Shown here: positions 1 to 64,000 of the stretch, one piece after another
How positions within the stretch are numbered: the stretch's first letter is position 1
Layout of the letters: each line of letters begins with the position of its first letter
Assembly (NCBI GenBank): GCA_027483645.1
Contig: JAIXUD010000020.1
Span: 124,001-188,000 of the forward strand
Length of the DNA stretch: 64,000 nt
Source of the DNA: Sphingobacteriales bacterium
GTDB taxonomy: Bacteria > Bacteroidota > Bacteroidia > Chitinophagales > CAIOSU01
Direction of reading: 5' to 3'
The notes under the pieces: generated by a model
What the model saw: the letters and a program-made list of their open reading frames with translations, nothing else
Told to the model about the DNA's origin: nothing
Databases searched by the model: none
Translations under genes and position numbers: made by a program

Positions 1-1184
1 CAAATCCCCAGCTCCACCTGAAATAGCGCACCCCAAGAGTTCTTGTTGTTCTGCAGGCTGTAGTTGTGGTCTCGCGCATCGTAAAACATGCTTACCTGTA
101 CTTTCACACGGTGCCTTTGTATGTATTTGGTGGCCCCTATCTCCAGTATTTCGCGGGTGTCTTCATCTCTAGCTATATCAGCCGTGGGTTCTAAGTAAGA
201 GTACCGGAAAGCAATCTCGTACATCTTAGGGAACACATACGAAACTTGATGGTTGGTACCCTGGCCTTCAAAAGCATAGCGTATGTCGCCTTCGTCGTTT
301 ACGGTATATGGGTCGCCAGCCGTGCGGCGGAGGTATTCGGCATTGTATGCCCAGCCATTCCATTTAAAACATAGGTCAGTAATCAGCGTGCCGAGGTTCT
401 TTTCGCCATACAGTTCCCTTCCTAACTGACCACCGGTGCGGGTGGTTTTATGGTTGAAGCTATACCCACCGGCAATGGAGAGTTTGGGGGTTGGCTCGCG
501 CACTAGGTCACCTTCGCTGTAGTCGCCATCGCCCAAAAACTCGCCAAAAGGCAGCAGCTCTAGCCTGCCTGTATAAGCCAAGCCATCGCTGGTAAAGATG
601 GGGCTGCGGCCTTCGCCTGTACTTATCGCGCCTTTTAAGTGATAGTGGAAAGTACTGCCGATATTACCGTAATAATATATTTTGATACCAAAATCCCTAT
701 CGAGCGTGAGCGCACTGTTTACTATGGAGCGCTCGGCAAACTGCAATTGCCCAGATGAGTTTACCCGCTGGCGGTTGCCCGGCAGCTTGTTCAGCCCGAA
801 GCCAATATGGAACTTGCTGGTAGGCTTATAATAGATTATCGCATCGCGCACAATGTTGGCCACACCTGTATTCTCGGCATCTTGGTCGCCGCGCGAAAAG
901 GATAGCTGTATACTATAGTCCAACTTGGGGGTAAGCAAAAAACCATCGAAGCGTAACCTCAGGCGGCGTACTCGGGCTTCAAATCGGTCTACACTTAAAT
1001 CGGTTGCCGACTTGCTATAATACCCCAGCCGGTTCTGCATCCGAAAACGGAAGTTGATATAAAAAGTACTGTCTTTCGACATTACCTGTAATCCCTTGAA
1101 GTTATTAATCATCGCCCTCTCGTCACTTTCTAGTTGGGCAAAGAGGGTTAATGGGCAAACCAGTAAGACCAGCAAGCACCACAT
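1..1184 (-). CDS. OprO/OprP-like porin, C-terminus beyond left edge
   Basis: Partial minus-strand gene read by hand from the ATG at 1184; it runs off the left edge. The N-terminus is a clear signal peptide (MWCLLVLLVCPLTLFAQ) followed by a mature start at Gln/Leu. The next ~370 residues are rich in alternating aromatic and polar strands, with blocks such as RVRRLRLRFDGFLLTPKLDY, VRDAIIYYKP and RDFGIKIYYYG. This layout (R-rich first strands, 'RDAY/IxYxP', 'ERSxVN') is what phosphate-selective porin O/P family proteins of Bacteroidota show. It is therefore expected to be an outer-membrane beta-barrel channel. A TTG further upstream in the same frame could extend the leader. Substrate is not predictable. 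Family assignment is by recognised motifs only. Confidence 0.7.
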   Translation of the reverse strand, partial: MWCLLVLLVCPLTLFAQLESDERAMINNFKGLQVMSKDSTFYINFRFRMQNRLGYYSKSATDLSVDRFEARVRRLRLRFDGFLLTPKLDYSIQLSFSRGDQDAENTGVANIVRDAIIYYKPTSKFHIGFGLNKLPGNRQRVNSSGQLQFAERSIVNSALTLDRDFGIKIYYYGNIGSTFHYHLKGAISTGEGRSPIFTSDGLAYTGRLELLPFGEFLGDGDYSEGDLVREPTPKLSIAGGYSFNHKTTRTGGQLGRELYGEKNLGTLITDLCFKWNGWAYNAEYLRRTAGDPYTVNDEGDIRYAFEGQGTNHQVSYVFPKMYEIAFRYSYLEPTADIARDEDTREILEIGATKYIQRHRVKVQVSMFYDARDHNYSLQNNKNSWGALFQVELGI

Positions 1185-1330
1185 TCCGAGCAAACCATGC
1201 TTTGCACTCTTAACCTTAGCTTTCAATTGGGATAATTTGCAGTTGTTTGTAAATACAGGTCAGCAAAGTTATCATTCAAAGTTGAAAGATTTTGGAATTT
1301 AGAAACTGACAAGGTGGTCGAGCCGAGATA

Positions 1331-2068
1331 CTACCCTTTTGGTATCATCCTATCTAGCATTTTCTTTACTTCTTCAGGGCTGCTCGATTGAATCATCTGG
1401 TTGATGAGCATGGTAATGTCCATTACCTTGTAGCCGGGCGGGATGATGAATAACTTGGCATCAACCGGCGCTTTGGTAGGTTCTACTTTAAAAGAGAAAG
1501 TGCCGTCGCCTTTTATCTTCTTGCCTTTGCCTTCCAGTATCATGCCTTTGGGCAGGTTATTTTGTGGGGTAAGCGTGCCCAATAACGCTGGCAGGCTCAT
1601 ACCCAGCTCCTCGGTAACCCAAAACTCGCTATTGTATTCATCGTCTTTCACCAAGTACTTCTTACAGGTATAGCCTGCTATCTTCTTAGTTTCGGTGGTC
1701 TCGGTTACCGTACCTTTCGCTTTGCCGTCCACATCCAGCCCATAGGTGTTGAGTATAGCGCCAATGCCACCCACGGGCGCTAGCGAGCTGGAGTTTAACC
1801 GCACCGCTATCTTCTGGCTATCTTTTTCGGAGAGAATGTGGATGTCGCCAGTACTGCTATTCATTAACAGAATAGGGGCATCTTTCGAGCTGGCCTTTGC
1901 ATCAATCAATACATTATCGCCCTTTACGGTAAGCTTAATTTTGCTCGGCGCTCCATTGCTGCCGGTGGAGGTAAGCACCAAGTTGCCCTCAAATACTTTA
2001 TCAGGAGTAGTCTGCGCCCAAAGGGTAGCTGAGGCAAGTATGGCAATAAGTATAACTAGGGTTCTCAT
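1331..2068 (-). CDS. DUF4412 family secreted protein
   Basis: 245 residues with a signal peptide cleaved after LASATLWA, leaving Gln as the first mature residue. The body has the features of DUF4412 proteins of Bacteroidota: an N-terminal beta-strand with 'KVFEGNLVLTS', a central 'KKIAGYTCKKYLVKDD' segment followed by an aromatic 'SEFWVTEELG' motif, and a C-terminal helical tail. It should be periplasmic or outer-membrane associated. No catalytic residues are evident and the family has no established function. The gene stands alone between a porin and dgkA on the same strand. The start is well supported because the leader begins at this ATG. Confidence 0.75.
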   Translation of the reverse strand: MRTLVILIAILASATLWAQTTPDKVFEGNLVLTSTGSNGAPSKIKLTVKGDNVLIDAKASSKDAPILLMNSSTGDIHILSEKDSQKIAVRLNSSSLAPVGGIGAILNTYGLDVDGKAKGTVTETTETKKIAGYTCKKYLVKDDEYNSEFWVTEELGMSLPALLGTLTPQNNLPKGMILEGKGKKIKGDGTFSFKVEPTKAPVDAKLFIIPPGYKVMDITMLINQMIQSSSPEEVKKMLDRMIPKG

Positions 2069-2171
2069 GGAATGGATTGTAATGAAACGGATACTAAATT
2101 ACTTAATTGATGGTAAAGTTAGGTACGCCAGCATGGATTAGACAGGCAATGGTCTGGGTTGTTTAATATCC

Positions 2172-2546
2172 TTACAGCACCATCGCCTGCACCACGTAAT
2201 CATAAAATACTATAACGCCAATAACCGCCGCACCAATACATGCCAGCAACACGGCACCGGCAGCCAAGTCTTTTACCTTACCGGCGCGCGGGTCTTGGTT
2301 AGGCTGTACCATGTCGGTCAACTTTTCAATAGCGGTATTAAATGCCTCGGCTACTATAACCAGCGTAATGGCAAAAGATACCAGCGCCCACTCCATTGCT
2401 CGGATGTTGAAATAGAGCCCCGCTGCCAACACTACCACCACCGCCACCATCATAATGATGGCATTTGGTCCTGAAGCCAGCATACCCCACGCACCCCTAA
2501 GCGCATGGCCAAAGCTTTTCCAGCGGCCTTTGATGTAGTTGAGCAT
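2172..2546 (-). CDS. dgkA: Diacylglycerol/undecaprenol kinase (DgkA family)
   Basis: 124-residue integral membrane kinase with three predicted transmembrane helices (about residues 28-47, 50-68 and 95-118). The family signature is intact: 'EAFNTAIEKLTDMV' with the catalytic Glu and the Asn, followed by the 'KVKDLAAGAVLLA' stretch. Proteins of this size in Gram-positives and Bacteroidota phosphorylate undecaprenol or diacylglycerol to recycle lipid carriers at the inner membrane. Which of the two is the substrate here cannot be read from sequence. It lies just downstream of recQ on the same strand. Confidence 0.88.
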   Translation of the reverse strand: MLNYIKGRWKSFGHALRGAWGMLASGPNAIIMMVAVVVVLAAGLYFNIRAMEWALVSFAITLVIVAEAFNTAIEKLTDMVQPNQDPRAGKVKDLAAGAVLLACIGAAVIGVIVFYDYVVQAMVL

Positions 2547-2620
2547 GGGGAAATTTGAAATTCAGAGATTGCCGATTAGTTGAGAAAAAGGGGGACAGCA
2601 TGCCTAACCTAAATCCACTA

Positions 2621-4825
2621 CTAGTTCGCCATTTCCGAAAGGAACTTCAATCGTACAAACTGAATCTCCTCCATAGCGATGCCTTCCTCGCTTAGCTCGG
2701 CAAAGGCCTCGTCAACAGAGTCGGTTTCCGATTCATGGAAATAATCATAAATCATATCCATGGTATCGTCATCCATCACATTGCGAATGTAGTAGTCGAT
2801 ATCCAGTTTCGTACCAGAAAGCACGATGGTCTCTATCTCGTGCAACAGCTCGGCTTGGGTTACCCCTTTGGCGCGGGCAATGTCTTCGATAGGTATTTTG
2901 CGGTCGATGCTTTGGATGATATATACCTTTAAGCCCGATTTATTCACCACCGAGCGCATAGTGAAATCCTCTGGACGGTCGATGTCGTTTTCGTCCACAT
3001 ACTCCTCAATCATCTTCAGGAACTGGCTTCCGTAGCGCAGGGCTTTGCCTTTGCTTACACCCGAGATGTGTGAAAGCTCGTCAACAGTAATTGGGTAGGC
3101 GGTCGCCATTTCTTCCAACGATGGGTCTTGGAAGATAACGTACGGTGGTACCCCTTGTTCCTTCGCCACTTTGCGGCGTAGGTCTTTCAGCATGTTCAGC
3201 AACTCTGGGTCAAGCGCGGCGGGCTTCGCCTCGTCTTCTTCGCCCATTGGCTGCTCATAATCGTGGTTTAGGGCTACTTCAATCGGCCAAGGCTTTTTAA
3301 TGAATTTATGGCCATTCTCGGTAATCTTCAATATGCCGTATTGCTCGATGTCTTTCCTTATCAGGTCGGCCAGCAATGCTTGGCGCAGCAATGAGTTCCA
3401 GAACAATTCATCCTTATCGGCACCCTTGCCAAACCACTCCAGCTTATCATAACCATATTGGATGATTTCCTGGTTGCGGCGGCCCATTATCATATTGATA
3501 AGGTGCGGTATACTCAACGATTCGTGAACCGTTTCTATTACTTTCAGCGCCAAGTGTATCTCTTTGCTGCCTTCCGTGCGGGGCTTAGGGTGGTTGCAGT
3601 TGTCGCAGTTGCCACAGTTCTGCTTGTTCAAGTCTTCGCCAAAGTAGTGCAATAGAAAGTTACGGCGGCAAGTGGCGGTCTCCACAAAGGCTACCATTTC
3701 CTGCAATAGTTGGCCGCCCATTTCGCGCTCTGCCAACGATTTATCGCGCATGAATTTCTCCAGCTTGTGTATGTCCTTATAGTTGTAAAAGGCCATACAA
3801 ATGCCTTCCATACCATCCCTGCCGGCGCGGCCAGTTTCTTGATAGTAATTCTCTATGCTTTTGGCAATGTTATAGTGTATCACAAACCGGATATCCGGCT
3901 TATCGATACCCATGCCGAACGCAATAGTAGCCACCACCACATCAATATCCTCCATGAGGAAGGCATCTTGGGTATTGGCCCGCAGCGTTGCATCCAAACC
4001 AGCGTGGTAGGGAGCAGCTTTAATTCCGTTTACGTTCAGCAATTGTGCTATCTCTTCCGCGGTTTTGCGGCTCAGTACGTATATAATGCCCGATTTGCCG
4101 GTATGCCCCTTAATAAATTGCACTATGGCCTTATCGGTAGTGGCTTTGTTGCCTTTGGGGCGTACTTCATAGTACAGGTTGGGCCTATCGAACGACGAAA
4201 CAAAGATGTTCGGTAAGTCGAGCTGCAAGGTCTTCACAATGTCTTGCTGTACTTTAGGGGTAGCTGTAGCGGTAAGGGCGATGATTGGCACCTTCTGTTC
4301 CAGCATGTGTATCATGGTGCGAATGCGGCGATACTCGGGCCTAAAATCGTGGCCCCACTCGCTTATGCAGTGCGCCTCATCAACGGCGATAAACGATATT
4401 TTGATTTCCTTAAAGAAATCGATGTTTTCTTGCTTGGTAAGGGTTTCAGGGGCCACATAGAGCATCTTCGTCTTTTGGTCGCTGATGTCTTGCTTTACCT
4501 GCCTTATCTGTGCCTTGTTGAGCGATGAGTTAAGGAAGTGGGCAATGTTATCGATATGGCTGTACGAGCGAACCAAGTCAACCTGGTTCTTCATCAGGGC
4601 AATCAAAGGGGAAATGATGATGGCCGTGCCCTCGCTCAAAATGGCGGGCAACTGGTAGCAAAGCGATTTGCCACCGCCGGTGGGCATGAGCACAAACGTG
4701 TCCTTACCTGCCGATATACTCTCTATAATCTCTTTCTGGTTACCCTTAAATTGGTCGAAGCCAAAATATTCCTTGAGGGCACCTTGAAGGTGGTCTTCTG
4801 CTGTCAACATAGGGGGGTGCGGCAC
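2621..4825 (-). CDS. recQ: ATP-dependent DNA helicase RecQ
   Basis: 734-residue superfamily 2 helicase that unwinds recombination and replication intermediates 3' to 5'. Walker A is MPTGGGKS (residues 47-54) and the DEAH box is at 149-152, followed by the RecQ-specific 'CISEWGHDFRPEYRR'. The helicase C domain has 'GRAGRDG', and the zinc subdomain cysteines are in 'CRRNF...CGNCDNC'. A winged-helix RQC domain, an HRDC domain (about 540-615) and a C-terminal helix-turn-helix extension follow. The last region is longer than in E. coli RecQ and typical of Bacteroidota. An alternative start at Met6 (4810) is possible. No sign of damage. Confidence 0.95.
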   Translation of the reverse strand: MPHPPMLTAEDHLQGALKEYFGFDQFKGNQKEIIESISAGKDTFVLMPTGGGKSLCYQLPAILSEGTAIIISPLIALMKNQVDLVRSYSHIDNIAHFLNSSLNKAQIRQVKQDISDQKTKMLYVAPETLTKQENIDFFKEIKISFIAVDEAHCISEWGHDFRPEYRRIRTMIHMLEQKVPIIALTATATPKVQQDIVKTLQLDLPNIFVSSFDRPNLYYEVRPKGNKATTDKAIVQFIKGHTGKSGIIYVLSRKTAEEIAQLLNVNGIKAAPYHAGLDATLRANTQDAFLMEDIDVVVATIAFGMGIDKPDIRFVIHYNIAKSIENYYQETGRAGRDGMEGICMAFYNYKDIHKLEKFMRDKSLAEREMGGQLLQEMVAFVETATCRRNFLLHYFGEDLNKQNCGNCDNCNHPKPRTEGSKEIHLALKVIETVHESLSIPHLINMIMGRRNQEIIQYGYDKLEWFGKGADKDELFWNSLLRQALLADLIRKDIEQYGILKITENGHKFIKKPWPIEVALNHDYEQPMGEEDEAKPAALDPELLNMLKDLRRKVAKEQGVPPYVIFQDPSLEEMATAYPITVDELSHISGVSKGKALRYGSQFLKMIEEYVDENDIDRPEDFTMRSVVNKSGLKVYIIQSIDRKIPIEDIARAKGVTQAELLHEIETIVLSGTKLDIDYYIRNVMDDDTMDMIYDYFHESETDSVDEAFAELSEEGIAMEEIQFVRLKFLSEMAN

Positions 4826-5012
4826 TAGTTCGCTTTAATGGTATTAATTTAACTAAATTTACGCAAAATTCCCGTAAACGGAACCTACCTATAGTCACCC
4901 TTGAAAAAGGGATGCAAAGATACGCATCAAATACGAGGGTGTAAAGGATTATTTTCGTTTACGGTCAATTTAAGGCACTCTGTTAGCAGTTAATTTAATA
5001 AAAAAAATTATC

Positions 5013-6095
5013 ATGAGCAAAAATTATGTCGCCATTATGGCCGGCGGCATCGGCAGCAGGTTTTGGCCCAAGAGCCGTGTGGCTTACCCAAAGCAATTCA
5101 TTGATATTTTGGGCGTGGGTAAAAGCTTGCTACAACTCACTTACGAGCGTTTCCTGCAGATTGTTCCGAAGGAGCATATTTTTATAGTGACCAATGCTGA
5201 TTATGAGGACATTGTAAAAAAACAGTTGCCCGACCTGGCCGACAACCAGATACTTAAAGAGCCCATGCGCCGTAATACTGCGCCGTGCATAGCCTACGTA
5301 AGCAGCAAAATATACAACATAGACCCTAAGGCGAACCTTGTGGTGGCCCCTTCGGACCACCTGGTGATGGATAGCGCTGAGTTTACGCGCATCATCAACA
5401 AATCGCTGAACCATGTAAGCACCAACAACGATTTGCTTACACTCGGCATAGTGCCTACCCGCCCCGATACGGGTTACGGCTACATACAATATGATGAGAG
5501 CGATGAGGCTGGCGGCTACTATAAGGTGAGAACCTTTACCGAAAAACCTGACTTGGAGCTAGCGAAACAGTTTATCTCCAGTGGCGATTTCCTTTGGAAC
5601 AGCGGCATTTTCATTTGGAACGTACAGACCATATTGGCGGCTTTCAACAAGCACCTGCACGATGTGTATGAGGTGTTTCACGAAGGCGCGGCTGTGTACA
5701 ATACCCCCGATGAGCAATCTTTCATCAACCAAGCCTATACCCTTTGCACCAATATCTCTATCGATTACGGTGTAATGGAGAAGGCCGACGAGGTACGGGT
5801 GATACCTTCCGACTTCGGATGGAGCGACCTCGGCACTTGGCAATCGCTTTACGACCAATACCCGCAAGACTACCTGCACAACGCCGTGAGCGGCAAGAGC
5901 GTAATGGTGGTAGACTCTAGCAACTGCATGGTAATGGTGCCTAACGATAAGCTGGTAGTGCTACAAGGCTTGGATGGCTACTGTGTAATTGATACTGGCG
6001 ATGCCCTACTGATATGCCAGCGCGATAAGGAGCAAGAGATAAAAAACTACACGGCCGAGATTAAGAAAATGAAAGACGGGGAGAAGTTTTTGTAG
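5013..6095 (+). CDS. manC: Mannose-1-phosphate guanylyltransferase
   Basis: 360 residues. It makes GDP-mannose from mannose-1-phosphate and GTP for capsule, O-antigen or glycan synthesis in the cytoplasm. The nucleotidyltransferase signature 'IMAGGIGSRFWPKSR' is at the N-terminus, then 'PKQFIDILG' and the pyrophosphorylase motif 'FTEKPD', with 'FLWNSGIFIWN' further on. It has the nucleotidyltransferase domain plus a short left-handed beta-helix and lacks the C-terminal phosphomannose isomerase domain of bifunctional enzymes, as is usual in Bacteroidota. It faces away from recQ across a 187-bp intergenic region and is probably monocistronic. Confidence 0.93.
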   Translation: MSKNYVAIMAGGIGSRFWPKSRVAYPKQFIDILGVGKSLLQLTYERFLQIVPKEHIFIVTNADYEDIVKKQLPDLADNQILKEPMRRNTAPCIAYVSSKIYNIDPKANLVVAPSDHLVMDSAEFTRIINKSLNHVSTNNDLLTLGIVPTRPDTGYGYIQYDESDEAGGYYKVRTFTEKPDLELAKQFISSGDFLWNSGIFIWNVQTILAAFNKHLHDVYEVFHEGAAVYNTPDEQSFINQAYTLCTNISIDYGVMEKADEVRVIPSDFGWSDLGTWQSLYDQYPQDYLHNAVSGKSVMVVDSSNCMVMVPNDKLVVLQGLDGYCVIDTGDALLICQRDKEQEIKNYTAEIKKMKDGEKFL

Positions 6096-6282
6096 AGGTT
6101 TCGATTCTATTTAAACATGTACAGATTGTTTATTTTCGCACCTGTTTGCATGGTAGTTGCTATCTAAATACATTATTTACTTAAGTAAAAAAGCTAGTGT
6201 TTACAAAGCTTCCGGCATATGTGCGCACATGCCGTGAAACTTTTCTGTTGACAAAATTTATAATAAACTGCATATTTGCAAT

Positions 6283-7626
6283 ATGAAACACTACATACTT
6301 TGTTTTTCGATATTGGCATTGCTGTTTGTTACTTCTTGCCAAAAAGATGAAGATCCTATCGTAAACGGCTCGGCTGAAGAGATTGACGGTGCCTTGGCCC
6401 GCGAATGGTTTAAGCTGGAATGTACCATTGTAAAAGAGACCAGTTTTGCCCCGCCACAAGCATCACGTGCCTTCGGTTATACGGGTGTAGCACTATACGA
6501 GAGCTTGGTGCACGGCATTCCTGATGCGCAAAGTTTGGCCGGCCAAGTAAATGGTTTGACTGCCGATATGCTGCCCAACCCTAACGTAGCAGAGTATGAG
6601 TATCACTGGGGCTTGGTAGCTAATGCTGCCTTGTCGCAAATAATGGAGAAAATGTTTGAGCTAAAGCTGAGCGCTTCGCACAGGGCACAAATAGTAGCAT
6701 TGGAGGACAAATGGAAGTCTGATTTTGCTACCGGCCTGAGTGTGGATGTGCAAGAGCGTTCCATTTCTTATGGCAATGCAGTAGCGTTGGCAATATATGA
6801 ATATAGCAAAACCGACGGCGGTCACCAAGCGTATATGGCCCCTTTCCAAACACCGTATACCTGGCCTACTAACAACGGTGCATGGGTAGCCACCGGCCCA
6901 CAGCCTAACCCGCTGGCGCCTAAATGGCCCAACAACCGCCCCTTCTTAACCATAAACGTAGTGGAGTGCCAACCGGCACCCCATTTGCCATACTCTACCA
7001 CTACTGGCGATGCTTTTCATCAAGAAGCCATACAAGTGTACAACACCGTACAAAACGCAACTGCCGAGCAAATTGAGATTACCAAGTTTTGGGCTGATGA
7101 TCCGTTCAACACCTGCACGCCTACTGGTCACACCTTCAACATCATGATTCAGCTATTGGAAGAAACCAACTCAAACCTTGCTAAGAGTGCGATCGGTTTT
7201 GCCAAGCTGGGCATTGCTGAAAACGATGCCTTTATTGCCTGCTGGAAAACGAAGTATGATTACTTCCTTATCCGCCCAGTGTCTTACATCAAGCAAAACA
7301 TCGACCCTAACTTTACCACTATCATCGGCACGCCATCGTTCCCGGCTTATACTTCGGGCCACGCTACGGAGGCCTCTGCTGGGGCTGCCATCTTCACCGC
7401 TATGTTCACTAATGGCGATGGCAACTATGCCTTTACCGACCGTACACAGGTGCAGTTCGGCTTCTCGCCACGTAGCTTTACCAACTTTGAGGCGATGGCA
7501 TTGGAGTGCGCCAACTCTCGTCTGTACGGTGGCATCCACTACAATATGGATAACATCAATGGCCTGGAAATGGGTAAAGAAGTAGGCCAAAATGTGAACA
7601 GGTTAATCAAATGGCCGGCGTTTTAA
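6283..7626 (+). CDS. Vanadium-dependent haloperoxidase-like lipoprotein (PAP2 superfamily)
   Basis: 447 residues with a lipoprotein signal peptide (lipobox ending VTSC, Cys20). The three vanadate/phosphate-binding motifs of the vanadium haloperoxidase family are all present: KYDYFLIRP (K-x6-RP, from about residue 324), PAYTSGHAT (about 355-363) and SRLYGGIHYNMD (SR-x5-H-x3-D, about 411-422). Members are vanadate-binding haloperoxidases or acid phosphatases. The two cannot be told apart here, since the residue preceding SGH is Thr rather than Pro. The lipobox places it on the periplasmic side of a membrane. It is followed within 60 bp by another lipoprotein gene. Confidence 0.85.
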   Translation: MKHYILCFSILALLFVTSCQKDEDPIVNGSAEEIDGALAREWFKLECTIVKETSFAPPQASRAFGYTGVALYESLVHGIPDAQSLAGQVNGLTADMLPNPNVAEYEYHWGLVANAALSQIMEKMFELKLSASHRAQIVALEDKWKSDFATGLSVDVQERSISYGNAVALAIYEYSKTDGGHQAYMAPFQTPYTWPTNNGAWVATGPQPNPLAPKWPNNRPFLTINVVECQPAPHLPYSTTTGDAFHQEAIQVYNTVQNATAEQIEITKFWADDPFNTCTPTGHTFNIMIQLLEETNSNLAKSAIGFAKLGIAENDAFIACWKTKYDYFLIRPVSYIKQNIDPNFTTIIGTPSFPAYTSGHATEASAGAAIFTAMFTNGDGNYAFTDRTQVQFGFSPRSFTNFEAMALECANSRLYGGIHYNMDNINGLEMGKEVGQNVNRLIKWPAF

Positions 7627-7683
7627 TCGTCTAGCACCCAGTTAACTTGTTTTCAATCCACGCATCAACCTTAATACTGCCTG

Positions 7684-8085
7684 ATGAAGTTATATTATGC
7701 TGCTATCGCATTGGGGCTATTTTTCGCTTCCTGTGCTGGCAATAAACTATCCGAAGAAACACTAAAGGCGGATGCCCAGCACTTGGCAACCCTGCAATGC
7801 GAGGCTAAGAAGCTTCAAGAAGAACGCTTTCAACTAGCTAACGACATTAGGATGCTGGAAGACTCCATCATGATTGCACCAGATAGCATCAGTAAACAAG
7901 GCTATATTGAAAAATTAGCGGTACTTACCCCCAATAAAGAAGATGTGGGCCTACGAACCAAAACCATGGCCGACAGCATAAGCCGCACCATTACAGCCTT
8001 ACAAGAAGGAACCTATAAGGACACCGCTGACCGGAAGCTACTAGATGCGGCATTATTATCGGAGTTTGAGCGTCTTTGCAAATAG
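7684..8085 (+). CDS. Small predicted lipoprotein of unknown function
   Basis: 133 residues. The N-terminus MKLYYAAIALGLFFASCAGN is a lipoprotein signal with Cys17 as the modified residue. The rest is predicted helical and charged (for example 'CEAKKLQEERFQLANDIRMLEDS'), suggesting a short coiled coil. I do not recognise a family. It follows the haloperoxidase-like gene by 57 bp on the same strand and could be co-transcribed with it, whereas the next gene has its own promoter box. Confidence 0.65.
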   Translation: MKLYYAAIALGLFFASCAGNKLSEETLKADAQHLATLQCEAKKLQEERFQLANDIRMLEDSIMIAPDSISKQGYIEKLAVLTPNKEDVGLRTKTMADSISRTITALQEGTYKDTADRKLLDAALLSEFERLCK

Positions 8086-8112
8086 CATATACCAACACCG
8101 CAATATTCGTAT

Positions 8113-8120
8113 TACCTTTG
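8113..8120 (+). promoter_or_regulatory. Bacteroidota -7 promoter box (TAnnTTTG)
   Basis: TACCTTTG lies 38 bp upstream of the DUF4836 gene start. It matches the Bacteroidota sigma-70 -7 consensus TAnnTTTG. No convincing -33 TTG was scored, so this is a candidate only. Confidence 0.45.
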
Positions 8121-8157
8121 CATAAATTCTAACTCACCCCTGCAAAGGTCTCCTCTA

Positions 8158-9951
8158 ATGAAAAAACTACACTACCTGCTGATGTTGGCTGTTGCCAGCG
8201 TATTGATGGCTTCTTGCGGCTATCCTGACCATCTAAAAACCCTGCCTAAAGAAACCGTAGCCGTGGTAAGCCTAGACCTTGCCGGTATGGCTAGCAAAGG
8301 TGACCTGCATAAACTACAAGAGGCTGACTTCTACAAGAAGATGCAGGAGGAAATGGCCAAGAAGGATGCCGAATCTGCTAAAGAAACGGATGAGTTTTTG
8401 AAAAACCCCTTGAACTACGGCATCAACTTTTTAGAGCCCGTTTACTTATTTGCTATAAACAATAATCAAGCTATGCCTTTTGGTGGCGTGAGCGTGGCCT
8501 TGGGCGATGCGCCGAAGTTTGAAACTTTCATTACCAAAATAACCAAATCGGGCGAAGTGGTATATACCATCGAGAAAGGCACAGGCTATAGCTTCCTTTC
8601 CACGGATGATATAACCTTTGCTTGGAACGAATTTGCCTTGGTGATAACCAACAAGGCCGATACGGCCAACAGTAATGTAGCCACGCTGGAGAGCATTTTT
8701 ACCGAAAAGGATAAAGACCAAAGCGTGGTAAGCCAGCCTGGCTTTAGCGATTACTATGATGACAGCAAGGATATTAGCGTATGGGTAAGTAGCACGGCCC
8801 TTGATATTGTTAAGAATGTTATGGAAGGCGTAGATGCCGAATCGGGTTCATCTGAAAATGAAGAATTTGCAAAGATTAGGGAGCAGCTAGAAGGCTCTAG
8901 CTTCCAAATGCACATGGCATTCAATGATGATGAGATACTTACCGAATACAGCTTTGAAATGAGCGATAAACTACAAGAGGCCTACGATAAGGAAATATTC
9001 AAAAAAGGTAGCCCAGAGAAGTTGAGCAACTTGGTAAGGGAAAAGGATTTTGCCGTATTTGCTACTTCCATCAATATCCAGAACTACCTGAGCATGATGC
9101 AGAACAATCCTGCTGTATCGGGTGAGACCAAAGAAACGATTAACAGCTATATTACTGTAGTACAGCAGTTTGTGGCGCCATTCGATGGCGACTTGCTGTT
9201 TACGGTAAGTAATTTGACTATTGTAGAGCGGGAAGTAACCGAAAGCGTTCGCATAGAAACCGAAGAGCCCCTAGATTCTTTGGTAGCTAGTGGCGATACT
9301 TTACTGATTGCCGATACCGTACTTACCGCCGATGCCAGCGGCCAGATTAACGATGACTTGATAGAGGAGTTATCATGGGATGAATTGGAAGCCCAGTACC
9401 GCGATACTACCTACATCAAAAAAACCGTTACCCCTATCTTTTTGGCGGCTACCACCGTTAATGATGAATCGCTTGGTTTGATTTTGGGCATGGCCCTAGG
9501 TAAAGACAAGCCAAAAGCTGGCAAAGTAACCAAGAGCGATTTGGGCAGTGGCATTGTAATCTACTCTACTATTAAAGATAAAGTGATAGTGGTAAGCAAC
9601 GATAAAAAGACCATTGAAGACATTAATTCGGGTACCTTTACCAACGGTGGCAAATCACTGCAAGCGGATGGCAGCAGCGACCACGGCATGTATATGTATG
9701 CCAACCTAAACCTAGAAGAATACCCTGCGGACGTAAAAGAAGAAATGACGAAGCCGAAGTCTACCAAAGATGCTAAGCAAACCGAGGCCCTATTACAGTT
9801 CTTCCAAATGTTTGACCATATGGAGGCGTACAACAATGATAACTACTCCGCCATCCTATCATTTAAGCTTAAGCCAACAGGCAACAACAGCTTATACACC
9901 CTTATTGAGGGTATGGGCAATGCGGCTTATAGCTCAGGAGCGTTGAAGTAA
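8158..9951 (+). CDS. DUF4836 family lipoprotein
   Basis: 597 residues with a lipoprotein signal (MASC, Cys20). The first mature segment, 'YPDHLKTLPKETVAVVSLDL', and the overall size match DUF4836 proteins of Bacteroidota, which are envelope lipoproteins without a known activity. Two repeats of the same alpha/beta organisation seem to be present, with a low-complexity acidic linker around residues 370-420. No catalytic motif is seen. Its own promoter box and a strong terminator frame it as a single-gene unit. Confidence 0.75.
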   Translation: MKKLHYLLMLAVASVLMASCGYPDHLKTLPKETVAVVSLDLAGMASKGDLHKLQEADFYKKMQEEMAKKDAESAKETDEFLKNPLNYGINFLEPVYLFAINNNQAMPFGGVSVALGDAPKFETFITKITKSGEVVYTIEKGTGYSFLSTDDITFAWNEFALVITNKADTANSNVATLESIFTEKDKDQSVVSQPGFSDYYDDSKDISVWVSSTALDIVKNVMEGVDAESGSSENEEFAKIREQLEGSSFQMHMAFNDDEILTEYSFEMSDKLQEAYDKEIFKKGSPEKLSNLVREKDFAVFATSINIQNYLSMMQNNPAVSGETKETINSYITVVQQFVAPFDGDLLFTVSNLTIVEREVTESVRIETEEPLDSLVASGDTLLIADTVLTADASGQINDDLIEELSWDELEAQYRDTTYIKKTVTPIFLAATTVNDESLGLILGMALGKDKPKAGKVTKSDLGSGIVIYSTIKDKVIVVSNDKKTIEDINSGTFTNGGKSLQADGSSDHGMYMYANLNLEEYPADVKEEMTKPKSTKDAKQTEALLQFFQMFDHMEAYNNDNYSAILSFKLKPTGNNSLYTLIEGMGNAAYSSGALK

Positions 9952-9975
9952 TCTTGAATTTCTCTTGACAGAATT

Positions 9976-10015
9976 AATGGCCGAACAACGTTTGTTGTTC
10001 GGCCATTTTTTTTTG
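9976..10015 (+). terminator. Rho-independent terminator after the DUF4836 gene
   Basis: A 14-bp perfect stem (AATGGCCGAACAAC / GTTGTTCGGCCATT) with a 4-nt loop is followed by an uninterrupted run of eight T's and then more T-rich sequence. Very strong intrinsic terminator on the plus strand. Confidence 0.92.
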
Positions 10016-10087
10016 TTTTTGAAGAATTGCAAAGAGAATTGACTTAGCCACAAGGAATTATTAATTTCATGGAAATGTTCTACACTT

Positions 10088-10315
10088 ATGAACTTGAAAG
10101 CAGAAAAGAAGAAATTAATAGATTGGATTGAGGCCTTGGATGATGAAACAACCATTGAAAAAATCAAATTGGTTAAAGACTCTACTGATGAAGATTGGAA
10201 GGCCGAGCTTTCTGCTGCGGAAATTGAAGCCATTGAAGAAGGACTAGCTGATATTGAAGCTGGTAGAGTAATTCCTCACGAAGAGGTAAGAAAGCGCTAT
10301 GAGAGGTGGTTATAA
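10088..10315 (+). CDS. Antitoxin component of a ParE/RelE-type module
   Basis: 75-residue acidic, helical protein with a C-terminal 'ADIEAGRVIPHEEVRKRYERWL' segment. This matches the C-terminus of Phd/RelB-like antitoxins that end in a toxin-binding helix ('G..ishEEV...'). It precedes and overlaps by 17 bp a ParE-like toxin gene, the usual antitoxin-first order of type II modules. The coding region is visibly richer in A+T than the genes around it. No N-terminal DNA-binding fold is recognisable, so autoregulation is only presumed. Confidence 0.72.
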   Translation: MNLKAEKKKLIDWIEALDDETTIEKIKLVKDSTDEDWKAELSAAEIEAIEEGLADIEAGRVIPHEEVRKRYERWL

Positions 10316-10601
10316 AATTCAATGGTCAAATCGTGCATCGCGAGATCTGGATGGCATACTTGAATATTTAAAAACTGAATGGGGAGAATTTACAGTTAAA
10401 GAGTTTTCCAGGAAGTTAGATAAGCGACTTGTGCTTATTGCCTTGCGTCCCACGTTATATCCTAAAGCACATCATAGTAGGCCAACTCGGAAGTCAGTTC
10501 TAATTAAAAGGATTACAATTTACTATCGGATCATCGGCCAGCGTGTATTCGTTGTAACTCTATTCGACAATAGACAAAATCCTGATAAGGCTCCCAAATA
10601 A
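10299..10601 (+). CDS. ParE/RelE family toxin
   Basis: 100 residues with the ParE-family pattern: 'IQWSNRASRDLDGILEYL' at the start, a helical middle, then 'IKRITIYYRIIGQRVFVVTLFDNRQNP', which resembles the beta-strand core and the terminal 'lfd.RqdP' of plasmid-stabilisation toxins. Family members poison gyrase (ParE) or cleave ribosome-bound mRNA (RelE). The sequence is closer to ParE. Translation is probably coupled to the overlapping antitoxin gene. The reading frame is intact, so the module looks functional. Confidence 0.78.
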   Translation: MRGGYKIQWSNRASRDLDGILEYLKTEWGEFTVKEFSRKLDKRLVLIALRPTLYPKAHHSRPTRKSVLIKRITIYYRIIGQRVFVVTLFDNRQNPDKAPK

Positions 10602-10667
10602 TATTCCTTTTAATTTCGGCACGCCATTAGCGTACACCTCGCTATCTTACCACCACAAACCACCTTT

Positions 10668-10901
10668 ATGAAAACCATCATCACCATCTGCATCAGCATA
10701 ATTCTTATATTAGCGGTGAGCTGTAAAGGTAGCCAAGGCAAAGGCAAAGAAGCTTGTATAGAGAAGCCCTGCAACAGCGCCTGTACCAAAGAGTATAAAC
10801 CCGTATGCGGATGCAACGAAAAGACTTACGGAAACGCCTGTATAGCGGAATGCCATAACATTAAGCAATATACCCCTGGCGAATGTCCCAAAAAACCTTA
10901 A
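10668..10901 (+). CDS. Kazal-type protease inhibitor domain lipoprotein
   Basis: 77 residues. A short lipoprotein leader ends at LAVSC (Cys19). The remainder is a single Kazal domain: 'ACTKEYKPVCGCNEKTYGN' followed by 'AC...EC' and a terminal 'PGEC', giving the Cys spacing of Kazal inhibitors, with the 'PVCG..G.TY.N.C' core conserved as 'PVCGCNEKTYGNAC'. Such domains block serine proteases. In bacteria they are thought to protect the cell surface from its own or foreign proteases. The stop codon overlaps the start of the PhoD gene by 19 bp, so translation may be coupled. Confidence 0.8.
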   Translation: MKTIITICISIILILAVSCKGSQGKGKEACIEKPCNSACTKEYKPVCGCNEKTYGNACIAECHNIKQYTPGECPKKP

Positions 10902-12430
10902 CGTACTGTTTATTTACCGCTTTGCTGCTGTGCTACGGCGCGTCACTTCATGCCCAAATGATAACCCAAGGGCCAGCTTTTGGGGCGATGACGCACCAAA
11001 GTGCGAAGGTATATTTGCGCACCGCTGAGCCATCCACCCTAAAAATTGAATGGAGCACCGATAGTTTATTTGCCTCGGTTGAATCAGTAGGAGGCGCATC
11101 TAGGCAGCAACTGGATAACTCGGTTATCTTGGGTATCACAGGATTGAAGCCCGATACCAAATACTATTACCGCTTGTATGTTGATGGTGTGCGCGATACC
11201 ATTAGCGCTTGGTTCCGTACTTTCCCTGAGCCGGGCGCCCGCGGGGAGTTTGTGTTTGCTACCGGTAGTTGCCAAGAAACGGAGAACATGCGCGTCTTTA
11301 ACGTGATGCCGAAGCACCAGCCGTACTTTCTACTGCACACTGGCGACTTTACCTACCCCGACTATCAAATAGCCCCCGACTACAGCGCGCATTATGATAA
11401 AATGGCCTACAGCTACCAAAAGCGGTACGATGAGAAGGTGATGAAGCAAATGCTTCAAACCATACCCGTGGATTACATTTATGATGACAATGACTATGTG
11501 GGCGGCAGCGGTGGGCGGTATGAGAAAGATAACAACAGCCAAAGCTCCTATGTTTTCTTCAAAACCGTCAACAAGATTTGGACGGATTCATTCCCTGATT
11601 TTTGGCGAAGCAACTGCATTAAAGGGTACATGGATTTCTTCCCCGGTTATGAAATGGTGGATACCACCAATGGCATCTATCACAGCTTTAAATTCGGCAA
11701 TGCGGAGTTCTTTTTTTTGGATAGATGCTCCAACACTCCGCATGGCAACAGCTATGGGTTTAAGTATGATGCCAAGCGCAACAAATACAAGTACGACCCG
11801 CCTGCCGACCACGTGTTGTTTGGCAAAGCGCAAATGGATTGGCTTAAAAACGGCCTTAAAAACTCTACTGCCGATTGGAAGTTTATAGTGAGCGGCGTAC
11901 CGCTCAACCGTAGCTTAAGCACCTTGATAGAGGCTGGTTTGCGCATACAGAAGATGGGCTGGAAGGATAATAATGGCTTCCGCTTAGCTACGGGTTTTGC
12001 ACACTATTGGGCTGGCCATCCAGCAGAGATTGATGACTTTTATGCGTGGCTCAACAAAGAAGACTTGAAAGACATCATTGTAATTAGTGGCGATACCCAC
12101 CACAATGTAATGGACGATGGCCGGAATGCCGGCCTGCCCGAACTGAACGCCAGCGGCCTGAGCGTAACCGAAACCTACCTGGCATACTACCTTAGCATTA
12201 TTGGTAAAGCCAGTGGCCTATACAAAATGAATAAGGAGATTTGGAACCAAGGTGGCAATGGCCTCGGCAACAAAAACTTTAAGAACGCCTTCGGTAAGGT
12301 GCGCATAGTGCAGAACGAATACGTAGAGCTAAGCCTAGTAGATGAAGACGATCAGGTTATCAATAGCTTCAAAGTTTATCACTCTTCTACCCCTACAGGG
12401 CAAAAGCAGCATAATAAGCTCAATAGGTAG
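10883..12430 (+). CDS. PhoD-like alkaline phosphatase/phosphodiesterase
   Basis: 515 residues with a signal peptide ending SLHA before Gln. An N-terminal fibronectin-like domain ('PDTKYYYRLYVDG...', about residues 25-115) precedes a metallophosphatase domain. Metal-binding motifs typical of PhoD are visible: 'FATGSCQ', 'HTGDFTYPDY', 'YDDNDYVGG' and 'VISGDTHHNV'. The family releases phosphate from esters in the periplasm or at the surface. No Tat twin-arginine is seen in the leader, which is usual in Bacteroidota homologues. Its start overlaps the Kazal lipoprotein gene, so the pair may form an operon. Confidence 0.87.
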   Translation: MSQKTLTYCLFTALLLCYGASLHAQMITQGPAFGAMTHQSAKVYLRTAEPSTLKIEWSTDSLFASVESVGGASRQQLDNSVILGITGLKPDTKYYYRLYVDGVRDTISAWFRTFPEPGARGEFVFATGSCQETENMRVFNVMPKHQPYFLLHTGDFTYPDYQIAPDYSAHYDKMAYSYQKRYDEKVMKQMLQTIPVDYIYDDNDYVGGSGGRYEKDNNSQSSYVFFKTVNKIWTDSFPDFWRSNCIKGYMDFFPGYEMVDTTNGIYHSFKFGNAEFFFLDRCSNTPHGNSYGFKYDAKRNKYKYDPPADHVLFGKAQMDWLKNGLKNSTADWKFIVSGVPLNRSLSTLIEAGLRIQKMGWKDNNGFRLATGFAHYWAGHPAEIDDFYAWLNKEDLKDIIVISGDTHHNVMDDGRNAGLPELNASGLSVTETYLAYYLSIIGKASGLYKMNKEIWNQGGNGLGNKNFKNAFGKVRIVQNEYVELSLVDEDDQVINSFKVYHSSTPTGQKQHNKLNR

Positions 12431-12442
12431 TGCAACGCGAAA

Positions 12443-12471
12443 TAAAAAAGGAGCAACCTGCTGGCTGCTCC
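12443..12471 (-). terminator. Terminator for the minus-strand Spy-like gene
   Basis: On the minus strand GGAGCAGCC / GGTTGCTCC forms a 9-bp stem (one G-U) with an AGCA loop, followed by TTTTTTATTT. It lies between two convergent genes and ends the transcript of the 12501-12899 gene. On the plus strand the T-run is missing. Confidence 0.8.
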
Positions 12472-12500
12472 ATTCTGCTTCTCTCAAGTTAGGGTATTAT

Positions 12501-12899
12501 CTATTTCTTGTTTTCATGACCGTGGCCTTTATGGTCGCCATGTTTTTCTTTTTTCATTTCTTCTTTCTTAGCACTGTATTTTTGGTACTGGTCGGCAGTA
12601 AGTACACCTTTAAGCTGTGCCTCAAAACTGGCATACAGTTCCTTTTTTGCGTCCCGCCTTTCGTCCTCTGTAAGTTTGGCGTTCTTAAGCGCCTCTTTTT
12701 TCTGGGCATGGTCTAGCACTATGCTATACACCCGTTCTTGCTGCTCGGCATTAAGCGAGAGGGTCTCCGTAAGCTTCGCAGTTTTTTTGGTAGCATGCTC
12801 TTCAGGGGTTGCATCCTTCTTACTATGCTGTTGGGCCAAAGCCGTGTTAATAGTGCCGCCTAGCAAGGCCAAGCAAAGCATCAATACAATCGTTCTCAT
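12501..12899 (-). CDS. Spy/CpxP-like periplasmic protein with His-rich tail
   Basis: 132 residues with a signal peptide (ends NTALA before QQ). The mature part is almost entirely helical: 'ATKKTAKLTETLSLNAEQQERVYSIV' resembles the 'l..Lt.eQ...i..i' helices of Spy/CpxP or DUF4890 proteins, and a second helix contains 'LTADQYQKYSAKKEEM'. It ends in a His/Lys/Gly-rich tail (HGDHKGHGHENKK), which might bind metal. Family members are periplasmic chaperones or stress sensors. That role is inferred only from shape. Confidence 0.65.
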   Translation of the reverse strand: MRTIVLMLCLALLGGTINTALAQQHSKKDATPEEHATKKTAKLTETLSLNAEQQERVYSIVLDHAQKKEALKNAKLTEDERRDAKKELYASFEAQLKGVLTADQYQKYSAKKEEMKKEKHGDHKGHGHENKK

Positions 12900-12996
12900 G
12901 TTTTTCGTTTTAGTTCTGTGGGTTTGACTACAGGCAGCCCTTAAGGTTTAACTTACCCTTTTGGATTACAATTTTGTCCGTTGCAAACGAAGGGAA

Positions 12997-13239
12997 TTAG
13001 AAGGCTTCAAGTGGCTTAGGGTGGCAGCGGTCGCGGCGTTGCTGTAGCTTTTGGTGTACCAAGGGCACTAGGTAGCCGGTGGCAGCACCTACCACATACC
13101 CTAAAGCCAGATCAGTAGGGAAATGCACCCGCCTGTACTCGCAAAAAACCGGTTCTAACAGGGGTGGTAGCTGCTGCCGTCCACATTGCCCATCGCCACT
13201 TGAAAGGGATACAAAAACCCATTCGCGGGTACTAAAAAT
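12997..13239 (-). pseudogene. Relic of a PAP2 family phosphatase (C-terminal end)
   Basis: Minus-strand reading ends ...EYRRVHFPTDLALGYVVGAA... then TAA at 12997. 'R..HFPTD...G...G...G' is the second catalytic block of PAP2 phosphatases (the His is the nucleophile). The first block (PSGH) and the membrane helices are absent. The sequence upstream of the block is not PAP2-like in this frame, while an adjacent frame reads Ala-rich hydrophobic residues, as expected after a frameshift and deletion. No start codon is available before an in-frame stop near 13240. I read this as the decayed 3' end of a PAP2 gene. Confidence 0.62.
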
Positions 13240-13314
13240 TTAATCATTTCGACATATTTACATCATTATCCCTTTACAATACTGCCAATTCGTTATACCT
13301 TTACAATCCGAAAA

Positions 13315-13322
13315 TATATTTG
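13315..13322 (+). promoter_or_regulatory. Candidate -7 box (TATATTTG) for the PAP2_C gene
   Basis: TATATTTG fits TAnnTTTG and lies 19 bp upstream of the ATG at 13342, giving a leader of roughly 12 nt. Confidence 0.4.
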
Positions 13323-13341
13323 GCATAAGGCCAATCAACAC

Positions 13342-14055
13342 ATGGAATCGCAAAAGCACATCTGGGATTATGCTATCCCCAACGAGATAGCATCCACTAG
13401 CATCAAGGCCAATTGGACTGCTGCGCTAGAGATGCGTTTATTTTCCGTTACATTGGTTACTACCTTGGCGGTATGTGGAATTGTTGCCAGTTTTCTGCCG
13501 TACTACTTCAATTATATCCAAGCTAGGCCAGGCATTTACATCAACGACCCGATACTCAATCTCCTTACCCCTATCAATGCTTCCTTGTACATATTCGGCT
13601 TGTTGTACACGTGCGTTTTTATCTGCCTAAGCTACATTTCTTGCTTCCCTCGGTTTTTATTGAAGGCAGCTTGGGGCTACTGTATACTTACCTGCCTGCG
13701 CATGTTGGTTATGCTATTTGTACCCCTTGAAGCCCCAAAAGAAATGATTTACTTGTTGGACCCCATCTTAAGCCTTATTGTATACCAAGAGGTTGCCGTA
13801 ACTAAAGACTTATTCTTTTCAGGGCATACGGCTACCATGTTCATTTTAGCCTGTGGCGTGCCCAACAAAGCCCTAAAAACCCTGTTTACCGTATGCACCG
13901 TAATTATGGCTGCCTTATTGCTTAAGCAGCATGTACATTACACGGTTGATGTATTGGTGGCACCTTTGTTTGCCTATGTAAGCTGGAAGTTGGCAGAGAA
14001 AATCGAAGAAAAAGTATTCGGTAACATATCCACCATTACCACCGAAAGCGAATAA
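13342..14055 (+). CDS. Sphingomyelin-synthase-like PAP2_C membrane protein
   Basis: 237 residues with about six transmembrane helices. Two motifs are diagnostic: 'KDLFFSGHTATMF' (about residues 154-166) and 'HVHYTVDVLVAPLFAY' (about 193-208). They correspond to the D3 (SGHT) and D4 (HYT-DV-A) motifs of sphingomyelin synthases and related PAP2_C proteins, supplying the His-His-Asp catalytic triad. The family moves phospho-headgroups between lipids or removes them. Bacteroidota make sphingolipids, so a ceramide headgroup transferase is an attractive but unproven role. It sits beside a relic of a classical PAP2 gene. Confidence 0.75.
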   Translation: MESQKHIWDYAIPNEIASTSIKANWTAALEMRLFSVTLVTTLAVCGIVASFLPYYFNYIQARPGIYINDPILNLLTPINASLYIFGLLYTCVFICLSYISCFPRFLLKAAWGYCILTCLRMLVMLFVPLEAPKEMIYLLDPILSLIVYQEVAVTKDLFFSGHTATMFILACGVPNKALKTLFTVCTVIMAALLLKQHVHYTVDVLVAPLFAYVSWKLAEKIEEKVFGNISTITTESE

Positions 14056-14372
14056 ACGCCCCTAAAACGTTTGTTATATATTGCTGTACAATTTATCGGC
14101 AAGCCACTTGTTTGCTATATTTTTGTATTTTTATAATATATCATAATGAAAATTTATTCGCACCGAACGCTAAGAAAAATTAAGTAGTGTTTCGAGGTCT
14201 AAATGATACTACACCACTTTATGTTAGTTAAATTAGACGAACATAGTTCGGGTTCGTTACCGGCCAGTAGCTTTACTGCTAACATGAAAAAAGAAAGTTT
14301 TCCATTACACCACGCGTTGTTATAACTGTGAGAAACCAAGGCCCATCGGCTATAGTCCATCGTCCAATTTAC
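14056..14372 (+). other. Intergenic region before serA
   Basis: About 320 bp, A+T-rich, without a credible gene. I see a T-rich stretch near 14115-14135 and no strong hairpin. The last part carries the serA promoter box. Confidence 0.5.
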
Positions 14373-14380
14373 TACCTTTG
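14373..14380 (+). promoter_or_regulatory. -7 box (TACCTTTG) immediately before serA start
   Basis: TACCTTTG matches TAnnTTTG and ends only 4 bp before the ATG at 14385. If used, the transcript would start at or inside the start codon (leaderless or nearly so), or translation would begin further in. It also argues against the in-frame ATG at 14328. Confidence 0.45.
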
Positions 14381-14384
14381 TACT

Positions 14385-15623
14385 ATGAGCAAGGCTACCA
14401 CCACCTCTTACCCAAAGGAGAAGATAAAAATATTGTTGCTGGAAGGCATCAGCCAATCGGCTATTGATGAGTTCCACCGCGCAGGCTACACCAATATAGA
14501 AACCCACGCTAAAGCGTTGGACGAGGCCGAACTGGTTAAAGCAATTAAGGACGCCCACCTACTGGGCATCCGTAGCAAAACCCAAGTAACCCAAAAGGTA
14601 ATTGATGCCGCAGAGAAACTCTGGGGAATAGGCGCGTTCTGCATCGGGGTGAACCAAGTGGACCTAAAGGCGGCCACTCGCGCGGGTGTTACCGTGTTCA
14701 ACTCGCCATATAGCAATACCCGCTCGGTTGCCGAGTTGGTGATAGCTGAAGCCATCATGCTCATCCGCCGCATACCAGAGAAAAACACCGGTGCCCACAA
14801 AGGCGATTGGCTGAAGGAGGCCAAAGGCAGCTTTGAGCTACGCGGCAAAACCCTGGGCATTATCGGCTACGGGCACATTGGCTCACAAGTAAGCATTATG
14901 GGCGAGGCCATGGGCTTGAAGGTAATCTATTACGACGTAGAGCCGAAGTTGCCACTGGGCAACGCCACGGGCTACCGCTCCTTGCCCGATTTGTTAAAGA
15001 AAGCTGACATTGTTACCCTCCATGTACCCGGTGGCAGCGGCACCAAGAACCTGATGAGCAAAGAGCGCATCAAACAAATGAAAAAGGGCAGCATCCTGCT
15101 CAACCTCAGCCGCGGCGAGGTGGTGGACTTGGATGCCCTACGCGAGGCCATAGAAAGCGGCCACATTGCCGGTACGGGTTTGGATGTGTTCCCTATTGAG
15201 CCGGAAGGTAAGGGGCAAAAGTTTGAATCGCCGTTGCAGGGGTTGGCCAACGTGATACTTACCCCGCATATTGGTGGCAGCACCGAAGAAGCCCAAGTAA
15301 ACATCGGCAGCGATGTGGCTGGAAAGCTCATCAACCTACTGGATAGCGGTGCTACTGTAGGCAGCCACAGCGTACCGCCACTAAGCCTACCGATACAAGA
15401 CGGCGCTAACCGCCTATTGCACATACACGAGAACAAGCCGGGTGTACTATCCGAAATCAACACCATTATGGGCAATATGGGCGTAAACATCGTTGGCCAG
15501 TACCTCAAAACCAATGAGGAAATAGGCTACGTAGTACTCGACATCGCCAAAGCGCCTTCTAAAGACATCCTCAAAGCCTTGCAAAAGGTGAAGCATACGA
15601 TTCGGGCGCGGGTGTTGTTTTGA
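14385..15623 (+). CDS. serA: D-3-phosphoglycerate dehydrogenase
   Basis: 412 residues. It catalyses the first step of serine synthesis, oxidising 3-phosphoglycerate with NAD in the cytoplasm. The Rossmann motif is 'GKTLGIIGYGHIGSQVS', and the catalytic Arg/Glu/His set is in 'NLSRGEVVDLDAL' and 'LTPHIGGSTEEAQ'. A C-terminal ACT domain (from 'HENKPGVLSEINTIMG') indicates serine feedback control, as in the short E. coli-type enzyme. I chose the ATG at 14385 (MSKATT) over an in-frame ATG at 14328, whose 19-residue extension has no homology-like character and overlaps the promoter box. Confidence 0.94.
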   Translation: MSKATTTSYPKEKIKILLLEGISQSAIDEFHRAGYTNIETHAKALDEAELVKAIKDAHLLGIRSKTQVTQKVIDAAEKLWGIGAFCIGVNQVDLKAATRAGVTVFNSPYSNTRSVAELVIAEAIMLIRRIPEKNTGAHKGDWLKEAKGSFELRGKTLGIIGYGHIGSQVSIMGEAMGLKVIYYDVEPKLPLGNATGYRSLPDLLKKADIVTLHVPGGSGTKNLMSKERIKQMKKGSILLNLSRGEVVDLDALREAIESGHIAGTGLDVFPIEPEGKGQKFESPLQGLANVILTPHIGGSTEEAQVNIGSDVAGKLINLLDSGATVGSHSVPPLSLPIQDGANRLLHIHENKPGVLSEINTIMGNMGVNIVGQYLKTNEEIGYVVLDIAKAPSKDILKALQKVKHTIRARVLF

Positions 15624-15678
15624 GTTTGGACCGGCTAATGAGAGTTAGCTAACTAGAATTGGAACTTTAAAATTTCTT

Positions 15679-16554
15679 ATGACTCTTTGCATAGCATGGA
15701 AAAGGAATAACCAAATATACCTAGCCTCCGACTCACGAGTAACTAAAAAAGTGGGTGATGAATATTACACTACGAGTGATGCAGCTCCGAAAGTGTACAG
15801 TATTCCGTTACGCATTTACGGTATTGGAGAAGATAATTTGTTGTATGATAAAGACTGGGGATTTTGTTTAGCAGGAGGCTACATTAATGGCAGCGGATAT
15901 GCGAATACATTATCTGAAATATTATCAAATTTACAAATTGCTCCTGAAGTATCTGATGTCAGTTATACAAATATATTGGCTATCGCCTTTAAAATTTACG
16001 AGCAAATTTCAATTGATCTTGTTCAAAGTGGAAACAAAGAAGCTCTTGCTAAAGTCTTAATTACGGGCATTTGCCCATTAAACGAACAAACGATATTTCT
16101 GTATGAATTTGGTTATAAATTAACCTCGCAAGGAGTAGACTATTATTCTAATGGGGTTAATCTTGATGAGCAATATCATTGTATCGGAGATCAAGATGCC
16201 ATTGACTACTTTCAGCAAAACATTGTTATTCAACAGAATGGCAATGTTTTTCAAATACTGAAAGATGTTTGTAAAAATCCTGATCTAAAAACTGTAGGCG
16301 GAAATTTACAAACGGGTATTTTGAGAAGTGGAGATCCTAAACATTTCTCATTATACGGCTTTTTTGAAAGTGAATTAGAATTTGATGATCCTTTTTGGAC
16401 AGTTAGTGATAAGTGGAATTTCAGAAGCATTGAATTAAAACCCGAACTGTTTGAAGGAGATATTCATATTAGGAAATCATTCCTAACGCCATTCGAAGAT
16501 ATTCGAAATGCTCTTTTTGATGAGGCTCATCAAAAAAATGAAGATGGATTATGA
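15679..16554 (+). CDS. Proteasome/HslV-like Ntn-hydrolase family protein
   Basis: 291 residues beginning MTLCIAWKRNNQIYLASDSR. After Met removal Thr1 would be the N-terminal nucleophile. Asp sits at mature position 17 within 'ASDSR', exactly as in proteasome beta-subunits and HslV, and a Lys follows in 'APKVYSI' at about 37, near the canonical Lys33. Helices and strands of a proteasome-like core follow ('WGFCLAGGYINGSG', 'VLITGICPLNEQTIFLYEFG'), then a ~90-residue C-terminal region I do not recognise. It has no HslU/ATPase partner nearby. The coding region is distinctly more A+T-rich than its neighbours, suggesting acquisition. Peptidase activity is inferred. Confidence 0.65.
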   Translation: MTLCIAWKRNNQIYLASDSRVTKKVGDEYYTTSDAAPKVYSIPLRIYGIGEDNLLYDKDWGFCLAGGYINGSGYANTLSEILSNLQIAPEVSDVSYTNILAIAFKIYEQISIDLVQSGNKEALAKVLITGICPLNEQTIFLYEFGYKLTSQGVDYYSNGVNLDEQYHCIGDQDAIDYFQQNIVIQQNGNVFQILKDVCKNPDLKTVGGNLQTGILRSGDPKHFSLYGFFESELEFDDPFWTVSDKWNFRSIELKPELFEGDIHIRKSFLTPFEDIRNALFDEAHQKNEDGL

Positions 16555-16610
16555 ATTTTCACTAAGTGGCTATACGCTTTTTATATTAACTAAATAATTA
16601 AACGCATCAA

Positions 16611-17372
16611 TTGCCCACCAACCCACCCGAATCCACCAGCCTCAACAAATACATCAGCAGCACGGGCTTTTGCTCGCGCAGGGAGGCTGATAAGCTGATA
16701 GCGGCGGGGCGGGTTACGCTCAATGGCGTGATGGGTACTTTGGGCAACCGGGTACTGCCCGGCGATGTGGTAAAAGTAGACGACAAAACTATCGCCGGCG
16801 CAGAGAATGATGTGTTTATCGCCTTCAATAAGCCCGTGGGGGTGACCTGCACCTCCGAGACCAATATCCAAGGCAACATTATTACCTACATCAACCACCC
16901 CAAGCGCATCTTCCCCATCGGTAGGCTTGATAAACCGTCGCAAGGCCTCATCTTCCTTACCAACGATGGCGACATTGTAAACAAGATACTGCGCGCGGGC
17001 AACAACCATGAAAAGGAATACATAGTAACCGTAAACCGCCCCATTACCCCCGCATTCATTACCAAAATGCAAAACGGCGTGCCGATACTGGATACCATTA
17101 CCAAAAAGTGCGTGGTGGAGAAAGTGAGCACCTATGTGTTCCGCATTGTGCTTACTCAGGGCCTCAACCGCCAGATACGCCGCATGTGCGATTACTTGGA
17201 GTACGAGGTAAAAAAGCTGGAACGGGTGCGCATCATGAACATCACCCTACAAGGCATCCCGCCCGGTAAATGGCGCAACTTGACGCCTGACGAGTTGGCC
17301 CATATCAACGAGCAGGTAGCTAACTCTGTAAAAACTGAGGAGGCATCACGGTTTGGGGATGAGGAGGAGTAA
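16611..17372 (+). CDS. rluF: 23S rRNA pseudouridine synthase RluF-type
   Basis: 253 residues from a TTG start (no ATG is available before the S4 domain). An N-terminal S4 RNA-binding domain ([20 protein letters not shown]) is followed by the RsuA/RluB/E/F catalytic domain. The catalytic Asp is in '[18 protein letters not shown]', and '[16 protein letters not shown]' plus '[10 protein letters not shown]' match the RluF branch, which modifies U2604 of 23S rRNA. Its C-terminus is short and acidic. It is followed by a repeat-rich intergenic region. Assignment to RluF rather than RluB/E rests on the motif wording. Confidence 0.88.
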
Positions 17373-17377
17373 AAAAA

Positions 17378-17396
17378 CCCTCACCTAACCTCTCCC
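17378..17396 (+). repeat. Solitary half-end of the CCCTCACCTAACCTCTCCC repeat family
   Basis: CCCTCACCTAACCTCTCCC is identical to the outer 19 bp of the inverted-repeat arms found complete at 29133-29289 and, with one change, at 59975-60129. No second arm follows, so this is a truncated copy just after the rluF stop. Confidence 0.7.
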
Positions 17397-17440
17397 CCGT
17401 TCGACAGGCTCAGGACAGGCTCCATGTGAGGGATATCAAA

Positions 17441-17593
17441 GCGGTCAGACGGCTGCGAGCCGTCCGAACGCTACGGTAATGAACTCGCGTTTTGTACAGA
17501 ACCCATTTCAATATGTAAATCAAAAATGGATGTAGCACAGACCGCAACTTCCTCGGTAGAAAGCGTTCGGACGGCTCGCAGCCGTCTGACCGC
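17441..17593. repeat. 153-bp element with perfect 32-bp inverted repeats
   Basis: Left arm 17441-17472 and right arm 17562-17593 are perfect reverse complements over 32 bp (GCGGTCAGACGGCTGCGAGC...). Each arm contains its own ACGGCT-GCG-AGCCGT palindrome. The 89-bp interior shows no gene. It lies between the convergent ends of rluF and tsaC, 11 bp from the tsaC stop. It looks like a miniature inverted-repeat element, or it may work as a bidirectional terminator. Confidence 0.85.
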
Positions 17594-17604
17594 AGCATAG
17601 TTTG

Positions 17605-18564
17605 CTACAACTCCCCACTAGCCCTTCTCAACCTATCATTCACAGCACGGCCGATGCCGGTATCGGGTACGGGTTCGGCAATGATGAGGTCGATGTCTAA
17701 TTTATCCAGTTCTCGTAGGTAGGCAAACACGTTGGCAGCGGCTTCGGCAAGGTCGCCGCTCGGGGCGAGGATGCGCTGCTGCTCTTCGGGCACTTCGGCT
17801 AATGGCTCCATATAGGCCAATACGCCGATGTTCTCTTTGAAGTGCTTTGCTTGTAGTTCACGGAGGTTGCCCAGCAATACTGGTTTACCCGGTGCGTAGT
17901 GGTTCAGCATCATGCCTGGGGCGAGGGGCTTATCTTGCGCATCAGTGGTCACTATAATGTCGCCCACCACGGTACGCAGGGTTTCCTCGCTTACGCCGCC
18001 GAGGCGCAACAGGTATACCTTGTCACCCTTCACCATTACAATAGTTGATTCAACGCCCACAGCAGCTGGGCCACCATCGAGTATATAGGCTACCTTTTCG
18101 CCCAGTTGCTCGGCCACATGCAGTGCTTGGGTGGGGCTAATGTATCCCGAAGGGTTGGCACTAGGCGCCGCCAAGGGGAAATTAATCGACCGCAACAGCT
18201 CCAGCGTAAGGCTGTGTGCTGGTATGCGTATAGCCACGGTATCCAAACCGCCCGTTACGATATCCGGTACCGAACCGTGCCTAGGCAGCACAATGGTGAG
18301 CGGGCCGGGCCAAAACACCTCTGCCAACTGCTGCGCCTTGGCAGGGAACTCGCGGGTAAGTGCCTTGGCGTGCGCCACATCGGCCACGTGCAATATCAGC
18401 GGGTTGAAGTTGGGGCGGTTCTTAGCCTCAAATATGCGCGCCACCGCTTCAGGGTTAAGCCCATTGGCGGCTAGGCCATACACCGTTTCGGTAGGTATGG
18501 CAACCAATTGGCTGGTTTCTAGCAATTGTTTGGCTAGGGCGATGTCTTTTCCTATTTTCGTCAT
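17605..18564 (-). CDS. tsaC: L-threonylcarbamoyladenylate synthase (Sua5/TsaC)
   Basis: 319 residues. It makes threonylcarbamoyl-AMP from threonine, bicarbonate and ATP for the t6A37 modification of ANN-decoding tRNAs. The YrdC domain carries 'VAIPTETVYGLAANGLNPEA', 'KNRPNFNPLILHV' and 'FPLAAPSANPSGYISPT'. A Sua5 C-terminal domain follows ('APGMMLNHYAPGKPVLL', residues ~215-315), so this is the long Sua5 form rather than the short TsaC form. Its start codon is 5 bp from the divergent start of the endonuclease gene, leaving no room for separate promoters between them. Confidence 0.93.
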   Translation of the reverse strand: MTKIGKDIALAKQLLETSQLVAIPTETVYGLAANGLNPEAVARIFEAKNRPNFNPLILHVADVAHAKALTREFPAKAQQLAEVFWPGPLTIVLPRHGSVPDIVTGGLDTVAIRIPAHSLTLELLRSINFPLAAPSANPSGYISPTQALHVAEQLGEKVAYILDGGPAAVGVESTIVMVKGDKVYLLRLGGVSEETLRTVVGDIIVTTDAQDKPLAPGMMLNHYAPGKPVLLGNLRELQAKHFKENIGVLAYMEPLAEVPEEQQRILAPSGDLAEAAANVFAYLRELDKLDIDLIIAEPVPDTGIGRAVNDRLRRASGEL

Positions 18565-18569
18565 GCTTT

Positions 18570-19412
18570 ATGGCGCGTCAATCCCCCAAAAATACACAAT
18601 CCCCCTCTTGGCTGCTATCGCTGGGCATTTTGTTGCTTATCGTTGCAGGGCTGTACCTGTTGTATGAGTACCGTAACCAAGCGCCTGCAGCCAAGCCGCA
18701 CGGCTTGGCACTGCCCAGCATTACCCAAGATTATCGGGATGTATTGCCCAAAAACACCGGCGGCTGGCAGGTGGTAGATTATACGGGCTTCACCCTGGCT
18801 TACAATGAGGCCACTGAGCAGCCTGCTTGGGTGGCTTACGTACTTACCGATAGCATGGTGCTCTTTGGCAAGGCCAGCCGGAAAGACCACTTTAAAGAAG
18901 ACCCGGCCATAATAACGGGCTCTGCTGAACTGGACGACTATAAAAAGAGTGGCTACACCCGCGGCCACCTTGCACCAGCAGCCGATATGAAGTGGAGCAA
19001 TGAGGCCATGGAAGAGAGCTTTTACCTAAGCAACATGAGCCCGCAATTGCAAAACTTTAATGGCGGCATTTGGAAGATACTAGAAGAAAAAGTGCGCGAC
19101 TGGGCCATTAGCGAAGAGATATTGATGGTAGTAACCGGCCCAGTGTTTAAAAACACATCCACCACCATTGGAGAAAACGAAGTAGGCGTGCCCAATTATT
19201 TTTATAAAGTGGTGCTCGATGTATCGCCGCCAGAATATAAGGCGATTGGTTTTATCATGAAGCACCAGAAAGGCAAAAAGGAGCTCTACGAATACGCCGT
19301 ATCGCTAGATGAGGTGGAATCATTTACCGGCATCGATTTCTTTATGGCGCTGCCCGATAGCACCGAAAATACACTGGAGCAAACGCTGGATTTGGGGTTG
19401 TGGGGGTTTTGA
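18570..19412 (+). CDS. Membrane-anchored DNA/RNA non-specific endonuclease (NUC1 family)
   Basis: 280 residues. A single transmembrane helix (about 14-32) anchors the protein, with the nuclease domain presumably outside the cytoplasm. The beta-beta-alpha-metal motif is 'YTRGHLAPAADM' with His133 as general base, followed by 'FYLSNMSPQ' and Asn164 for Mg binding in 'NFNGGIWKILE'. The canonical motif is DRGH; here Asp is replaced by Thr, a change also seen in other active members. The fold resembles Serratia nuclease and mitochondrial EndoG. The role may be nutrient scavenging or defence. Its start lies 5 bp from that of tsaC. Confidence 0.88.
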   Translation: MARQSPKNTQSPSWLLSLGILLLIVAGLYLLYEYRNQAPAAKPHGLALPSITQDYRDVLPKNTGGWQVVDYTGFTLAYNEATEQPAWVAYVLTDSMVLFGKASRKDHFKEDPAIITGSAELDDYKKSGYTRGHLAPAADMKWSNEAMEESFYLSNMSPQLQNFNGGIWKILEEKVRDWAISEEILMVVTGPVFKNTSTTIGENEVGVPNYFYKVVLDVSPPEYKAIGFIMKHQKGKKELYEYAVSLDEVESFTGIDFFMALPDSTENTLEQTLDLGLWGF

Positions 19413-19478
19413 GCATTGAGATTGATTGAACGCTCCACACGCCTTTACGATTATCTTATTAAAGGCTATATCTAAGCG

Positions 19479-19757
19479 TTGGAAAGCCTAAAAGACATCA
19501 TTACAAATGATAGCGAAGTGCTTGGAGGCCACCCGGTATTTAAACTTTTGAAAGCTTGTTCTCCCATTTATAGAAAGGGATTTCGCTTGATAAGTTGTTT
19601 AGAAGATGTCCCTAAGGTGAGTAAGAAACAGGCAGTTAAAGTGATAGAAATAGCGGAACGACTTATTACTTCAAAGAATATTGCAGACTTATATGAAGCT
19701 GCTACTTGTTCTTGTTTGTCCTTCTTAAAATATGGTAATTTTACCTTTACAGATTAG
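19479..19757 (+). CDS. Hypothetical protein, A+T-rich
   Basis: 92 residues from a TTG start, with no ATG in a suitable place. The sequence is helical ('SKKQAVKVIEIAERLITSKN') with three Cys near the C-terminus and no recognisable domain. Base composition is more A+T-rich than the flanking genes, like the 15679-16554 gene. It may be real, or a fragment of an acquired gene. The TTG start and isolated position keep confidence low. Confidence 0.35.
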   Translation: MESLKDIITNDSEVLGGHPVFKLLKACSPIYRKGFRLISCLEDVPKVSKKQAVKVIEIAERLITSKNIADLYEAATCSCLSFLKYGNFTFTD

Positions 19758-19823
19758 TATTAATTTGCCCGCGCCGTTGCAGCCTGCTATTACGTAGAGG
19801 TGTTTTTCAGGTATAATGAGATT

Positions 19824-20849
19824 TTACAACTCCCCCCTATCCTCCCGATAAACCACCGTCAACACGGTTTGTCCCACAGCCTTTAGGGTGGTGGGGTCTA
19901 TAACGCTCATGTCATCTTTTAGGGTGTGCCAACTGCTGTGAAAGGTGCTGTAGCCGTTATTTTCCAGATGTATAATATCGACAGTAGGGATGCCGGCAAC
20001 GGTGTTTATATAAAAGTGGTCGTCTTGTATCGGTGGGCCGTTCTCGTAGGGGAAATTGAAGCCATAGCCGAGCTCATTGCCAATTGACCATACCTTTTGC
20101 ACTATATTGGAGGCAAATTGATTGCTATACCCCTCAATACGGAAACGGCTATTGCTCGCACCTACCATATCCAGCAGTATGCCGTACTTTGCTTGGTACC
20201 CTCCCACATGTGGGTTTTTGCTCCAGTATTGGCTGCCGAGTGCATAGGTGTCAGCTTTTCTAGGGCCTGGTGCGAAATCGGGTTGGCCGTAATCTTCAAC
20301 GTCAAATAGTACGATGTCCACACCAATCTTTACTGGGTTGCTCTTTAGTACTCGGGCTATTTCTAGCAAAACACCTACACCACTACCGGCATCATTAGCA
20401 CCCAGTATGGGCTTTTGGTGGTTGGCGGGGTCTTGGTCATGGTCGGCAAAGGGGCGGGTGTCCCAGTGCGCGCACAGTAAAATACGGGTCGTAGCTTCCG
20501 GGTTAAAACTGGCAATAATGTTGGTGAAGTTTATCTTTTTGCCATCAAACACCTGCACTGCACCTTCTTGCTTAATCACTCTGTCGGCGTAGGCTTCAAA
20601 AGAGCTTACCAGCCAATCTTTACATGCGGCATGCTCGGGCGTACCGGGTACGCGTGGGCCGAAGTCTACCTGTTTTTTTACATAAGCATAAGCACTATCA
20701 GCACTAAAATCGGGTGCTTGGCTCTTGGGTTTAGCAGGGGTTACGGTAGTGCCATTACCCGTGGTGCCATTGGGGTCGGTTTCACATGAGTTGCAAGCCA
20801 CCAAGCAACCAAGGCAGAGCAATAGGTAATAGTAGCGTAGCTGTTTCAT
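19824..20849 (-). CDS. Glutaminyl-peptide cyclotransferase-like M28 family lipoprotein
   Basis: 341 residues starting MKQLRYYYLL; the in-frame ATG 39 bp upstream falls inside cysS and is rejected. Lipobox LVAC, Cys19. The zinc-binding M28 core is present: 'LLCAHWDTRP', 'ILGANDAGSGVG' (Asp), 'DVEDYGQ' (Glu-Asp) and the C-terminal 'FHSSWHTLKDDM' (His). 'YGILLDMVGASN' and 'IPTVDIIHLENN' match Bacteroidota glutaminyl cyclases such as the Porphyromonas enzyme. It would turn N-terminal Gln of exported proteins into pyroglutamate in the periplasm. It lies 1 bp after cysS, so the two are co-transcribed. Confidence 0.85.
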   Translation of the reverse strand: MKQLRYYYLLLCLGCLVACNSCETDPNGTTGNGTTVTPAKPKSQAPDFSADSAYAYVKKQVDFGPRVPGTPEHAACKDWLVSSFEAYADRVIKQEGAVQVFDGKKINFTNIIASFNPEATTRILLCAHWDTRPFADHDQDPANHQKPILGANDAGSGVGVLLEIARVLKSNPVKIGVDIVLFDVEDYGQPDFAPGPRKADTYALGSQYWSKNPHVGGYQAKYGILLDMVGASNSRFRIEGYSNQFASNIVQKVWSIGNELGYGFNFPYENGPPIQDDHFYINTVAGIPTVDIIHLENNGYSTFHSSWHTLKDDMSVIDPTTLKAVGQTVLTVVYREDRGEL

Positions 20850-20850
20850 G

Positions 20851-22350
20851 TTAGTTGAGATAAGTCCAATCGGTACCTTCCTTGCCATCTTTCAATTGTA
20901 TTTTCACTGCAGCCAGCGCGTCGCGTATCTGGTCGCTGGTGGCATAATCCTTCTTCTCACGCGATTGTTTGCGGATGTCGATAATCAACTGCATTAAACC
21001 ATCAGTTACGCCATTGTGGCTCGCGGCATCTTCCTCTTGCAGGCCCAAAATCACCTCAGTAAACAATGCAAACTGCGATTTCAAGAGTGCGAAAGTATCA
21101 GCAGAGATGCTATCAGCAGAAATGTGACCGTCTTTAATGCCGTTTATCTTGGCACTCAATTCGAATAAGGCGGCCAAGGTTTGGGCGGTATTGAAATCGT
21201 CTTTCATGTACGCATCCAAGTCATTACAAAGGCCTAATATCTCTGCATCTAGCTCGGTGTTTATGGTACCGTTAGCAGCAGGGGCAGTTAGTTCTTTGAG
21301 TGATTTGTTGGCCGCCAATAGGCGCTTCAATCCCTTTTCGCTGGCCAGCAATGCCTCGTTGGTAAAATCGAGCGTGCTGCGGTAGTGGCTTTGCAAAATA
21401 AAGAAACGGATAGTCATGGGGCTATAAGCACGCTCCAGCAGCGGATGGTCACCGCTAAAGAACTGCGATAGGTTAATCGCATTGCCCAACGATTTGCCCA
21501 TCTTCTGGCCATTGATGGTTACCATATTGTTGTGCATCCAGTATTTCACAGGTTCTTTGCCGCATGATGCTACCGATTGCGCTATTTCGCACTCATGGTG
21601 GGGGAAAAGCAAGTCCATGCCGCCGCCGTGTATATCAAAGGTCTCGCCGAGGTACTTGCTGCTCATGGCCGAGCACTCAATGTGCCAGCCGGGGAAGCCA
21701 TCGCCCCAAGGGCTTGGCCAGCGCATAATGTGCTCTGGCTCTGCCTTTTTCCATAGAGCAAAGTCTGCTTTGTTAAGTTTACCATCTTGCCCTTCCAGTT
21801 CCCGCTCGCTCGCTTGTAGGTCTTCCAGCACCCGGCCTGATAGTTTGCCGTAGTGGTACTTTTCGTTGTATTTCATTACATCAAAATACACCGAGCCCTC
21901 TACCACATATGCCAAACCAGCATCAATAATGCTTTGGGTCATGTTTATCTGCTCAATAATGTGGCCGCTGGCGGTAGGTTCTATGCTAGGTGCAAGGGTA
22001 TTTAGCCTAGTCATGGCTTCGCGGTAGGCAATGGTATATTGCTGCACCACTTCCATCGGCTCCAGCTGCTCTAGGCGGGCTCTTTTAGCTATTTTGTCCT
22101 CACCTGCATCGGCATCGTTTACTAGGTGGCCTACATCCGTAATGTTGCGCACGTAGCGTACCTTAAAACCTTTATGGCGCAGGTAGCGCACCACCACATC
22201 AAACGTGATGGCAGGGCGGGCGTGGCCCAAGTGCGGCTCACCATATACCGTAGGGCCGCACAAATACAAGCCCACAAATGGTGGTTTCAGGGGTTCGAAA
22301 AGCTCCTTCTGCCTGCTTAGGCTGTTGTAGATGTGTATACCCGTGCTCAT
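20851..22350 (-). CDS. cysS: Cysteinyl-tRNA synthetase
   Basis: 499-residue class I synthetase charging tRNA-Cys in the cytoplasm. HIGH-type motif '[12 protein letters not shown]' follows the zinc Cys in '[10 protein letters not shown]'. Further zinc ligands are in '[10 protein letters not shown]' and 'HHECEIAQS', and the KMSKS-type loop is '[10 protein letters not shown]', with Gly in place of the first Ser. The C-terminal helical domain (about 350-499) is complete. The gene is followed directly by glutaminyl cyclase. Confidence 0.96.
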
Positions 22351-22399
22351 AGCCTATAAAGATAAGGAAGGTTTTGCAGGTGATGGTGCAACCAAAAAC

Positions 22400-22434
22400 A
22401 AAAAAGCCTTCCAGCGTAAACTGAAAGGCTTTTT
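22400..22434 (-). terminator. Terminator downstream of tRNA-Phe
   Basis: AAAAAGCCTT...AAGGCTTTTT hairpin with an A-run on one side and a T-run on the other, so it can work in both directions. On the minus strand it ends the tRNA-Phe transcript 8 bp after the tRNA. Confidence 0.8.
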
Positions 22435-22442
22435 GTTGACTG

Positions 22443-22515
22443 TGGTGCGAGACGGGATCGAACCGCCGACACAGGGATTTTCAATCCCTTGCTCTACCAT
22501 CTGAGCTACCGCACC
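22443..22515 (-). tRNA. tRNA-Phe (GAA anticodon)
   Basis: 73-nt tRNA on the minus strand. The acceptor stem pairs GGTGCGG with TCGCACC. The D arm is GCTC/GAGC, the anticodon stem AGGGA/TCCCT encloses TTGAAAA with anticodon GAA, and the T arm GGCGG-TTCGATC-CCGTC is intact with one G-U. Discriminator A. The CCA end is not encoded. Confidence 0.97.
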
Positions 22516-22585
22516 ATTCTATTAAGAGAGCACAAAGGTAAGATGCTTTTGGCGTATTTGCAATTATTAGGGCTAATATCTGCGG

Positions 22586-24442
22586 TTAAGGTGCTTTTGG
22601 TTGCCATTTATATAGTTGGTAAGCTTCATTTTCGAATACTAATGGCAATGCACACACATCAATGGCCCAAGTGCTAGGCACTCCCTCGGCTGTGGCGCAA
22701 GGGTTTGTGAGGCTTTTCTTAATTATTATCAATACAGGGCGCGAGTCCATCAGTTCCACCATATCAACGGCCAAAGTACCTGTTTGAAACATCCCTGTAA
22801 GGTTTATGGCTTGGTAATTTGCGGTACGGGCAAGCTGTGTGGCCATAAGGGGCATTTTCCAGGCCATTGATAGTTGCATGGATTCTCGAGCCCAAACCCT
22901 TTCAGGATCCATGGTTATATCATAGTTGTCGCTACCTACATGATAGTATGGGATAGGCAAAAGGGCTTGATAGCTGCTTATGTTAATGGTAGAGAAGGTT
23001 TCTCTTGTTGTTTCCAGTTGCGTTTCGGCAAATGGATTGGCACGGTAAACAATGTTGTAGTATCGCAGCATATCCACAGTATCCGAACCCATTAATGTAA
23101 AAACAACCACAACCACTATCTTAGGGATGGTAGCCATTCGTTTTGCCAAGTACCATAATAGCATAAAGTTCACTACCCAAAACAACGGCCACACAAACCG
23201 CCCAAGGGCGCGAAACTGGGTAATGGAATCAGTATGGGGCCTTAGGTAATAAAAGATGTTTAAATAGTTGGTGAGATAATTATCCTTCGAGGTTTCAATG
23301 TGCTCGCTCAAAGCAATAAAAGTGAGGGATATTGCGCCAAACCCTATGGCAAACCAAAAGAGTTTGTCTTGCGAAATGGGCAACAACCGGGGCCACTGTC
23401 GGCGCTGATAATGGTTCCAAGCCGCGCTTATTAATACCATCAACCAGCCATACAAAGCCGCAGCGCCCAAATATGAATGTCCTTCGCTTGCGCCACTGTA
23501 TTCCCTGTGAAATATAAACTGTAGGCTGTTGAACCAGTTTGGTGCAAAGAGGTCTTTATAGTTCAGTATCCAATCTCGGTGGCCATAACCGGCATTAACG
23601 GTAAGCCGGTGGGCATAATACTCATCGGTAAGCATAATCATGCCAAAGCATACTGCTGCAGAAATGCCAGCAATAAGCAATCCGGAGGCCACGGGCAACC
23701 AAGGCACTTGCCGCTTTGCGAGTTGATAAACTACCATTACACCCAAGTAGAAAGCTATCCACAACAGCAATAGCGGCAAATAGTATAAGTGGCACAAGGC
23801 CGATACAGTAACGGCTAATGCAAGAAATAGGCTCCATAATACTGCCTTACGGGCAGTGCGTTTTACCATGTGGCCGTGGAGGTGCAAAAGCCCATAAAAC
23901 ACTGATAACTGTGCCCAAGTAAAGGCCAGGTTGTAGCAGCCGAAAGAAAACTTGAGTATTTGGGGATGTAGCCAGGCCAACATTAGGGAGCCTAGTAATA
24001 CCCAAAGAGCAGGTAAGCCTAGCTTACGCAATATCAAAAAGAGAAGCAGTGTGCTGAGCCACATGCTAAGAAACATGACCCAATGATAGATAGCCATGAA
24101 GTAGTTGCTCAAATCAACCACATTAAGGTGTACCCAGCGTACAGCTACGGCTACTATTGGCGTGTTGTCGGTGTAGTAAAAGTATTCATTGTACGGGTAG
24201 TTCATGCCCGTAAAAAGCTTATACGGTACAGAATCGGGCTGAGAAACATACCATACATAAGTATAGTAGTTCTTTACACCGTCCCAGTCGTCTTTAAATA
24301 CTGTTTCTTCGGGAGCGGTAATTATTTTGTTAAAACCCACCAGCATTAACAGCCCTTGCAGTATTAGCAGCAGGGCAAGCTGTCGCCATTTATTGGTTTT
24401 TATGCCTTCCCAAATGTTAAGCAGGTAGCTGGTTGCCCTCAT
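22586..24442 (-). CDS. Polytopic membrane protein, probable GT-C-type glycosyltransferase
   Basis: 618 residues with about 11-12 transmembrane helices, then a soluble C-terminal domain (about 475-618). The first large extracytoplasmic loop carries 'FKDDWDGVKNYYTY', an acidic motif in the place where GT-C glycosyltransferases keep their catalytic Asp. This suggests transfer of sugars from a lipid carrier at the outer face of the inner membrane. I do not recognise a named family, and the motif is the only evidence for enzyme function. The gene lies between tRNA-Phe and a lytic transglycosylase gene. Confidence 0.55.
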   Translation of the reverse strand: MRATSYLLNIWEGIKTNKWRQLALLLILQGLLMLVGFNKIITAPEETVFKDDWDGVKNYYTYVWYVSQPDSVPYKLFTGMNYPYNEYFYYTDNTPIVAVAVRWVHLNVVDLSNYFMAIYHWVMFLSMWLSTLLLFLILRKLGLPALWVLLGSLMLAWLHPQILKFSFGCYNLAFTWAQLSVFYGLLHLHGHMVKRTARKAVLWSLFLALAVTVSALCHLYYLPLLLLWIAFYLGVMVVYQLAKRQVPWLPVASGLLIAGISAAVCFGMIMLTDEYYAHRLTVNAGYGHRDWILNYKDLFAPNWFNSLQFIFHREYSGASEGHSYLGAAALYGWLMVLISAAWNHYQRRQWPRLLPISQDKLFWFAIGFGAISLTFIALSEHIETSKDNYLTNYLNIFYYLRPHTDSITQFRALGRFVWPLFWVVNFMLLWYLAKRMATIPKIVVVVVFTLMGSDTVDMLRYYNIVYRANPFAETQLETTRETFSTINISSYQALLPIPYYHVGSDNYDITMDPERVWARESMQLSMAWKMPLMATQLARTANYQAINLTGMFQTGTLAVDMVELMDSRPVLIIIKKSLTNPCATAEGVPSTWAIDVCALPLVFENEAYQLYKWQPKAP

Positions 24443-24472
24443 CTTTTATTTTTACCAGCATCAAATATACTA

Positions 24473-25390
24473 TTACTTAGGCAACTCTATTCTGTACTTT
24501 TTACCAGTGGTGTTGGTGAGCTTATCGGCGCGTAGCCAAGGGTTTGATAGTTTTAGCATCTTATAGTTGCTTCCCTGTTCAATAGCAAAAGCAGCTAAAT
24601 CATTGATAGTGGTATCCACGGTTACCGTACGGGTAGGTATTTCTGGATATAGGTCGGATTTATCCAAGTAAAAACCATACTCTTGTGGGCTTTTAAAGAT
24701 TTCTTTCAAGGCAATAATGCGGAACACATACCGCGAAGTTTCCTCGTTAAGGTACAAATCGAAATAACTGGTCATTTTTTGTTTTTCCATGGTCTTCCGC
24801 AAACCATTGTGGCCCATGTTGTAAGCCGCCGCCGCCAATGCCCAGCTACCAAATTCTTTTTGGGTAGCCTTCAGGTATTTGCATGCCGCACGTGTCGATT
24901 TTTCCAAATGGAAACGCTCATCCACTTCTTCCCCTACCTCTAGGCCATAGTTTTGGGCAGTACCTTCCAAAAACTGCCATATACCGCTAGCCTTGCTGGG
25001 CGATATTACATTGCGAAGGCCGCTTTCTGCCAATGCCAGATATTTAAAGTCATCAGGCACGCCCTCTTCCTTTAATATTTTCTCGATGATGGGGAACATC
25101 CGGTTCTTCAGTTTGAACATGCTCAATGAGTTGGAATGCCAATAAGCATTTACATTCATTTCCCTATCGAGCCTCTCACGCACATCAAATATATCTAGCG
25201 GTACCACTTCGCCTGCAAAGTCAACATACTTTGGCAGTTTTGCGGGTAGTATTTTTATCACAACAGGGCCAGGCATGGTGTCATAATGGTTAGATGCGTT
25301 GGCATCGTTGCTGGAAACATGCGATGCGAATATGAACCCAAGTAAAACGACATTCATTACTATTAAGGCTACGGATATGGGCTGTTTCAT
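24473..25390 (-). CDS. Membrane-bound lytic murein transglycosylase (MltD-like, GH23)
   Basis: 305 residues from the ATG at 25390; an in-frame ATG 93 bp upstream would run into the DUF2480 gene and is rejected. An N-terminal signal anchor (about 5-22) leads to a GH23 domain: 'FKYLALAESGLRN' with the catalytic Glu, 'SKASGIWQFLEGTAQNYGL' and 'WALAAAAYNMGHNGL'. The enzyme cleaves peptidoglycan glycan strands to anhydromuropeptides in the periplasm. The C-terminal ~60 residues resemble a single degenerate LysM-like unit ('TVDTTINDLAAFAIEQGSNY'). Confidence 0.88.
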   Translation of the reverse strand: MKQPISVALIVMNVVLLGFIFASHVSSNDANASNHYDTMPGPVVIKILPAKLPKYVDFAGEVVPLDIFDVRERLDREMNVNAYWHSNSLSMFKLKNRMFPIIEKILKEEGVPDDFKYLALAESGLRNVISPSKASGIWQFLEGTAQNYGLEVGEEVDERFHLEKSTRAACKYLKATQKEFGSWALAAAAYNMGHNGLRKTMEKQKMTSYFDLYLNEETSRYVFRIIALKEIFKSPQEYGFYLDKSDLYPEIPTRTVTVDTTINDLAAFAIEQGSNYKMLKLSNPWLRADKLTNTTGKKYRIELPK

Positions 25391-25400
25391 GGTATTGGTT

Positions 25401-25919
25401 TTAACTGGTTCGTTTAAATACCGGCACTGTAGAGCACGGCTCGCCATACATGAGGCTTTTAACCAGTGGTAACAATATAGCACTTATCTTCATGTATGCT
25501 TCGGCAGGGATGTCGCGGTCTCCGCAACCCTTTATCACTACCCTAGCATCAACGTACTTTTGTGTATCTATATTTTCAAGGGATTTTAATAGCAATTGGT
25601 TTTCTACTTCCAGCTTATTGCCAAAAGCTATTTGTGTAGCCACTGGCTGTAGATAGCTTGCCAGCAGCATGTAGGCCCACTTGGGTATCAAGGCATCGGC
25701 TGAGCAGTATACAGCTACTATCTTGCCTTGGTAAGCTTGCCAGTCTGTTTGTTTGAGGGCTTCCCTAAAGGGCTTCTCCATGAGCACCAGTCCTTGTACC
25801 AGGAAGGGCTTAATATCTAGTTCGGCTATCGGTTCAGCAGGTAGAAAATCTGCTAAATCCAGCGTTACCAGCCCGCTTTCTGCAATGCGGTTTATCAAAG
25901 GTGTTTCTTGCATACTCAT
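25401..25919 (-). CDS. DUF2480 family protein
   Basis: 172 residues from the ATG at 25919 (MSMQET); the next Met, at 25913, is also possible. The longer in-frame extension would be read from a terminator hairpin and is rejected. Conserved DUF2480 wording is clear: 'GLVTLDLADFLP', 'KPFLVQGLVLMEKPFREAL', 'ADALIPKWAYMLLASYLQP', 'VVIKGCGD' and 'KSLMYGEPCSTVPVFK'. Function of this Bacteroidota-restricted family is unknown. The conserved Cys residues suggest a metal or redox role (inference only). It lies 10 bp before the transglycosylase gene, probably in one operon. Confidence 0.85.
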   Translation of the reverse strand: MSMQETPLINRIAESGLVTLDLADFLPAEPIAELDIKPFLVQGLVLMEKPFREALKQTDWQAYQGKIVAVYCSADALIPKWAYMLLASYLQPVATQIAFGNKLEVENQLLLKSLENIDTQKYVDARVVIKGCGDRDIPAEAYMKISAILLPLVKSLMYGEPCSTVPVFKRTS

Positions 25920-25923
25920 TCCT

Positions 25924-25960
25924 ATAAAAAACGAAAGGGCGGCTACAATAGCCGCCCTTT
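25924..25960 (-). terminator. Terminator after the PpiD-like gene
   Basis: On the minus strand AAAGGGCGGCT / AGCCGCCCTTT forms an 11-bp perfect stem with a 5-nt loop, followed by CGTTTTTTATAGG. It separates the PpiD-like transcript from DUF2480. Confidence 0.9.
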
Positions 25961-26005
25961 TGCTATGGCAAAACAACTAATCTGTTGTTTTTAGTTCCGT
26001 ATATA

Positions 26006-28120
26006 TCAATAAAACTTGAAGCGCTCGTCCAATATCTCCGACATTTCTTCCAAGGCATTGTAGAAGCTGCCCTCTACTTGGCCACGTTGGTTCATCAACA
26101 TCATTTGGCCTTCAAAGCTAGCGGTTGCATCTTCCGAAGCTACGCCAGGGGTTTTGCTGGTTACTTTGATTACATAAATCCCGTTAACACCTTCAATCGG
26201 TTTTGACACTTTTCCGATTTCCAAGGCCAACGCAGCACCAGCAACCGATGGCTCAGGGCCAGCACCTACGGTGTTATTGTTCAAGTTAAGGTTGGTAGCA
26301 ATGCTGATGGCAGTACCGTTTTTGTTGGCAATGCTGTTCAAGTCAGTATCGGTACCAATTTTATTTTTAAGGAACTCAGCTTTCTTCTGTTTCTTCACCG
26401 CCACTTCCAACTGGTTGCGTACGGCATCTACTGTAGGCACACCGCCTTCGCTTACTTCTTTTACAACCGCTACTACATACTTGCCATCCAAAATTTGTGG
26501 GGCCAATACTTCGCCTTTCTCGGCATTGTAAGCCGCTTTAACTAGCTCTCGGGCACTGCCCAACACGCCAATCTGGTTGTCAGACTTCTTGATTTGTGGG
26601 CTGGTTTGTTTTGGGGTAGCGCTGGCATTGAATTTATCAGCAGTACTGTTGGCATTGTAGAACTCGTTAGCCTCATCATAGTAACGCTTCTCGGTATCCT
26701 TGCTTGGAAGGATAGGAACCGTCAAGAAGGCTACTTTTACAGCTGGCTTAGTGGGGGTAGCAGTTTTCACGTAAGATACCTGTATCAGGCCCGATTGCTC
26801 CCAGTACAATACGGCTTGGCCTTGGCTTTTGTAGTACAATACTTGGTTCTGTACAAACTCGCTTACCACTGTGGTTTCTCCTGGTTTTACCCAGCCAATT
26901 ACACCGCCGGTAGTATCCAATGGGTTTACGTTGCCATACTGGGTGCGGGCATCGTTAAATGCCAAAGTACCAGCATTGATTTGTTTTACCAAAGTATCGG
27001 CAATCAATATAAGGCTATCAAATTGGGCTTGGTCTTGTGCTTGGAAGTTGAAACCGGCCACTTCTACAGAGTCGGCAAGCATCTTACGGTCTATCAATTT
27101 GGCAACGGTATAGCTGCCGTTTTCCAAGTACGGGCCAATGTAGGTCATTGTATCAATCACAAACAGGCTATCAGCAAATACAGTGGTAAGCTCGTTGCGG
27201 GTAAGGTATTTTCCTTCGTAATTGGTTTCGCTGTTGCGCAGAACGAAGGTTGAATCGTTCTTGGCAACCTTAAAATCTTCAAACGAAGTGTTAAGTGCTG
27301 CTTCGGCTGCTAAGGTATCCTCTTTAGAAGGGACAACATTGAACACCACATAATCCAAAACGCGGAACTCGTCTTGCTCAAACTGCTTTTGATGGTCGTT
27401 CAAGTAAGCTTTCAAGTCGGCATCCGTAATTTTGATTTGCTCGTCGGTTACGCTAGCGTATGGCAACAACACGTACTCTACGTTTACCGCAGCTTTAGCC
27501 CAACCAGTGTAGGCAGTGGTGTACCACTTAGGTATGTATACCAACTGTTTTAGCAAGGTGGTGTATTTGCCTTCCAAGCGGTCTTTAATCAAGAATTTCT
27601 CGAAAGTATTCCAGCGCAGGCGTTTTTCGTCAGGGGTGCCGTTGGCATCCTCGTTAATGAGGTTGTCAAGGTAGTTTTTTACTACCTGTGGGTTGAATTC
27701 GCCAGTTGCTGGGTCGCTAAAGTTTTGTTTGATTACTTCGTGCGGGTTAGGGCCAAAGAACATCTGGTGAATCTCCGCGTCTGTAACTGCCATGCCCAAA
27801 GCTTCAAACTCGCGGCTTAAAACGCGCTCGCGCACCATCTCATTCCAGGTTTCTTCGCGAAGCGCTGCCATGGTTTCTTCATCTACATCAGCGGTTTTGT
27901 TCTGCAAGCGGAAGCTGTTGGCGTTCCGGTCGAGCCTCGTCTGGAATTCGTAGTAGTCAATTTCATCGCCATTAACGTTGCCAGCAACGTTGCTGCTGCG
28001 CTGAAAAGCGCCTTGGCCAGAGCTTAATAGGTCTCCTAAAAGAAATAGAACGATGGCAACTGCGATCCCGCCCACCAAAACGTATCCGAACTTATTGCGG
28101 ATAGTCATTATAACTCCCAT
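26006..28120 (-). CDS. PpiD/SurA-like membrane-anchored peptidyl-prolyl isomerase
   Basis: 704 residues. A single N-terminal transmembrane helix ('YVLVGGIAVAIVLFLLGDLL') is followed by a SurA_N-like chaperone region ('NGDEIDYYEFQTRLDR...', about 40-240) and one or two parvulin-type domains. 'EKGEVLAPQILDGKYVVAVVKEV' and 'LEIGKVSKPIEGVNGIYVIKV' resemble the second half of parvulin units. In the inner membrane it would assist folding of outer-membrane and secreted proteins. Alternative start at Met5. In other Bacteroidota this gene follows an HlyC/CorC gene after lptC; that intermediate gene is not visible here. Confidence 0.85.
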   Translation of the reverse strand: MGVIMTIRNKFGYVLVGGIAVAIVLFLLGDLLSSGQGAFQRSSNVAGNVNGDEIDYYEFQTRLDRNANSFRLQNKTADVDEETMAALREETWNEMVRERVLSREFEALGMAVTDAEIHQMFFGPNPHEVIKQNFSDPATGEFNPQVVKNYLDNLINEDANGTPDEKRLRWNTFEKFLIKDRLEGKYTTLLKQLVYIPKWYTTAYTGWAKAAVNVEYVLLPYASVTDEQIKITDADLKAYLNDHQKQFEQDEFRVLDYVVFNVVPSKEDTLAAEAALNTSFEDFKVAKNDSTFVLRNSETNYEGKYLTRNELTTVFADSLFVIDTMTYIGPYLENGSYTVAKLIDRKMLADSVEVAGFNFQAQDQAQFDSLILIADTLVKQINAGTLAFNDARTQYGNVNPLDTTGGVIGWVKPGETTVVSEFVQNQVLYYKSQGQAVLYWEQSGLIQVSYVKTATPTKPAVKVAFLTVPILPSKDTEKRYYDEANEFYNANSTADKFNASATPKQTSPQIKKSDNQIGVLGSARELVKAAYNAEKGEVLAPQILDGKYVVAVVKEVSEGGVPTVDAVRNQLEVAVKKQKKAEFLKNKIGTDTDLNSIANKNGTAISIATNLNLNNNTVGAGPEPSVAGAALALEIGKVSKPIEGVNGIYVIKVTSKTPGVASEDATASFEGQMMLMNQRGQVEGSFYNALEEMSEILDERFKFY

Positions 28121-28348
28121 GAACTGTGGATTTTTAAAACAAAGTGCAAATTAAACCTATTATCGGGTAAAAACAAAATAAGTGACTTGTTGAGGTAGCT
28201 GGTCTATCATTTATTACTAATGATCAGTTAAACTTGATAAAACAGGAAATTTCAATTTCGCCTAAGTTATTAGCAATTCTACCTTAAGTCTCTTGCTATT
28301 TGGTTTCCAAAGCATTATAAAACAACCAATTATAATCGGGATATTCAT

Positions 28349-28576
28349 TTAATGATTGCCAGGCGGCTCATCTTTGTCGTTCATCTTATCTTGAAACTTC
28401 CGTTGCCGCTTGGCTCCGATGATGAACATGACAATAAACAACGACATAATAATGAAGTAACTCGGTGCCATATCGCCTTCTTCCAGCTTCTCGCTCTTTA
28501 TGATGCCCAATAGACCATATACAAACAAGCACCCCGCAGCAAAAAATGCCGGAATATCGAATATCTTATTCCACAT
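28349..28576 (-). CDS. Small two-helix membrane protein
   Basis: 75 residues with two transmembrane helices (about 8-26 and 41-55) and a charged tail (KRQRKFQDKMNDKDEPPGNH). It overlaps the end of lptC by 11 bp on the same strand, so translation is probably coupled. A small hypothetical membrane protein in this position after lptC is common in Bacteroidota. Function unknown. Confidence 0.65.
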   Translation of the reverse strand: MWNKIFDIPAFFAAGCLFVYGLLGIIKSEKLEEGDMAPSYFIIMSLFIVMFIIGAKRQRKFQDKMNDKDEPPGNH

Positions 28577-29372
28577 TGGGGTCGTCTATATTGGTTATCA
28601 TCTTCACGTTTCGCACGGTGTACTCGCTAAAGTCTTGGTTGGCATCAAAGCCATAGCCAATAATCTCTTCCTCAGCGGTGGTAACCTTTACAAATTTGTC
28701 GGATGTTATCTTTTTGGTTTGGCGATTCCACCACAGCTCTTCACTGTTAAGCTTTTCGCCTTTAATGTTTATCAATACCACATCGTCGCGCACCATCACC
28801 TCCTCCTTTTTTTCGTAGCTTATGCCATAGTTGGCGCTCATCCTACTCTCTATCTCCATTTCGGCATTATAATTATACACCGTAAGGCCTTCGGGGTACT
28901 CCATAAAGTCATCATTGTCGCGTGTGCCACGTATCAGCAGTGGGCTAATGATTCTCGCCTTTACTTGGCCCAGCTCGCTGTACACCACTTCTACATCTCT
29001 AGCTATTTCAAGGTTAGCTGCCTCATTGGGCACCAGCACTTTTATCGGCGGTGTCTCTTTATCGCAAGAAGAAAAGCACAAGGCTAACACTACTAGAATT
29101 ATCAGTATCGGTATGTTGATGGGTAGTATGTTTCCCTCACCTAACCTCTCCCAGAGGGAGAGGGACTTTGTATGCCTCACCTTTCGGTTCGTTGTAAATC
29201 TTATATTTGAGGATAATTTTAGTAGAAACTTCTTGCCGAAGGCAAGGAGGCATGAGTCCCTCTCCCTCTGGGAGAGGTTAGGTGAGGGACATGCAGCATT
29301 GTTAATACTACAATATAACCCCTGCTGGAATAGAAGTGTTGGGGATAATATGTCTTGATACTTGATACTCAT
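28566..29372 (-). CDS. lptC: LPS export periplasmic protein LptC, N-terminus altered by a repeat element
   Basis: The last ~175 residues are LptC: a lipoprotein/anchor segment 'INIPILIILVVLALCFSSCDKE', then the beta-jellyroll with 'EVVYSELGQVKARIISPLL', 'ESRMSANYGISYEKKEEVMV' and 'DVVLINIKGEKLNSEELWWN'. It links the inner-membrane LptBFG transporter to LptA. The first ~85 codons from the ATG at 29372 run through a 157-bp inverted-repeat element and read as its translation (PSPNLSQRER..., SLSLWERLGEG). No ATG exists between the element and the anchor, so the true start is either 29372 or a rare codon near 29085-29125. Confidence 0.8.
   Translation of the reverse strand: MSIKYQDILSPTLLFQQGLYCSINNAACPSPNLSQRERDSCLLAFGKKFLLKLSSNIRFTTNRKVRHTKSLSLWERLGEGNILPINIPILIILVVLALCFSSCDKETPPIKVLVPNEAANLEIARDVEVVYSELGQVKARIISPLLIRGTRDNDDFMEYPEGLTVYNYNAEMEIESRMSANYGISYEKKEEVMVRDDVVLINIKGEKLNSEELWWNRQTKKITSDKFVKVTTAEEEIIGYGFDANQDFSEYTVRNVKMITNIDDPNVE
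29133..29289. repeat. 157-bp element with perfect 35-bp inverted repeats inside the 5' end of lptC
   Basis: Arms 29133-29167 and 29255-29289 are perfect reverse complements over 35 bp (TCCCTCACCTAACCTCTCCC...). Each arm contains a CTCTCCC-AGA-GGGAGAG palindrome. The interior is related, in opposite orientation, to that of the element at 59975-60129 (shared CTCCTTGCC-TCGGCAAGAAGTTT block). No transposase. A miniature inverted-repeat element. Confidence 0.9.
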
Positions 29373-29393
29373 ATCTTGATACTAACTAAACAG

Positions 29394-30719
29394 CTATTCA
29401 ACCACGCAACGCACCGTAGTAGTTTCATTTATCCAGCAGCCCACCTCAAATTTATCGCCCTCCTTAAAGTTGCGGAAGTAGCATTCGCCGCTGGTAGGTA
29501 TTAGTTGCTTGCACTCATTGAGCTTTTTATTGGCAACGCCCACCACCGAAGGATCAAGGCTTTTGGCCTTTTCGTACATATCCATGGCTGCCCAAAGTAT
29601 CACTTGGCTTTCCCAGCCGATTCCGTTGCTGCACAGTTTGCCGCTGGCGGCGTACATGTCGCCAATAAGCACATAGGGTGCGCCCCGTGGCTGCAATTGC
29701 GCCGAAAACAGCGCACTAGCGCGGGCGTTTACAAAGTCGCCCTTGCCTTGTTGTATCTTGGCAATTTCTAGGTGGTACTTGGCCTTATTGGGGTTTTCGG
29801 TGGCTAGTTCCAGTGCTTTGGTGGCATACTTTAGCGCCTCATCATATTTGCCATCCTCATAAGCACGGGTGTATAGTATGCCATAGAGCTCCTCGTTGGG
29901 CTTTTCTACCACCAGCTTTCCGGCAAGTTCAATAAATAGCGGCTCGGCCTTGCAGCCTAGGCGGTACAGCAGCTTAAAAAGCTTTTCAACATCGGCAATT
30001 TGAAGGGGCAAGCTATCATGTGTTGCTCTAAGGAAAGGAGTAATAGCGGGGCAAGTTAATAGCTGGCTGGTAAGGCGAAGGGTTATTTTGCTAAGTGCCT
30101 CCTCATATTTACGCGGGATGCCGCCGTTTGGGTAAGCGTTGCTTTCTACTATGTTTACCACCTTGATGTATCTATTGATTAATGCGGCGGTATCCATATA
30201 GCCTTTAATAAATGCCTTCTCCACGGTTATCATGTAGGGCAGCAGCAATAAGTCGTCGGTTTCTTTGGTTTCCTTTGCAAATGCTAGGTCAAAGGCGTTT
30301 ATATTACCCATGATGTCAGCAGGGGTAAGGGTATACAAATCATACGCTTTGATACCATAGCCCTGCCCGAAACAGCGTATGCGCCCATCGTGCAGCATCA
30401 TTATGGTATCAATATATGCTGCTTTAAGTTGGGGGCTAGTAGCCTTGGCCAGCATATCCTTATAGATGGTAATGCCGTGCAAGTAGGCGTTTTGGCGGGC
30501 GCCAGGTGCCAGTTGCAATAAGGTTTTGAGGTAGGGTAGTGCGGCGGTGTAGTTTTGCTGCCTATACAGTTCGGTGTATAGTGTAGCGGCTTCTTGGGCT
30601 TTGGGTGGGGTGGCGCCCCACTCGGGGCTGCATGGTGTTTCGTTTTGGCCCACTACCGATTGTAACCCAAAGGCCCCAATCACTAATAATAAAGCCAGCA
30701 CAATACGCTCCATGGTCAA
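29394..30719 (-). CDS. Secreted TPR repeat protein
   Basis: 441 residues with a signal peptide (ends SVVG before QNE). TPR-like helical pairs are recognisable near the N-terminus ('AATLYTELYRQQNYTAALPYLKTLLQLAP') and strongly at about 285-360 ('YTRAYEDGKYDEALKYATKALEL', 'AKIQQGKGDFVNARASALFS'). The C-terminus has several Cys. It probably scaffolds other envelope proteins in the periplasm. It lies between the outer-membrane protein gene and lptC, with 16 bp and 21 bp gaps, and belongs to the same operon. Confidence 0.8.
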   Translation of the reverse strand: MTMERIVLALLLVIGAFGLQSVVGQNETPCSPEWGATPPKAQEAATLYTELYRQQNYTAALPYLKTLLQLAPGARQNAYLHGITIYKDMLAKATSPQLKAAYIDTIMMLHDGRIRCFGQGYGIKAYDLYTLTPADIMGNINAFDLAFAKETKETDDLLLLPYMITVEKAFIKGYMDTAALINRYIKVVNIVESNAYPNGGIPRKYEEALSKITLRLTSQLLTCPAITPFLRATHDSLPLQIADVEKLFKLLYRLGCKAEPLFIELAGKLVVEKPNEELYGILYTRAYEDGKYDEALKYATKALELATENPNKAKYHLEIAKIQQGKGDFVNARASALFSAQLQPRGAPYVLIGDMYAASGKLCSNGIGWESQVILWAAMDMYEKAKSLDPSVVGVANKKLNECKQLIPTSGECYFRNFKEGDKFEVGCWINETTTVRCVVE

Positions 30720-30735
30720 CTTTTAAGTAAAAACC

Positions 30736-32094
30736 TTAATCGTACTTCCGCTTCACGAACCAAGTATCGTAGCTTGATGAGTTTAATACAATACCTATTG
30801 ATACCCTTACAAAGGTTTCTTGCACCAAGCCGCCGGCAGCAGTACCCCTTGAGCCGGCTTCAACGCCTAGGTTCAACTTGTTCATCCGTGGCCGTGAGCC
30901 CATAGGTATGCCCATGCCGAAACTAAGGCCATACTCGGAGATAGACTGATTACGAATATCCAAGTAGCCACTATCATAATAGCCACCCACTCTATACTGT
31001 GTGCGGCGTATAAAGCCTTTGCCTTGGTCGTTGGGCCTAAACTCTATGCCGCCTCCAATGCGCAGGCTATTTTTCAACGGTTCGGCTTGGTTTAAGCCTG
31101 CAAACCCGTTCCAGAAAGTGTACTTCACATCAAAACCAACCTGCCATTTGTTTTGGTCGCCTAAGGTAGCACCGAAGCCAATTTGCGCAGGCATATTCAG
31201 CTTGATTTTACCGTCATCGGTATTGGCAATAGTATCCACCGTTACCACATTTGAACCTGCAATATAGAATCTATCGAAAACACTATTGATGCCGCTACTA
31301 AGGTTTGATGGAGTGCCACCATATAAGCCCAAGGTAAGCAACAGCGGATCTGGCCGGTCTTTTATGGAGGTATCCATGGCCGTTTTCCAGTTAATAATAG
31401 TGCGGAACTGGGTGCCTAGCGTAACTACCACATCGCTTACGCGCACGGTAGTATTTCGGCGCGAGCTTAGTGCAAAAGGGTCATTGGTAAGGGTCAATAC
31501 TTCGCCATAGCGCAGTTGCCCGAATCGGTAAGAAGCGTTGGCACCTATTGCCAGAGAGTGGCGGTTACCGGTGGTATCGCTTTTTGGCAAGGCATCTTTA
31601 AACACGAAGTTGTACCCGTAGCCCACATATAAGTCGTAGGTGCGGCCTTTGCCGCTGTATAGGCGAGAGAACTCGTTGCCCAGCGTATCGGAATAGTTGC
31701 CTTGCAAATCGTAGCGCATACTGCTAAAGGGCACTAAGCCCACGCTAATGGTACCTTTGGTAAAAGGGAATGCCATGGCGATGTAATCCAAGAAACCATC
31801 GCCAGCCCTGTAGTTGTTGTTATCGGTGCGCAACCAGCGGTTGCTGGCCGATATGCCGGTCTCGAAGGTTACAAACCTAAGGTGTGAGTAGGATGCTGGA
31901 TTGACAAAGTTGATGTTGTACCCATCGCGATATGCGGCCGATAACCCACCCAATGACCTAGAGGCCGCGAAGTCTGGCGATTCAATATCGCCCATGCCAT
32001 ACCTGGAGTACGGAGAAACTTCTTGTGCCTGGGCGCTAATACCGGCTATCGCCAATATTACAATTGCCCAAAACTTAATGGCGCAAGCCTGCAT
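30736..32094 (-). CDS. Outer-membrane beta-barrel protein
   Basis: 452 residues with a signal peptide (ends GISAQA before QEV). The mature start 'SPYSRYGMGDIESP' and 'RSLGGLSAAYRDGYNINFVNPASYS' are hallmarks of a Bacteroidota outer-membrane family related to FadL-type barrels. Many alternating beta-strands follow, and the protein ends in an aromatic/charged strand (YDTWFVKRKYD). Substrate unknown. It overlaps the coaX 3' end by 20 bp. The order coaX, barrel protein, TPR protein, lptC is a known Bacteroidota arrangement. Confidence 0.82.
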   Translation of the reverse strand: MQACAIKFWAIVILAIAGISAQAQEVSPYSRYGMGDIESPDFAASRSLGGLSAAYRDGYNINFVNPASYSHLRFVTFETGISASNRWLRTDNNNYRAGDGFLDYIAMAFPFTKGTISVGLVPFSSMRYDLQGNYSDTLGNEFSRLYSGKGRTYDLYVGYGYNFVFKDALPKSDTTGNRHSLAIGANASYRFGQLRYGEVLTLTNDPFALSSRRNTTVRVSDVVVTLGTQFRTIINWKTAMDTSIKDRPDPLLLTLGLYGGTPSNLSSGINSVFDRFYIAGSNVVTVDTIANTDDGKIKLNMPAQIGFGATLGDQNKWQVGFDVKYTFWNGFAGLNQAEPLKNSLRIGGGIEFRPNDQGKGFIRRTQYRVGGYYDSGYLDIRNQSISEYGLSFGMGIPMGSRPRMNKLNLGVEAGSRGTAAGGLVQETFVRVSIGIVLNSSSYDTWFVKRKYD

Positions 32095-32809
32095 TATAGA
32101 GTAGGATTTTATTTAAGCCGAATAAAACTAGGTTCGGGACGACAAAGATGGGACTTTTCAAATAAGATTCAAAGAATCGCGCATCGCCACCCGTAACCAG
32201 CACCCGCAAATCGGGATACATGGACAAGTAACGGGAAATAATATGGTTTATTTCACCCGAGGTGCCATTTATCACCCCGCTAAGTATACTTTCGGTAGTA
32301 TTGCCTCCAATTAGGTAGTCAACATCCTGTTTTTTCAGGTAGGGCAGCTTGCCAGTGTACTTCTTCAAGGCCTTGAAACGGATGCGCAGCCCAGGCGAGA
32401 TACCACCGCCAAAGTATTCCCTGGCCTTGTTTACATACTCATAGGTAATACAAGTGCCCGCGTCAATTACCAGTAAATCCTCACCAGGGTAAAGTGCCAC
32501 GGCACCCGCCACTGCCGCCAAGCGGTCGCGACCCAATGTTTCGGGGGTTTTGTATTGATTTATGATGGGGGTGGGCGTATCGTGCATCAATACCATGTAG
32601 TGAGAACGCTCCCGAATAAAAGCTTCGGTAACGGGTAAATTACCTGAAACGTTACTCATTATTACATCGGTAATGTCAGGGTATTGCGCATAAATTTCCC
32701 TGATGTTATCTAGATGAAAGTGTTTGTAGGCATTGCTCCAGAGTTGGGTTTCGCCATCAAACACGGCCACTTTGGTGTATTTGTTGCCAATATCTATGGC
32801 CAAGTTCAT
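32075..32809 (-). CDS. coaX: Type III pantothenate kinase
   Basis: 244 residues. It phosphorylates pantothenate, the first committed step of CoA synthesis, and is insensitive to CoA feedback. The ASKHA fold motifs are 'LAIDIGNKYTKVAVFDG' (phosphate 1), 'GRDRLAAVAGA', 'DAGTCITYEYV' (phosphate 2 with catalytic Asp) and 'GGGISPGLRIR'. 'VTGGDARFF' forms the adenosine site. The start codon overlaps the upstream gene's stop by 4 bp (ATGA), implying translational coupling. Confidence 0.93.
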   Translation of the reverse strand: MNLAIDIGNKYTKVAVFDGETQLWSNAYKHFHLDNIREIYAQYPDITDVIMSNVSGNLPVTEAFIRERSHYMVLMHDTPTPIINQYKTPETLGRDRLAAVAGAVALYPGEDLLVIDAGTCITYEYVNKAREYFGGGISPGLRIRFKALKKYTGKLPYLKKQDVDYLIGGNTTESILSGVINGTSGEINHIISRYLSMYPDLRVLVTGGDARFFESYLKSPIFVVPNLVLFGLNKILLYNAGLRH

Positions 32810-33495
32810 TGCTGGGCGTATTTATCGTAGATGGATTGTATCTCGTCGCTCTGGTGGGTGTGGATGCCTGCTTGGTTGATGGTAGCCAAATGTACCATCG
32901 CAAACGCCACGGCGCGCGCCTCAATGGCACGATATTTCTTAAGCGGACCTTTAAACATAAAGTCGAAAGTCTTCATCACCGCTTCGCCTACTTTTTCGCC
33001 AGTGCGGGCTTCTTCGCGGTCGCCTAGCAGCAGGCTAGGCTGCAGTATGTGTAAGCTTTGGTAGCGCAATGCCTTGATGTCGTGCTCGGTTTTCCCTTTT
33101 ACTTCGTTGTAAAACACGAAAGAGTTTTTATCCGCACCCATGGCTGTAACAATCAAATACTGCTGTGCGCCCATTTGCTGTGCTATTTTGGCCACCTCCA
33201 GCGGGTACACATAGTCTACCATTTTAAAGTTCTCTTTGCTCTTGGCTATTTTGATGGTGGTGCCCAAGCAGCAAAACACATCGTCGCCTTTCATTTGCTC
33301 GGCATAGGCGGCTAGGTTATCAAAATCAACCACCACCTGCTGTAGCTTTTCGTTAATGATGGGCAGCTTTTTGCGCACCAGGCACAGTACTTTGCTGTAG
33401 CGCGGGCTTTTCAATAGAAACTCTAAGCAATGGCCGCCTATTAGGCCAGTAGCGCCTAGCAGTATCGCGGTTTTACCCGTTGCGGTTTCAGTCAT
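32806..33495 (-). CDS. NAD(P)-binding Rossmann protein (HTATIP2/TIP30-like)
   Basis: 229 residues. The N-terminal dinucleotide motif 'LLGATGLIGGHCLEFLL' and 'DVFCCLGTTIKIAKSKENF' place it with atypical short-chain dehydrogenase proteins of the TIP30 group. 'YNEVKGKTEHDI' supplies the Tyr/Lys-like pair in slightly shifted form, and 'ILQPSLLLGDREEAR' matches the substrate-side motif. Activity is unknown; many members serve as redox sensors rather than enzymes. It is first in the coaX-lptC operon by position. Confidence 0.8.
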   Translation of the reverse strand: MTETATGKTAILLGATGLIGGHCLEFLLKSPRYSKVLCLVRKKLPIINEKLQQVVVDFDNLAAYAEQMKGDDVFCCLGTTIKIAKSKENFKMVDYVYPLEVAKIAQQMGAQQYLIVTAMGADKNSFVFYNEVKGKTEHDIKALRYQSLHILQPSLLLGDREEARTGEKVGEAVMKTFDFMFKGPLKKYRAIEARAVAFAMVHLATINQAGIHTHQSDEIQSIYDKYAQQ

Positions 33496-33601
33496 AAATG
33501 TTGTCGGATGGTTAAGGGCAAAGGTAGTTGTTTTGGTCGACGGTCCACAGTCCTCGGTCCATGGTTATTGGTTGACTGGTTATTGGTTTACTGACGACAG
33601 G

Positions 33602-33791
33602 ATTTTGTCGTCTACGAAGTGAGTATTAATGCGGATTTTGGGGCTGATTGATTGAACAATGAGACATCGATTGGCCCGCATTTAAAACGAGGCAAGCTAT
33701 GGAGAATTGACCGTCAACCAACTTAGTTTTGTCGTCCAAGAAGTGAGTGTTGATGCAGCTCTTGGGCTAGTTGATTTAACAGCGAAGCATC
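33602..33791 (+). repeat. Imperfect direct repeat, two ~66-bp copies
   Basis: 33602-33668 and 33726-33791 share TTTTGTCGTC, AAGTGAGT, a diverged middle and (G)CATC at matching places, offset 124 bp. This intergenic stretch (33496-33810) also has short repeats of GGTTATTGGTT near 33560-33590. No gene is visible. Confidence 0.6.
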
Positions 33792-33810
33792 CATCACTTT
33801 AGGCCGTAGA

Positions 33811-34848
33811 CTAAAGAGCCATATCAATCACAAAACGATACCGCACATCGCTTTTAAGTACGCGCTCGTAGGCTTCGTTGATGTAGCTGATGGGTATCAG
33901 CTCAATGTCGGAAACGATGCCGTGCTCGGCGCAGTAGTCCAGCATTTCTTGGGTTTCCTTAATGCCACCAATAAGTGAACCGGCCAGTCGGCGGCGCTTC
34001 ATTACCAGCGGGCTATTGTGTATCAACGATGCCTCAGGTGGTATGCCTAGTAGTATCATAGTGCCATCCACGCGCAGCAGGTTTAGGTAGCTGGCAATAT
34101 CGTGCTGAGCACTAACGGTATCAATAATAAAGTCGAAAGAATTCTTAAGTGCTTTAAAGTGCTCTTCGTTTTTCGTTAAGGCAAAGTGGTGCGCGCCCAG
34201 TGCTTTTGCATCGGCTTCTTTGCTAGGCGAGGTGCTCAATACGGTTACCTCGGCACCCAACGATACCGCTAGCTTCACAGCCATGTGGCCTAGGCCGCCC
34301 AAGCCAACCACTGCTAGCTTATGGCCCTTGCTTACCTTCCACTCCCGCAGTGGCGACCAAGTGGTGATGCCTGCACAAAGCAACGGCGCTACCCCCGCCA
34401 AATCAAGCTTCGGCGATACTTTTAGGGTATACTTTTCGTCAACGGTTATCAAATTACTGTAGCCACCGTAGGTGGGGTTGCCTTGTTTATCTTTACTGTT
34501 GTAAGTGCCAACCATGCCCACTTCGCAGTATTGTTCTAGGCCTTTTTGGCAGCTTGGGCACTTGCGGCAGCTATCTACAAAACAGCCTACCCCAGCAAGG
34601 TCGCCCACCTTGAAGTTGGTAACTTCGCTGCCTACTTTTATGATCTCGCCTACTATCTCATGGCCAGGCACCATCGGGTAGGTGCCTTTGCCCCACTCAT
34701 CGCGTACTTGGTGTATATCGCTATGGCATACGCCGCAAAACTTAATGTCAATCAGCACTTCGTTTGCACCTGGCTCGCGGCGGCTGAAAGTAAATGGTTC
34801 AAGGGCGATGTTGGGTGCAGGTGCGGCAAATCCTTTGGCAGTAGGCAT
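33811..34848 (-). CDS. Zinc-dependent alcohol dehydrogenase (YahK/cinnamyl-alcohol type)
   Basis: 345 residues. Catalytic zinc ligands are in 'FCGVCHSDIH' and 'VPGHEIVGEI' (His-Glu). The structural zinc is held by the four Cys of 'SCRKCPSCQKGLEQYC', and the Rossmann motif is 'VVGLGGLGHMAVKLA'. The sequence fits NADP-dependent aldehyde reductases such as YahK, which reduce a wide range of aldehydes. Unlinked to neighbours, it starts next to a ~400-bp non-coding region. Confidence 0.9.
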   Translation of the reverse strand: MPTAKGFAAPAPNIALEPFTFSRREPGANEVLIDIKFCGVCHSDIHQVRDEWGKGTYPMVPGHEIVGEIIKVGSEVTNFKVGDLAGVGCFVDSCRKCPSCQKGLEQYCEVGMVGTYNSKDKQGNPTYGGYSNLITVDEKYTLKVSPKLDLAGVAPLLCAGITTWSPLREWKVSKGHKLAVVGLGGLGHMAVKLAVSLGAEVTVLSTSPSKEADAKALGAHHFALTKNEEHFKALKNSFDFIIDTVSAQHDIASYLNLLRVDGTMILLGIPPEASLIHNSPLVMKRRRLAGSLIGGIKETQEMLDYCAEHGIVSDIELIPISYINEAYERVLKSDVRYRFVIDMAL

Positions 34849-35208
34849 GGGATAGAGATTGATGTTGAGACAATGATACGGAAATTATGCTGCTGATTTC
34901 AGAAAAAGGGTTACTAAGTATATGGAAATGCAGTGAGCACTATTTACGGAAACCAAAACCATATAGCGGCAAAACAAAGTGTGGTTAAGGCTATGGGTAA
35001 AGCAGGGTTGCTGTTTAGTATGTCGTTTTTGTTGGCATCTATATTTTACAAATAGATATGGGCCAAGGCATCATCAGCAAGAAATTTATGTACCAGTAAA
35101 ATAGATGAGGTTGTGGTTTGTTTGAGAGCTAAGAGCTTTGGCACCAGAGGGTGCTGGCGCTTTTTGCTTTAGTAGGGGCTGGGAATAGATATGGGCAATA
35201 TGCGCCTA
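34849..35208 (+). other. Intergenic region with a possible tiny peptide and a hairpin
   Basis: No firm gene. A GTG-initiated frame at 34933-35055 could encode a 40-residue peptide with a hydrophobic end (GLLFSMSFLLASIFYK). A GC-rich hairpin at about 35139-35160 (GCACC-AGAG-GGTGC) is followed by CTTTTTGCTTT, resembling a terminator. Peptide plus terminator might be a small transcription unit; weak evidence. Confidence 0.25.
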
Positions 35209-35232
35209 TATCTTTGCCGCTGCTTATCTTTG
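35209..35232 (+). promoter_or_regulatory. Two tandem -7 boxes (TATCTTTG)
   Basis: TATCTTTG occurs at 35209-35216 and again at 35225-35232, 16 bp apart. The second ends 18 bp before the ATG at 35251. Both match TAnnTTTG and suggest two start sites for the SRPBCC operon. Confidence 0.5.
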
Positions 35233-35250
35233 CTATTATAACCACTGCCC

Positions 35251-35790
35251 ATGAAACGATGGCACTTCCTCGCCTTTGGCCTTAGTATAACACTTTTACT
35301 ACTGTCGGTAGTGGGCTTTTTGCTGCCCAGCAATTACACCGTCGAGCGGGCAATAAGCATCGATGCGCCTACGGAGCAAGTGTTCAACACCATCAGCGAC
35401 CTCAATACTTGGCCAGAATGGAGCCCTTGGCAAAAAGCCAGCGACCCTACCCTGATATATACCTTTAGCGGTGCGCCAGGCGAGGCGGAAAGTAAGCTGG
35501 CTTGGAAGGGGGATAACGTAGGCGAAGGCGAAATCATCCTTACCCAAATGAACCCGGCTGATGGTGTGTTTTACGAGCTATGGGCTGGTGGGCAAATAGG
35601 AGCCAAGGGCCGTGTGCGCTTTTTGGATAAAGGCGATACCCTCACTCGAGTAGGCTTTGAATACAGTGCCGAGCTGGGCTGGAACCCGATGCAGCGGTTT
35701 GCAGGCCTCTTTGCCGATGGGCAAGTTGGCCCGCAATTTGAGCAGTCTTTGCTCCGTTTGAAAACCCAATTAGAGAAAGTTGATTTATGA
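35251..35790 (+). CDS. SRPBCC family (polyketide cyclase-like) membrane-anchored protein
   Basis: 179 residues. The N-terminus is a transmembrane helix ('FLAFGLSITLLLLSVVGFLLP'). The remainder is a START/SRPBCC domain: 'YTVERAISIDAPTEQVFNTISDLNTWPEWSPW' is the usual opening, and 'FEYSAELGWNPMQRFAGLFAD' the C-terminal helix region. The fold makes a hydrophobic pocket for lipids or small molecules; the ligand is unknown. Its stop overlaps the next start by 4 bp, so the two genes are translationally coupled. Confidence 0.82.
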   Translation: MKRWHFLAFGLSITLLLLSVVGFLLPSNYTVERAISIDAPTEQVFNTISDLNTWPEWSPWQKASDPTLIYTFSGAPGEAESKLAWKGDNVGEGEIILTQMNPADGVFYELWAGGQIGAKGRVRFLDKGDTLTRVGFEYSAELGWNPMQRFAGLFADGQVGPQFEQSLLRLKTQLEKVDL

Positions 35791-36326
35791 AACACCTCTT
35801 ATCAGTAATCCTCATAGCCTCTAGCTTCATCGCATTTGCCCAAAACACCCCCCTCACCCAAAAGAAGGAGCTGTTCGACAAGAACCTAACGGTGATGCTG
35901 CCTGCCGATTTTAAGCAGATGACTGCTACCGAAGTGGCCGAGCGCTACGATGCCACCAACCCGCCCAACTATGTATTCCGCGGTACGGAGAGCAGCATCA
36001 ATCTGGCTTTTAGCAATAGCTATCAAAACGCCCCTCAAGACGGACCTGCCATGCAGGAGCTGTTGAATGTAATGAAAAGCACGCTAGAAGAGGCCTACCC
36101 CGCCATGCATTGGGTGGAACATGCCACTACCAGCGTTAATGGCAAGCTGGTTGGCCGACTGGAGTTTAAGTCACTTACGCCAGATAACAAGATGGTTTAC
36201 AACATGATATACTTAATGGGCGTAGGCGGCCAGTTAGTAATTATCAATTTCAACTGCGAGTGTGCCGTTACCGACCCGTGGGCCAAGGCAGGTAAGCAAA
36301 TACTGGCGGGGATTACGGTGAAGTAG
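35787..36326 (+). CDS. Secreted protein of unknown function
   Basis: 179 residues with a signal peptide (ends FIAFA before QNT). The mature part is alpha/beta with 'LTVMLPADFKQMTATEVAERY' near its start and 'VNGKLVGRLEFKSLTP' later. It ends in a strand-rich section containing two Cys (NCECAV). I do not recognise a family with certainty; the pattern is like small lipid-binding or PsbP-like stress proteins. Coupled to the SRPBCC gene upstream, which hints at a shared role in the envelope. Confidence 0.65.
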   Translation: MKHLLSVILIASSFIAFAQNTPLTQKKELFDKNLTVMLPADFKQMTATEVAERYDATNPPNYVFRGTESSINLAFSNSYQNAPQDGPAMQELLNVMKSTLEEAYPAMHWVEHATTSVNGKLVGRLEFKSLTPDNKMVYNMIYLMGVGGQLVIINFNCECAVTDPWAKAGKQILAGITVK

Positions 36327-36433
36327 TTGATTAGTTAACTGGTTGATTAGTTATTGAGAGCCTTGATATTGCTGTGTTTGATAAACGCTTTAGTCTTGCA
36401 TCTTGTGTCTTATGTCTTGCGTCTAATAATAGC

Positions 36434-36441
36434 TATCTTTG
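36434..36441 (+). promoter_or_regulatory. -7 box (TATCTTTG) before the ABC-F gene
   Basis: TATCTTTG ends 7 bp before the ATG at 36449, implying a very short leader. It lies inside the longer in-frame extension from 36374 and so supports the later start. Confidence 0.5.
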
Positions 36442-36448
36442 CACCCTT

Positions 36449-38410
36449 ATGATAAGTGTTGCTAATCTGTCGGTTACTTTTGGTAGCCGCGACCTGTTTA
36501 AAGAGATTTCTTTTGTGATGAACGCAAAAGACCGTATCGGCCTTGTCGGCAAGAACGGTGTGGGCAAATCTACCCTGTTGAAAATATTAGCCGGCCACCA
36601 ACCACCTACCAAGGGTGCCATAATGACCGGCCCAGGCGAAACCATCGGTTACCTGCCCCAAGAAATCAGCAACGACTCTACCAAAACCATAATGGATGAA
36701 ACCATGACGGCGTTTGACGAAGTGCTGAAAATGGAGCAGGAGATTGAGAGCATCAACGAGCAGTTGGCCACCCGCGAGGATTACGAGAGCGACGACTACA
36801 TGGAGATGATTAATCGCCTGAGCGATTGCCATGAGCGCGTACACACCCTTGGTGCCGGTAAAATGGAGAGCGAGGTAATCAAAACGCTTAAAGGCCTTGG
36901 TTTTAGCGATGCGGATATGCTGCGCCCGATGACCGAGTTTAGCGGTGGCTGGCAGATGCGCGTGGAGTTGGCAAAATTGCTTCTGCAGAAACCTTCGCTA
37001 CTATTGCTGGATGAGCCTACGAACCACTTGGATATCGAATCGATTCTATGGTTGGAGCAGGTGTTTATCAACTATCCGGGCGCGTTGTTAATGGTAAGCC
37101 ACGATAGGGCTTTCTTGGATAACGTGACCAACCGTACCATCGAGATTGTTTTTGGCAAAATATACGATTACAAGGCCAACTATACCAAGTTCTTCGAGCT
37201 TCGCGAGGAGCGCTTGGAGCAACAACAGAACGCTTACAAAAACCAGCAACGGTACATCGCCCAGCAAGAGCGCTTTATTGAGCGTTTTAAAGCGAAGGCA
37301 TCCAAAGCTACCCAGGCCAAATCGGCACAGAAGCAATTGGATAAGGTGGAACGTATTGAGTTTGATGATTTGGACAACTCCTCCATCCAGTTCCACTTCC
37401 CTAAAGCGCCCCGCAGTGGCGATGTGGTGCTAAGGGCGGAGCAATTGAACAAGAGCTACGGTACCAAGGAGATATTGAAGAACCTAATCTTCGATATTAC
37501 CCGTGGAGAACGGGTGGCCTTTGTAGGCAAAAACGGCATGGGTAAATCGACCTTGGTGAAAATGATCAATGGCGAAACCGATGCGCAGGGCATTTTGAAA
37601 ATCGGCCACAATGTGGAGATTGGCTACTATGCCCAGATACAGGAGAAAACCCTGAACGAGAACCGCACCGTAATACAAACCATTGAAGACGTGGCTACCC
37701 ATGAGTGGACCAACCAAGCCCGGGTACGCGGCCTGCTGGGCGCATTTTTGTTTGGCGAAGAGGAGATTGATAAGAAGGTAAAGGTGCTTTCGGGCGGGGA
37801 GAAATCAAGGTTGGCATTGGCGCGCATGTTGCTACGCCCGGTGAATTTGTTGATTCTCGATGAGCCTACCAACCACTTGGACATTGCCAGCAAAGAGGTG
37901 TTGAAGGAAGCCTTGCTTCGCTACGATGGCACGCTGATACTAGTGAGCCACGATAGGGACTTTTTGCAAGGATTGACCAATAAGACTTTTGAGTTTACCA
38001 ACAAGCGCATTGTAGAGCACTACGGCGACATCCAAGTATTCTTGGATAGCCATGCCGTGGAAAGCTTCCGTGACTTTGAAACCAGCAAGGACAAGGACAA
38101 AGCCCTTAAGTCGCAAGCTTTTGGTAAGAGCAGCCCGAACGATAACGCTGTAAAAGACGACCAGAACCAGAAGAAGGAGCAAGACAAAGAGCTAAAAAAG
38201 CTGAAGAACGAACTGAAGCTGGAGGAAGACACCATCGAGCGCTTGGAAAAGGAAATAGCCGGTATCCTAGTTCAATTGCAAGACCCTGAACTATTTAAAG
38301 ACGAAGCCAAGAGCAAACTGGTAGTAAAAAAACACGACGACCTAAAGCAACAACTCGCCAAAAGCATGAAGCATTGGGAAGAGTTGGGTGTGCAGTTGGA
38401 GGGGTTGTGA
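36449..38410 (+). CDS. ABC-F family ATPase (ribosome-associated)
   Basis: 653 residues with two ABC domains and no transmembrane part. Walker A motifs are 'LVGKNGVGKSTLL' and 'FVGKNGMGKSTLV', the signature motifs 'FSGGWQMRVELAK' and 'LSGGEKSRLALAR', and Walker B 'LLLLDEPTNHLDIES' and 'LLILDEPTNHLDIAS'. A basic linker lies between the domains, and a coiled-coil C-terminal extension (about 570-650) suggests the YdiF/Uup group. ABC-F proteins bind the ribosomal E site and tune translation. The ATG at 36449 is preferred over 36374 because of the promoter box and because the extension lacks ABC-like sequence. Confidence 0.93.
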   Translation: MISVANLSVTFGSRDLFKEISFVMNAKDRIGLVGKNGVGKSTLLKILAGHQPPTKGAIMTGPGETIGYLPQEISNDSTKTIMDETMTAFDEVLKMEQEIESINEQLATREDYESDDYMEMINRLSDCHERVHTLGAGKMESEVIKTLKGLGFSDADMLRPMTEFSGGWQMRVELAKLLLQKPSLLLLDEPTNHLDIESILWLEQVFINYPGALLMVSHDRAFLDNVTNRTIEIVFGKIYDYKANYTKFFELREERLEQQQNAYKNQQRYIAQQERFIERFKAKASKATQAKSAQKQLDKVERIEFDDLDNSSIQFHFPKAPRSGDVVLRAEQLNKSYGTKEILKNLIFDITRGERVAFVGKNGMGKSTLVKMINGETDAQGILKIGHNVEIGYYAQIQEKTLNENRTVIQTIEDVATHEWTNQARVRGLLGAFLFGEEEIDKKVKVLSGGEKSRLALARMLLRPVNLLILDEPTNHLDIASKEVLKEALLRYDGTLILVSHDRDFLQGLTNKTFEFTNKRIVEHYGDIQVFLDSHAVESFRDFETSKDKDKALKSQAFGKSSPNDNAVKDDQNQKKEQDKELKKLKNELKLEEDTIERLEKEIAGILVQLQDPELFKDEAKSKLVVKKHDDLKQQLAKSMKHWEELGVQLEGL

Positions 38411-38440
38411 TTTTTTTTGGACGACGGAAGATTAAAGAAT

Positions 38441-38529
38441 GATGTACGAAGTACGATGTACAAAGTACAATGTAAAGAAGGCAATGTACGGTTCTCTCTA
38501 ATGCCTAAATTTTGCAGTGTGTCATGGTG
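38441..38529 (+). repeat. Dispersed repeat block shared with 44314-44439
   Basis: GATGTACGAAGTACGATGTA through CAAAGTACAATGT (38441-38473) and GCAGTGTGTCATGGTG (38514-38529) recur in the same order at 44314-44346 and 44424-44439, with a different spacer. Two copies of a composite intergenic repeat, both next to ends of large genes. Confidence 0.7.
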
Positions 38530-38635
38530 AGCGGAGTCGAACCATCCATAACGTAGGTAGCAAAATACCGAGTGTTATTTGTACATATTATGTGTACATA
38601 GTGCGGATGGTTCGGCTCCGCTCAGCATGACACAC
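38517..38635. repeat. 119-bp element with 31-bp inverted repeats
   Basis: Left arm 38517-38547 (GTGTGTCATGGTGAGCGGAG...) and right arm 38605-38635 match as reverse complements at 29 of 31 positions. The interior (57 bp) is A+T-rich and contains a TGTACATA...TGTACATA pair. The region 38411-38728 otherwise holds no gene. Confidence 0.82.
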
Positions 38636-38728
38636 AGATAGTTCAGTTCAACTATCGAAAGTCTCACCATGATTCATTTTGGATACGGTTGATCCTTTGA
38701 ACATTAACGATCGGTTCGGTAAAATTCC

Positions 38729-39658
38729 TTACCCCGCCTTATACACCATTTCATCCCAAGTAAGCACGGTATGGTAGCCTTTGGAATTGAAATATTGGAG
38801 GACTTCCATGGGTGTAAGCTCGGCAGCGGCCATTACAAAATCACCACCCCAAGCACCTAATGACTTAATGGCTCCCGGAAAATCAGGGAAAAGGTGCTCC
38901 TTTACTTTTGTTAGTTGTATGGCATTTCCGATAAGGCTTTCGTGCCATTCCACGGCTTGCTGAAACGCATCCAGCTGCTGCGCTGCTTGCATAGTGATGG
39001 TACACAGCGTAATCTCCGTAGCCAGTTTGCCAAAGTCCGTTCCCGACCTGCGGTATTGCGCTATACCCTCTCGGCTGTTTTGCTTTTGCCCCAAGTACAC
39101 AAAGTAAACATGCTCTTTAAATGGCGGTATGTTTGGCGATACTTCCCAAACCGGCTGTCCTTGCAACCGATTGAAGAGGATGGGCATATCGGTTTTAGCA
39201 CAGGCGATGTCGTACCCACTGCCGCCAAAAGTATCAGTCAATAGCTTAAACGCGTCCACCTTTGCCCATTCAGCAATCAAACTGATAAGCGTTGAACTGC
39301 TGCCCAAACCCCAATCTTGCGGAAACTCTAGGCGCGTAACGGCCTTAATACCTTTGGTGCCTTTTAGAAACTCGGGGTTTTGCTTTTGCACGGCGTGCAA
39401 GATCTCGCTTAGCCTAGTGGCAAAAGCTTTGTCGGTGTACTGTACCAAAGCTAAGTCGCTCAGCTTTAGTGTTGCCTCAAACCAAGGTATTTCTTCATGG
39501 TCTAGCGCTTGCCAAACCAGCAACCCCGGCGAATCCTCATAAATCTCCAACCACTGCCCAAAGCAGGTAGGCACCGCCCAAGCCAGTGCGCCATCCAATA
39601 CGGCATACTCGCCGCTTAGCAGCAGCTTTCCGTGGGCGTAATAGTGGGCGAGGTTCAA
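38729..39658 (-). CDS. GYDIA family GHMP kinase
   Basis: 309 residues. GHMP-kinase motifs: 'HGKLLLSGEYAVLDGALAWA' (motif 1), the ATP loop 'DWGLGSSSTLISLIAEW' (motif 2) and the family name motif 'GGSGYDIACAKT'. 'LGAWGGDFVMAA' is motif 3. GYDIA proteins are a Bacteroidota group that resembles mevalonate-pathway kinases; a role in isoprenoid precursor synthesis is proposed from similarity. It stands alone between two inverted-repeat elements. Confidence 0.88.
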   Translation of the reverse strand: MNLAHYYAHGKLLLSGEYAVLDGALAWAVPTCFGQWLEIYEDSPGLLVWQALDHEEIPWFEATLKLSDLALVQYTDKAFATRLSEILHAVQKQNPEFLKGTKGIKAVTRLEFPQDWGLGSSSTLISLIAEWAKVDAFKLLTDTFGGSGYDIACAKTDMPILFNRLQGQPVWEVSPNIPPFKEHVYFVYLGQKQNSREGIAQYRRSGTDFGKLATEITLCTITMQAAQQLDAFQQAVEWHESLIGNAIQLTKVKEHLFPDFPGAIKSLGAWGGDFVMAAAELTPMEVLQYFNSKGYHTVLTWDEMVYKAG

Positions 39659-39781
39659 ATGTGGGATATGAAACGAGAAATAAAAAACGTAAAAATCGAC
39701 ACTTGAAAATACTAGGTTTTATGCCAGAAACAAAACCAACAGGTGCGATTGAAATTTAGCACTCAAAATTGCTTGTTTTTT

Positions 39782-39909
39782 TACTCGTCCTCGCTTCCAG
39801 CGAGGATGAAGTAATATTGAGCCTTCGGCTTTTTTTAGTATGTAACCGTATTACTTGTTGAGCTGAAAGCTCAAAGTTAGGTTATCCTCGCTGGAAGCGA
39901 GGACAAGTA
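39782..39909. repeat. 128-bp element with 26-bp inverted repeats
   Basis: Arms 39782-39807 and 39884-39909 match at 25 of 26 positions (core TCCTCGCTTCCAGCGAGGAT). Each arm is itself a hairpin (CCTCGC-TTCCA-GCGAGG). The interior contains AGCC-TTC-GGCT followed by seven T's at 39821-39838, which can terminate plus-strand transcripts. No gene lies in 39659-39935. Confidence 0.82.
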
Positions 39910-39935
39910 CGGGGCTACGAAACCCAACTATATAC

Positions 39936-40727
39936 TTACAAACTCGCCGTACGCCCACCATCCACTGGTAGGTTGATGCCATTAATATAGGCGGCAGCTG
40001 GGCTGGCCAAAAATGCCACGGCAGCGGCCACTTCGCTAGCTCTGGCAAAGCGACGTGCTGGGGTTTCCAGCTTCATTTGTTCAATTATGCTGGCCTCGTC
40101 GGCGCCTGTTTTGATGGCCTTGTTGCCAATGATGCTCTCCAACCTTTCGGTTTCGGTGAAGCCTGGCAATATGTTGTTTACGGTAATGCCATCAGGGCCA
40201 AGTTCCAAAGATAGGGTTTTGGCCCAGTTGGCCACCGCCCCACGTATAGTGTTACTCACGCCAAGGCCCGGTATAGGCTGCTTAACCGAAGTGCTTATGA
40301 TATTGATTATCCGCCCAAAGCCTGCCTCCTTCATACCTGGCACTACTGCCTGCGCCAAGTACTGGTTACACAATAGGTGGTTGGTAAATGCCTGTACAAA
40401 CTCACTAGGCTTAGCATCGATGGCTTGCCCGCCAGCGGGGCCACCTGTGTTATTGATAAGTATATGGATAGTAGCACCGGTCTCCCGCAGCCAAGCCGCT
40501 AGGTTGTTTCGCAACGCCTCGGGGTCGCTATTGTCTGCCACTAGGTAGCTGTGTTTTTGGTTGCCGTTGTTGGGCAGGTCGGCCACCGCCTTTTTCAATA
40601 GTTCTTCGGTGCGGGCTATTACCACAACGTTAGCGCCCAGTAGAGCCAATTCTGTTGCCACGGCGCGGCCGATGCCCTTGCTAGCTCCGCCCACTAGGGC
40701 ATATTTTCCGTTTAGGTCGAGGTTCAT
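39936..40727 (-). CDS. Short-chain dehydrogenase/reductase
   Basis: 263 residues from MNLDLNGKYAL; an ATG 9 bp earlier is also possible. Classical SDR features: 'VGGASKGIGRAVA' (cofactor), 'ILINNTGGPAGG' in place of NNAG, 'IINIISTSVKQPIPGLGVSN' and C-terminal 'YINGINLPVDGG'. The usual catalytic Tyr-x3-Lys is not obvious: after the Ser-bearing strand the sequence reads GLGVSNTIRGAVANWAK, with Asn where Tyr is expected. A similar deviation occurs in a subgroup annotated as 3-oxoacyl-ACP reductase-like. Activity therefore uncertain. Confidence 0.8.
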   Translation of the reverse strand: MNLDLNGKYALVGGASKGIGRAVATELALLGANVVVIARTEELLKKAVADLPNNGNQKHSYLVADNSDPEALRNNLAAWLRETGATIHILINNTGGPAGGQAIDAKPSEFVQAFTNHLLCNQYLAQAVVPGMKEAGFGRIINIISTSVKQPIPGLGVSNTIRGAVANWAKTLSLELGPDGITVNNILPGFTETERLESIIGNKAIKTGADEASIIEQMKLETPARRFARASEVAAAVAFLASPAAAYINGINLPVDGGRTASL

Positions 40728-40937
40728 GGAGGTCAAATAGGAAATGAGAAATAGGAAATGTGAAACTAAGAAAGTGTACCGTCTTTATCTCAAATGGTTT
40801 AAAGAAAGGCGATAGTTTGCGAACACATAGTAACGATTGCGAAGTTTTGCTAATTTTAGTGTAAGAGTAGCTCCTTGGAAGATAATAAATTTCCAAACCG
40901 ACAACTCGCAACCCGTAACTCGAAACTCGTAACTGAA

Positions 40938-41450
40938 ATGATCACCCGCGCCTTCAACATCAAACAATGGATTGACGATAACCGCCACCTGCTGAAACCG
41001 CCTGTGGGCAACCAGCAGGTTTATAAAGCCAACGAAGACTTTATTGTGATGGTAGTGGGCGGCCCCAACAACCGCAAAGATTACCATTGGGAAGAGGGCG
41101 AGGAGTTTTTCTACCAGTTGGAGGGCGACATCGTGGTAAAGATCATTGAGGACGGCAAGCCGTTGGATATACCAATTAAGGAGGGCGAGATATTCCTGTT
41201 GCCACCGCGCACGCCACACTCCCCGCAACGCCCTGCCAACTCGGTGGGTATTGTGATTGAGCGATACCGAAAGGAGGGCGAGAAAGACGGTTTCCTTTGG
41301 TACTGCGAAAACTGCAACCAAAAGCTTTACGAAGAGTACTTTGAGCTTACCGACATCGTAAACCAGCTACCGAAGGTAATGCAGCGCTTTTATGAAAGCG
41401 AGGAGTTGCGTACCTGCAAGAATTGTGGTGAAGTAATGCAAAAGCCTTAA
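40938..41450 (+). CDS. nbaC: 3-hydroxyanthranilate 3,4-dioxygenase
   Basis: 170 residues from the ATG at 40938; an in-frame ATG at 40875 would add 21 residues unlike the family. Cupin with Fe(II) ligands in 'DYHWEEGEEFFYQLEG' (His, Glu) and 'LPPRTPHSPQRP' (His), plus the substrate-binding Arg residues. The C-terminal rubredoxin-like iron site is complete (CENC and CKNC). The enzyme opens 3-hydroxyanthranilate toward quinolinate in the kynurenine route to NAD or tryptophan breakdown. No other kynurenine gene is in this window. Confidence 0.93.
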   Translation: MITRAFNIKQWIDDNRHLLKPPVGNQQVYKANEDFIVMVVGGPNNRKDYHWEEGEEFFYQLEGDIVVKIIEDGKPLDIPIKEGEIFLLPPRTPHSPQRPANSVGIVIERYRKEGEKDGFLWYCENCNQKLYEEYFELTDIVNQLPKVMQRFYESEELRTCKNCGEVMQKP

Positions 41451-41544
41451 TAATATTCAGGGTGTCTGTTCGTCCGCGTCTACAGACGCTTATGAAACGG
41501 ACTTTGCCTATCCAGACGCCGACTTAATACGATTTAAAATATCG

Positions 41545-42156
41545 TTACTCTTCCCACCGCAGCGTCTGAATCAAGTTAAGCATATCAGCCCGTACAAATT
41601 GGATAACCGGAGCCAACGAATCTTGGTTGGGTGTAGCACCAAAGTATAGCGAGCCGCGCAGAAAGTGCTTGGTGCTGTCAGTTACATAAAACTGTATGTT
41701 ACTTGCCGAATTACCACCCAACTCATACAGGATGCCGCCGATACCAGTGGGCGTTGAGATAAGCGACTCATCAATATAATCGGCCTTTACGGTGTGCTTG
41801 TAGGCCATTTCGTGTGCATCCTCAATCAACTTTGCAAGTGTGCTGGTGCTGTTAATGGTTTTGTAGCTTAAGTGTATATCGCCAGTAAGGTTGGGTATCC
41901 GTATATCCAGCCAGCAAGAGTCGGTAACGTCAGCGCCAAAAAAGGTGTTGTGCTTTTCTACTTTGGCGTAAGTAGGGTACTCGAAGCTATAGGGGCAATC
42001 GCTAGTGTAGCGGGTATAGGCTTTCTCGGGTAGGTCAATCCTAAAGTAGCCCTTCGGCTTAGGGGTAAAGATGGGGTCGTCGCAGCTTTGCAGCAGCACT
42101 AGTGTGCCCAGCAATATTGGCATCCATATCAACCCATTTGCCCACCTGTTTGTCAT
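41545..42156 (-). CDS. gldD: Gliding motility lipoprotein GldD
   Basis: 203 residues from the ATG at 42156 (MTNRWANGL); an upstream in-frame TTG is less likely. Lipobox 'LLQSC'. The GldD opening 'PKPKGYFRIDLPEKAYTRY' and 'CPYSFEYPTYAKVE', and later 'CWLDIRIPNLTGDIHLSYK', are well conserved. GldD is needed for gliding motility and for type IX secretion in Flavobacterium johnsoniae and lies in the envelope. It follows the conserved mutY-ssb-gldE-gldD order, but here gldE is reduced to fragments. Confidence 0.92.
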   Translation of the reverse strand: MTNRWANGLIWMPILLGTLVLLQSCDDPIFTPKPKGYFRIDLPEKAYTRYTSDCPYSFEYPTYAKVEKHNTFFGADVTDSCWLDIRIPNLTGDIHLSYKTINSTSTLAKLIEDAHEMAYKHTVKADYIDESLISTPTGIGGILYELGGNSASNIQFYVTDSTKHFLRGSLYFGATPNQDSLAPVIQFVRADMLNLIQTLRWEE

Positions 42157-42181
42157 AACCTGTTTTCTCTTATCGTTACTT

Positions 42182-42600
42182 TTACTTTTCAATCCTATTG
42201 TTGCCTACTGCCGAAGCCGTAAAGGTATAATGAAAATAACAAACTTCTCGCCCATGCTCAGGAACAAAGCTGGTCATTTCCAGCACCAATCCACCTATCA
42301 ATTCGGCTCCACCGGGCACTTTATCAAACGGATTCTTTGCTTGAATTGTAGATAGTAGCCGAAAAGTCGATTACCTTTTTAAGTTCTTCGGCACTAAAAC
42401 TATACAGGACGTTGGCACGCATATTCAGAAAACGGTTTTCAATTAATCTTAGTGCTTTCGACCATTTCATGCTTTATTGTTTTGAAAACCATCGTTAGGA
42501 AGCATAAGGATGACGGCAAGTATCTTATAGTGTACCCGCCATAGGTTGAGGATTTGACTGGTGGAGATACCGAACTCAGAAGGGCATGCTCAGCTACCTG
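42182..42600 (-). pseudogene. gldE: Decayed gldE (CNNM/CBS/CorC_HlyC protein)
   Basis: Three out-of-frame pieces lie in the place where gldE normally sits. (1) 42182 to about 42330 reads 'KNPFDKVPGGAELIGGLVLE' then 'PEHGREVCYFHYTFTASAVG', the CorC_HlyC transporter-associated domain that ends GldE, with a stop at 42182. (2) 42324-42470, in another frame, reads 'FSAEELKKVIDFSA', like the segment before the CBS pair. (3) 42577-42594 reads AEHALLSSVSP when continued, like the SGAEVALFSLS start of the CNNM domain. A complete GldE has over 400 residues; most of the membrane and both CBS domains are gone. Pieces 1 and 2 are convincing, piece 3 weaker. Confidence 0.7.
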
Positions 42601-42692
42601 AAGAAAAAGTGGCCGAATCTGCTAGACAGGGTCTCCCCCGTCCATACTACTACTGCTTTCCAATGGGGATGTTGTTTAATGAAACCATAGGC

Positions 42693-43172
42693 TCAAAAGG
42701 GCAGGTCGTCGTTAAAGTCTTGTCCGCCGCCACTTTCTTGCGGTGCCTGTTGTTGGGGTTGAGATTGCTGCTGCTGAGGCTGGCCTTGGTATTGCTGGCT
42801 GTCGCCACCTCCATTGTTACCGCCATAATTACCGCCTTCGCCTTCTCTTTTCTCCAGCATAAAAAAGGTCTGCCCCTCAATTCCGGTGGCATATTTTTTT
42901 ACGCCATTATCTTCCCAAGAGCGGCTGCGCAAGCGGCCTTCCAAGTAGATGTAGCTGCCTTTTTTTAAGAATTTCTCAGCCGTTTCGGCCAATTTACGCC
43001 ATAAGGTAATGTCGTGCCACTCGGTTTGGTCAACTCGATTACCCTGTTTGTCAAGATAGCTGTCGCTGGTGGCCAACGAAAAGCGCGCACGGGCAATGCC
43101 GCCTTCCATGTAAGTAACTTCAGGGTCTTTGCCCAAATGGCCTATAAGCGTAACTTTATTTAGTCCTCTCAT
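42693..43172 (-). CDS. ssb: Single-stranded DNA-binding protein
   Basis: 159 residues. An OB-fold domain (about 1-108) opens 'MRGLNKVTLIGHLGKDPEV' and contains 'TEWHDITLWRKLAETAEKFLKKG'. A Gly/Gln-rich disordered linker follows, and the acidic tip DFNDDLPF ends the protein; this tip docks RecQ, PriA and other partners. Two of those partners, RecQ and a UvrD-type helicase, are also encoded in this window. It follows mutY by 19 bp. Confidence 0.96.
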   Translation of the reverse strand: MRGLNKVTLIGHLGKDPEVTYMEGGIARARFSLATSDSYLDKQGNRVDQTEWHDITLWRKLAETAEKFLKKGSYIYLEGRLRSRSWEDNGVKKYATGIEGQTFFMLEKREGEGGNYGGNNGGGDSQQYQGQPQQQQSQPQQQAPQESGGGQDFNDDLPF

Positions 43173-43191
43173 GTTAGTATTGCTGTCTCAA

Positions 43192-44274
43192 TTAAGTCAA
43201 AGATAAATATAATCGATTATCTTGTAAATAGCAATCGATAATCTTTGGGAAGGCAAAAATATTCAAATTTTGGCGCTCTGTTAGCTTGTAACTGGGTTCG
43301 GGCGCATTAAGTTTCCCGTTGGCTTCCACTTCAATAAACCAAGCATTAATCTTTTGATGGGTGAGTTTTTGGGTGTAAGGCCCTTTGGCAGCGGTTATGC
43401 GCCAATCACTGGGAGCAAATTGGCCAATGAAGTCGGCAACTTCGTGGGTATCAGGGGCCAGCAGTTCGGTATACTCCAGCATCGGGAATTGGTAGAGCTC
43501 CTGCCAAATGTCTTTGCCGGTGCGTTGCTCCACCAAGATATTACCACCCGCATTGAAGATGATGTAGTGAAAGAACCGTTCGCGCTGCTTTATCTTGCCA
43601 GCCTTAATGGGCAGCTTGTCTTGTAGGTTCTGGGCCTTGGCAATGCACTCTGCCGCCAGTGGGCAAGTGTTGCACAGCGGTTGCGCGGGCTTGCATAGCG
43701 TAGCCCCAAAGTCCATAATGGCTTGGTTATACAAGCCGGGCTGTGCGGCGGGTATCAGCTCATTCGCCAGTTGCCCGAACTGCTTCTTTGCCGCTGGACT
43801 ATCGATAGGTGTATCTACCCCGAAGTACCTTGCCAATACCCGGTACACGTTGCCATCCAGCACCGCCCGCAGTTCATCGAAGGCAAACGAGGCAATAGCC
43901 GCGGCCGTATACTCGCCCACGCCTTTGAGCTTAAGCAGAGCCTCGTAATTGTTTGGAAAGCTGCCGCCTAGCTCAGTATGTATGTATTGTGCCGCCGCAT
44001 GTAGGTTTCGGGCGCGGCTGTAATAGCCCAGCCCTTGCCAAAGTTTCATCACTTGGTCTGCCGGGGCAGTGGCCAAATGCTGCACCGTGGGGAACGCCTC
44101 GGTAAACTTCAAATAGTATGGCAGCCCTTGCTCCACGCGGGTTTGCTGTAGGATTATTTCGCTCAGCCAAACCTTATACGCATCCCGCTCCGCCTTCCAA
44201 GGCATCGGCCTATCGGTAGGTTTATACCACGCCAAAAGCTGTGTGGTGAAGAACGATTGGGGAGAGACGGGCAT
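43192..44274 (-). CDS. mutY: A/G-specific adenine DNA glycosylase
   Basis: 360 residues from the ATG at 44274; the ATG 69 bp upstream is rejected because its extension is encoded by a dispersed repeat. HhH-GPD domain: catalytic Glu in 'LSEIILQQTRVEQGLPYY', hairpin and catalytic Asp in 'LKGVGEYTAAAIASFAFDE' and 'AVLDGNVYRVLARYFG'. The 4Fe-4S cluster Cys are in 'CKPAQPLCNTCPLAAEC' (C-x6-C-x2-C-x5-C). A NUDIX-like C-terminal domain for 8-oxoG recognition follows. It removes A opposite 8-oxoguanine. Confidence 0.95.
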   Translation of the reverse strand: MPVSPQSFFTTQLLAWYKPTDRPMPWKAERDAYKVWLSEIILQQTRVEQGLPYYLKFTEAFPTVQHLATAPADQVMKLWQGLGYYSRARNLHAAAQYIHTELGGSFPNNYEALLKLKGVGEYTAAAIASFAFDELRAVLDGNVYRVLARYFGVDTPIDSPAAKKQFGQLANELIPAAQPGLYNQAIMDFGATLCKPAQPLCNTCPLAAECIAKAQNLQDKLPIKAGKIKQRERFFHYIIFNAGGNILVEQRTGKDIWQELYQFPMLEYTELLAPDTHEVADFIGQFAPSDWRITAAKGPYTQKLTHQKINAWFIEVEANGKLNAPEPSYKLTERQNLNIFAFPKIIDCYLQDNRLYLSLT

Positions 44275-44313
44275 GAGTGCGAAGGTAGCGCATTTGGACG
44301 ATGCACCACGGTT

Positions 44314-44439
44314 GATGTACGAAGTAAGATGTACAAAGTACAATGTTTTTTAGGCAAAAAGAAAGGTGATGTGCGAGACTTGCAAAGTTAATGTAAAGAT
44401 GCTTGCTTATCTCTATGAACCTTGCAGTGTGTCATGGTG
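44314..44439 (+). repeat. Second copy of the composite dispersed repeat
   Basis: GATGTACGAAGTAAGATGTA and the following ACAAAGTACAATGT (44314-44346), then GCAGTGTGTCATGGTG (44424-44439), match 38441-38473 and 38514-38529. The first part overlaps the rejected upstream start of mutY. The right-hand arm of the 38517 inverted repeat is missing here. Confidence 0.65.
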
Positions 44440-44507
44440 GACGGTTTCTCACAGTTCAGGACTTTACCTCGCATAACCGCAATTCACCGATAACCAATAA
44501 CCACCCA

Positions 44508-47189
44508 TCAATCATAACTCAACACCGGAGCCAACCACCGTTCCATCACCTCCAGCTCCATGCCTTTGCGGCGGGCGTAGTCGGTTACTTGGTCTTTGGT
44601 TACTTTGCCCACGCCGAAGTATTTACTCTGCGGGTGGCTGAAGTACCAGCCGCTTACGGCTGCTGCCGGCATCATCGCGAAGCTTTCGGTAAGGATAATA
44701 TCGGCACGGTTGGTGGCGTCGAGTAACGTAAAAAGGTCGGCCTTCTCGGTATGGTCGGGGCAGGCAGGGTAGCCCGGTGCCGGGCGTATGCCTTGGTATT
44801 TCTCGTTTATCAGGTCTTCGCCGCCTAATTCCTCCTGCGGCACATAGCCCCAGAACTCTTTGCGCACGCGCTCGTGCAGGCGCTCGGCAAATGCTTCGGC
44901 TAGGCGGTCTGCAAGGGCCTTGAGCATAATGCTGCTGTAGTCGTCGTGGTCTTTGGCGTATTGCTCCAGCCAAGGCTCCATGCCCAAGCCAGCCGTTACG
45001 GCAAAACCACCGAGGTAATCCTTCACGCCTACTTCCACCGGGGCTATATAATCGCTCAGGCAAAGGTTCGGCTGCCCTGCTGCCTTGCGGTTTTGCTGGC
45101 GCAAGTGGTGCAGGGTAAGGAACGATTGGCTACGGGTATCATCGCTAAAGAGCTGGATGTCATCTCCCTCACTATTGGCTGGCCAGAAGCCGATAACACC
45201 GTTGGCTCGTAGCATCTTCTTATCGATGATTTGCTGCAACATCGCTTTGGCATCGTTGTACAGCTTGGTAGCCTCCACGCCTACTACGTGATCCGTTAAT
45301 ATAGCAGGGAATCGGCCTGCCATCTCCCAAGTTTGGAAGAACGGTGTCCAATCAATATACTTCGCCAATTCATCTAGCGGGTAATCATTAAACTCCTTCA
45401 AGCCTAAGAAACTAGGCTTGGTAGGGGTAGTGGTGTTCCAGTCAATCGGCACGTGGTTGGCGCGGGCTTCTTGTATCGGTAAGTATTCTTTATGGCTTTG
45501 GCTGCTGCGGTGGCGCTCGCGCATCATTTCGTACTCTTCGCGTATGGCGGTTTCAAACACCTCGCGCTTGTCGCCCAATAAGCTTTCCACCACTGTTACC
45601 GAACGGCTGGCATCCAATACGTGTACCACTGGGGCGTTGGTATAAGACGCTTCGATTTTAACAGCAGTGTGCATTTTGCTGGTGGTGGCACCGCCAATCA
45701 ACAGGGGCTGCTTAAAACCGCCCCGCTGAAGCTCCTTAGCCAAGTGTACCATCTCATCCAACGATGGGGTAATCAATCCGCTCAACCCAATAATATCCAC
45801 ATTGTGCTCGCGGGCCGCTGCCAATATCTTTTCGGCAGGTACCATTACGCCTAGGTCAATCACTTCGTAGTTATTGCATCCGAGTACTACACCCACAATG
45901 TTTTTGCCAATGTCGTGTACGTCGCCTTTAACGGTAGCCATCAACACTTTTCCGGCATTGCTGCGGTCTCCTTCTTGTTTTAGGGCTTCAATGTATGGCA
46001 GCAGATGCGCCACGGCTTTCTTCATTACTCGTGCCGATTTCACTACCTGCGGCAGGAACATTTTGCCCTCTCCAAACAAATCACCCACCACGTTCATACC
46101 CTTCATCAGTGGGCCTTCAATTACTTTTATGGGGTGGTCGTACATCAAGCGAGCCTCTTCGGTATCCTCTTCAATGTAATCGGCCATTCCTTTAACTAGC
46201 GCGTGGGTAATGCGCTCTTGCACACCGCCATTACGCCATTCTAAGTCTTTCTCTTTGCCTACACTTTTATCGCCCTTGAAGCTCTCTGCAAACTCCAGCA
46301 AACGCTCAGTGGAGTCTGCCCTGCGGTTTAGCAACACATCTTCTACATGCTCCAGTAAGTCCTTCGGTATGTCATCGTACACGGCCAGCATAGTCGGGTT
46401 TACGATGCCCATGTCCATGCCTTCCTTGATAGCATGGTAAAGGAACGCTGAATGCATGGCCTCGCGCACGGTATCATTACCTCTAAAACTGAACGACACG
46501 TTGCTCACACCGCCGCTTACGTGGGCACCGGGCAGGTTTTCGCGTATCCAGCGGGTAGCTTTGAAGAAATCGACGGCGTAGTTACTGTGCTCGTCAATAC
46601 CGGTAGCAACCGGGAAAATATTCGGGTCGAAAATGATGTCCTGCGGTGGAAATTTCACCACGTTCACCAAGATGTCGTAGCTCTTTTTACAGATTTCAAT
46701 GCGGCGCTCGTAAGTATCCGCTTGGCCTTGCTCGTCAAATGCCATTACTACCGTGGCGGCACCGTAGCGCTTAATGAGTTTGGCATATTTAATAAATGGC
46801 TCCTCGCCCTCTTTAAGGCTGATGGAGTTTACTATGCTCTTGCCTTGCACGCACTTCAATCCCGCTTCAATAATTTCCCATTTGCTGCTATCAATCATCA
46901 CCGGGATACGGCTGATATCTGGCTCACTGGCCAGCAGGTGCAAAAAGCGGGTCATGGTAGCCACGCCATCTAGCATTCCCTCGTCCATATTAACATCCAG
47001 CACTTGTGCGCCGCCTTCCACTTGGTCGCGGGCTACAGAGAGGGCTTCCTCGTATTTGCCATCTTTGATCAGGCGCAGGAATTTCTTGGAACCGGTTACA
47101 TTAGTACGCTCGCCCACATTCACAAAATAGGAACCCGGGAATACTACCAGCGGCTCAAGACCGCTTAATTTTAAAGGAGCAATAGACAT
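44508..47189 (-). CDS. metH: Cobalamin-dependent methionine synthase, folate/B12/activation part
   Basis: 893 residues, equal to the MetH sequence after the homocysteine domain. Domains in order: pterin-binding (about 1-270, '[18 protein letters not shown]'), B12 cap (about 300-390), B12-binding with the His ligand in '[16 protein letters not shown]' (about 415-430), and the SAM-binding activation domain (about 600-890, '[15 protein letters not shown]'). It carries methyl from methyl-tetrahydrofolate via cobalamin to homocysteine. The homocysteine-binding part is the separate gene 54 bp upstream. Together they total 1233 residues, near the single-chain E. coli enzyme. Confidence 0.95.
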
Positions 47190-47243
47190 AGTGTTGGACG
47201 ATGGACCATGGACGATAGACCATGGTTCTTTTAGTTAATTGTA

Positions 47244-48266
47244 TTAGATGCTTGCGGTTTCGGTTTGGGCCTCGGCCACACGTGGCTTATAGTTGGCAGC
47301 GAGCCTGGCAATGGCGCGGATGTGGTCGGGGGTGGTACCGCAGCAACCGCCTACGATGTTCACCAAGCCTTCTTCCAAATAGTCTTTTATCTGGCTGGCC
47401 ATCAGTTCTGGTGTTTCGTCGTAGTGGCCAAACTCGTTGGGCAAGCCAGCATTGGGGTAAGCACTCACAAAAAAGTCCGACTTTTTATCCAAGACCTGCA
47501 GGTAAGGGCGAAGCTGAGATGCGCCGAGGGCACAGTTTAAGCCTACGCTCAACAGCGGTGCATGTGATACAGAGATAAGGAACGCCTCAGTGGTCTGCCC
47601 CGAAAGGGTACGGCCACTGGCATCGGTAATGGTACCAGATACCATGATTGGGTACTCCTTGCCGACTTCCTCAAAGTACTCGGTAATGGCGAACAATGCC
47701 GCTTTAGCGTTAAGGGTATCAAAGATGGTTTCGACGAGGATAACGTCCACGCCACCGTCAATCAAGGCTTTGGTTTGCTCTTTGTAGGCGACCACCAACT
47801 GGTCGAACGTTACCGCACGGTAGCCTGGGTCGTTTACATCTGGCGATAGTGATGCGGTGCGGTTAGTTGGCCCAATGGCACCGGCCACATAGCGCGGCTT
47901 ATCAGGGTTCTTGGCCGTTACTTCATCGGCAGCCTCTTTGGCTATTTTGGCCGAAAGGTAGTTAATGTCGTACACGGCATCTTCCAAGTGGTAATCTGCC
48001 TGGGCGATGGTGGTACCGCTAAAGGTATTGGTTTCGATGATATCGGCACCGGCCTCCAAGTATTGCACGTGAATGGCCTTGAGCACATCGGGGCGGGTAA
48101 TGGCCAGTAGGTCATTGTTGCCCTTCAATGGGTGTGCGTGGTCTTTAAAGCGCTCGCCACGGAAGTCTTCTTCCTCCAGCTTATAGCGCTGTATCATGGT
48201 GCCCATGGCGCCATCCAGTACTAGGATGCGCTCCTTTAGCAGTTCTCTTATGTCAGGTTTTGTCAT
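47244..48266 (-). CDS. Methionine synthase homocysteine-binding subunit
   Basis: 340 residues, homocysteine S-methyltransferase domain of MetH type. '[21 protein letters not shown]' opens as in MetH. Zinc ligands are the Cys in '[15 protein letters not shown]' and the Cys pair in '[14 protein letters not shown]'. It binds and activates homocysteine and must work with the folate/B12 part encoded downstream. The SAM-I riboswitch lies about 90 nt upstream of its start, so both halves respond to S-adenosylmethionine. The split between domains is common in Bacteroidota. Confidence 0.92.
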
Positions 48267-48357
48267 GGTCTTTCCCTAGTTTAAATAATCATTCGGCGTA
48301 GCCAGAAGTGATTACATAACAGAGAAACCGTTGTAGGCCTAGTTATGTTCCCGCTTC

Positions 48358-48482
48358 TAACTTATCTGCCCACACCGCCGAAGTAGCATGGTTGGAAGTG
48401 GCACCTTCTACCTAGCAGGAGCTAGTGGTAGTGGTTGCCAAGACATCAGCGGGCCAAATCCCTCCGTCTTTCTTGATAAATC
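48358..48482 (-). promoter_or_regulatory. SAM-I riboswitch (S-box)
   Basis: On the minus strand the conserved S-box core is present: TTATCAAGA, then GGAGGGATTTGGCCCG, CTGATG, TTGGCAACC, and GGTGCCACTTCC. P1 is closed by TTATC / GATAA at the two ends. Downstream (48290-48352) an AGAAG..ACATAAC / GTTATGT..CTTCT hairpin lies before the metH start but lacks a T-run, so control may be at translation. It binds S-adenosylmethionine to repress metH. Confidence 0.92.
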
Positions 48483-48495
48483 AGTAGAACTGATG

Positions 48496-48503
48496 CAAAG
48501 ATA
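48496..48503 (-). promoter_or_regulatory. -7 box (TATCTTTG) of the riboswitch-metH transcript
   Basis: TATCTTTG on the minus strand, about 13 bp upstream of the riboswitch, with a TTG 20 bp further upstream as a -33 element. This is the best complete Bacteroidota promoter in the window. Confidence 0.65.
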
Positions 48504-48597
48504 AGTAATGTAGGGTTGAGAATCAAGTGTTAAGAACATAAGTGCTCAGCACTTTTTGATGTACCTTTTACGCTGGATATAGTTCTAACCAAAAACA

Positions 48598-51500
48598 CTA
48601 AGAAACTGCCATTTCCTCCGGCTCATTCTCCTCAGGCACTAAGCTTGGATCCAACTGGAAGTTGTTCTTCACGAAAGCGCACCATTGGCAGTTGCTGTCG
48701 TTGCAGCCGCGCTGGAACTCTAGGTTCTGGATACCTCGGTAAGCTTCTTGCATCTGGGCACGAACAATCACCATGTCTTCAGGAGTGATGATGATTTTCT
48801 GCTTATAATATTGCTTGGTGCTGCGGTCGGGCTCTACGAAATCAAATTCCGTGGAAACTGCCGTCCAGCCTTTACTGTCCTCATTATCGACCAATATTTT
48901 ATAGAATACCGCTTGGCGCCAATAATCGCCGCCATGCTTCTCTTCGTAGGTAGGCTCTTCCTTTTTCCAATCTTCTGTCGGTGGAAAAAACTTCTTCTTA
49001 GAGTTATCGAACTTGCCGGTTTTATAATCCACCACATTTACATGCTTTCCATCGAATTCCAGCTTATCGAGCTTCCCGTTAATCGGTATGCCGTCCACTA
49101 CTGTACGCAGGTTTATTTCCACGGCGCTTACACGGTTCCATTTTTCGATGTTCTGTAAGTAGTATTCTGGTAAAAACAGGCGTCCATAGGCCATACGACG
49201 GTCATAATCTTCGGGCGTAAACGAGTCCAAATGTCGTTTCATATACCACTCAAACTCCTGTACCAAAAAACTGGCCGGTGGAAACACCTCTTGGTTCTCC
49301 TTCATCATACGGAAAAGGCGCTCCATGGCAAAGTGTACCGCCGAACCGAATGCCATTGCGGCGTTCTTAGCCGATGGGATGCGCAGCAAACTACCATAGT
49401 AGAAGCTGATAGGGCACTTAAGATAAGTATTCAAATGGCTTACGCTCAACGAGTAATTCTCTAATATGCGGCGCAACAGGGTTTCTTCCAGCAGTGGTAG
49501 GTTAGGCAGCGGCGGTTCGGAAAGTATAGTGAAGTGGAAGGCGGTCAAATCCGCATCAGGTAGGTGCACCTTGCTCACCACTATATCCTCGCAATTGGTC
49601 AGCTCATCTACATAGCGGCTGCACTCCATCATTTTGGCATCCAAGCTTTGGATGCTGTAGCTCACCACCAATTGGCGCTTAGCGCGGGTAAGGGCTACAT
49701 AAAATAGCCGGCGGTTCTCTTCAGCGTTGTCACCTTTACCAACGTGCGTAACTAGGTTATCAGGGAACGTGAAGCCGTCACTTCGCCCTGAGCTGTCCCA
49801 GGCTTTTTTATCGCAGCCTAGCACAAACACATACTCGTACTCCAAGCCCTTCGAGCCGTGGGCCGTTACCAAGTTAACGCCATCTTCAAAAAAGCCCTTC
49901 TTGTTTATTTCCAGCGCAATTTTCTCTTCGCGCATTTCCTTTATGGTACGTAGGAAACCATCCAGCTTCAGTTTCGGGTCTTTTACGCTTTCGTCTTTAA
50001 TGAACTGAAACAGCGTTGTCAACTGGTCCAGCATTTCAAATTTCTGTGGCGATTCCATTACTTGGCGTAGCAACCCGCCACGGGTCATTACCTTTTCGAA
50101 GAGGGTTTGCAGCGTGGTATTGTGTAGCTCTTTTACCCAAAACTCTATGTTATCGCTCAGTTGCTTTATGCGGCGGTAGCTTTCGTTGGCGTTGCTATCA
50201 AACAGGTTGGTGCCAGCCTGTGCCTGCACGCTGCGCAAAGCCTCGCGCCAGCGGGTTTTATAGTCGTTTCGCAGGCCTGCGGCTACTTTTGCAATTATCA
50301 GTGGCTCAATACCGAAGAAGTTGAAGTGCAGTATTTGGAACAGCAAGTCCTCTCGGCTGTGCGGTATCCGGGCCTCCTCCTTAATGTATTCCAGCAGGGT
50401 GAGGATGTTATCGATGAAAGGCGACTCCAATATATTGAATTTGCGGCGCACATTGAGCGGTATACCCCGGCTCTCTAGGTAGCGCGCTATATCGGTAGCT
50501 TGGTTGTGGTTGCGGTATATAAGGGCAATCTCCGATAGCTTTACGCCTTGGTTGCGTAACTGCTCAATCTCTTGGGCAATACCTACCATTTCGTGGGCCA
50601 GGTTGTAGTACTCGCGTATTTCTGGCTTTACGGTCAATGTTGCGTACTCGGTGCTTTGTGCTTTAAGATCTTTGCTGAGGCCCTTGATGGCATTAATGAG
50701 CCGCTCTTGGTTGTTCTGTATTAAGTGCTTGGCGGTATCCAATATGTGCTGGCTACTGCGGTAGTTATCGGTAAGCAAAATAATTTCTGGGCTATATTTT
50801 GCATTGAAACGTAAGATGTTCTCCACGTTTGCACCCTGAAAGCGATAAATAGATTGGTCGTCGTCGCCTACTACAAACACATTTGGCCTATCCCAGAAAC
50901 TCGCCAACGATTCAATAATTTCGTTTTGCGCCCCATTGGTATCTTGGTATTCGTCCACCAATAGGTATAGAAACTTCTCTTGGTATTGGCGCAACAGGTT
51001 TTCGTTTCGCTTAAACTCGTTCAGCACCAGCAATATCATATCATCAAAGTCGTAGCGCTTGCTGTCGGCCATCATCTGCATATACCGCGGGTATTCCTGG
51101 CAGGCGGCTTGCAGTTGACGCATTTTGTCGGTTTCCGCATCAATGTCCTTTTGCTTTACATCACCCACTTTAATACCCGCCTTTGCATTAGCTCGCTTAT
51201 ATAAATATAGTTCCCGCTCCGGCAACGATTCTAGGTATTCATCCACTTTTTGGGAGATGTGTGCTGCACTCCAGTCTTCCGTTTTCATTAGGCTAAATAG
51301 CCTTGAAAGCCTAGGAATATCATAATACACATCGCCAGTAAAGCGCTTTAGCGGGTGCTTGGCATCAAAGCCATCAATCAGTTTGCGTAGCAGTTGGCGT
51401 TTTTCCAAATCGGTAATGCTATCCAGCGCGCGGATGCCAAACAAGTCCAGATTATCTTTAATAACGCTGTTACAAAACGCGTGGAAGGTATTGATGGTAA

Positions 51501-51774
51501 CCTTATGCGCATCGGGACCAATGAACTTGAGCAAACGGCGGCGCATGGCAATGGCACCGGCATCGGTATAAGTTAGGCAAAGGATGTTTTCGGGGCGGGC
51601 ATCGGTTTGGGCAAGGATGTTGCCGATGCGTGCTGCTAATATCTGGGTTTTGCCCGTGCCGGGGCCAGCAATTACTAACACTGGGCCTTCTATGGTATCC
51701 ACGGCACGGCGCTGGGCGGGGTTCAATCGCCCTAGCTCTTGCAGAAATTGCATTTTATCCAATCCAACACCCAT
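48598..51774 (-). CDS. UvrD/Rep-type helicase fused to a RecB-family nuclease
   Basis: 1058 residues. Superfamily 1 helicase (about 10-690): Walker A 'IAGPGTGKTQ' (35-44), 'LLVDEYQDTNGAQNEII', 'GDDDQSIYRFQGA', 'LVTAHGSKGLEYEYV' and 'RRLFYVALTRAKRQL'. The C-terminal part (about 775-1050) is a PD-(D/E)xK nuclease: 'GKLDKLEFDGKHVNVVDYKTG' holds Asp-Lys. One Cys in 'YLKCPISFYY' plus three at the end (GCNDSNCQWC) would bind an iron-sulfur cluster as in AddB and Cas4. It probably processes DNA ends in recombination or repair. It is not in an addAB pair here. Met8 is an alternative start. Confidence 0.9.
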   Translation of the reverse strand: MGVGLDKMQFLQELGRLNPAQRRAVDTIEGPVLVIAGPGTGKTQILAARIGNILAQTDARPENILCLTYTDAGAIAMRRRLLKFIGPDAHKVTINTFHAFCNSVIKDNLDLFGIRALDSITDLEKRQLLRKLIDGFDAKHPLKRFTGDVYYDIPRLSRLFSLMKTEDWSAAHISQKVDEYLESLPERELYLYKRANAKAGIKVGDVKQKDIDAETDKMRQLQAACQEYPRYMQMMADSKRYDFDDMILLVLNEFKRNENLLRQYQEKFLYLLVDEYQDTNGAQNEIIESLASFWDRPNVFVVGDDDQSIYRFQGANVENILRFNAKYSPEIILLTDNYRSSQHILDTAKHLIQNNQERLINAIKGLSKDLKAQSTEYATLTVKPEIREYYNLAHEMVGIAQEIEQLRNQGVKLSEIALIYRNHNQATDIARYLESRGIPLNVRRKFNILESPFIDNILTLLEYIKEEARIPHSREDLLFQILHFNFFGIEPLIIAKVAAGLRNDYKTRWREALRSVQAQAGTNLFDSNANESYRRIKQLSDNIEFWVKELHNTTLQTLFEKVMTRGGLLRQVMESPQKFEMLDQLTTLFQFIKDESVKDPKLKLDGFLRTIKEMREEKIALEINKKGFFEDGVNLVTAHGSKGLEYEYVFVLGCDKKAWDSSGRSDGFTFPDNLVTHVGKGDNAEENRRLFYVALTRAKRQLVVSYSIQSLDAKMMECSRYVDELTNCEDIVVSKVHLPDADLTAFHFTILSEPPLPNLPLLEETLLRRILENYSLSVSHLNTYLKCPISFYYGSLLRIPSAKNAAMAFGSAVHFAMERLFRMMKENQEVFPPASFLVQEFEWYMKRHLDSFTPEDYDRRMAYGRLFLPEYYLQNIEKWNRVSAVEINLRTVVDGIPINGKLDKLEFDGKHVNVVDYKTGKFDNSKKKFFPPTEDWKKEEPTYEEKHGGDYWRQAVFYKILVDNEDSKGWTAVSTEFDFVEPDRSTKQYYKQKIIITPEDMVIVRAQMQEAYRGIQNLEFQRGCNDSNCQWCAFVKNNFQLDPSLVPEENEPEEMAVS

Positions 51775-51873
51775 AACTTTAGTAGTTTGCTATAAAGTTA
51801 AGGAATTTCGTCTGAATTTGGATGCGTCAGATTTGAGGATTACTTTGATTGTAGCTAATCCCGCTTTATATAC

Positions 51874-52179
51874 TTACAGCCCTTTCAACGCCTCTATAAA
51901 TGTACCATGATGGCCAATGTACTCAAGCACATCATCGTCGTTAAGCATACCCAGTACAAACTCCTTATCTTCTTCATCATAGGCTATTCTGTAGCCATCC
52001 TCCCGTTCTTCTAGCACGGTCCAAAACTCAAAGGTTTTCGATTCATCAAATGAGTTGATATACTTCTGCTTAACAGGCTTGATAAGATGTTTGCTCAAGA
52101 ATATCTCCATCCACACGTCGAGATTGGTGGCGGCTTCTACTTCAACAACAACTATTTTCTCTACTTCTTCACTGGTCAT
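51874..52179 (-). CDS. Hypothetical acidic cytoplasmic protein
   Basis: 101 residues, acidic, without signal or membrane segment. It has an alpha/beta pattern with 'IVVVEVEAATNLDVWMEIF', 'SFDESKTFEFWTVLEEREDG' and a terminal helix 'GTFIEALKGL'. No family recognised. It follows nothing on its strand closely, and a 340-bp intergenic region lies upstream. Codon use looks ordinary, supporting a real gene. Confidence 0.6.
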   Translation of the reverse strand: MTSEEVEKIVVVEVEAATNLDVWMEIFLSKHLIKPVKQKYINSFDESKTFEFWTVLEEREDGYRIAYDEEDKEFVLGMLNDDDVLEYIGHHGTFIEALKGL

Positions 52180-52356
52180 TCCGCAAAATTACGAAAGCTC
52201 TTTAAAGGATTTTGGGTAAAGGAATGAAGTTGTTTTGAATTTCAAACTGACTGATTTTAGCTAAAATGAGTCAGTTGACTGACTAAATTTGCAAAAAAGG
52301 AAGACAACGGTATTTTAATCCAAGCTGCCAATGATACAATTATCGTTGTAAGAAGT

Positions 52357-52465
52357 TTAACCACTAAGAGCACTAAGAGCACTAAGAAAAAAGGCACTAA
52401 GTTCACTTAGAACATATTACGGGCTTTGTGTTCTTCGTGATTTCCTTTTTGCACTTTGTGGTTAG
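52357..52465. repeat. About 109-bp inverted-repeat element of AACCAC...GTGGTT type
   Basis: TTAACCACTAAGAGCACTAA (from 52357) is mirrored by CACTTTGTGGTTAGA (ending 52465). The left arm contains three tandem copies of (G)CACTAAGA, and the right arm reads TTTGTGTTCTTCGTGATTTC. This type of simple CACAAAG-rich palindrome is frequent in Bacteroidota intergenic DNA. No gene is seen in 52180-52523. A TGACTGATTTTAGCTAAAAT palindrome lies at 52249-52268. Confidence 0.65.
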
Positions 52466-52523
52466 AAAACACGCATGTCAATAGCAAAGGGTAGTTTTTT
52501 TTGCCGTAAGACACAACTTGATA

Positions 52524-53840
52524 CTACCGCACCGTCACCTCTACCGTCACCATCTTGATGCTTTCAATCGGGGTGCCTTCAGGTTGTGGGGCCTCCCAAG
52601 CCGGCATTTTGTTTAGATGGTCTAGCATCAATTGGTCGTAAGGCATTCCCAATCCAGATACGATGGTGGCACGGGTGATTTTTCCTTTCTTATCAAAGCT
52701 TACTTCAAATACAATGATGCCCTTATAGCCTTTCGATTGCGTTTTTGGGTAAACCACTTTATCAAAATACTTCTGCAGCTCTACGCTACCGCCGGGGTAT
52801 TGCGCTTGATAAATGGATTGGTCGGCAGTACTTAAATCAAAAGCATTGTTACTATTGAAGTTGTTATTGCCCGTACCCTTGTTATAGATAGCCGGAGCGT
52901 CGGCGCTGCTGCCCATATGGCCAATTATGCCTTCGTTTAAGGTGTCCGAACGCTCTTCATTAGCTACTGTCGGGGCATTCGTAGATGGCTTTTGCTTGCT
53001 GGTGCTGGTAGTTGTTGGCGCGGGCGGTTGTAAGGCCACTACTTCATCGTTCTGTTCCTCATATGCAGGTTCGGGAGCACTCTTTTTATCATCAGCCACT
53101 ATCCCAGCTTCTTCCTTCTTTCGGTTTCTGTCCTTTTCCAAATCATCGCAGCAACCATTCGCATCGGTTACGGATACAGAGTAAGTGCCCGCAGCGAAAT
53201 TGGATTGCACCGTGTCACCCGTAATCGTTTTGGTATTGTCCCACATGTACGTATAAGGGCCTGTACCACCACTAGGGGTTACGGTTACCAGCCCACTATC
53301 GCCAGCACTTTCAGCAACTTCATTGGGCGATTGTAAAGGGGCCGACGGCTTTTGATTGCTTATTAGGCCTGAGCTATCCGCTTTTTCCATAGCAAGCTCT
53401 GGTGACTGGTCAGCAAACTTATTATTCACCATAAAAAAAGCAACTCCCAACACCAGCAGTACACTGGCCGCTGCGGCATACCTGTACCACCCGATTTGGC
53501 GTACTGGCTTCTCGGCTTTCAATATTATCGGGTCTGTAGCGGCGGTTTGGTTTATCAGTACTTCTCGGCCACTACTGGTTACTTTTTGCTTCAGTGCTTC
53601 TACCCGCTCCAATAGCTTAGCATCGGCTATGGCCAATGATGCCAGCGCCTGCTCCTTAGTGCCTAGCAATGCTATGCCCTCTGCCGCATCGCGGCACATC
53701 TCGCATTCATCCACATGTTGCTCCACCGCCTCTCGTGCACCGTTCTCCAACGGCCCGAAAACGTATAGCAACAGGGTTTCCTGCGTCAGGTCGCCGCTGC
53801 CGTCAAACAAAAAATCATATCTATCCCTCAGGTCGCTCAT
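52524..53840 (-). CDS. Anti-sigma factor fused to SprB-like repeat and TonB C-terminal domain
   Basis: 438 residues. Residues 1-90 form a cytoplasmic anti-sigma domain with the zinc motif His42-x3-Cys46-x2-Cys49. A transmembrane helix is at about 118-138. Outside the membrane an SprB-like repeat (183-230: 'GGTGPYTYMW', 'FAAGTYSVSVTDANGC') is followed by a charged and Pro/Thr/Ser-rich linker (235-300) and a TonB C-terminal domain (about 345-438, 'QYPGGSVELQKYF', 'KGYKGIIVFEVSFDKKGKIT'). Its start overlaps the sigma factor stop by 4 bp. It would hold the sigma factor and sense something in the periplasm. Confidence 0.82.
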   Translation of the reverse strand: MSDLRDRYDFLFDGSGDLTQETLLLYVFGPLENGAREAVEQHVDECEMCRDAAEGIALLGTKEQALASLAIADAKLLERVEALKQKVTSSGREVLINQTAATDPIILKAEKPVRQIGWYRYAAAASVLLVLGVAFFMVNNKFADQSPELAMEKADSSGLISNQKPSAPLQSPNEVAESAGDSGLVTVTPSGGTGPYTYMWDNTKTITGDTVQSNFAAGTYSVSVTDANGCCDDLEKDRNRKKEEAGIVADDKKSAPEPAYEEQNDEVVALQPPAPTTTSTSKQKPSTNAPTVANEERSDTLNEGIIGHMGSSADAPAIYNKGTGNNNFNSNNAFDLSTADQSIYQAQYPGGSVELQKYFDKVVYPKTQSKGYKGIIVFEVSFDKKGKITRATIVSGLGMPYDQLMLDHLNKMPAWEAPQPEGTPIESIKMVTVEVTVR

Positions 53841-54421
53841 TGCTTTTCAATCAAGTTCTTTAGGTTTCGCTTCCCATTCTGTATGTGGCTCTTTACTTGT
53901 AAGTCGGTCAATCCGGTTTGTTCGGTTATCTCTTTGTAGCTCTTGCCCTCCAAGTAAAACAGTACTATGCACAGCCGTTGCTCCTCGTTAAGTTTATCAA
54001 TACTGTTCTCCAGTTTTTGCAGGTACGTCTCCTTTTGGTCTTCTATATCAAGATGCGCTTCTTGCTCCGTTTCCATAACCGCATCCAAAAATTGCGTGTA
54101 CTCCTTCGTTCGGCCTTGCTGGGTTTGTGCTTTGCGAAGCAGTTGCAAGCAATGGTTTTTGGCCACGGTATATAGCCAAGGCTTAAATTGCTCCACTTCC
54201 CGTTCCAGCAAATCCTTGGCCAATTTTTCAAAGATATCTGCCACGGCATCTTGCGCGGCGGCTTGGTCCTTCAAATATTTAAGGCAAACACCCAGCGCCA
54301 AGTGCAGGTGCCTACGGTAAAGCTCGGCGAAATAGTCGGGCTCGCCCAAGGTACGGTACGCTTCCAGCAGGGCCTCGTCGGCCAGCTGCACATCTTTGGT
54401 ATGGCCCCCCACTTGGCTCAA
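53837..54421 (-). CDS. ECF-type RNA polymerase sigma factor
   Basis: 194 residues. Region 2 includes 'FAELYRRHLHLALGVCLKYLKDQAAAQDAVADIFEKL' and 'PWLYTVAKNHCLQLLR'. Region 4 has the helix-turn-helix 'QRLCIVLFYLEGKSYKEITEQTGLTDLQVKSHIQNGKRNLKNLI'. A small group IV sigma factor, translationally coupled to its membrane anti-sigma factor. It is divergent from the vWA gene 54583-56991, which is the most likely local target; the 161-bp intergenic region would contain both promoters. Confidence 0.93.
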   Translation of the reverse strand: MSQVGGHTKDVQLADEALLEAYRTLGEPDYFAELYRRHLHLALGVCLKYLKDQAAAQDAVADIFEKLAKDLLEREVEQFKPWLYTVAKNHCLQLLRKAQTQQGRTKEYTQFLDAVMETEQEAHLDIEDQKETYLQKLENSIDKLNEEQRLCIVLFYLEGKSYKEITEQTGLTDLQVKSHIQNGKRNLKNLIEKQ

Positions 54422-54582
54422 AACTACTTTATTCGGTTGTTTTTCAATGGTTTAAGGTAAAGACAAAAATTTAAGCCCTTTTAGTTTATGGAAAAATGCT
54501 GGTTGACGCATGGTGCTAATGTGTTTCAATCCCCCCAAATTACTAAAACCGTACCAATTCCTTCACCATCAAAAATAAGCTT

Positions 54583-56991
54583 ATGCAACCATTGTTCCAC
54601 CTAGCAAAACATACCGCTATAATAGTGCTGCTTTTGCTGCTATCCGCATTCAATAGTCAAGCCCAGCCTAACCCCGACGACAAAACTGGCTCGCCTTACT
54701 TTCAAGTGCAAGGCGAGGGTGTGGTAGATGGCCTGCCGCTGCTGCATACCGGCGTGGATGTAACTGTGAGCGGCGTAGTGGCCAATGTAACAGTCACCCA
54801 GGTATACAAAAACGAGGGCAAGGTGCCGCTAGAGGCTATTTACGTGTTTCCAGCATCTACCAGAGCAGCTATATATGGGCTAGAAATGGATGTGGCAGGT
54901 AAGAAAATTACCGCCATCATCAAAGAAAGTGGCGAAGCCCGAAAGGATTACGAAGCAGCCAAAAGCCAAGGCAAATCGGCCACCTTGCTGGAGCAGCATC
55001 GCCCGAATGTGTTTCAAATGAACGTGGCCAATATACTGCCCGGCGAGGCCATACATGTTACCCTGAAATATACTGAGCTATTAGTGCCTACTGATGGGGT
55101 GTACGAATTTGTATACCCTACGGTAGTTGGGCCACGCTACCACAACAGCCCGCCGCTTACTGCAAGCACCCAAATTATGATACCGCCCGGTTCTTGGGTG
55201 GAAAACCCATATTTGAGCGAAGGGGAAATGTCCAAATCCACCTTCGATATCAAAGCCAGTATAAACGCAGGTATGCCCATTGCATCGGCATCGGTGGGTA
55301 CGCACCAAGTTAATGTGTCGTACAAAGACAAATCGCAAGCGCTTATCAGCCTAAAGCCAGAGGAATGCAACGGCGGCAACCGCGACTATATATTGCAATA
55401 CCGCTTGAAAGGCGATAACATCAATACAGGCATTCTACTATATCCAGGCGCTACCGAAAACTTTTTTGTGGCGATGATACAACCACCCAAGCGGGTAACC
55501 CCCGACAAGCTGCCTGGCCGCGAGTACATTTTCGTGGTCGATATTTCTGGTTCAATGGACGGTTTCCCGATTGCGGCCTCGAAAGAATTGCTGAAGAAAC
55601 TGATTGGTAGCTTGAAACCTACTGACGTATTCAATGTAATCACTTTTGCGGGAGGTAGCTCATTAATGCATCCTCAATCGGTACTGGCGAATGCAGCCAA
55701 CATTAAAAACGCCATCAAAACCATCGAAGGTTACCAAGGCGGGGGCGGAACGGAGCTGTTGCCGGCGCTTAATACGGGTTTGAGTCTACCTGAATTCAAT
55801 GGCTATGCCCGCTCGTTTGTAATAGCCACCGATGGCTATATAACCGTAGAGAAGGAAACCTTCGACCTGATGCGGGCTAAACTGGGCGATGCCAACTTCT
55901 TCACCTTCGGCATTGGCAGTAGTGTAAACAGGTTGCTGCTGGAAGGCATGGCGCGCATAGGCAAGGGCGAAGTGTTTGTGATTACAGACCCTAACCAAGC
56001 GGGCTTCTATGCCGATAAATTCAAGAAGTATGTGGAGAACCCCGTGCTTACGGGCATTAGCATCAATTATGGCGGTTTGAATGCCTATGATGTGGAGCCG
56101 AGCGCCGTGCCCGATGTACTGGCTGATAGGCCGATTATGGTGATTGGTAAATATAAAGGCACCCCAACGGGCAAAATAGTGGTTACCGGCACTTCTGGGA
56201 GCGGGAAATTTACCACAGAGCTTGATTTGGCCACGGCTTCCATCTCTAAAGAGCATAGCGCCCTACCTTACCTGTGGGCTCGAACTCGAATACAGATGTT
56301 GGATGATTACAACACGCTAGGCTACTCTGCAGATAAGGAAGCCATTAAGAAAGAAGTAACCAACCTGGGCCTACAATATAACTTGATGACAGCCTACACC
56401 TCGTTTATTGCGGTGGATGAGCGTGTGCGCACCAATGGGCTACCTACTACCGTAACCCAGCCCTTGCCTTTGCCTAAGGGGGTAAATAATAATGCAGTGG
56501 GCGGAAATATTGCCGTTAGCCCCAGTACAGGTAGCGGTTCCTACACCTACCAATGGAATACTGCACCTGGTGAAGGCAGGAGCGAATTCACTCTTGCCAC
56601 AGGTGGTACTTATACCGTGACTGTGACCGATGCTAATGGAGCGGATGAGGAGGATTGCAAAGTGAGAGATAAAGACGTGAGCAAGCTGGAGATAGCCGAG
56701 CAGTTGCCCCAATACCCCGGCGGCGATGCGGCCCTACAGCAGTACTTAAAGGCCAACCTAAAATACCCTACCAAAGCCAAAGAAGCGGGCATAAGCGGTA
56801 CCGTATATGTGGAGTTTGAAGTAGGCAAAGATGGCACCCTAAACAACCCCAAAGTGATACGGGGCGTAAGCACCGAACTGGATGCAGCTGCACTGGAGGT
56901 AGTGAAGAAGATGGGCAAATTTAAACCCGGCACTACGGGTGGCAAGCAGGTAGCTTGCAAGATGGTGTTACCTATTTGTTTTAAACTATAA
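54583..56991 (+). CDS. VIT-vWA protein with SprB-like repeat and TonB C-terminal domain
   Basis: 802 residues with a signal peptide (ends NSQA before QPN). Domains in order: VIT (about 40-165; 'VANVTVTQVYKNEGKVPLEA' and 'ARKDYEAAKSQGKSATLLEQ'), vWA (about 315-480; MIDAS 'VVDISGSMDG', 'GGGGTEL' and 'IATDGY'), a helical C-terminal region, an SprB-like repeat (about 640-690, 'GSYTYQWNTAPG', 'GGTYTVTVTDANG') and a TonB C-terminal domain (about 705-802). The MIDAS suggests a metal-dependent binding function at the cell surface. The last two modules match those of the anti-sigma factor encoded divergently. Confidence 0.85.
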   Translation: MQPLFHLAKHTAIIVLLLLLSAFNSQAQPNPDDKTGSPYFQVQGEGVVDGLPLLHTGVDVTVSGVVANVTVTQVYKNEGKVPLEAIYVFPASTRAAIYGLEMDVAGKKITAIIKESGEARKDYEAAKSQGKSATLLEQHRPNVFQMNVANILPGEAIHVTLKYTELLVPTDGVYEFVYPTVVGPRYHNSPPLTASTQIMIPPGSWVENPYLSEGEMSKSTFDIKASINAGMPIASASVGTHQVNVSYKDKSQALISLKPEECNGGNRDYILQYRLKGDNINTGILLYPGATENFFVAMIQPPKRVTPDKLPGREYIFVVDISGSMDGFPIAASKELLKKLIGSLKPTDVFNVITFAGGSSLMHPQSVLANAANIKNAIKTIEGYQGGGGTELLPALNTGLSLPEFNGYARSFVIATDGYITVEKETFDLMRAKLGDANFFTFGIGSSVNRLLLEGMARIGKGEVFVITDPNQAGFYADKFKKYVENPVLTGISINYGGLNAYDVEPSAVPDVLADRPIMVIGKYKGTPTGKIVVTGTSGSGKFTTELDLATASISKEHSALPYLWARTRIQMLDDYNTLGYSADKEAIKKEVTNLGLQYNLMTAYTSFIAVDERVRTNGLPTTVTQPLPLPKGVNNNAVGGNIAVSPSTGSGSYTYQWNTAPGEGRSEFTLATGGTYTVTVTDANGADEEDCKVRDKDVSKLEIAEQLPQYPGGDAALQQYLKANLKYPTKAKEAGISGTVYVEFEVGKDGTLNNPKVIRGVSTELDAAALEVVKKMGKFKPGTTGGKQVACKMVLPICFKL

Positions 56992-57012
56992 GGCACCTTT
57001 GAAATGCATCAT

Positions 57013-57070
57013 GGGCCCGTCTCATTGCCAACTAAAAGGGTGTGGTAGTGGGGCGGGCTCTTTATTTTTC
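57013..57070 (+). terminator. Strong terminator after the VIT-vWA gene
   Basis: A 17-bp stem (GGGCCCGTCTCATTGCC pairing with GGTAGTGGGGCGGGCTC, allowing G-U) encloses a 14-nt loop and is followed by TTTATTTTTC. It isolates the vWA gene from the peroxiredoxin gene. Confidence 0.88.
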
Positions 57071-57132
57071 ATCAAGCCATAACAACTCGCGGTTTTTTAG
57101 CATATTTGTAAATATACCATCCGCTACCCTAT

Positions 57133-57864
57133 ATGATGAAGTATTTACTGCTGTTGCTGTTAGCATTCCTTTGCTCCTGCGCAACCGATACGGAGCCAAC
57201 CGAAAGTGCCACCTCTGCAACCGATACTACCGCAACCGCCACCCCTGCCGAAGACCCAGCCCTTGCCGCGCTGGGCGAAGAAGATAGAAATCGATTGCTA
57301 GAGTATGGCATCGATATTTACAAGGGGATACCGCAAGGCCTGAGGGTGGGCGAAACAGCCCCCATTTTCAAGGCTAACGACCATACTGGCAAGGAGCTCT
57401 TTTTGCCCGACTTATACAAAAAGCAACCCGTGGTTATGGTGTTCTACCGTGGGGTTTGGTGCCCGGCTTGCAACCAATATCTATCGGCCCTGCAAGACTC
57501 CTTAAAATACATAAAGAACGCTGGTGCCATGCTGGTTGCCATTTCACCGGAATCAGTAGAGAAGGTAAAAGAAACTGTGGACTCCACGGACGCTAGTTTT
57601 TCTGTAATATCCGATCCTAATGGGTATGTAATGAGCGCTTATGGGCTCAGTTTTCACGTTACCAAAGAGTATCAGCAAATGGTAAATGACAAACTGGGAG
57701 TTGACATTGCCACCAACAACATTACCGAAGATGCTAAGTTGCCAGTACCCGCCACCTATATCATTGGTACTGATGGTAAAATAAAGTACGTGTACTTCCA
57801 CCCCGACTATCACCAGCGTGCTACTGTTAAGGAGATTGTAGAAGAATTGAAAAAACTTAAGTGA
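57133..57864 (+). CDS. Peroxiredoxin-like (AhpC/TSA) lipoprotein
   Basis: 243 residues. Lipobox LLCSC with Cys16 or 17 as the anchor, then a Thr/Ala/Glu-rich linker to about residue 50. A thioredoxin-fold domain follows: 'VGETAPIFKANDHTGKELFL', 'VVMVFYRGVWCPACNQYLSAL' with the WCPAC redox pair, 'MLVAISPES' and 'VPATYIIGTDGKIKYVYFHPDY'. Related to AhpC/TSA proteins that reduce peroxides or exchange disulfides. The lipid anchor puts it in the periplasm. Independent promoter likely, as a strong terminator precedes. Confidence 0.87.
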   Translation: MMKYLLLLLLAFLCSCATDTEPTESATSATDTTATATPAEDPALAALGEEDRNRLLEYGIDIYKGIPQGLRVGETAPIFKANDHTGKELFLPDLYKKQPVVMVFYRGVWCPACNQYLSALQDSLKYIKNAGAMLVAISPESVEKVKETVDSTDASFSVISDPNGYVMSAYGLSFHVTKEYQQMVNDKLGVDIATNNITEDAKLPVPATYIIGTDGKIKYVYFHPDYHQRATVKEIVEELKKLK

Positions 57865-57951
57865 AAAACTTAATTGGGTTTAGAAATGTTCAATTGGCGA
57901 TTAATTTAAAGCTAATAACGTTTGGCTAACTACTTTACCAATCACTAACTT

Positions 57952-58185
57952 ATGACCGAGAACCCATTTAAACCACAACAAAACGCACGATTAAAAGCGT
58001 CGTTGCTAGTGGGTATGGTATTGCTGAGTATCGGCATCTTTCTCTTTTCGTACTTTCGTTGGGAGAGCGTCTTATTGTCTTTAGCTATCACTTTTAGCAG
58101 CGCGGTACTCTTCTTTGTGCTTTTGCGCAATGTAGTACTTGCACGAGTAAATACGCCAAGGGGACGACGAAGGAGCCACAAATAA
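57952..58185 (+). CDS. Small two-helix membrane protein
   Basis: 77 residues. It is cytoplasmic at the N-terminus (MTENPFKPQQNARLK), with two adjacent transmembrane helices (about 16-34 and 40-62) and a very basic tail (NTPRGRRRSHK). No family is recognised. It stands between the peroxiredoxin-like gene and a convergent repressor gene. Codon pattern is ordinary. Confidence 0.55.
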   Translation: MTENPFKPQQNARLKASLLVGMVLLSIGIFLFSYFRWESVLLSLAITFSSAVLFFVLLRNVVLARVNTPRGRRRSHK

Positions 58186-58225
58186 AAGAATGGGTGCAGC
58201 TAATCCGACAAAGCCACACCCATTC
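58182..58225 (-). terminator. Terminator of the XRE-S24 gene
   Basis: GAATGGGTG / CACCCATTC stem with a ~20-nt loop. On the minus strand it is followed by TTTTATTTGTGG. It ends the repressor transcript and overlaps the 3' end of the small membrane protein gene. Confidence 0.65.
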
Positions 58226-58345
58226 CAACTACATATCTCCCGATGAACACCCTGTAGCAAGTGTTCTGGAAAGTATAACGGAATAAGGTAACAGTGCGTT
58301 GCCTAAGCCACACCCGAAAGCAGCATTTTTGACAAAGTTTAACAA

Positions 58346-59356
58346 CTACCGCACATCCCTAAACGTTCGGCGGCTATAGAAACCTTTATAATACCACAGC
58401 TCATAAACGTCGTTAAGGTTTAGGGTATAATCATCGTACATGTCATTGAACGAATGCAGGCGTATGGTGGCCGTATTAGGGTCGTGCTCGGCAAGCTGCT
58501 TGCACACCACCCCATCTTTGGTAACCACTATAAACACCTCATGCAGGCGCAACTTATCGCGCCAGTGCGCCGGTGGTAAGAATTTAGCTTTAATAAAATC
58601 GCCCTCCAATAAATACGGGTACATGCTATCGCCCTTTAGCTCAAATACTCTATACGTACCTTCATCATCATTGTAAAAATCGTAATCGGGAAGGTTCTCG
58701 ATAAACTCCGGGTCGGCAAAACCTTTTTGGTAGCCCGCCTGTGCATATACCGGCACCGCCTTTATTATCTCATTGTTGGCCTTATCTACCACTATCGAAA
58801 GCACGCGTACATCATCGGCCGCTTTAATAAACATATCAGCGTCGTCATAAAATACATAGCCTAAGTTCGCCTTATACTTGCGGTACAAAGTATCATACAC
58901 CAGCTTGTTAGGATCCTTTATCCTGCCTCCTTGAAACTCATACAAGTAATTATGGTACAAGCCATTTTTCAAGCAAAAGTCCTCATAGTTTTCTATTTGC
59001 TCATCTTCCACAATCCTATCCACCACTTCCATTACCCTATCGGTGCGGCGCTTGGTAAATTTTGGGGTATACCCAGGTTCGGGCTCAGCCAATACGCCAT
59101 CAGCAGGTTTCGAAAGGAACATTTCGCCTACCCCATCTTCCAGCCAATCAGGATTTAGGTTATAAATTTCTTTTAACTTTTTAGTGTGCCAGTAAGCCAG
59201 TTCGGTTTTACTGTTCTCAACCATGGAGATGAGAGCCTGCTCCACTTTCAGTACATCAGCTAGGCTCTTTTGGTTCATCCTCAGCGTTTTACGAAATTCT
59301 TTGAGACGCTCCCCAAGCTTTTCTCTTGATTTAGAGGCATTTGTTTTCATATCCAT
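58346..59356 (-). CDS. XRE-type helix-turn-helix repressor with S24 (LexA/CI-like) domain
   Basis: 336 residues. N-terminal HTH ('LGERLKEFRKTLRMNQKSLADVLKVEQALISMVENSK', about 12-50), a middle region of unknown fold (about 100-215), then an S24 domain from ~220. The peptidase motif 'LKGDSMYPYLLEGDFIKA' contains the nucleophile Ser, and 'GVVCKQL' the Lys partner. It is longer than phage CI proteins. Such proteins repress a divergent operon until cleaved during DNA damage. It faces the small genes at 59453-60913 across a 96-bp gap. Met3 may be the real start. Confidence 0.85.
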   Translation of the reverse strand: MDMKTNASKSREKLGERLKEFRKTLRMNQKSLADVLKVEQALISMVENSKTELAYWHTKKLKEIYNLNPDWLEDGVGEMFLSKPADGVLAEPEPGYTPKFTKRRTDRVMEVVDRIVEDEQIENYEDFCLKNGLYHNYLYEFQGGRIKDPNKLVYDTLYRKYKANLGYVFYDDADMFIKAADDVRVLSIVVDKANNEIIKAVPVYAQAGYQKGFADPEFIENLPDYDFYNDDEGTYRVFELKGDSMYPYLLEGDFIKAKFLPPAHWRDKLRLHEVFIVVTKDGVVCKQLAEHDPNTATIRLHSFNDMYDDYTLNLNDVYELWYYKGFYSRRTFRDVR

Positions 59357-59452
59357 GTTTTCCCAAAATTTTTATCCACTTTTTGTTGGAAAAAATAAAA
59401 TCCTTTTATACTTTTGTATCAACACAACAATATTAACAAACTTTATCTCAAT
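59357..59452. promoter_or_regulatory. Divergent promoter/operator region
   Basis: Between the XRE-S24 gene and the small divergent gene. TACTTTTG (59409-59416) is a -7 box for the plus-strand gene with TTG about 20 bp upstream. TTTTCCCAA... and ...TTGGAAAA (about 59360-59393) form an imperfect inverted repeat that could be the repressor's operator. Very A+T-rich. Confidence 0.4.
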
Positions 59453-59719
59453 ATGCAAACAAATAAGCGAACAATTAGGCAAATGAGGGAGCAATTGAAA
59501 GCATTTTTCCCTGGGGAATATGCACTGGTAGTTGCTGAAAAGCTACGCCAGACAGGATTACAGATACCTCGAAGGCAGGTTTATAAATTTTTTAACAATT
59601 TGCCTGTTAGTAAACGCCAAGAGATATATACCGCCGCAATACAGGTTTTGCTTGAGGAGCGAGAGCGCAACGAACAGATTGAGGCAATACTCAAAGAATC
59701 ACCTATAACCATTATATAA
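59453..59719 (+). CDS. Small predicted DNA-binding protein
   Basis: 88 residues from the ATG at 59453; an in-frame ATG at 59414 lies in the promoter and is rejected. The sequence is basic and helical: 'TIRQMREQLKAFFPGEYALVVAEKLRQTGLQIPRRQVYKFFNNL' looks like a helix-turn-helix, in which 'IPRRQVYKFFN' would be the recognition helix. It is divergent from the XRE-S24 repressor, as cro is from cI. No named family is recognised. Confidence 0.55.
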   Translation: MQTNKRTIRQMREQLKAFFPGEYALVVAEKLRQTGLQIPRRQVYKFFNNLPVSKRQEIYTAAIQVLLEERERNEQIEAILKESPITII

Positions 59720-59740
59720 ACCAACCTAAAAAAGAGAGAG

Positions 59741-59956
59741 ATGGAACTGAGAGACAAGGCCAAAGAAATTTTAGGACACCTAATCCGCAACCGATTTGAC
59801 CGCTTAAACACCTGCGGCCTACTAACCACCGGCCCCGACCTGATAACAATAGCCCGCGAAGCAGGATTGGAAAAGCTAGCTACCGAAATGGAGCTAGACC
59901 TTCGCCAAGAGCTGCCGCCCCACATGTACAATAGTACCATGCGCAGCGCTGCTTAG
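59741..59956 (+). CDS. Small hypothetical protein
   Basis: 71 residues, mostly helical and charged ('LRDKAKEILGHLIRNRFDRLN', 'IAREAGLEKLATEMELDLRQ'). It starts 21 bp after the previous gene and probably shares its transcript. Unknown function. An inverted-repeat element follows 18 bp after its stop. Confidence 0.5.
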   Translation: MELRDKAKEILGHLIRNRFDRLNTCGLLTTGPDLITIAREAGLEKLATEMELDLRQELPPHMYNSTMRSAA

Positions 59957-59974
59957 AGTTTTACTTGTATTGTA

Positions 59975-60129
59975 TCCCTCACCTAGCCTCTCCCAGAGGG
60001 AGAGGAACTTATTCCTCCTTGCCTCCGGCAAGAAGTTTGAGCTAAAATAAATCATACCAAAATATTTTATAACGAGCCAAAGGCGAGGTGTCATAGTCCC
60101 TCTCCCTCTGGGAGAGGCTAGGTGAGGGA
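59975..60129. repeat. 155-bp inverted-repeat element, same family as 29133-29289
   Basis: Arms 59975-60009 and 60095-60129 match at 34 of 35 positions (TCCCTCACCTAGCCTCTCCC...). The interior shares CTCCTTGCC(T)CCGGCAAGAAGTTT and CGAGCCAAAGGCGAGG-type blocks with the reverse complement of the lptC element. It separates the small-gene pair from the next two small genes. Confidence 0.9.
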
Positions 60130-60185
60130 CACAACACACTAGTCACGAAAAACCGAAATCAAATTATGAAAGTGGCAGCTGCATA

Positions 60186-60590
60186 ATGGCTTATATCGTA
60201 CTGCTCCATATAACACTACCTCTTCCCAACCTTCCCCTCACCGCTGAACCCCGCGCTCGGCTAGATACTCCATTAATGTACCTCGAGACCATTATTGACA
60301 AAGAACCCGACCTGCAAATCATTTACCACTACGAAGAAGATGTAGGCGCTACTTTGCTGGAAACCACTTGGGCCGAGCTGGATAAGTTTTGCAATGCTAA
60401 CCACATCTATGAAATAAAGCTGGAACACTACGATGCCCAGCGGGCCGACATTTCGCAAACGTACCTGCCCACCGATATTAAGTCGTGGATTGACCACCTC
60501 GACAATAGCTACAAGGTGCAAATGCTCGACCAGTTTATACAATACTGCCAGCATTGCCGGCCGAGCCAGGCCATAGCCTTTTACCATTAA
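60186..60590 (+). CDS. Hypothetical protein
   Basis: 134 residues; the first ~30 are Pro/Leu-rich and unlike the rest, so the true start may be the Met at 60276. From there it is an acidic alpha/beta protein ('YLETIIDKEPDLQIIYHYEEDVGATLLETTWAELDKFCNA'... 'IKLEHYDAQRADISQTYLP'). No family is recognised. It lies downstream of the inverted-repeat element and before another small gene. Confidence 0.5.
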   Translation: MAYIVLLHITLPLPNLPLTAEPRARLDTPLMYLETIIDKEPDLQIIYHYEEDVGATLLETTWAELDKFCNANHIYEIKLEHYDAQRADISQTYLPTDIKSWIDHLDNSYKVQMLDQFIQYCQHCRPSQAIAFYH

Positions 60591-60622
60591 TACTACCCGC
60601 TTACAACCAAATACCCTCAGAT

Positions 60623-60913
60623 ATGAAGCCAGACCGAAATAATAAACTCGACCTTAGCGTAAACCCAATTACCGGTTTCCCCAACGACCACAAACTATAC
60701 CGATACCCAAAAACAGAGCAAGAACATGCTGAGTTGAAAGATATTGACGAGCAAGATGAAAGCAGGCCTGAAATTGATGAAAAGCGCATAGCTATGGTGC
60801 TAGAGCGCCTGCGCTGGAAAGGTGCCCGGAAGATAAGGGGGTATAAATTTAAAGGTACCATACCCGATCCCAAACATGCTACGGACTACCTACCTTGGCT
60901 GAAGGAGGATTAA
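60623..60913 (+). CDS. Small hypothetical protein
   Basis: 96 residues from the ATG at 60623; an earlier in-frame ATG at 60554 lies inside the preceding gene. A polar, charged protein with 'LDLSVNPITGFPNDHKLYRYPKTEQEHAELKDI' and a basic 'ERLRWKGARKIRGYKFKGTIPD'. No family recognised. It is 32 bp after the previous gene and ends at a convergent terminator. Confidence 0.5.
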   Translation: MKPDRNNKLDLSVNPITGFPNDHKLYRYPKTEQEHAELKDIDEQDESRPEIDEKRIAMVLERLRWKGARKIRGYKFKGTIPDPKHATDYLPWLKED

Positions 60914-60946
60914 AAACAAGAAGGCCGCCCAAATTGGACAGCCTTC
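60912..60946 (-). terminator. Terminator of the OmpA-family gene
   Basis: GAAGGC / GCCTTC stem with a ~15-nt loop. On the minus strand it is followed by TTGTTTTTAATCC, so it serves the 60986-63250 gene. The plus-strand side has only weak T content. Confidence 0.6.
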
Positions 60947-60985
60947 CTTATAACTAATTAACCAATCAACAAATTAACTGATCAA

Positions 60986-63250
60986 CTATTTCTTAATTGA
61001 AACCGAGCTTTCTACGAAAATTGCTTTAGGCTGGCGTACAACCAAGAACTCCGTACGACGGTTGAACTGGTGCTTATCCACTTCTTCCTTGCTCAACTTA
61101 CTATCTCGTATGCCTTGATCATCGGCACACAGGTTAGCATAGATTGGCAATGTTTCGCCAAAACCAGCGGCAGTAATAGTGCTCATAATGTTGATGATGC
61201 CATCAGCCATACCTTTTTTAATCAGGTAGTTGGCAGCAGATTGCGCGCGGTTGGCTGATAGGTGCATGTTGTACGTTTTAATACCGCGGCAATCGGTATG
61301 AGAGCGCATTTGTATCACCATATCAGGGTACCTGGTTAGGTAAGTGTACAAGCGGTCAAGCTCTTTAGCCGCATCAGGGCGAATATTATACTTGTCGAAA
61401 TCGTAGTAGATATTCACCAAGCGTATTACGCCTTCTAGGCGGTATAGCTCAAGGTCTGCTTCTACGGTGCCACCAAGCATGCCTTGCGTGTTGAAGTTTT
61501 TCTCGCTCTTCAAGAAGTAAAGCTCCTTGTCGCCATCAAGCATGTATTCCTTTTCAGGCTCCAGTACAAAAGCAAATTTGCCATCCTCGCCAGTAGTGGT
61601 TGAGTCAACGGTGTTGTCGGTAGTATTGTGCAGCCTTACTATTGTACCCGGCAATACGCCTACACGTTCTTCTTCTTTAGTAGCGTCATTTACACGTACC
61701 TCGTAGGTAGTACCTATCAGCATCAAGTCGCCACGGTCAAGCGGTATGCGTATGGCTGGGGAGTTATTGTCCAAGCCAGTGGTGCTCACTGTTACCTTGT
61801 TAGGGGTGTAGCCCTCTTTCTCGGCCAAAATGTTGTAGCTCTTGTTGATTTCTACCCTGAAGGTAGTAGCACCACCGTTAGCAGTAAGGTGTTTGTTAAG
61901 GGTATCGGTTTTGGCAAGCAATGATGCGTAAGCGCTATCAATTGGTTCGCCAGTGGCACGATCATATACTATTACTTTCAAGCGCAGGCCGTAAGTATCA
62001 AAGAAGTAGATATCGTCATCACCCAAGCCGCCACCGCGGTTTGATGCGAAGTAGCCCTTGGTTTTATCTTGATTATAGATAAGGCCCAAATCGTCGAAAT
62101 GGGTATTGATAGGGTAACCCATGTTGGTAGGGTTGCCATATTTCCCATTTTGTGCGCTAGCGTAGTATATATCCAAGCCGCCCAAACCTAAATAAGCATC
62201 CGAAGCAAAGTACAAAGTGCCATCGCTGTGTATTACAGGGAACTGCTCGTTACCAGCGCTGTTTACCCCATCGCCTAGGTTCTCTGGGGTACCGTACTTG
62301 CCGTCGTCGCCTATGGCTATGCGCCAAATATCCAATCCGCCTTTACCGCCCGGCATATCCGAAGCAAAGTACAGGTACTTGCCATCGGGCGAAAGAGTAG
62401 GGTGCCCGCAAGAAAAATCGTCATTGTTAAATGGTAGGCGCTCTACATCAACCCAGCTTCCGCCATCAAGAGTTGCTTTGAAGACGCTAAGGCGCATAAT
62501 GTCGCCTTCGCCTTCCTTCTTACTTTTTACAAAGCTATTACGGGTAAAGTACATTACCGTGTAGTCCTTATTGAAAGCCACTGGGCCTTCGTGTACTTTG
62601 CTGTTGGCTTTGCCATTAATGCTTACCACCTCGCCTACACTGGTGTCACCTTCAATAGGGGCGGTATACAAATCAAGGAAAGCGCCGCCTTGCCATACAT
62701 CTTTACCCTTCTTACCACGGTTTGAGGGGAAAATAAGGGTAGAATCTTGATAGTAGGCCGGGCTAAACTCACTGCCTGGGGTGTTGGCAGCATTCACGTT
62801 CACCACATTATAGCGGAGCGAATCAGCTTTTAGCTTGTTTATTTCGTCCATCGATTTGGCCAGCTCCGGCCCGCGTGTGTCGTTTGGCGCTAAAGTAATG
62901 TAGCGCTTATACTGTTCTTTGGCATCATTATACTTACCGTTGCTCCGCAAAGCTTGAGCGTAGTTAAATATAACGGATGAGTCGGCCTCGGGGTGCTTAG
63001 CGGCCGAACCATACCAAAACTCTGAATCGGCAGGCCTACCTAGCAATCGGTAGCTATCAGCCAACCGAATAAGCGCATGGAAATTCTCTGGGTCTTGTTT
63101 GATTACTCGCTCATACAGTTCGATAGCTTTCTCAAACTGAAACAGTTCAAAGTATCGGTCAGCTTTTTTGGTTTTCACATCTTGCGCCGAAACGGAGAAT
63201 GTGATAAATAGAAAGGCCGTTATTAAGAGCAGGAACGATTTGTGGTTCAT
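60986..63250 (-). CDS. OmpA-family TPR/PD40 protein (PorE-like)
   Basis: 754 residues with a signal peptide (ends SVSA before QDV). In order: TPR units (about 25-150, 'YFELFQFEKAIELYERVIKQ'), PD40/WD40-type beta-propeller blades (about 165-425; 'GHPTLSPDGKYLYFASDMPGG', 'FPVIHSDGTLYFASD'), carboxypeptidase-regulatory-like domains (about 430-600) and an OmpA peptidoglycan-binding domain (about 640-745, 'YNIRPDAAKELDRL', 'HTDCRGIKTYNMHLSANRAQ'). This TPR-propeller-CRD-OmpA order is that of PorE, a periplasmic T9SS component; Bacteroidota have several paralogues, so PorE itself is not certain. Same strand as the T9SS cargo gene upstream. Confidence 0.88.
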   Translation of the reverse strand: MNHKSFLLLITAFLFITFSVSAQDVKTKKADRYFELFQFEKAIELYERVIKQDPENFHALIRLADSYRLLGRPADSEFWYGSAAKHPEADSSVIFNYAQALRSNGKYNDAKEQYKRYITLAPNDTRGPELAKSMDEINKLKADSLRYNVVNVNAANTPGSEFSPAYYQDSTLIFPSNRGKKGKDVWQGGAFLDLYTAPIEGDTSVGEVVSINGKANSKVHEGPVAFNKDYTVMYFTRNSFVKSKKEGEGDIMRLSVFKATLDGGSWVDVERLPFNNDDFSCGHPTLSPDGKYLYFASDMPGGKGGLDIWRIAIGDDGKYGTPENLGDGVNSAGNEQFPVIHSDGTLYFASDAYLGLGGLDIYYASAQNGKYGNPTNMGYPINTHFDDLGLIYNQDKTKGYFASNRGGGLGDDDIYFFDTYGLRLKVIVYDRATGEPIDSAYASLLAKTDTLNKHLTANGGATTFRVEINKSYNILAEKEGYTPNKVTVSTTGLDNNSPAIRIPLDRGDLMLIGTTYEVRVNDATKEEERVGVLPGTIVRLHNTTDNTVDSTTTGEDGKFAFVLEPEKEYMLDGDKELYFLKSEKNFNTQGMLGGTVEADLELYRLEGVIRLVNIYYDFDKYNIRPDAAKELDRLYTYLTRYPDMVIQMRSHTDCRGIKTYNMHLSANRAQSAANYLIKKGMADGIINIMSTITAAGFGETLPIYANLCADDQGIRDSKLSKEEVDKHQFNRRTEFLVVRQPKAIFVESSVSIKK

Positions 63251-63387
63251 CCTGGAAAGGTTTAGTCTTTATTTAACTCAAAGCAAATTCGCACAAAAAT
63301 ATTAAAATAAAACAAGAAATCACAGTGTTTATCACCCATTCATACTTGTATTGTTTACAATATCATACAATTACAGAATGAACCGTA

Positions 63388-63428
63388 ACAAAAAAGGGCT
63401 GAACACGCTTAATACGTATACAGCCCTT
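63388..63428 (-). terminator. Terminator of the T9SS cargo gene
   Basis: AAGGGCTG / CAGCCCTT stem; on the minus strand it is followed by TTTTTTGTTACGG. It ends the transcript coming from the right edge. Confidence 0.8.
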
Positions 63429-63447
63429 CAATGTAATATTGATTAGG

Positions 63448-64000
63448 TTAATAAACCAATAATTTTGTTGTTTTTACCACATCTTGGCTCACCACGCGCA
63501 CAAAATATACGCCAGGGCTCAATTGTGCTAATGGTACTTGGGTTACATTAAGGCCCGAAGCGAAGTTTTGTTTGGTATTGTATACCATGCGGCCAGCATT
63601 GTCTATCACTTCTATTGTGCCGGTCAATGCCTGTGGCACGGTAAGCGCTACCGAGAATGAGGTAGCACCAGCAGTAGGATTAGGATATACCCGCAAGCTG
63701 CTAGCTGCATCAATCTGGTTTAAGCCCACAGGCAAACTGTACGTTTTTACCGTTGAGCACCCATTATTATCGGTAATAGTTACTGAGTACGTACCGCCCG
63801 GTGTAGGTTGAATGGCAGCACCGTTGCCACCAGTTGACCAATTAAAGCTGTACGGAGCCGTTCCGCCAGAGGTTTGAGCTACCAAATTATTGCCGGTCAC
63901 CACCAACTCTACTTTCAACGAATCTGGGTCGGCTATGTCGATATTTAGTACTAGGCTTTCGTTGCTGTTATCAGTTACGGTTACTTGGTAGCTGCCTTCT
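63448..64000 (-). CDS. T9SS C-terminal sorting domain protein, N-terminus beyond right edge
   Basis: Only the last ~184 residues are in the window. From the right edge the frame reads SprB-like repeats ('GSYQVTVTDNSNES' and 'GGTAPYSFNWSTGG' then 'PGGTYSVTITDNNGC'). A type A T9SS C-terminal domain follows: 'LRVYPNPTAGATSFSVAL', 'GTIEVIDNAGRMVY' and 'LSPGVYFVRVVSQDVVKTTKLLVY'. The domain directs secretion across the outer membrane and is removed there. The full protein is probably a large adhesin-like or gliding-related surface protein. Confidence 0.9.
   Translation of the reverse strand, partial: EGSYQVTVTDNSNESLVLNIDIADPDSLKVELVVTGNNLVAQTSGGTAPYSFNWSTGGNGAAIQPTPGGTYSVTITDNNGCSTVKTYSLPVGLNQIDAASSLRVYPNPTAGATSFSVALTVPQALTGTIEVIDNAGRMVYNTKQNFASGLNVTQVPLAQLSPGVYFVRVVSQDVVKTTKLLVY

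Follow-up and report, generated by a model that had tools for sequence, protein, structure and literature searches.

ECF sigma factors of the RpoE/RseA type are held by a membrane anti-sigma with a periplasmic sensor and govern an envelope regulon. Cell-surface signalling of the FecI-FecR-FecA type joins an anti-sigma to a TonB-related element in the periplasm, P. gingivalis SigP directs an ECF sigma regulon of Bacteroidota, and the actinobacterial RshA is a soluble redox anti-sigma. As described for Corynebacterium glutamicum, rshA alone is transcribed from a SigH-dependent promoter inside the coding region of sigH (PMC3489674), and the ECF promoters described for F. psychrophilum SM6 have CGT as their -10 box and serve T9SS targets (PMC9723704). 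A class I anti-sigma is given as lying near 6% of Bacteroidetes ECFs, compared with 32% over all phyla (PMC7406223), and the control of the many Bacteroidota ECF sigma factors is largely an open question. Here we describe a Bacteroidota locus in which a sigma/anti-sigma switch probably turns on proteins that defend the cell envelope, among them relatives of two protease inhibitors of human blood; one 'on' signal of this switch appears to be hidden within its own sigma gene.

The sigma/anti-sigma pair and its VIT-vWA neighbour

Within the window (the whole 64-kb stretch of DNA analysed), an ECF sigma gene (53837-54421, minus strand; ORF call of 194 aa with a TTG start) overlaps a membrane anti-sigma gene (52524-53840, minus strand; ORF call of 438 aa) by 4 bp. 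Divergent from both is a VIT-vWA gene (54583-56991, plus strand; ORF call of 802 aa) whose secreted product has a C-terminal TonB_C domain; the ORFs lie where the original prediction, made from the letters alone, had placed them. The sigma factor belongs to the ECF type (TIGR02937, 87.3 bits against a cut-off of 42.9) and has regions 2 and 4 (Pfam Sigma70_r2 at 47 bits, Sigma70_r4_2 at 45 bits); in its own genome the profile of its subfamily matches this sigma gene only (E <= 1e-30). The VIT-vWA protein comprises a VIT domain (54745-55071, plus strand; PF08487, 119 bits), a vWA domain (55528-55998, plus strand; PF13768 and PF00092, with VWA_3 at 64 bits) and, as had been claimed, a terminal TonB_C domain (56755-56988, plus strand; PF03544, 71.5 bits against a cut-off of 24.6) that is ordered in the AlphaFold model. 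TIGR03788 matches this protein over residues 54-639 with 406.4 bits, below its equivalog cut-off of 551.65, and no sortase signal is visible, as the protein ends in TonB_C without a membrane tail. A Pfam scan of six window genes returned no TonB-dependent receptor, RseB-like protein or sortase, and no FecR domain was matched in the anti-sigma up to E 0.1.

The order profile of the AlphaFold model suggests that the anti-sigma is built from class I (Hx3Cx2C) zinc-finger helices, one transmembrane helix (residues 115-143), a disordered linker and a TonB_C end. H42, C46 and C49 are unchanged in 18 homologues, and zf-HC2 scores 18.5 bits, below the Pfam cut-off of 22.2. The TonB C-terminal-like domain (52530-52817, minus strand; residues 342-437) also falls below the Pfam cut-off for TonB_C (14.5 bits, E 0.051, cut-off 24.6). 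A family HMM, whose training set contains the window's own anti-sigma sequence, scores it at 2e-21; AlphaFold, working from a shallow alignment of 18, predicts an ordered alpha-beta-beta-alpha-beta domain; and the PDB fold matches ranked 1-17 are all TonB C-terminal domains or TonB homologues, with E-values of only 0.02-0.3. On the modelled fold and the family HMM, the TonB_C domain that had been proposed for the end of the anti-sigma is real despite its weak Pfam score. Among the matches listed, 15 of the 18 vWA-linked anti-sigmas have TonB_C at E <= 0.01; the remaining three are the window's own, with its TonB fold, and those of L032 and L050, whose C-termini are missing at a contig end or at the edge of the fetched stretch. 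Among 20 anti-sigmas of this family that were read within the order, TonB_C was present at four loci and absent from the other 16, and the domain is thus dispensable to the sigma side of the circuit. By eye, the outer domain of the relatives without TonB_C is TPR-like; the zinc cysteines are absent in some relatives (G006, G044, G013).

The original prediction had given both proteins the same pair of modules, SprB-like and TonB_C. The SprB-like segment of the anti-sigma (53163-53303, minus strand; Pfam residues 180-202, extended by eye to about residue 226) scores 28.5 bits and that of the vWA protein (56503-56658, plus strand; from Pfam residue 641, with its end set by eye) 16.5 bits, against a cut-off of 28; both regions have low confidence in the AlphaFold models, in which the segments are disordered. 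Both do run to the same TDANG, ending in VTDANG. Among the matches listed, SprB was found in only two of the 18 homologous anti-sigmas. The TonB_C part of the claim is borne out as a general trait of vWA-linked anti-sigmas, whereas the SprB part is not: SprB was found only within the window's genus and is ruled out as a conserved shared module. Recent copying of an SprB+TonB_C cassette between the two genes is not supported: in a tree that is itself poorly resolved, a long distance separates the two TonB_C domains of the window.

The predicted link between these genes was to fall if the neighbourhood were not kept in relatives. Loci were drawn from the best 80 by similarity to the window protein; the 31 Bacteroidota-type loci used exclude 13 non-Bacteroidota loci (VIT-vWA end matching the TonB_C HMM) and same-contig duplicates. 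Two of the 31 (L040, L041) come from uncultured bacteria, in four the upstream sequence is shorter than 1.4 kb, and L063 and L068 seem to be near-duplicates. The sigma/anti-sigma pair accompanies the VIT-vWA-TonB_C gene in 18 of these 31 loci, and the other 13 show no such pair, some of their contigs being short (both counts among the matches listed). One paired locus is convergent (L093), so the linkage is not merely a shared divergent promoter. The neighbourhood is thus kept in relatives, and, judged by sequence, the pairing is real and old. Seven loci place a TonB-type gene between sigma and vWA, and an eighth has one downstream of vWA. In three genomes of the window's genus (G001-G003) no VIT-vWA body was found and a signal-peptide stub of 27-28 codons is left, while the TonB_C of the anti-sigma is complete. 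It follows that vWA abundance cannot be the sole thing that the anti-sigma reports, and the proposal that this abundance reports to the sigma factor is not supported as it was worded. Outside Bacteroidota, one of three scanned VIT-vWA proteins (L057) has TonB_C above cut-off, and no match reaches the cut-off in the five anti-sigmas scanned from such loci.

A promoter-like motif before the vWA gene and other candidates

Upstream of the vWA gene and oriented towards it, the motif TTTATGGAAT-N14-CATC is present in 21 of the 31 loci, and the other 10 vWA-TonB_C genes have no site (among the matches listed). Intergenic regions were taken from 14 of the 17 divergent loci, with L035, L046 and L050 omitted for their longer gaps, and 12 of the 14 have the exact motif with a 14-nt spacer. 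In a leave-one-out analysis all 12 were recovered, with 0 of 500 shuffles each, the shuffles preserving single-base composition only. The putative ECF-type promoter of the window's vWA gene, TTTATGGAAA-N14-CATG, lies at 54485-54512 on the plus strand, and none of 500 shuffles was as good. A PWM from 12 other genomes, with the window excluded, was run over all positions and both strands of the window and ranks this site second (15.6), between an intragenic site (19.5) and the next best (12.4). The window's own site ends in CATG instead of CATC. In alignment, its TATGGAA core is preserved in the window's genus, and a 24-bp block between promoter and vWA start (54537-54560, no strand assigned) is identical in five aligned genomes of the genus. 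Together, the kept neighbourhood and the conserved ECF-type promoter motif before the vWA gene support the predicted linkage of the sigma/anti-sigma and vWA genes. In L033 and L047 the motif precedes the vWA gene without a sigma/anti-sigma pair in the fetched stretch. A bidirectional ECF promoter that also serves the sigma gene was rejected, there being no site before sigma in the window or the genus; among 29 further sigma genes the motif precedes three (L403, L412, L420).

Over-representation of the motif was not found in its own genome, where up to one mismatch gave 33 hits against 49 for the reversed pattern. Five genomes gave 26-38 hits for the motif and 7-18 for the reversed pattern, a comparison that was set aside; ATGGAA seems to be favoured at start codons, which makes the reversed pattern a poor control. 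Exact hits over the genus number 33, against 22 for the control.

The motif also precedes 15 of 20 genes for alpha-2-macroglobulin relatives, a TonB gene among others, and six of 21 DUF4139 genes (G000-G003, G641, G642), the other 15 having no site. DUF4349 was dropped as a general regulon member, with a site in three of 14 genes, all in the genus, and none in the other 11. The candidate targets that bear TonB_C are the vWA protein and a TonB (72.8 bits), with a weaker case in a 341-aa TonB-like protein (21.7 bits, below cut-off). VIT genes have the motif in six of 11 cases in genomes with this sigma versus 0 of 49 in genomes without it (p = 9e-6), where the 60 genes compared are part of those listed and mostly the best-scoring, seven loci in genomes outside the sigma-search sample were omitted, and absence of the sigma means no match at E <= 1e-30.

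A second motif copy inside the sigma gene

The best PWM site of the window is a putative intragenic ECF-type promoter, GTTATGGAAA-N14-CATCTT (54050-54079, minus strand), which lies in the sigma gene and points towards the anti-sigma. Codons were compared across 37 sigma genes (40 aligned genes minus two unrelated sigmas and one near-duplicate), and the motif is held at synonymous codon positions. The codon before the M/V codon ends in T in 37/37 genes, by way of nine different codons (16.6 expected, SD 2.8); the M/V codon is ATG or GTG in 37/37; Glu is encoded by GAA in 36/36, one gene having AAT there; and His is encoded by CAT in 31/31, six genes having CCT or AAT there. Leu is written CTN in 27/27, and a C follows the His-codon position in 37/37 whatever the residue, Leu, Pro, His and Gln alike. 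The binomial p-values of this test are too small because the sigma sequences are related.

Scored for the motif, 13 other ECF sigma genes of the same genome reach 4.1 at most. Of 53 profile matches outside this genome, loci were returned for 29 further sigma genes: 17 score at least 14 at the matching place, three more have a weak variant, and nine have no internal site, two of these nine carrying a site upstream of sigma. In L036 and L044 the best-scoring site in the sigma gene differs from the aligned one.

One may postulate that the intragenic site is no promoter and arises as a by-product of protein conservation, namely of the MExxxxxHL stretch in the linker between sigma regions 2 and 4; indeed, the in-frame site encodes residues that are largely conserved (M/V, E and H). 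The fixed letters fall at synonymous or residue-changing positions, however, and the identical string with the same spacer occurs in non-coding DNA before the vWA and alpha-2-macroglobulin genes, which makes this explanation very improbable. The codons instead record selection on the motif itself, and motif, position and synonymous constraint would all fit an anti-sigma promoter of the PrshA type that lies within the sigma gene.

Proposed mechanism and comparison with described systems

We consider it probable that the locus encodes an envelope-stress ECF sigma/anti-sigma system that controls a small regulon and has its own negative feedback. In the resting state, the sigma factor would be held by the N-terminal zinc-finger helices of the membrane anti-sigma, the periplasmic TonB_C fold being its sensor end. 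Envelope trouble would alter what this end binds, the likeliest kind of ligand, by analogy with TonB, being a TonB-box-type strand of an outer-membrane protein, and the sigma factor would be freed. Control would then run, we infer, from this sigma as reader of the TTTATGGAAT-N14-CATC promoters to its targets: the VIT-vWA-TonB_C protein, joined in several Bacteroidales by a TonB gene, as well as alpha-2-macroglobulin, a protein with DUF4140 and DUF4139, TonB-type transducers and others. The promoter copy inside the sigma coding sequence would yield extra anti-sigma and switch the response off.

Two other readings bear on the role of the TonB_C end. One widens the earlier idea of competition between the two proteins and extends the envelope-stress explanation rather than excluding it: the TonB_C domains of the anti-sigma and of the products (vWA, TonBs) would bind one ligand, such that free ligand frees the sigma factor, the products soak the ligand up and the anti-sigma is restored. 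Both the sensor and at least two targets do carry TonB_C, TonB-type genes accompany the vWA gene at the eight loci mentioned above, and in the TonB_C tree anti-sigma, TonB and vWA domains from L042, L046, L049 and L056 come together as a supported group of seven rows (99/93). A neighbouring branch contains the vWA domains of L042 and L049 and the L056 anti-sigma domain, however, and resolution of the tree is poor (93 columns; 27 of its 56 inner branches are open). Within a locus, identity between anti-sigma and vWA TonB_C is only marginally higher than between loci (0.380 versus 0.363; permutation p = 0.078), the set's most divergent TonB_C domain is that of the anti-sigma in the window's genus (stem branch about 6), G001-G003 keep the anti-sigma domain without vWA, and the counts outside Bacteroidota also speak against a shared ligand. 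We regard such competition as possible but unlikely. It is equally doubtful that the sigma factor is regulated via the zinc finger or anti-sigma proteolysis, with TonB_C doing no more than tethering the anti-sigma to an outer-membrane protein or the cell wall. The C-terminal domain does vary among relatives that share the sigma and the N-terminal part (4/20 with TonB_C), and some relatives lack the zinc cysteines; a swap of the outer domain against a constant sigma part would also be expected of a change of sensor, however, and TonB_C is the rule among vWA-linked anti-sigmas, where the exceptions to the 15/18 are the window's TonB fold and two cut-off sequences.

A more speculative joint reading, rather unlikely as a whole, is that an envelope-defence regulon of Bacteroidota acts as a domain-titration homeostat. 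The anti-sigma and the outputs (VIT-vWA, TonBs) would share TonB_C and compete for one ligand, the outputs would pair alpha-2-macroglobulin with VIT-vWA relatives of inter-alpha-trypsin heavy chains, both known from vertebrate plasma protease-inhibitor systems, and the brake would be a sigma-read promoter in the sigma linker codons.

On the favoured envelope-stress explanation, this case supplies one ECF sigma factor with a membrane-bound anti-sigma whose sensor fold is unusual, and with a defined promoter sequence, candidate regulon and feedback site. It would tie bacterial alpha-2-macroglobulin, VIT-vWA and DUF4139 proteins, whose roles are to our knowledge unsettled, to one stress response. 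The case also shows a promoter-like element kept by selection within coding DNA in many families of one class. In the open-licence PMC literature we found no report of a TonB_C anti-sigma, of its pairing with VIT-vWA or of this motif.

Several described systems nevertheless share parts of this arrangement. As in sigH-rshA, a promoter for the anti-sigma gene would lie inside the sigma coding region, here by sequence only; unlike in that system, the anti-sigma is a membrane protein with TonB_C, and many Bacteroidota keep the internal site at a single codon-level position of the sigma 2-4 linker. The ECF sigma, membrane anti-sigma with a putative periplasmic sensor and candidate envelope regulon recall RpoE/RseA, whereas the sensor end has a TonB_C fold, the regulon differs and no RseB-like match was found in the six window genes scanned. 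FecI-FecR-FecA also combines an anti-sigma with a TonB-related periplasmic element, but here TonB_C is on the anti-sigma itself, and neither a FecR domain nor a TonB-dependent receptor turned up in those six genes. The VIT-vWA body resembles that of the marine proteobacterial sortase target TIGR03788, from which the protein differs in scoring below cut-off and in ending with TonB_C instead of a membrane tail. Finally, the locus resembles P. gingivalis SigP and F. psychrophilum SM6 in pointing to an ECF sigma regulon in Bacteroidota, and it differs from SM6 in its -10-like element, CATC, and in its candidate targets, alpha-2-macroglobulin, VIT-vWA, TonB and DUF4139.

A linked sigma/anti-sigma pair and VIT-vWA protein

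ORF calls confirm the original prediction in its account of the three genes: an anti-sigma gene (52524-53840, minus strand), a sigma gene (53837-54421, minus strand) and a divergent VIT-vWA gene (54583-56991, plus strand). The sigma gene product matches an ECF sigma family profile, and the anti-sigma comprises Hx3Cx2C helices, one transmembrane helix and, beyond a long disordered linker, a C-terminal domain. This domain matches Pfam TonB_C weakly (14.5 bits); its predicted structure is alpha-beta-beta-alpha-beta, and a structure search returned TonB C-terminal domains as its best PDB neighbors. In the divergent protein, inspection by eye points to a signal peptide, and VIT and vWA domains are followed by a linker, part of which is SprB-like, and a well-supported TonB_C domain.

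Using the vWA protein as query, we identified 31 distinct Bacteroidota-type loci with a TonB_C-ended VIT-vWA protein among the matches listed. The same pair was present in 18 of these (the window, L032, L035–L039, L042, L044–L046, L048–L050, L054, L056, L060 and L093), and the proposed link between the pair and the vWA gene is strongly supported at the sequence level; the SprB part of the proposal was not supported. The pair is divergent from vWA in 17 of the 18 loci, with other genes intervening in L035 and L050, and convergent in L093. TonB_C was detected at E ≤ 0.01 in 15 of the 18 anti-sigmas; the exceptions are the window protein, with its TonB-like modeled fold, and those of L032 and L050, whose sequences are cut off before TonB_C would begin. 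A small TonB-type gene lies between sigma and vWA in seven loci, six of them labeled Bacteroidales, and downstream of vWA in L045.

The pair has a wider distribution than vWA; of 248 genomes in the order, 185 gave a match to a profile built from the anti-sigma N-terminus. We read 20 loci of the order, picked mostly from the top of this match list, and found a TonB_C end in four anti-sigmas (genomes G001, G002, G003 and G011) and a different end, TPR-like by eye, in the other 16. These survey loci (L228–L247, L196), which share the same sigma and anti-sigma N-terminus but carry at least two periplasmic ends, would form a natural sensor-swap series. Zinc cysteines are absent from the anti-sigmas of G006, G044 and G013.

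Among the matches listed from outside Bacteroidota, 50 loci encode the same VIT-vWA body, and in 20 of them the retrieved sequence includes an ECF sigma gene together with one for a zinc-finger anti-sigma. No TonB_C match was found in any of five such anti-sigmas scanned; weak matches were DUF4349-like in two and DUF2275-like in two. These loci (L051, L061, L076, L078, L080, L100, L109, L111 and others), with their other type of zinc-finger anti-sigma, are a parallel system in other phyla.

Promoter-like sites before vWA and within the sigma gene

The motif TTT(A/G)TGGA(A/T)(A/T)-N14-CATC is exact in 12 of 14 divergent intergenic regions compared, directed at vWA or a TonB-vWA operon; the other two, from the window (54485-54512, plus strand) and L032, differ by one to a few changes. 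In leave-one-out scoring, none of 500 shuffles was as good for any of the 12 sites. Seven sites outside the training set (window, L032, L033, L035, L047, L050 and L093) had motif scores of 14 to 27, with at most one of 500 shuffles as good, and in L034 (17.5) and L046 (26.8) the motif falls where the ORF call extends too far 5′. No convincing site was found at 10 of the 31 vWA genes among the matches listed (L040, L041, L043, L063, L065, L067, L068, L087, L105 and L137).

A search of the window's genome and Bacteroidales genomes revealed a second site about 430–510 bp from the vWA promoter, within the sigma gene and oriented toward the anti-sigma gene (window 54050-54079, minus strand). The two sites rank first and second on both strands of the 64-kb window. 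In the sigma gene alignment the intragenic site occupies one fixed place, the linker between sigma regions 2 and 4; in L036 and L044 the best full-matrix site lies elsewhere in the gene. There, the codon preceding M/V ends in T in 37/37 genes across nine different codons, Glu is GAA in 36/36 (AAT in the remaining gene), His is CAT in 31/31 (elsewhere CCT in four genes and AAT in two), and Leu after the His position is CTN in 27/27, the base following that position being C in all 37, regardless of whether Leu, Pro, His or Gln is encoded. Across 186 columns, the two with strongest synonymous constraint are the two motif flanks.

None of 13 other ECF sigma genes of the window's genome has an intragenic site (best score 4.1). 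A phylum-wide draw supplied another 29 sigma genes: 17 score at least 14 at the corresponding position, three of them as TGCAA variants, three others carry a weaker TGCAA variant, and nine have no intragenic site. Two of these nine, G433 and G259, carry a site upstream of sigma instead, and G389 has both. In family f21 (L404, L408, L410, L411, L416 and L424) TGCAA replaces TGGAA with spacing unchanged, a substitution that suggests a shifted -35 preference of that family's sigma.

A candidate regulon

The window's genome contains eight exact motif matches: the vWA site, the intragenic site, one inside another gene, and five lying 21 to 145 bp before a gene. These five precede a TonB gene (72.8 bits), a 341-aa TonB-like gene (21.7 bits, below cut-off), a DUF4140/DUF4139 gene, a 2043-aa alpha-2-macroglobulin gene and a gene for a toroid-like, squalene-cyclase-like secreted protein; a one-mismatch match precedes a DUF4349 lipoprotein gene (candidates outside the window, L308–L313). 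Within the genus, the alpha-2-macroglobulin site recurs in all five genomes, the DUF4139 site in four of four tested, the DUF4349 site in three, and the remaining sites in some other members. More broadly, 15 of 20 alpha-2-macroglobulin relatives found in 24 genomes have the site, and a further two carry a version with a 13-nt spacer; G006 has such a gene with the site and no vWA match. The site also precedes 6 of 21 DUF4139 genes overall, including those of G641 and G642.

Across 57 VIT loci, 4 of 56 VIT genes scored at least 18 versus 1 of 383 other genes, the latter being an anti-sigma gene behind its intragenic site. A different, longer VIT subfamily carries the site in G039, G153, G171, G210 and G439, all sigma-bearing; VIT genes have it in 6 of 11 cases in genomes with this sigma versus 0 of 49 in genomes without.

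Proposed competition, release and feedback

The original prediction suggested that the anti-sigma and vWA protein may compete for one partner. It is possible that the vWA protein or TonB competes with the anti-sigma TonB_C domain, and TonB_C domains of anti-sigma, TonB and vWA from four loci do form one supported tree set (99/93). However, other TonB_C domains of the same loci lie outside that set, and overall within-locus similarity was not significant (p = 0.078). Moreover, G001–G003, members of the window's genus with 90–97% complete genomes, have no VIT-vWA body match, while retaining the upstream region, promoter, start codon and a 27–28-codon signal-peptide-like stub at its position (about 8706-8792, minus strand, in L228 of G003, and correspondingly in L229 of G001 and L230 of G002). 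This pattern is most simply explained by loss of a vWA gene that was once present, with the anti-sigma TonB_C retained; the stubs are possibly decaying, possibly kept. The loss argues that the vWA protein would be at most one of several competitors. The competition model is not supported by sequence. A 24-bp block downstream of the vWA promoter, ahead of the start codon (AAATTACTAAAACCGTACCAATTC, window 54537-54560), is identical in five aligned genus genomes, including the three without vWA, and is not accounted for by the ECF motif. A peroxiredoxin-like (AhpC/TSA) lipoprotein gene adjoining the locus (window 57133-57864) keeps its place in L032 and, judged by N-terminal sequence, in G003 (L228), where vWA has been lost.

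The broader result is the candidate regulon with its putative intragenic feedback site, a form of ECF envelope-stress regulation. Most likely, a membrane anti-sigma whose periplasmic end has a TonB_C fold would hold an envelope-stress sigma; once freed, the sigma would switch on alpha-2-macroglobulin, VIT-vWA, TonBs and others, and extra anti-sigma via the promoter inside its own gene. Judging from its fold, the TonB_C end may sense a TonB-box-like strand. A published parallel for the internal promoter is Corynebacterium glutamicum sigH-rshA, where the anti-sigma gene is served by a promoter inside the sigma gene (PMC3489674).
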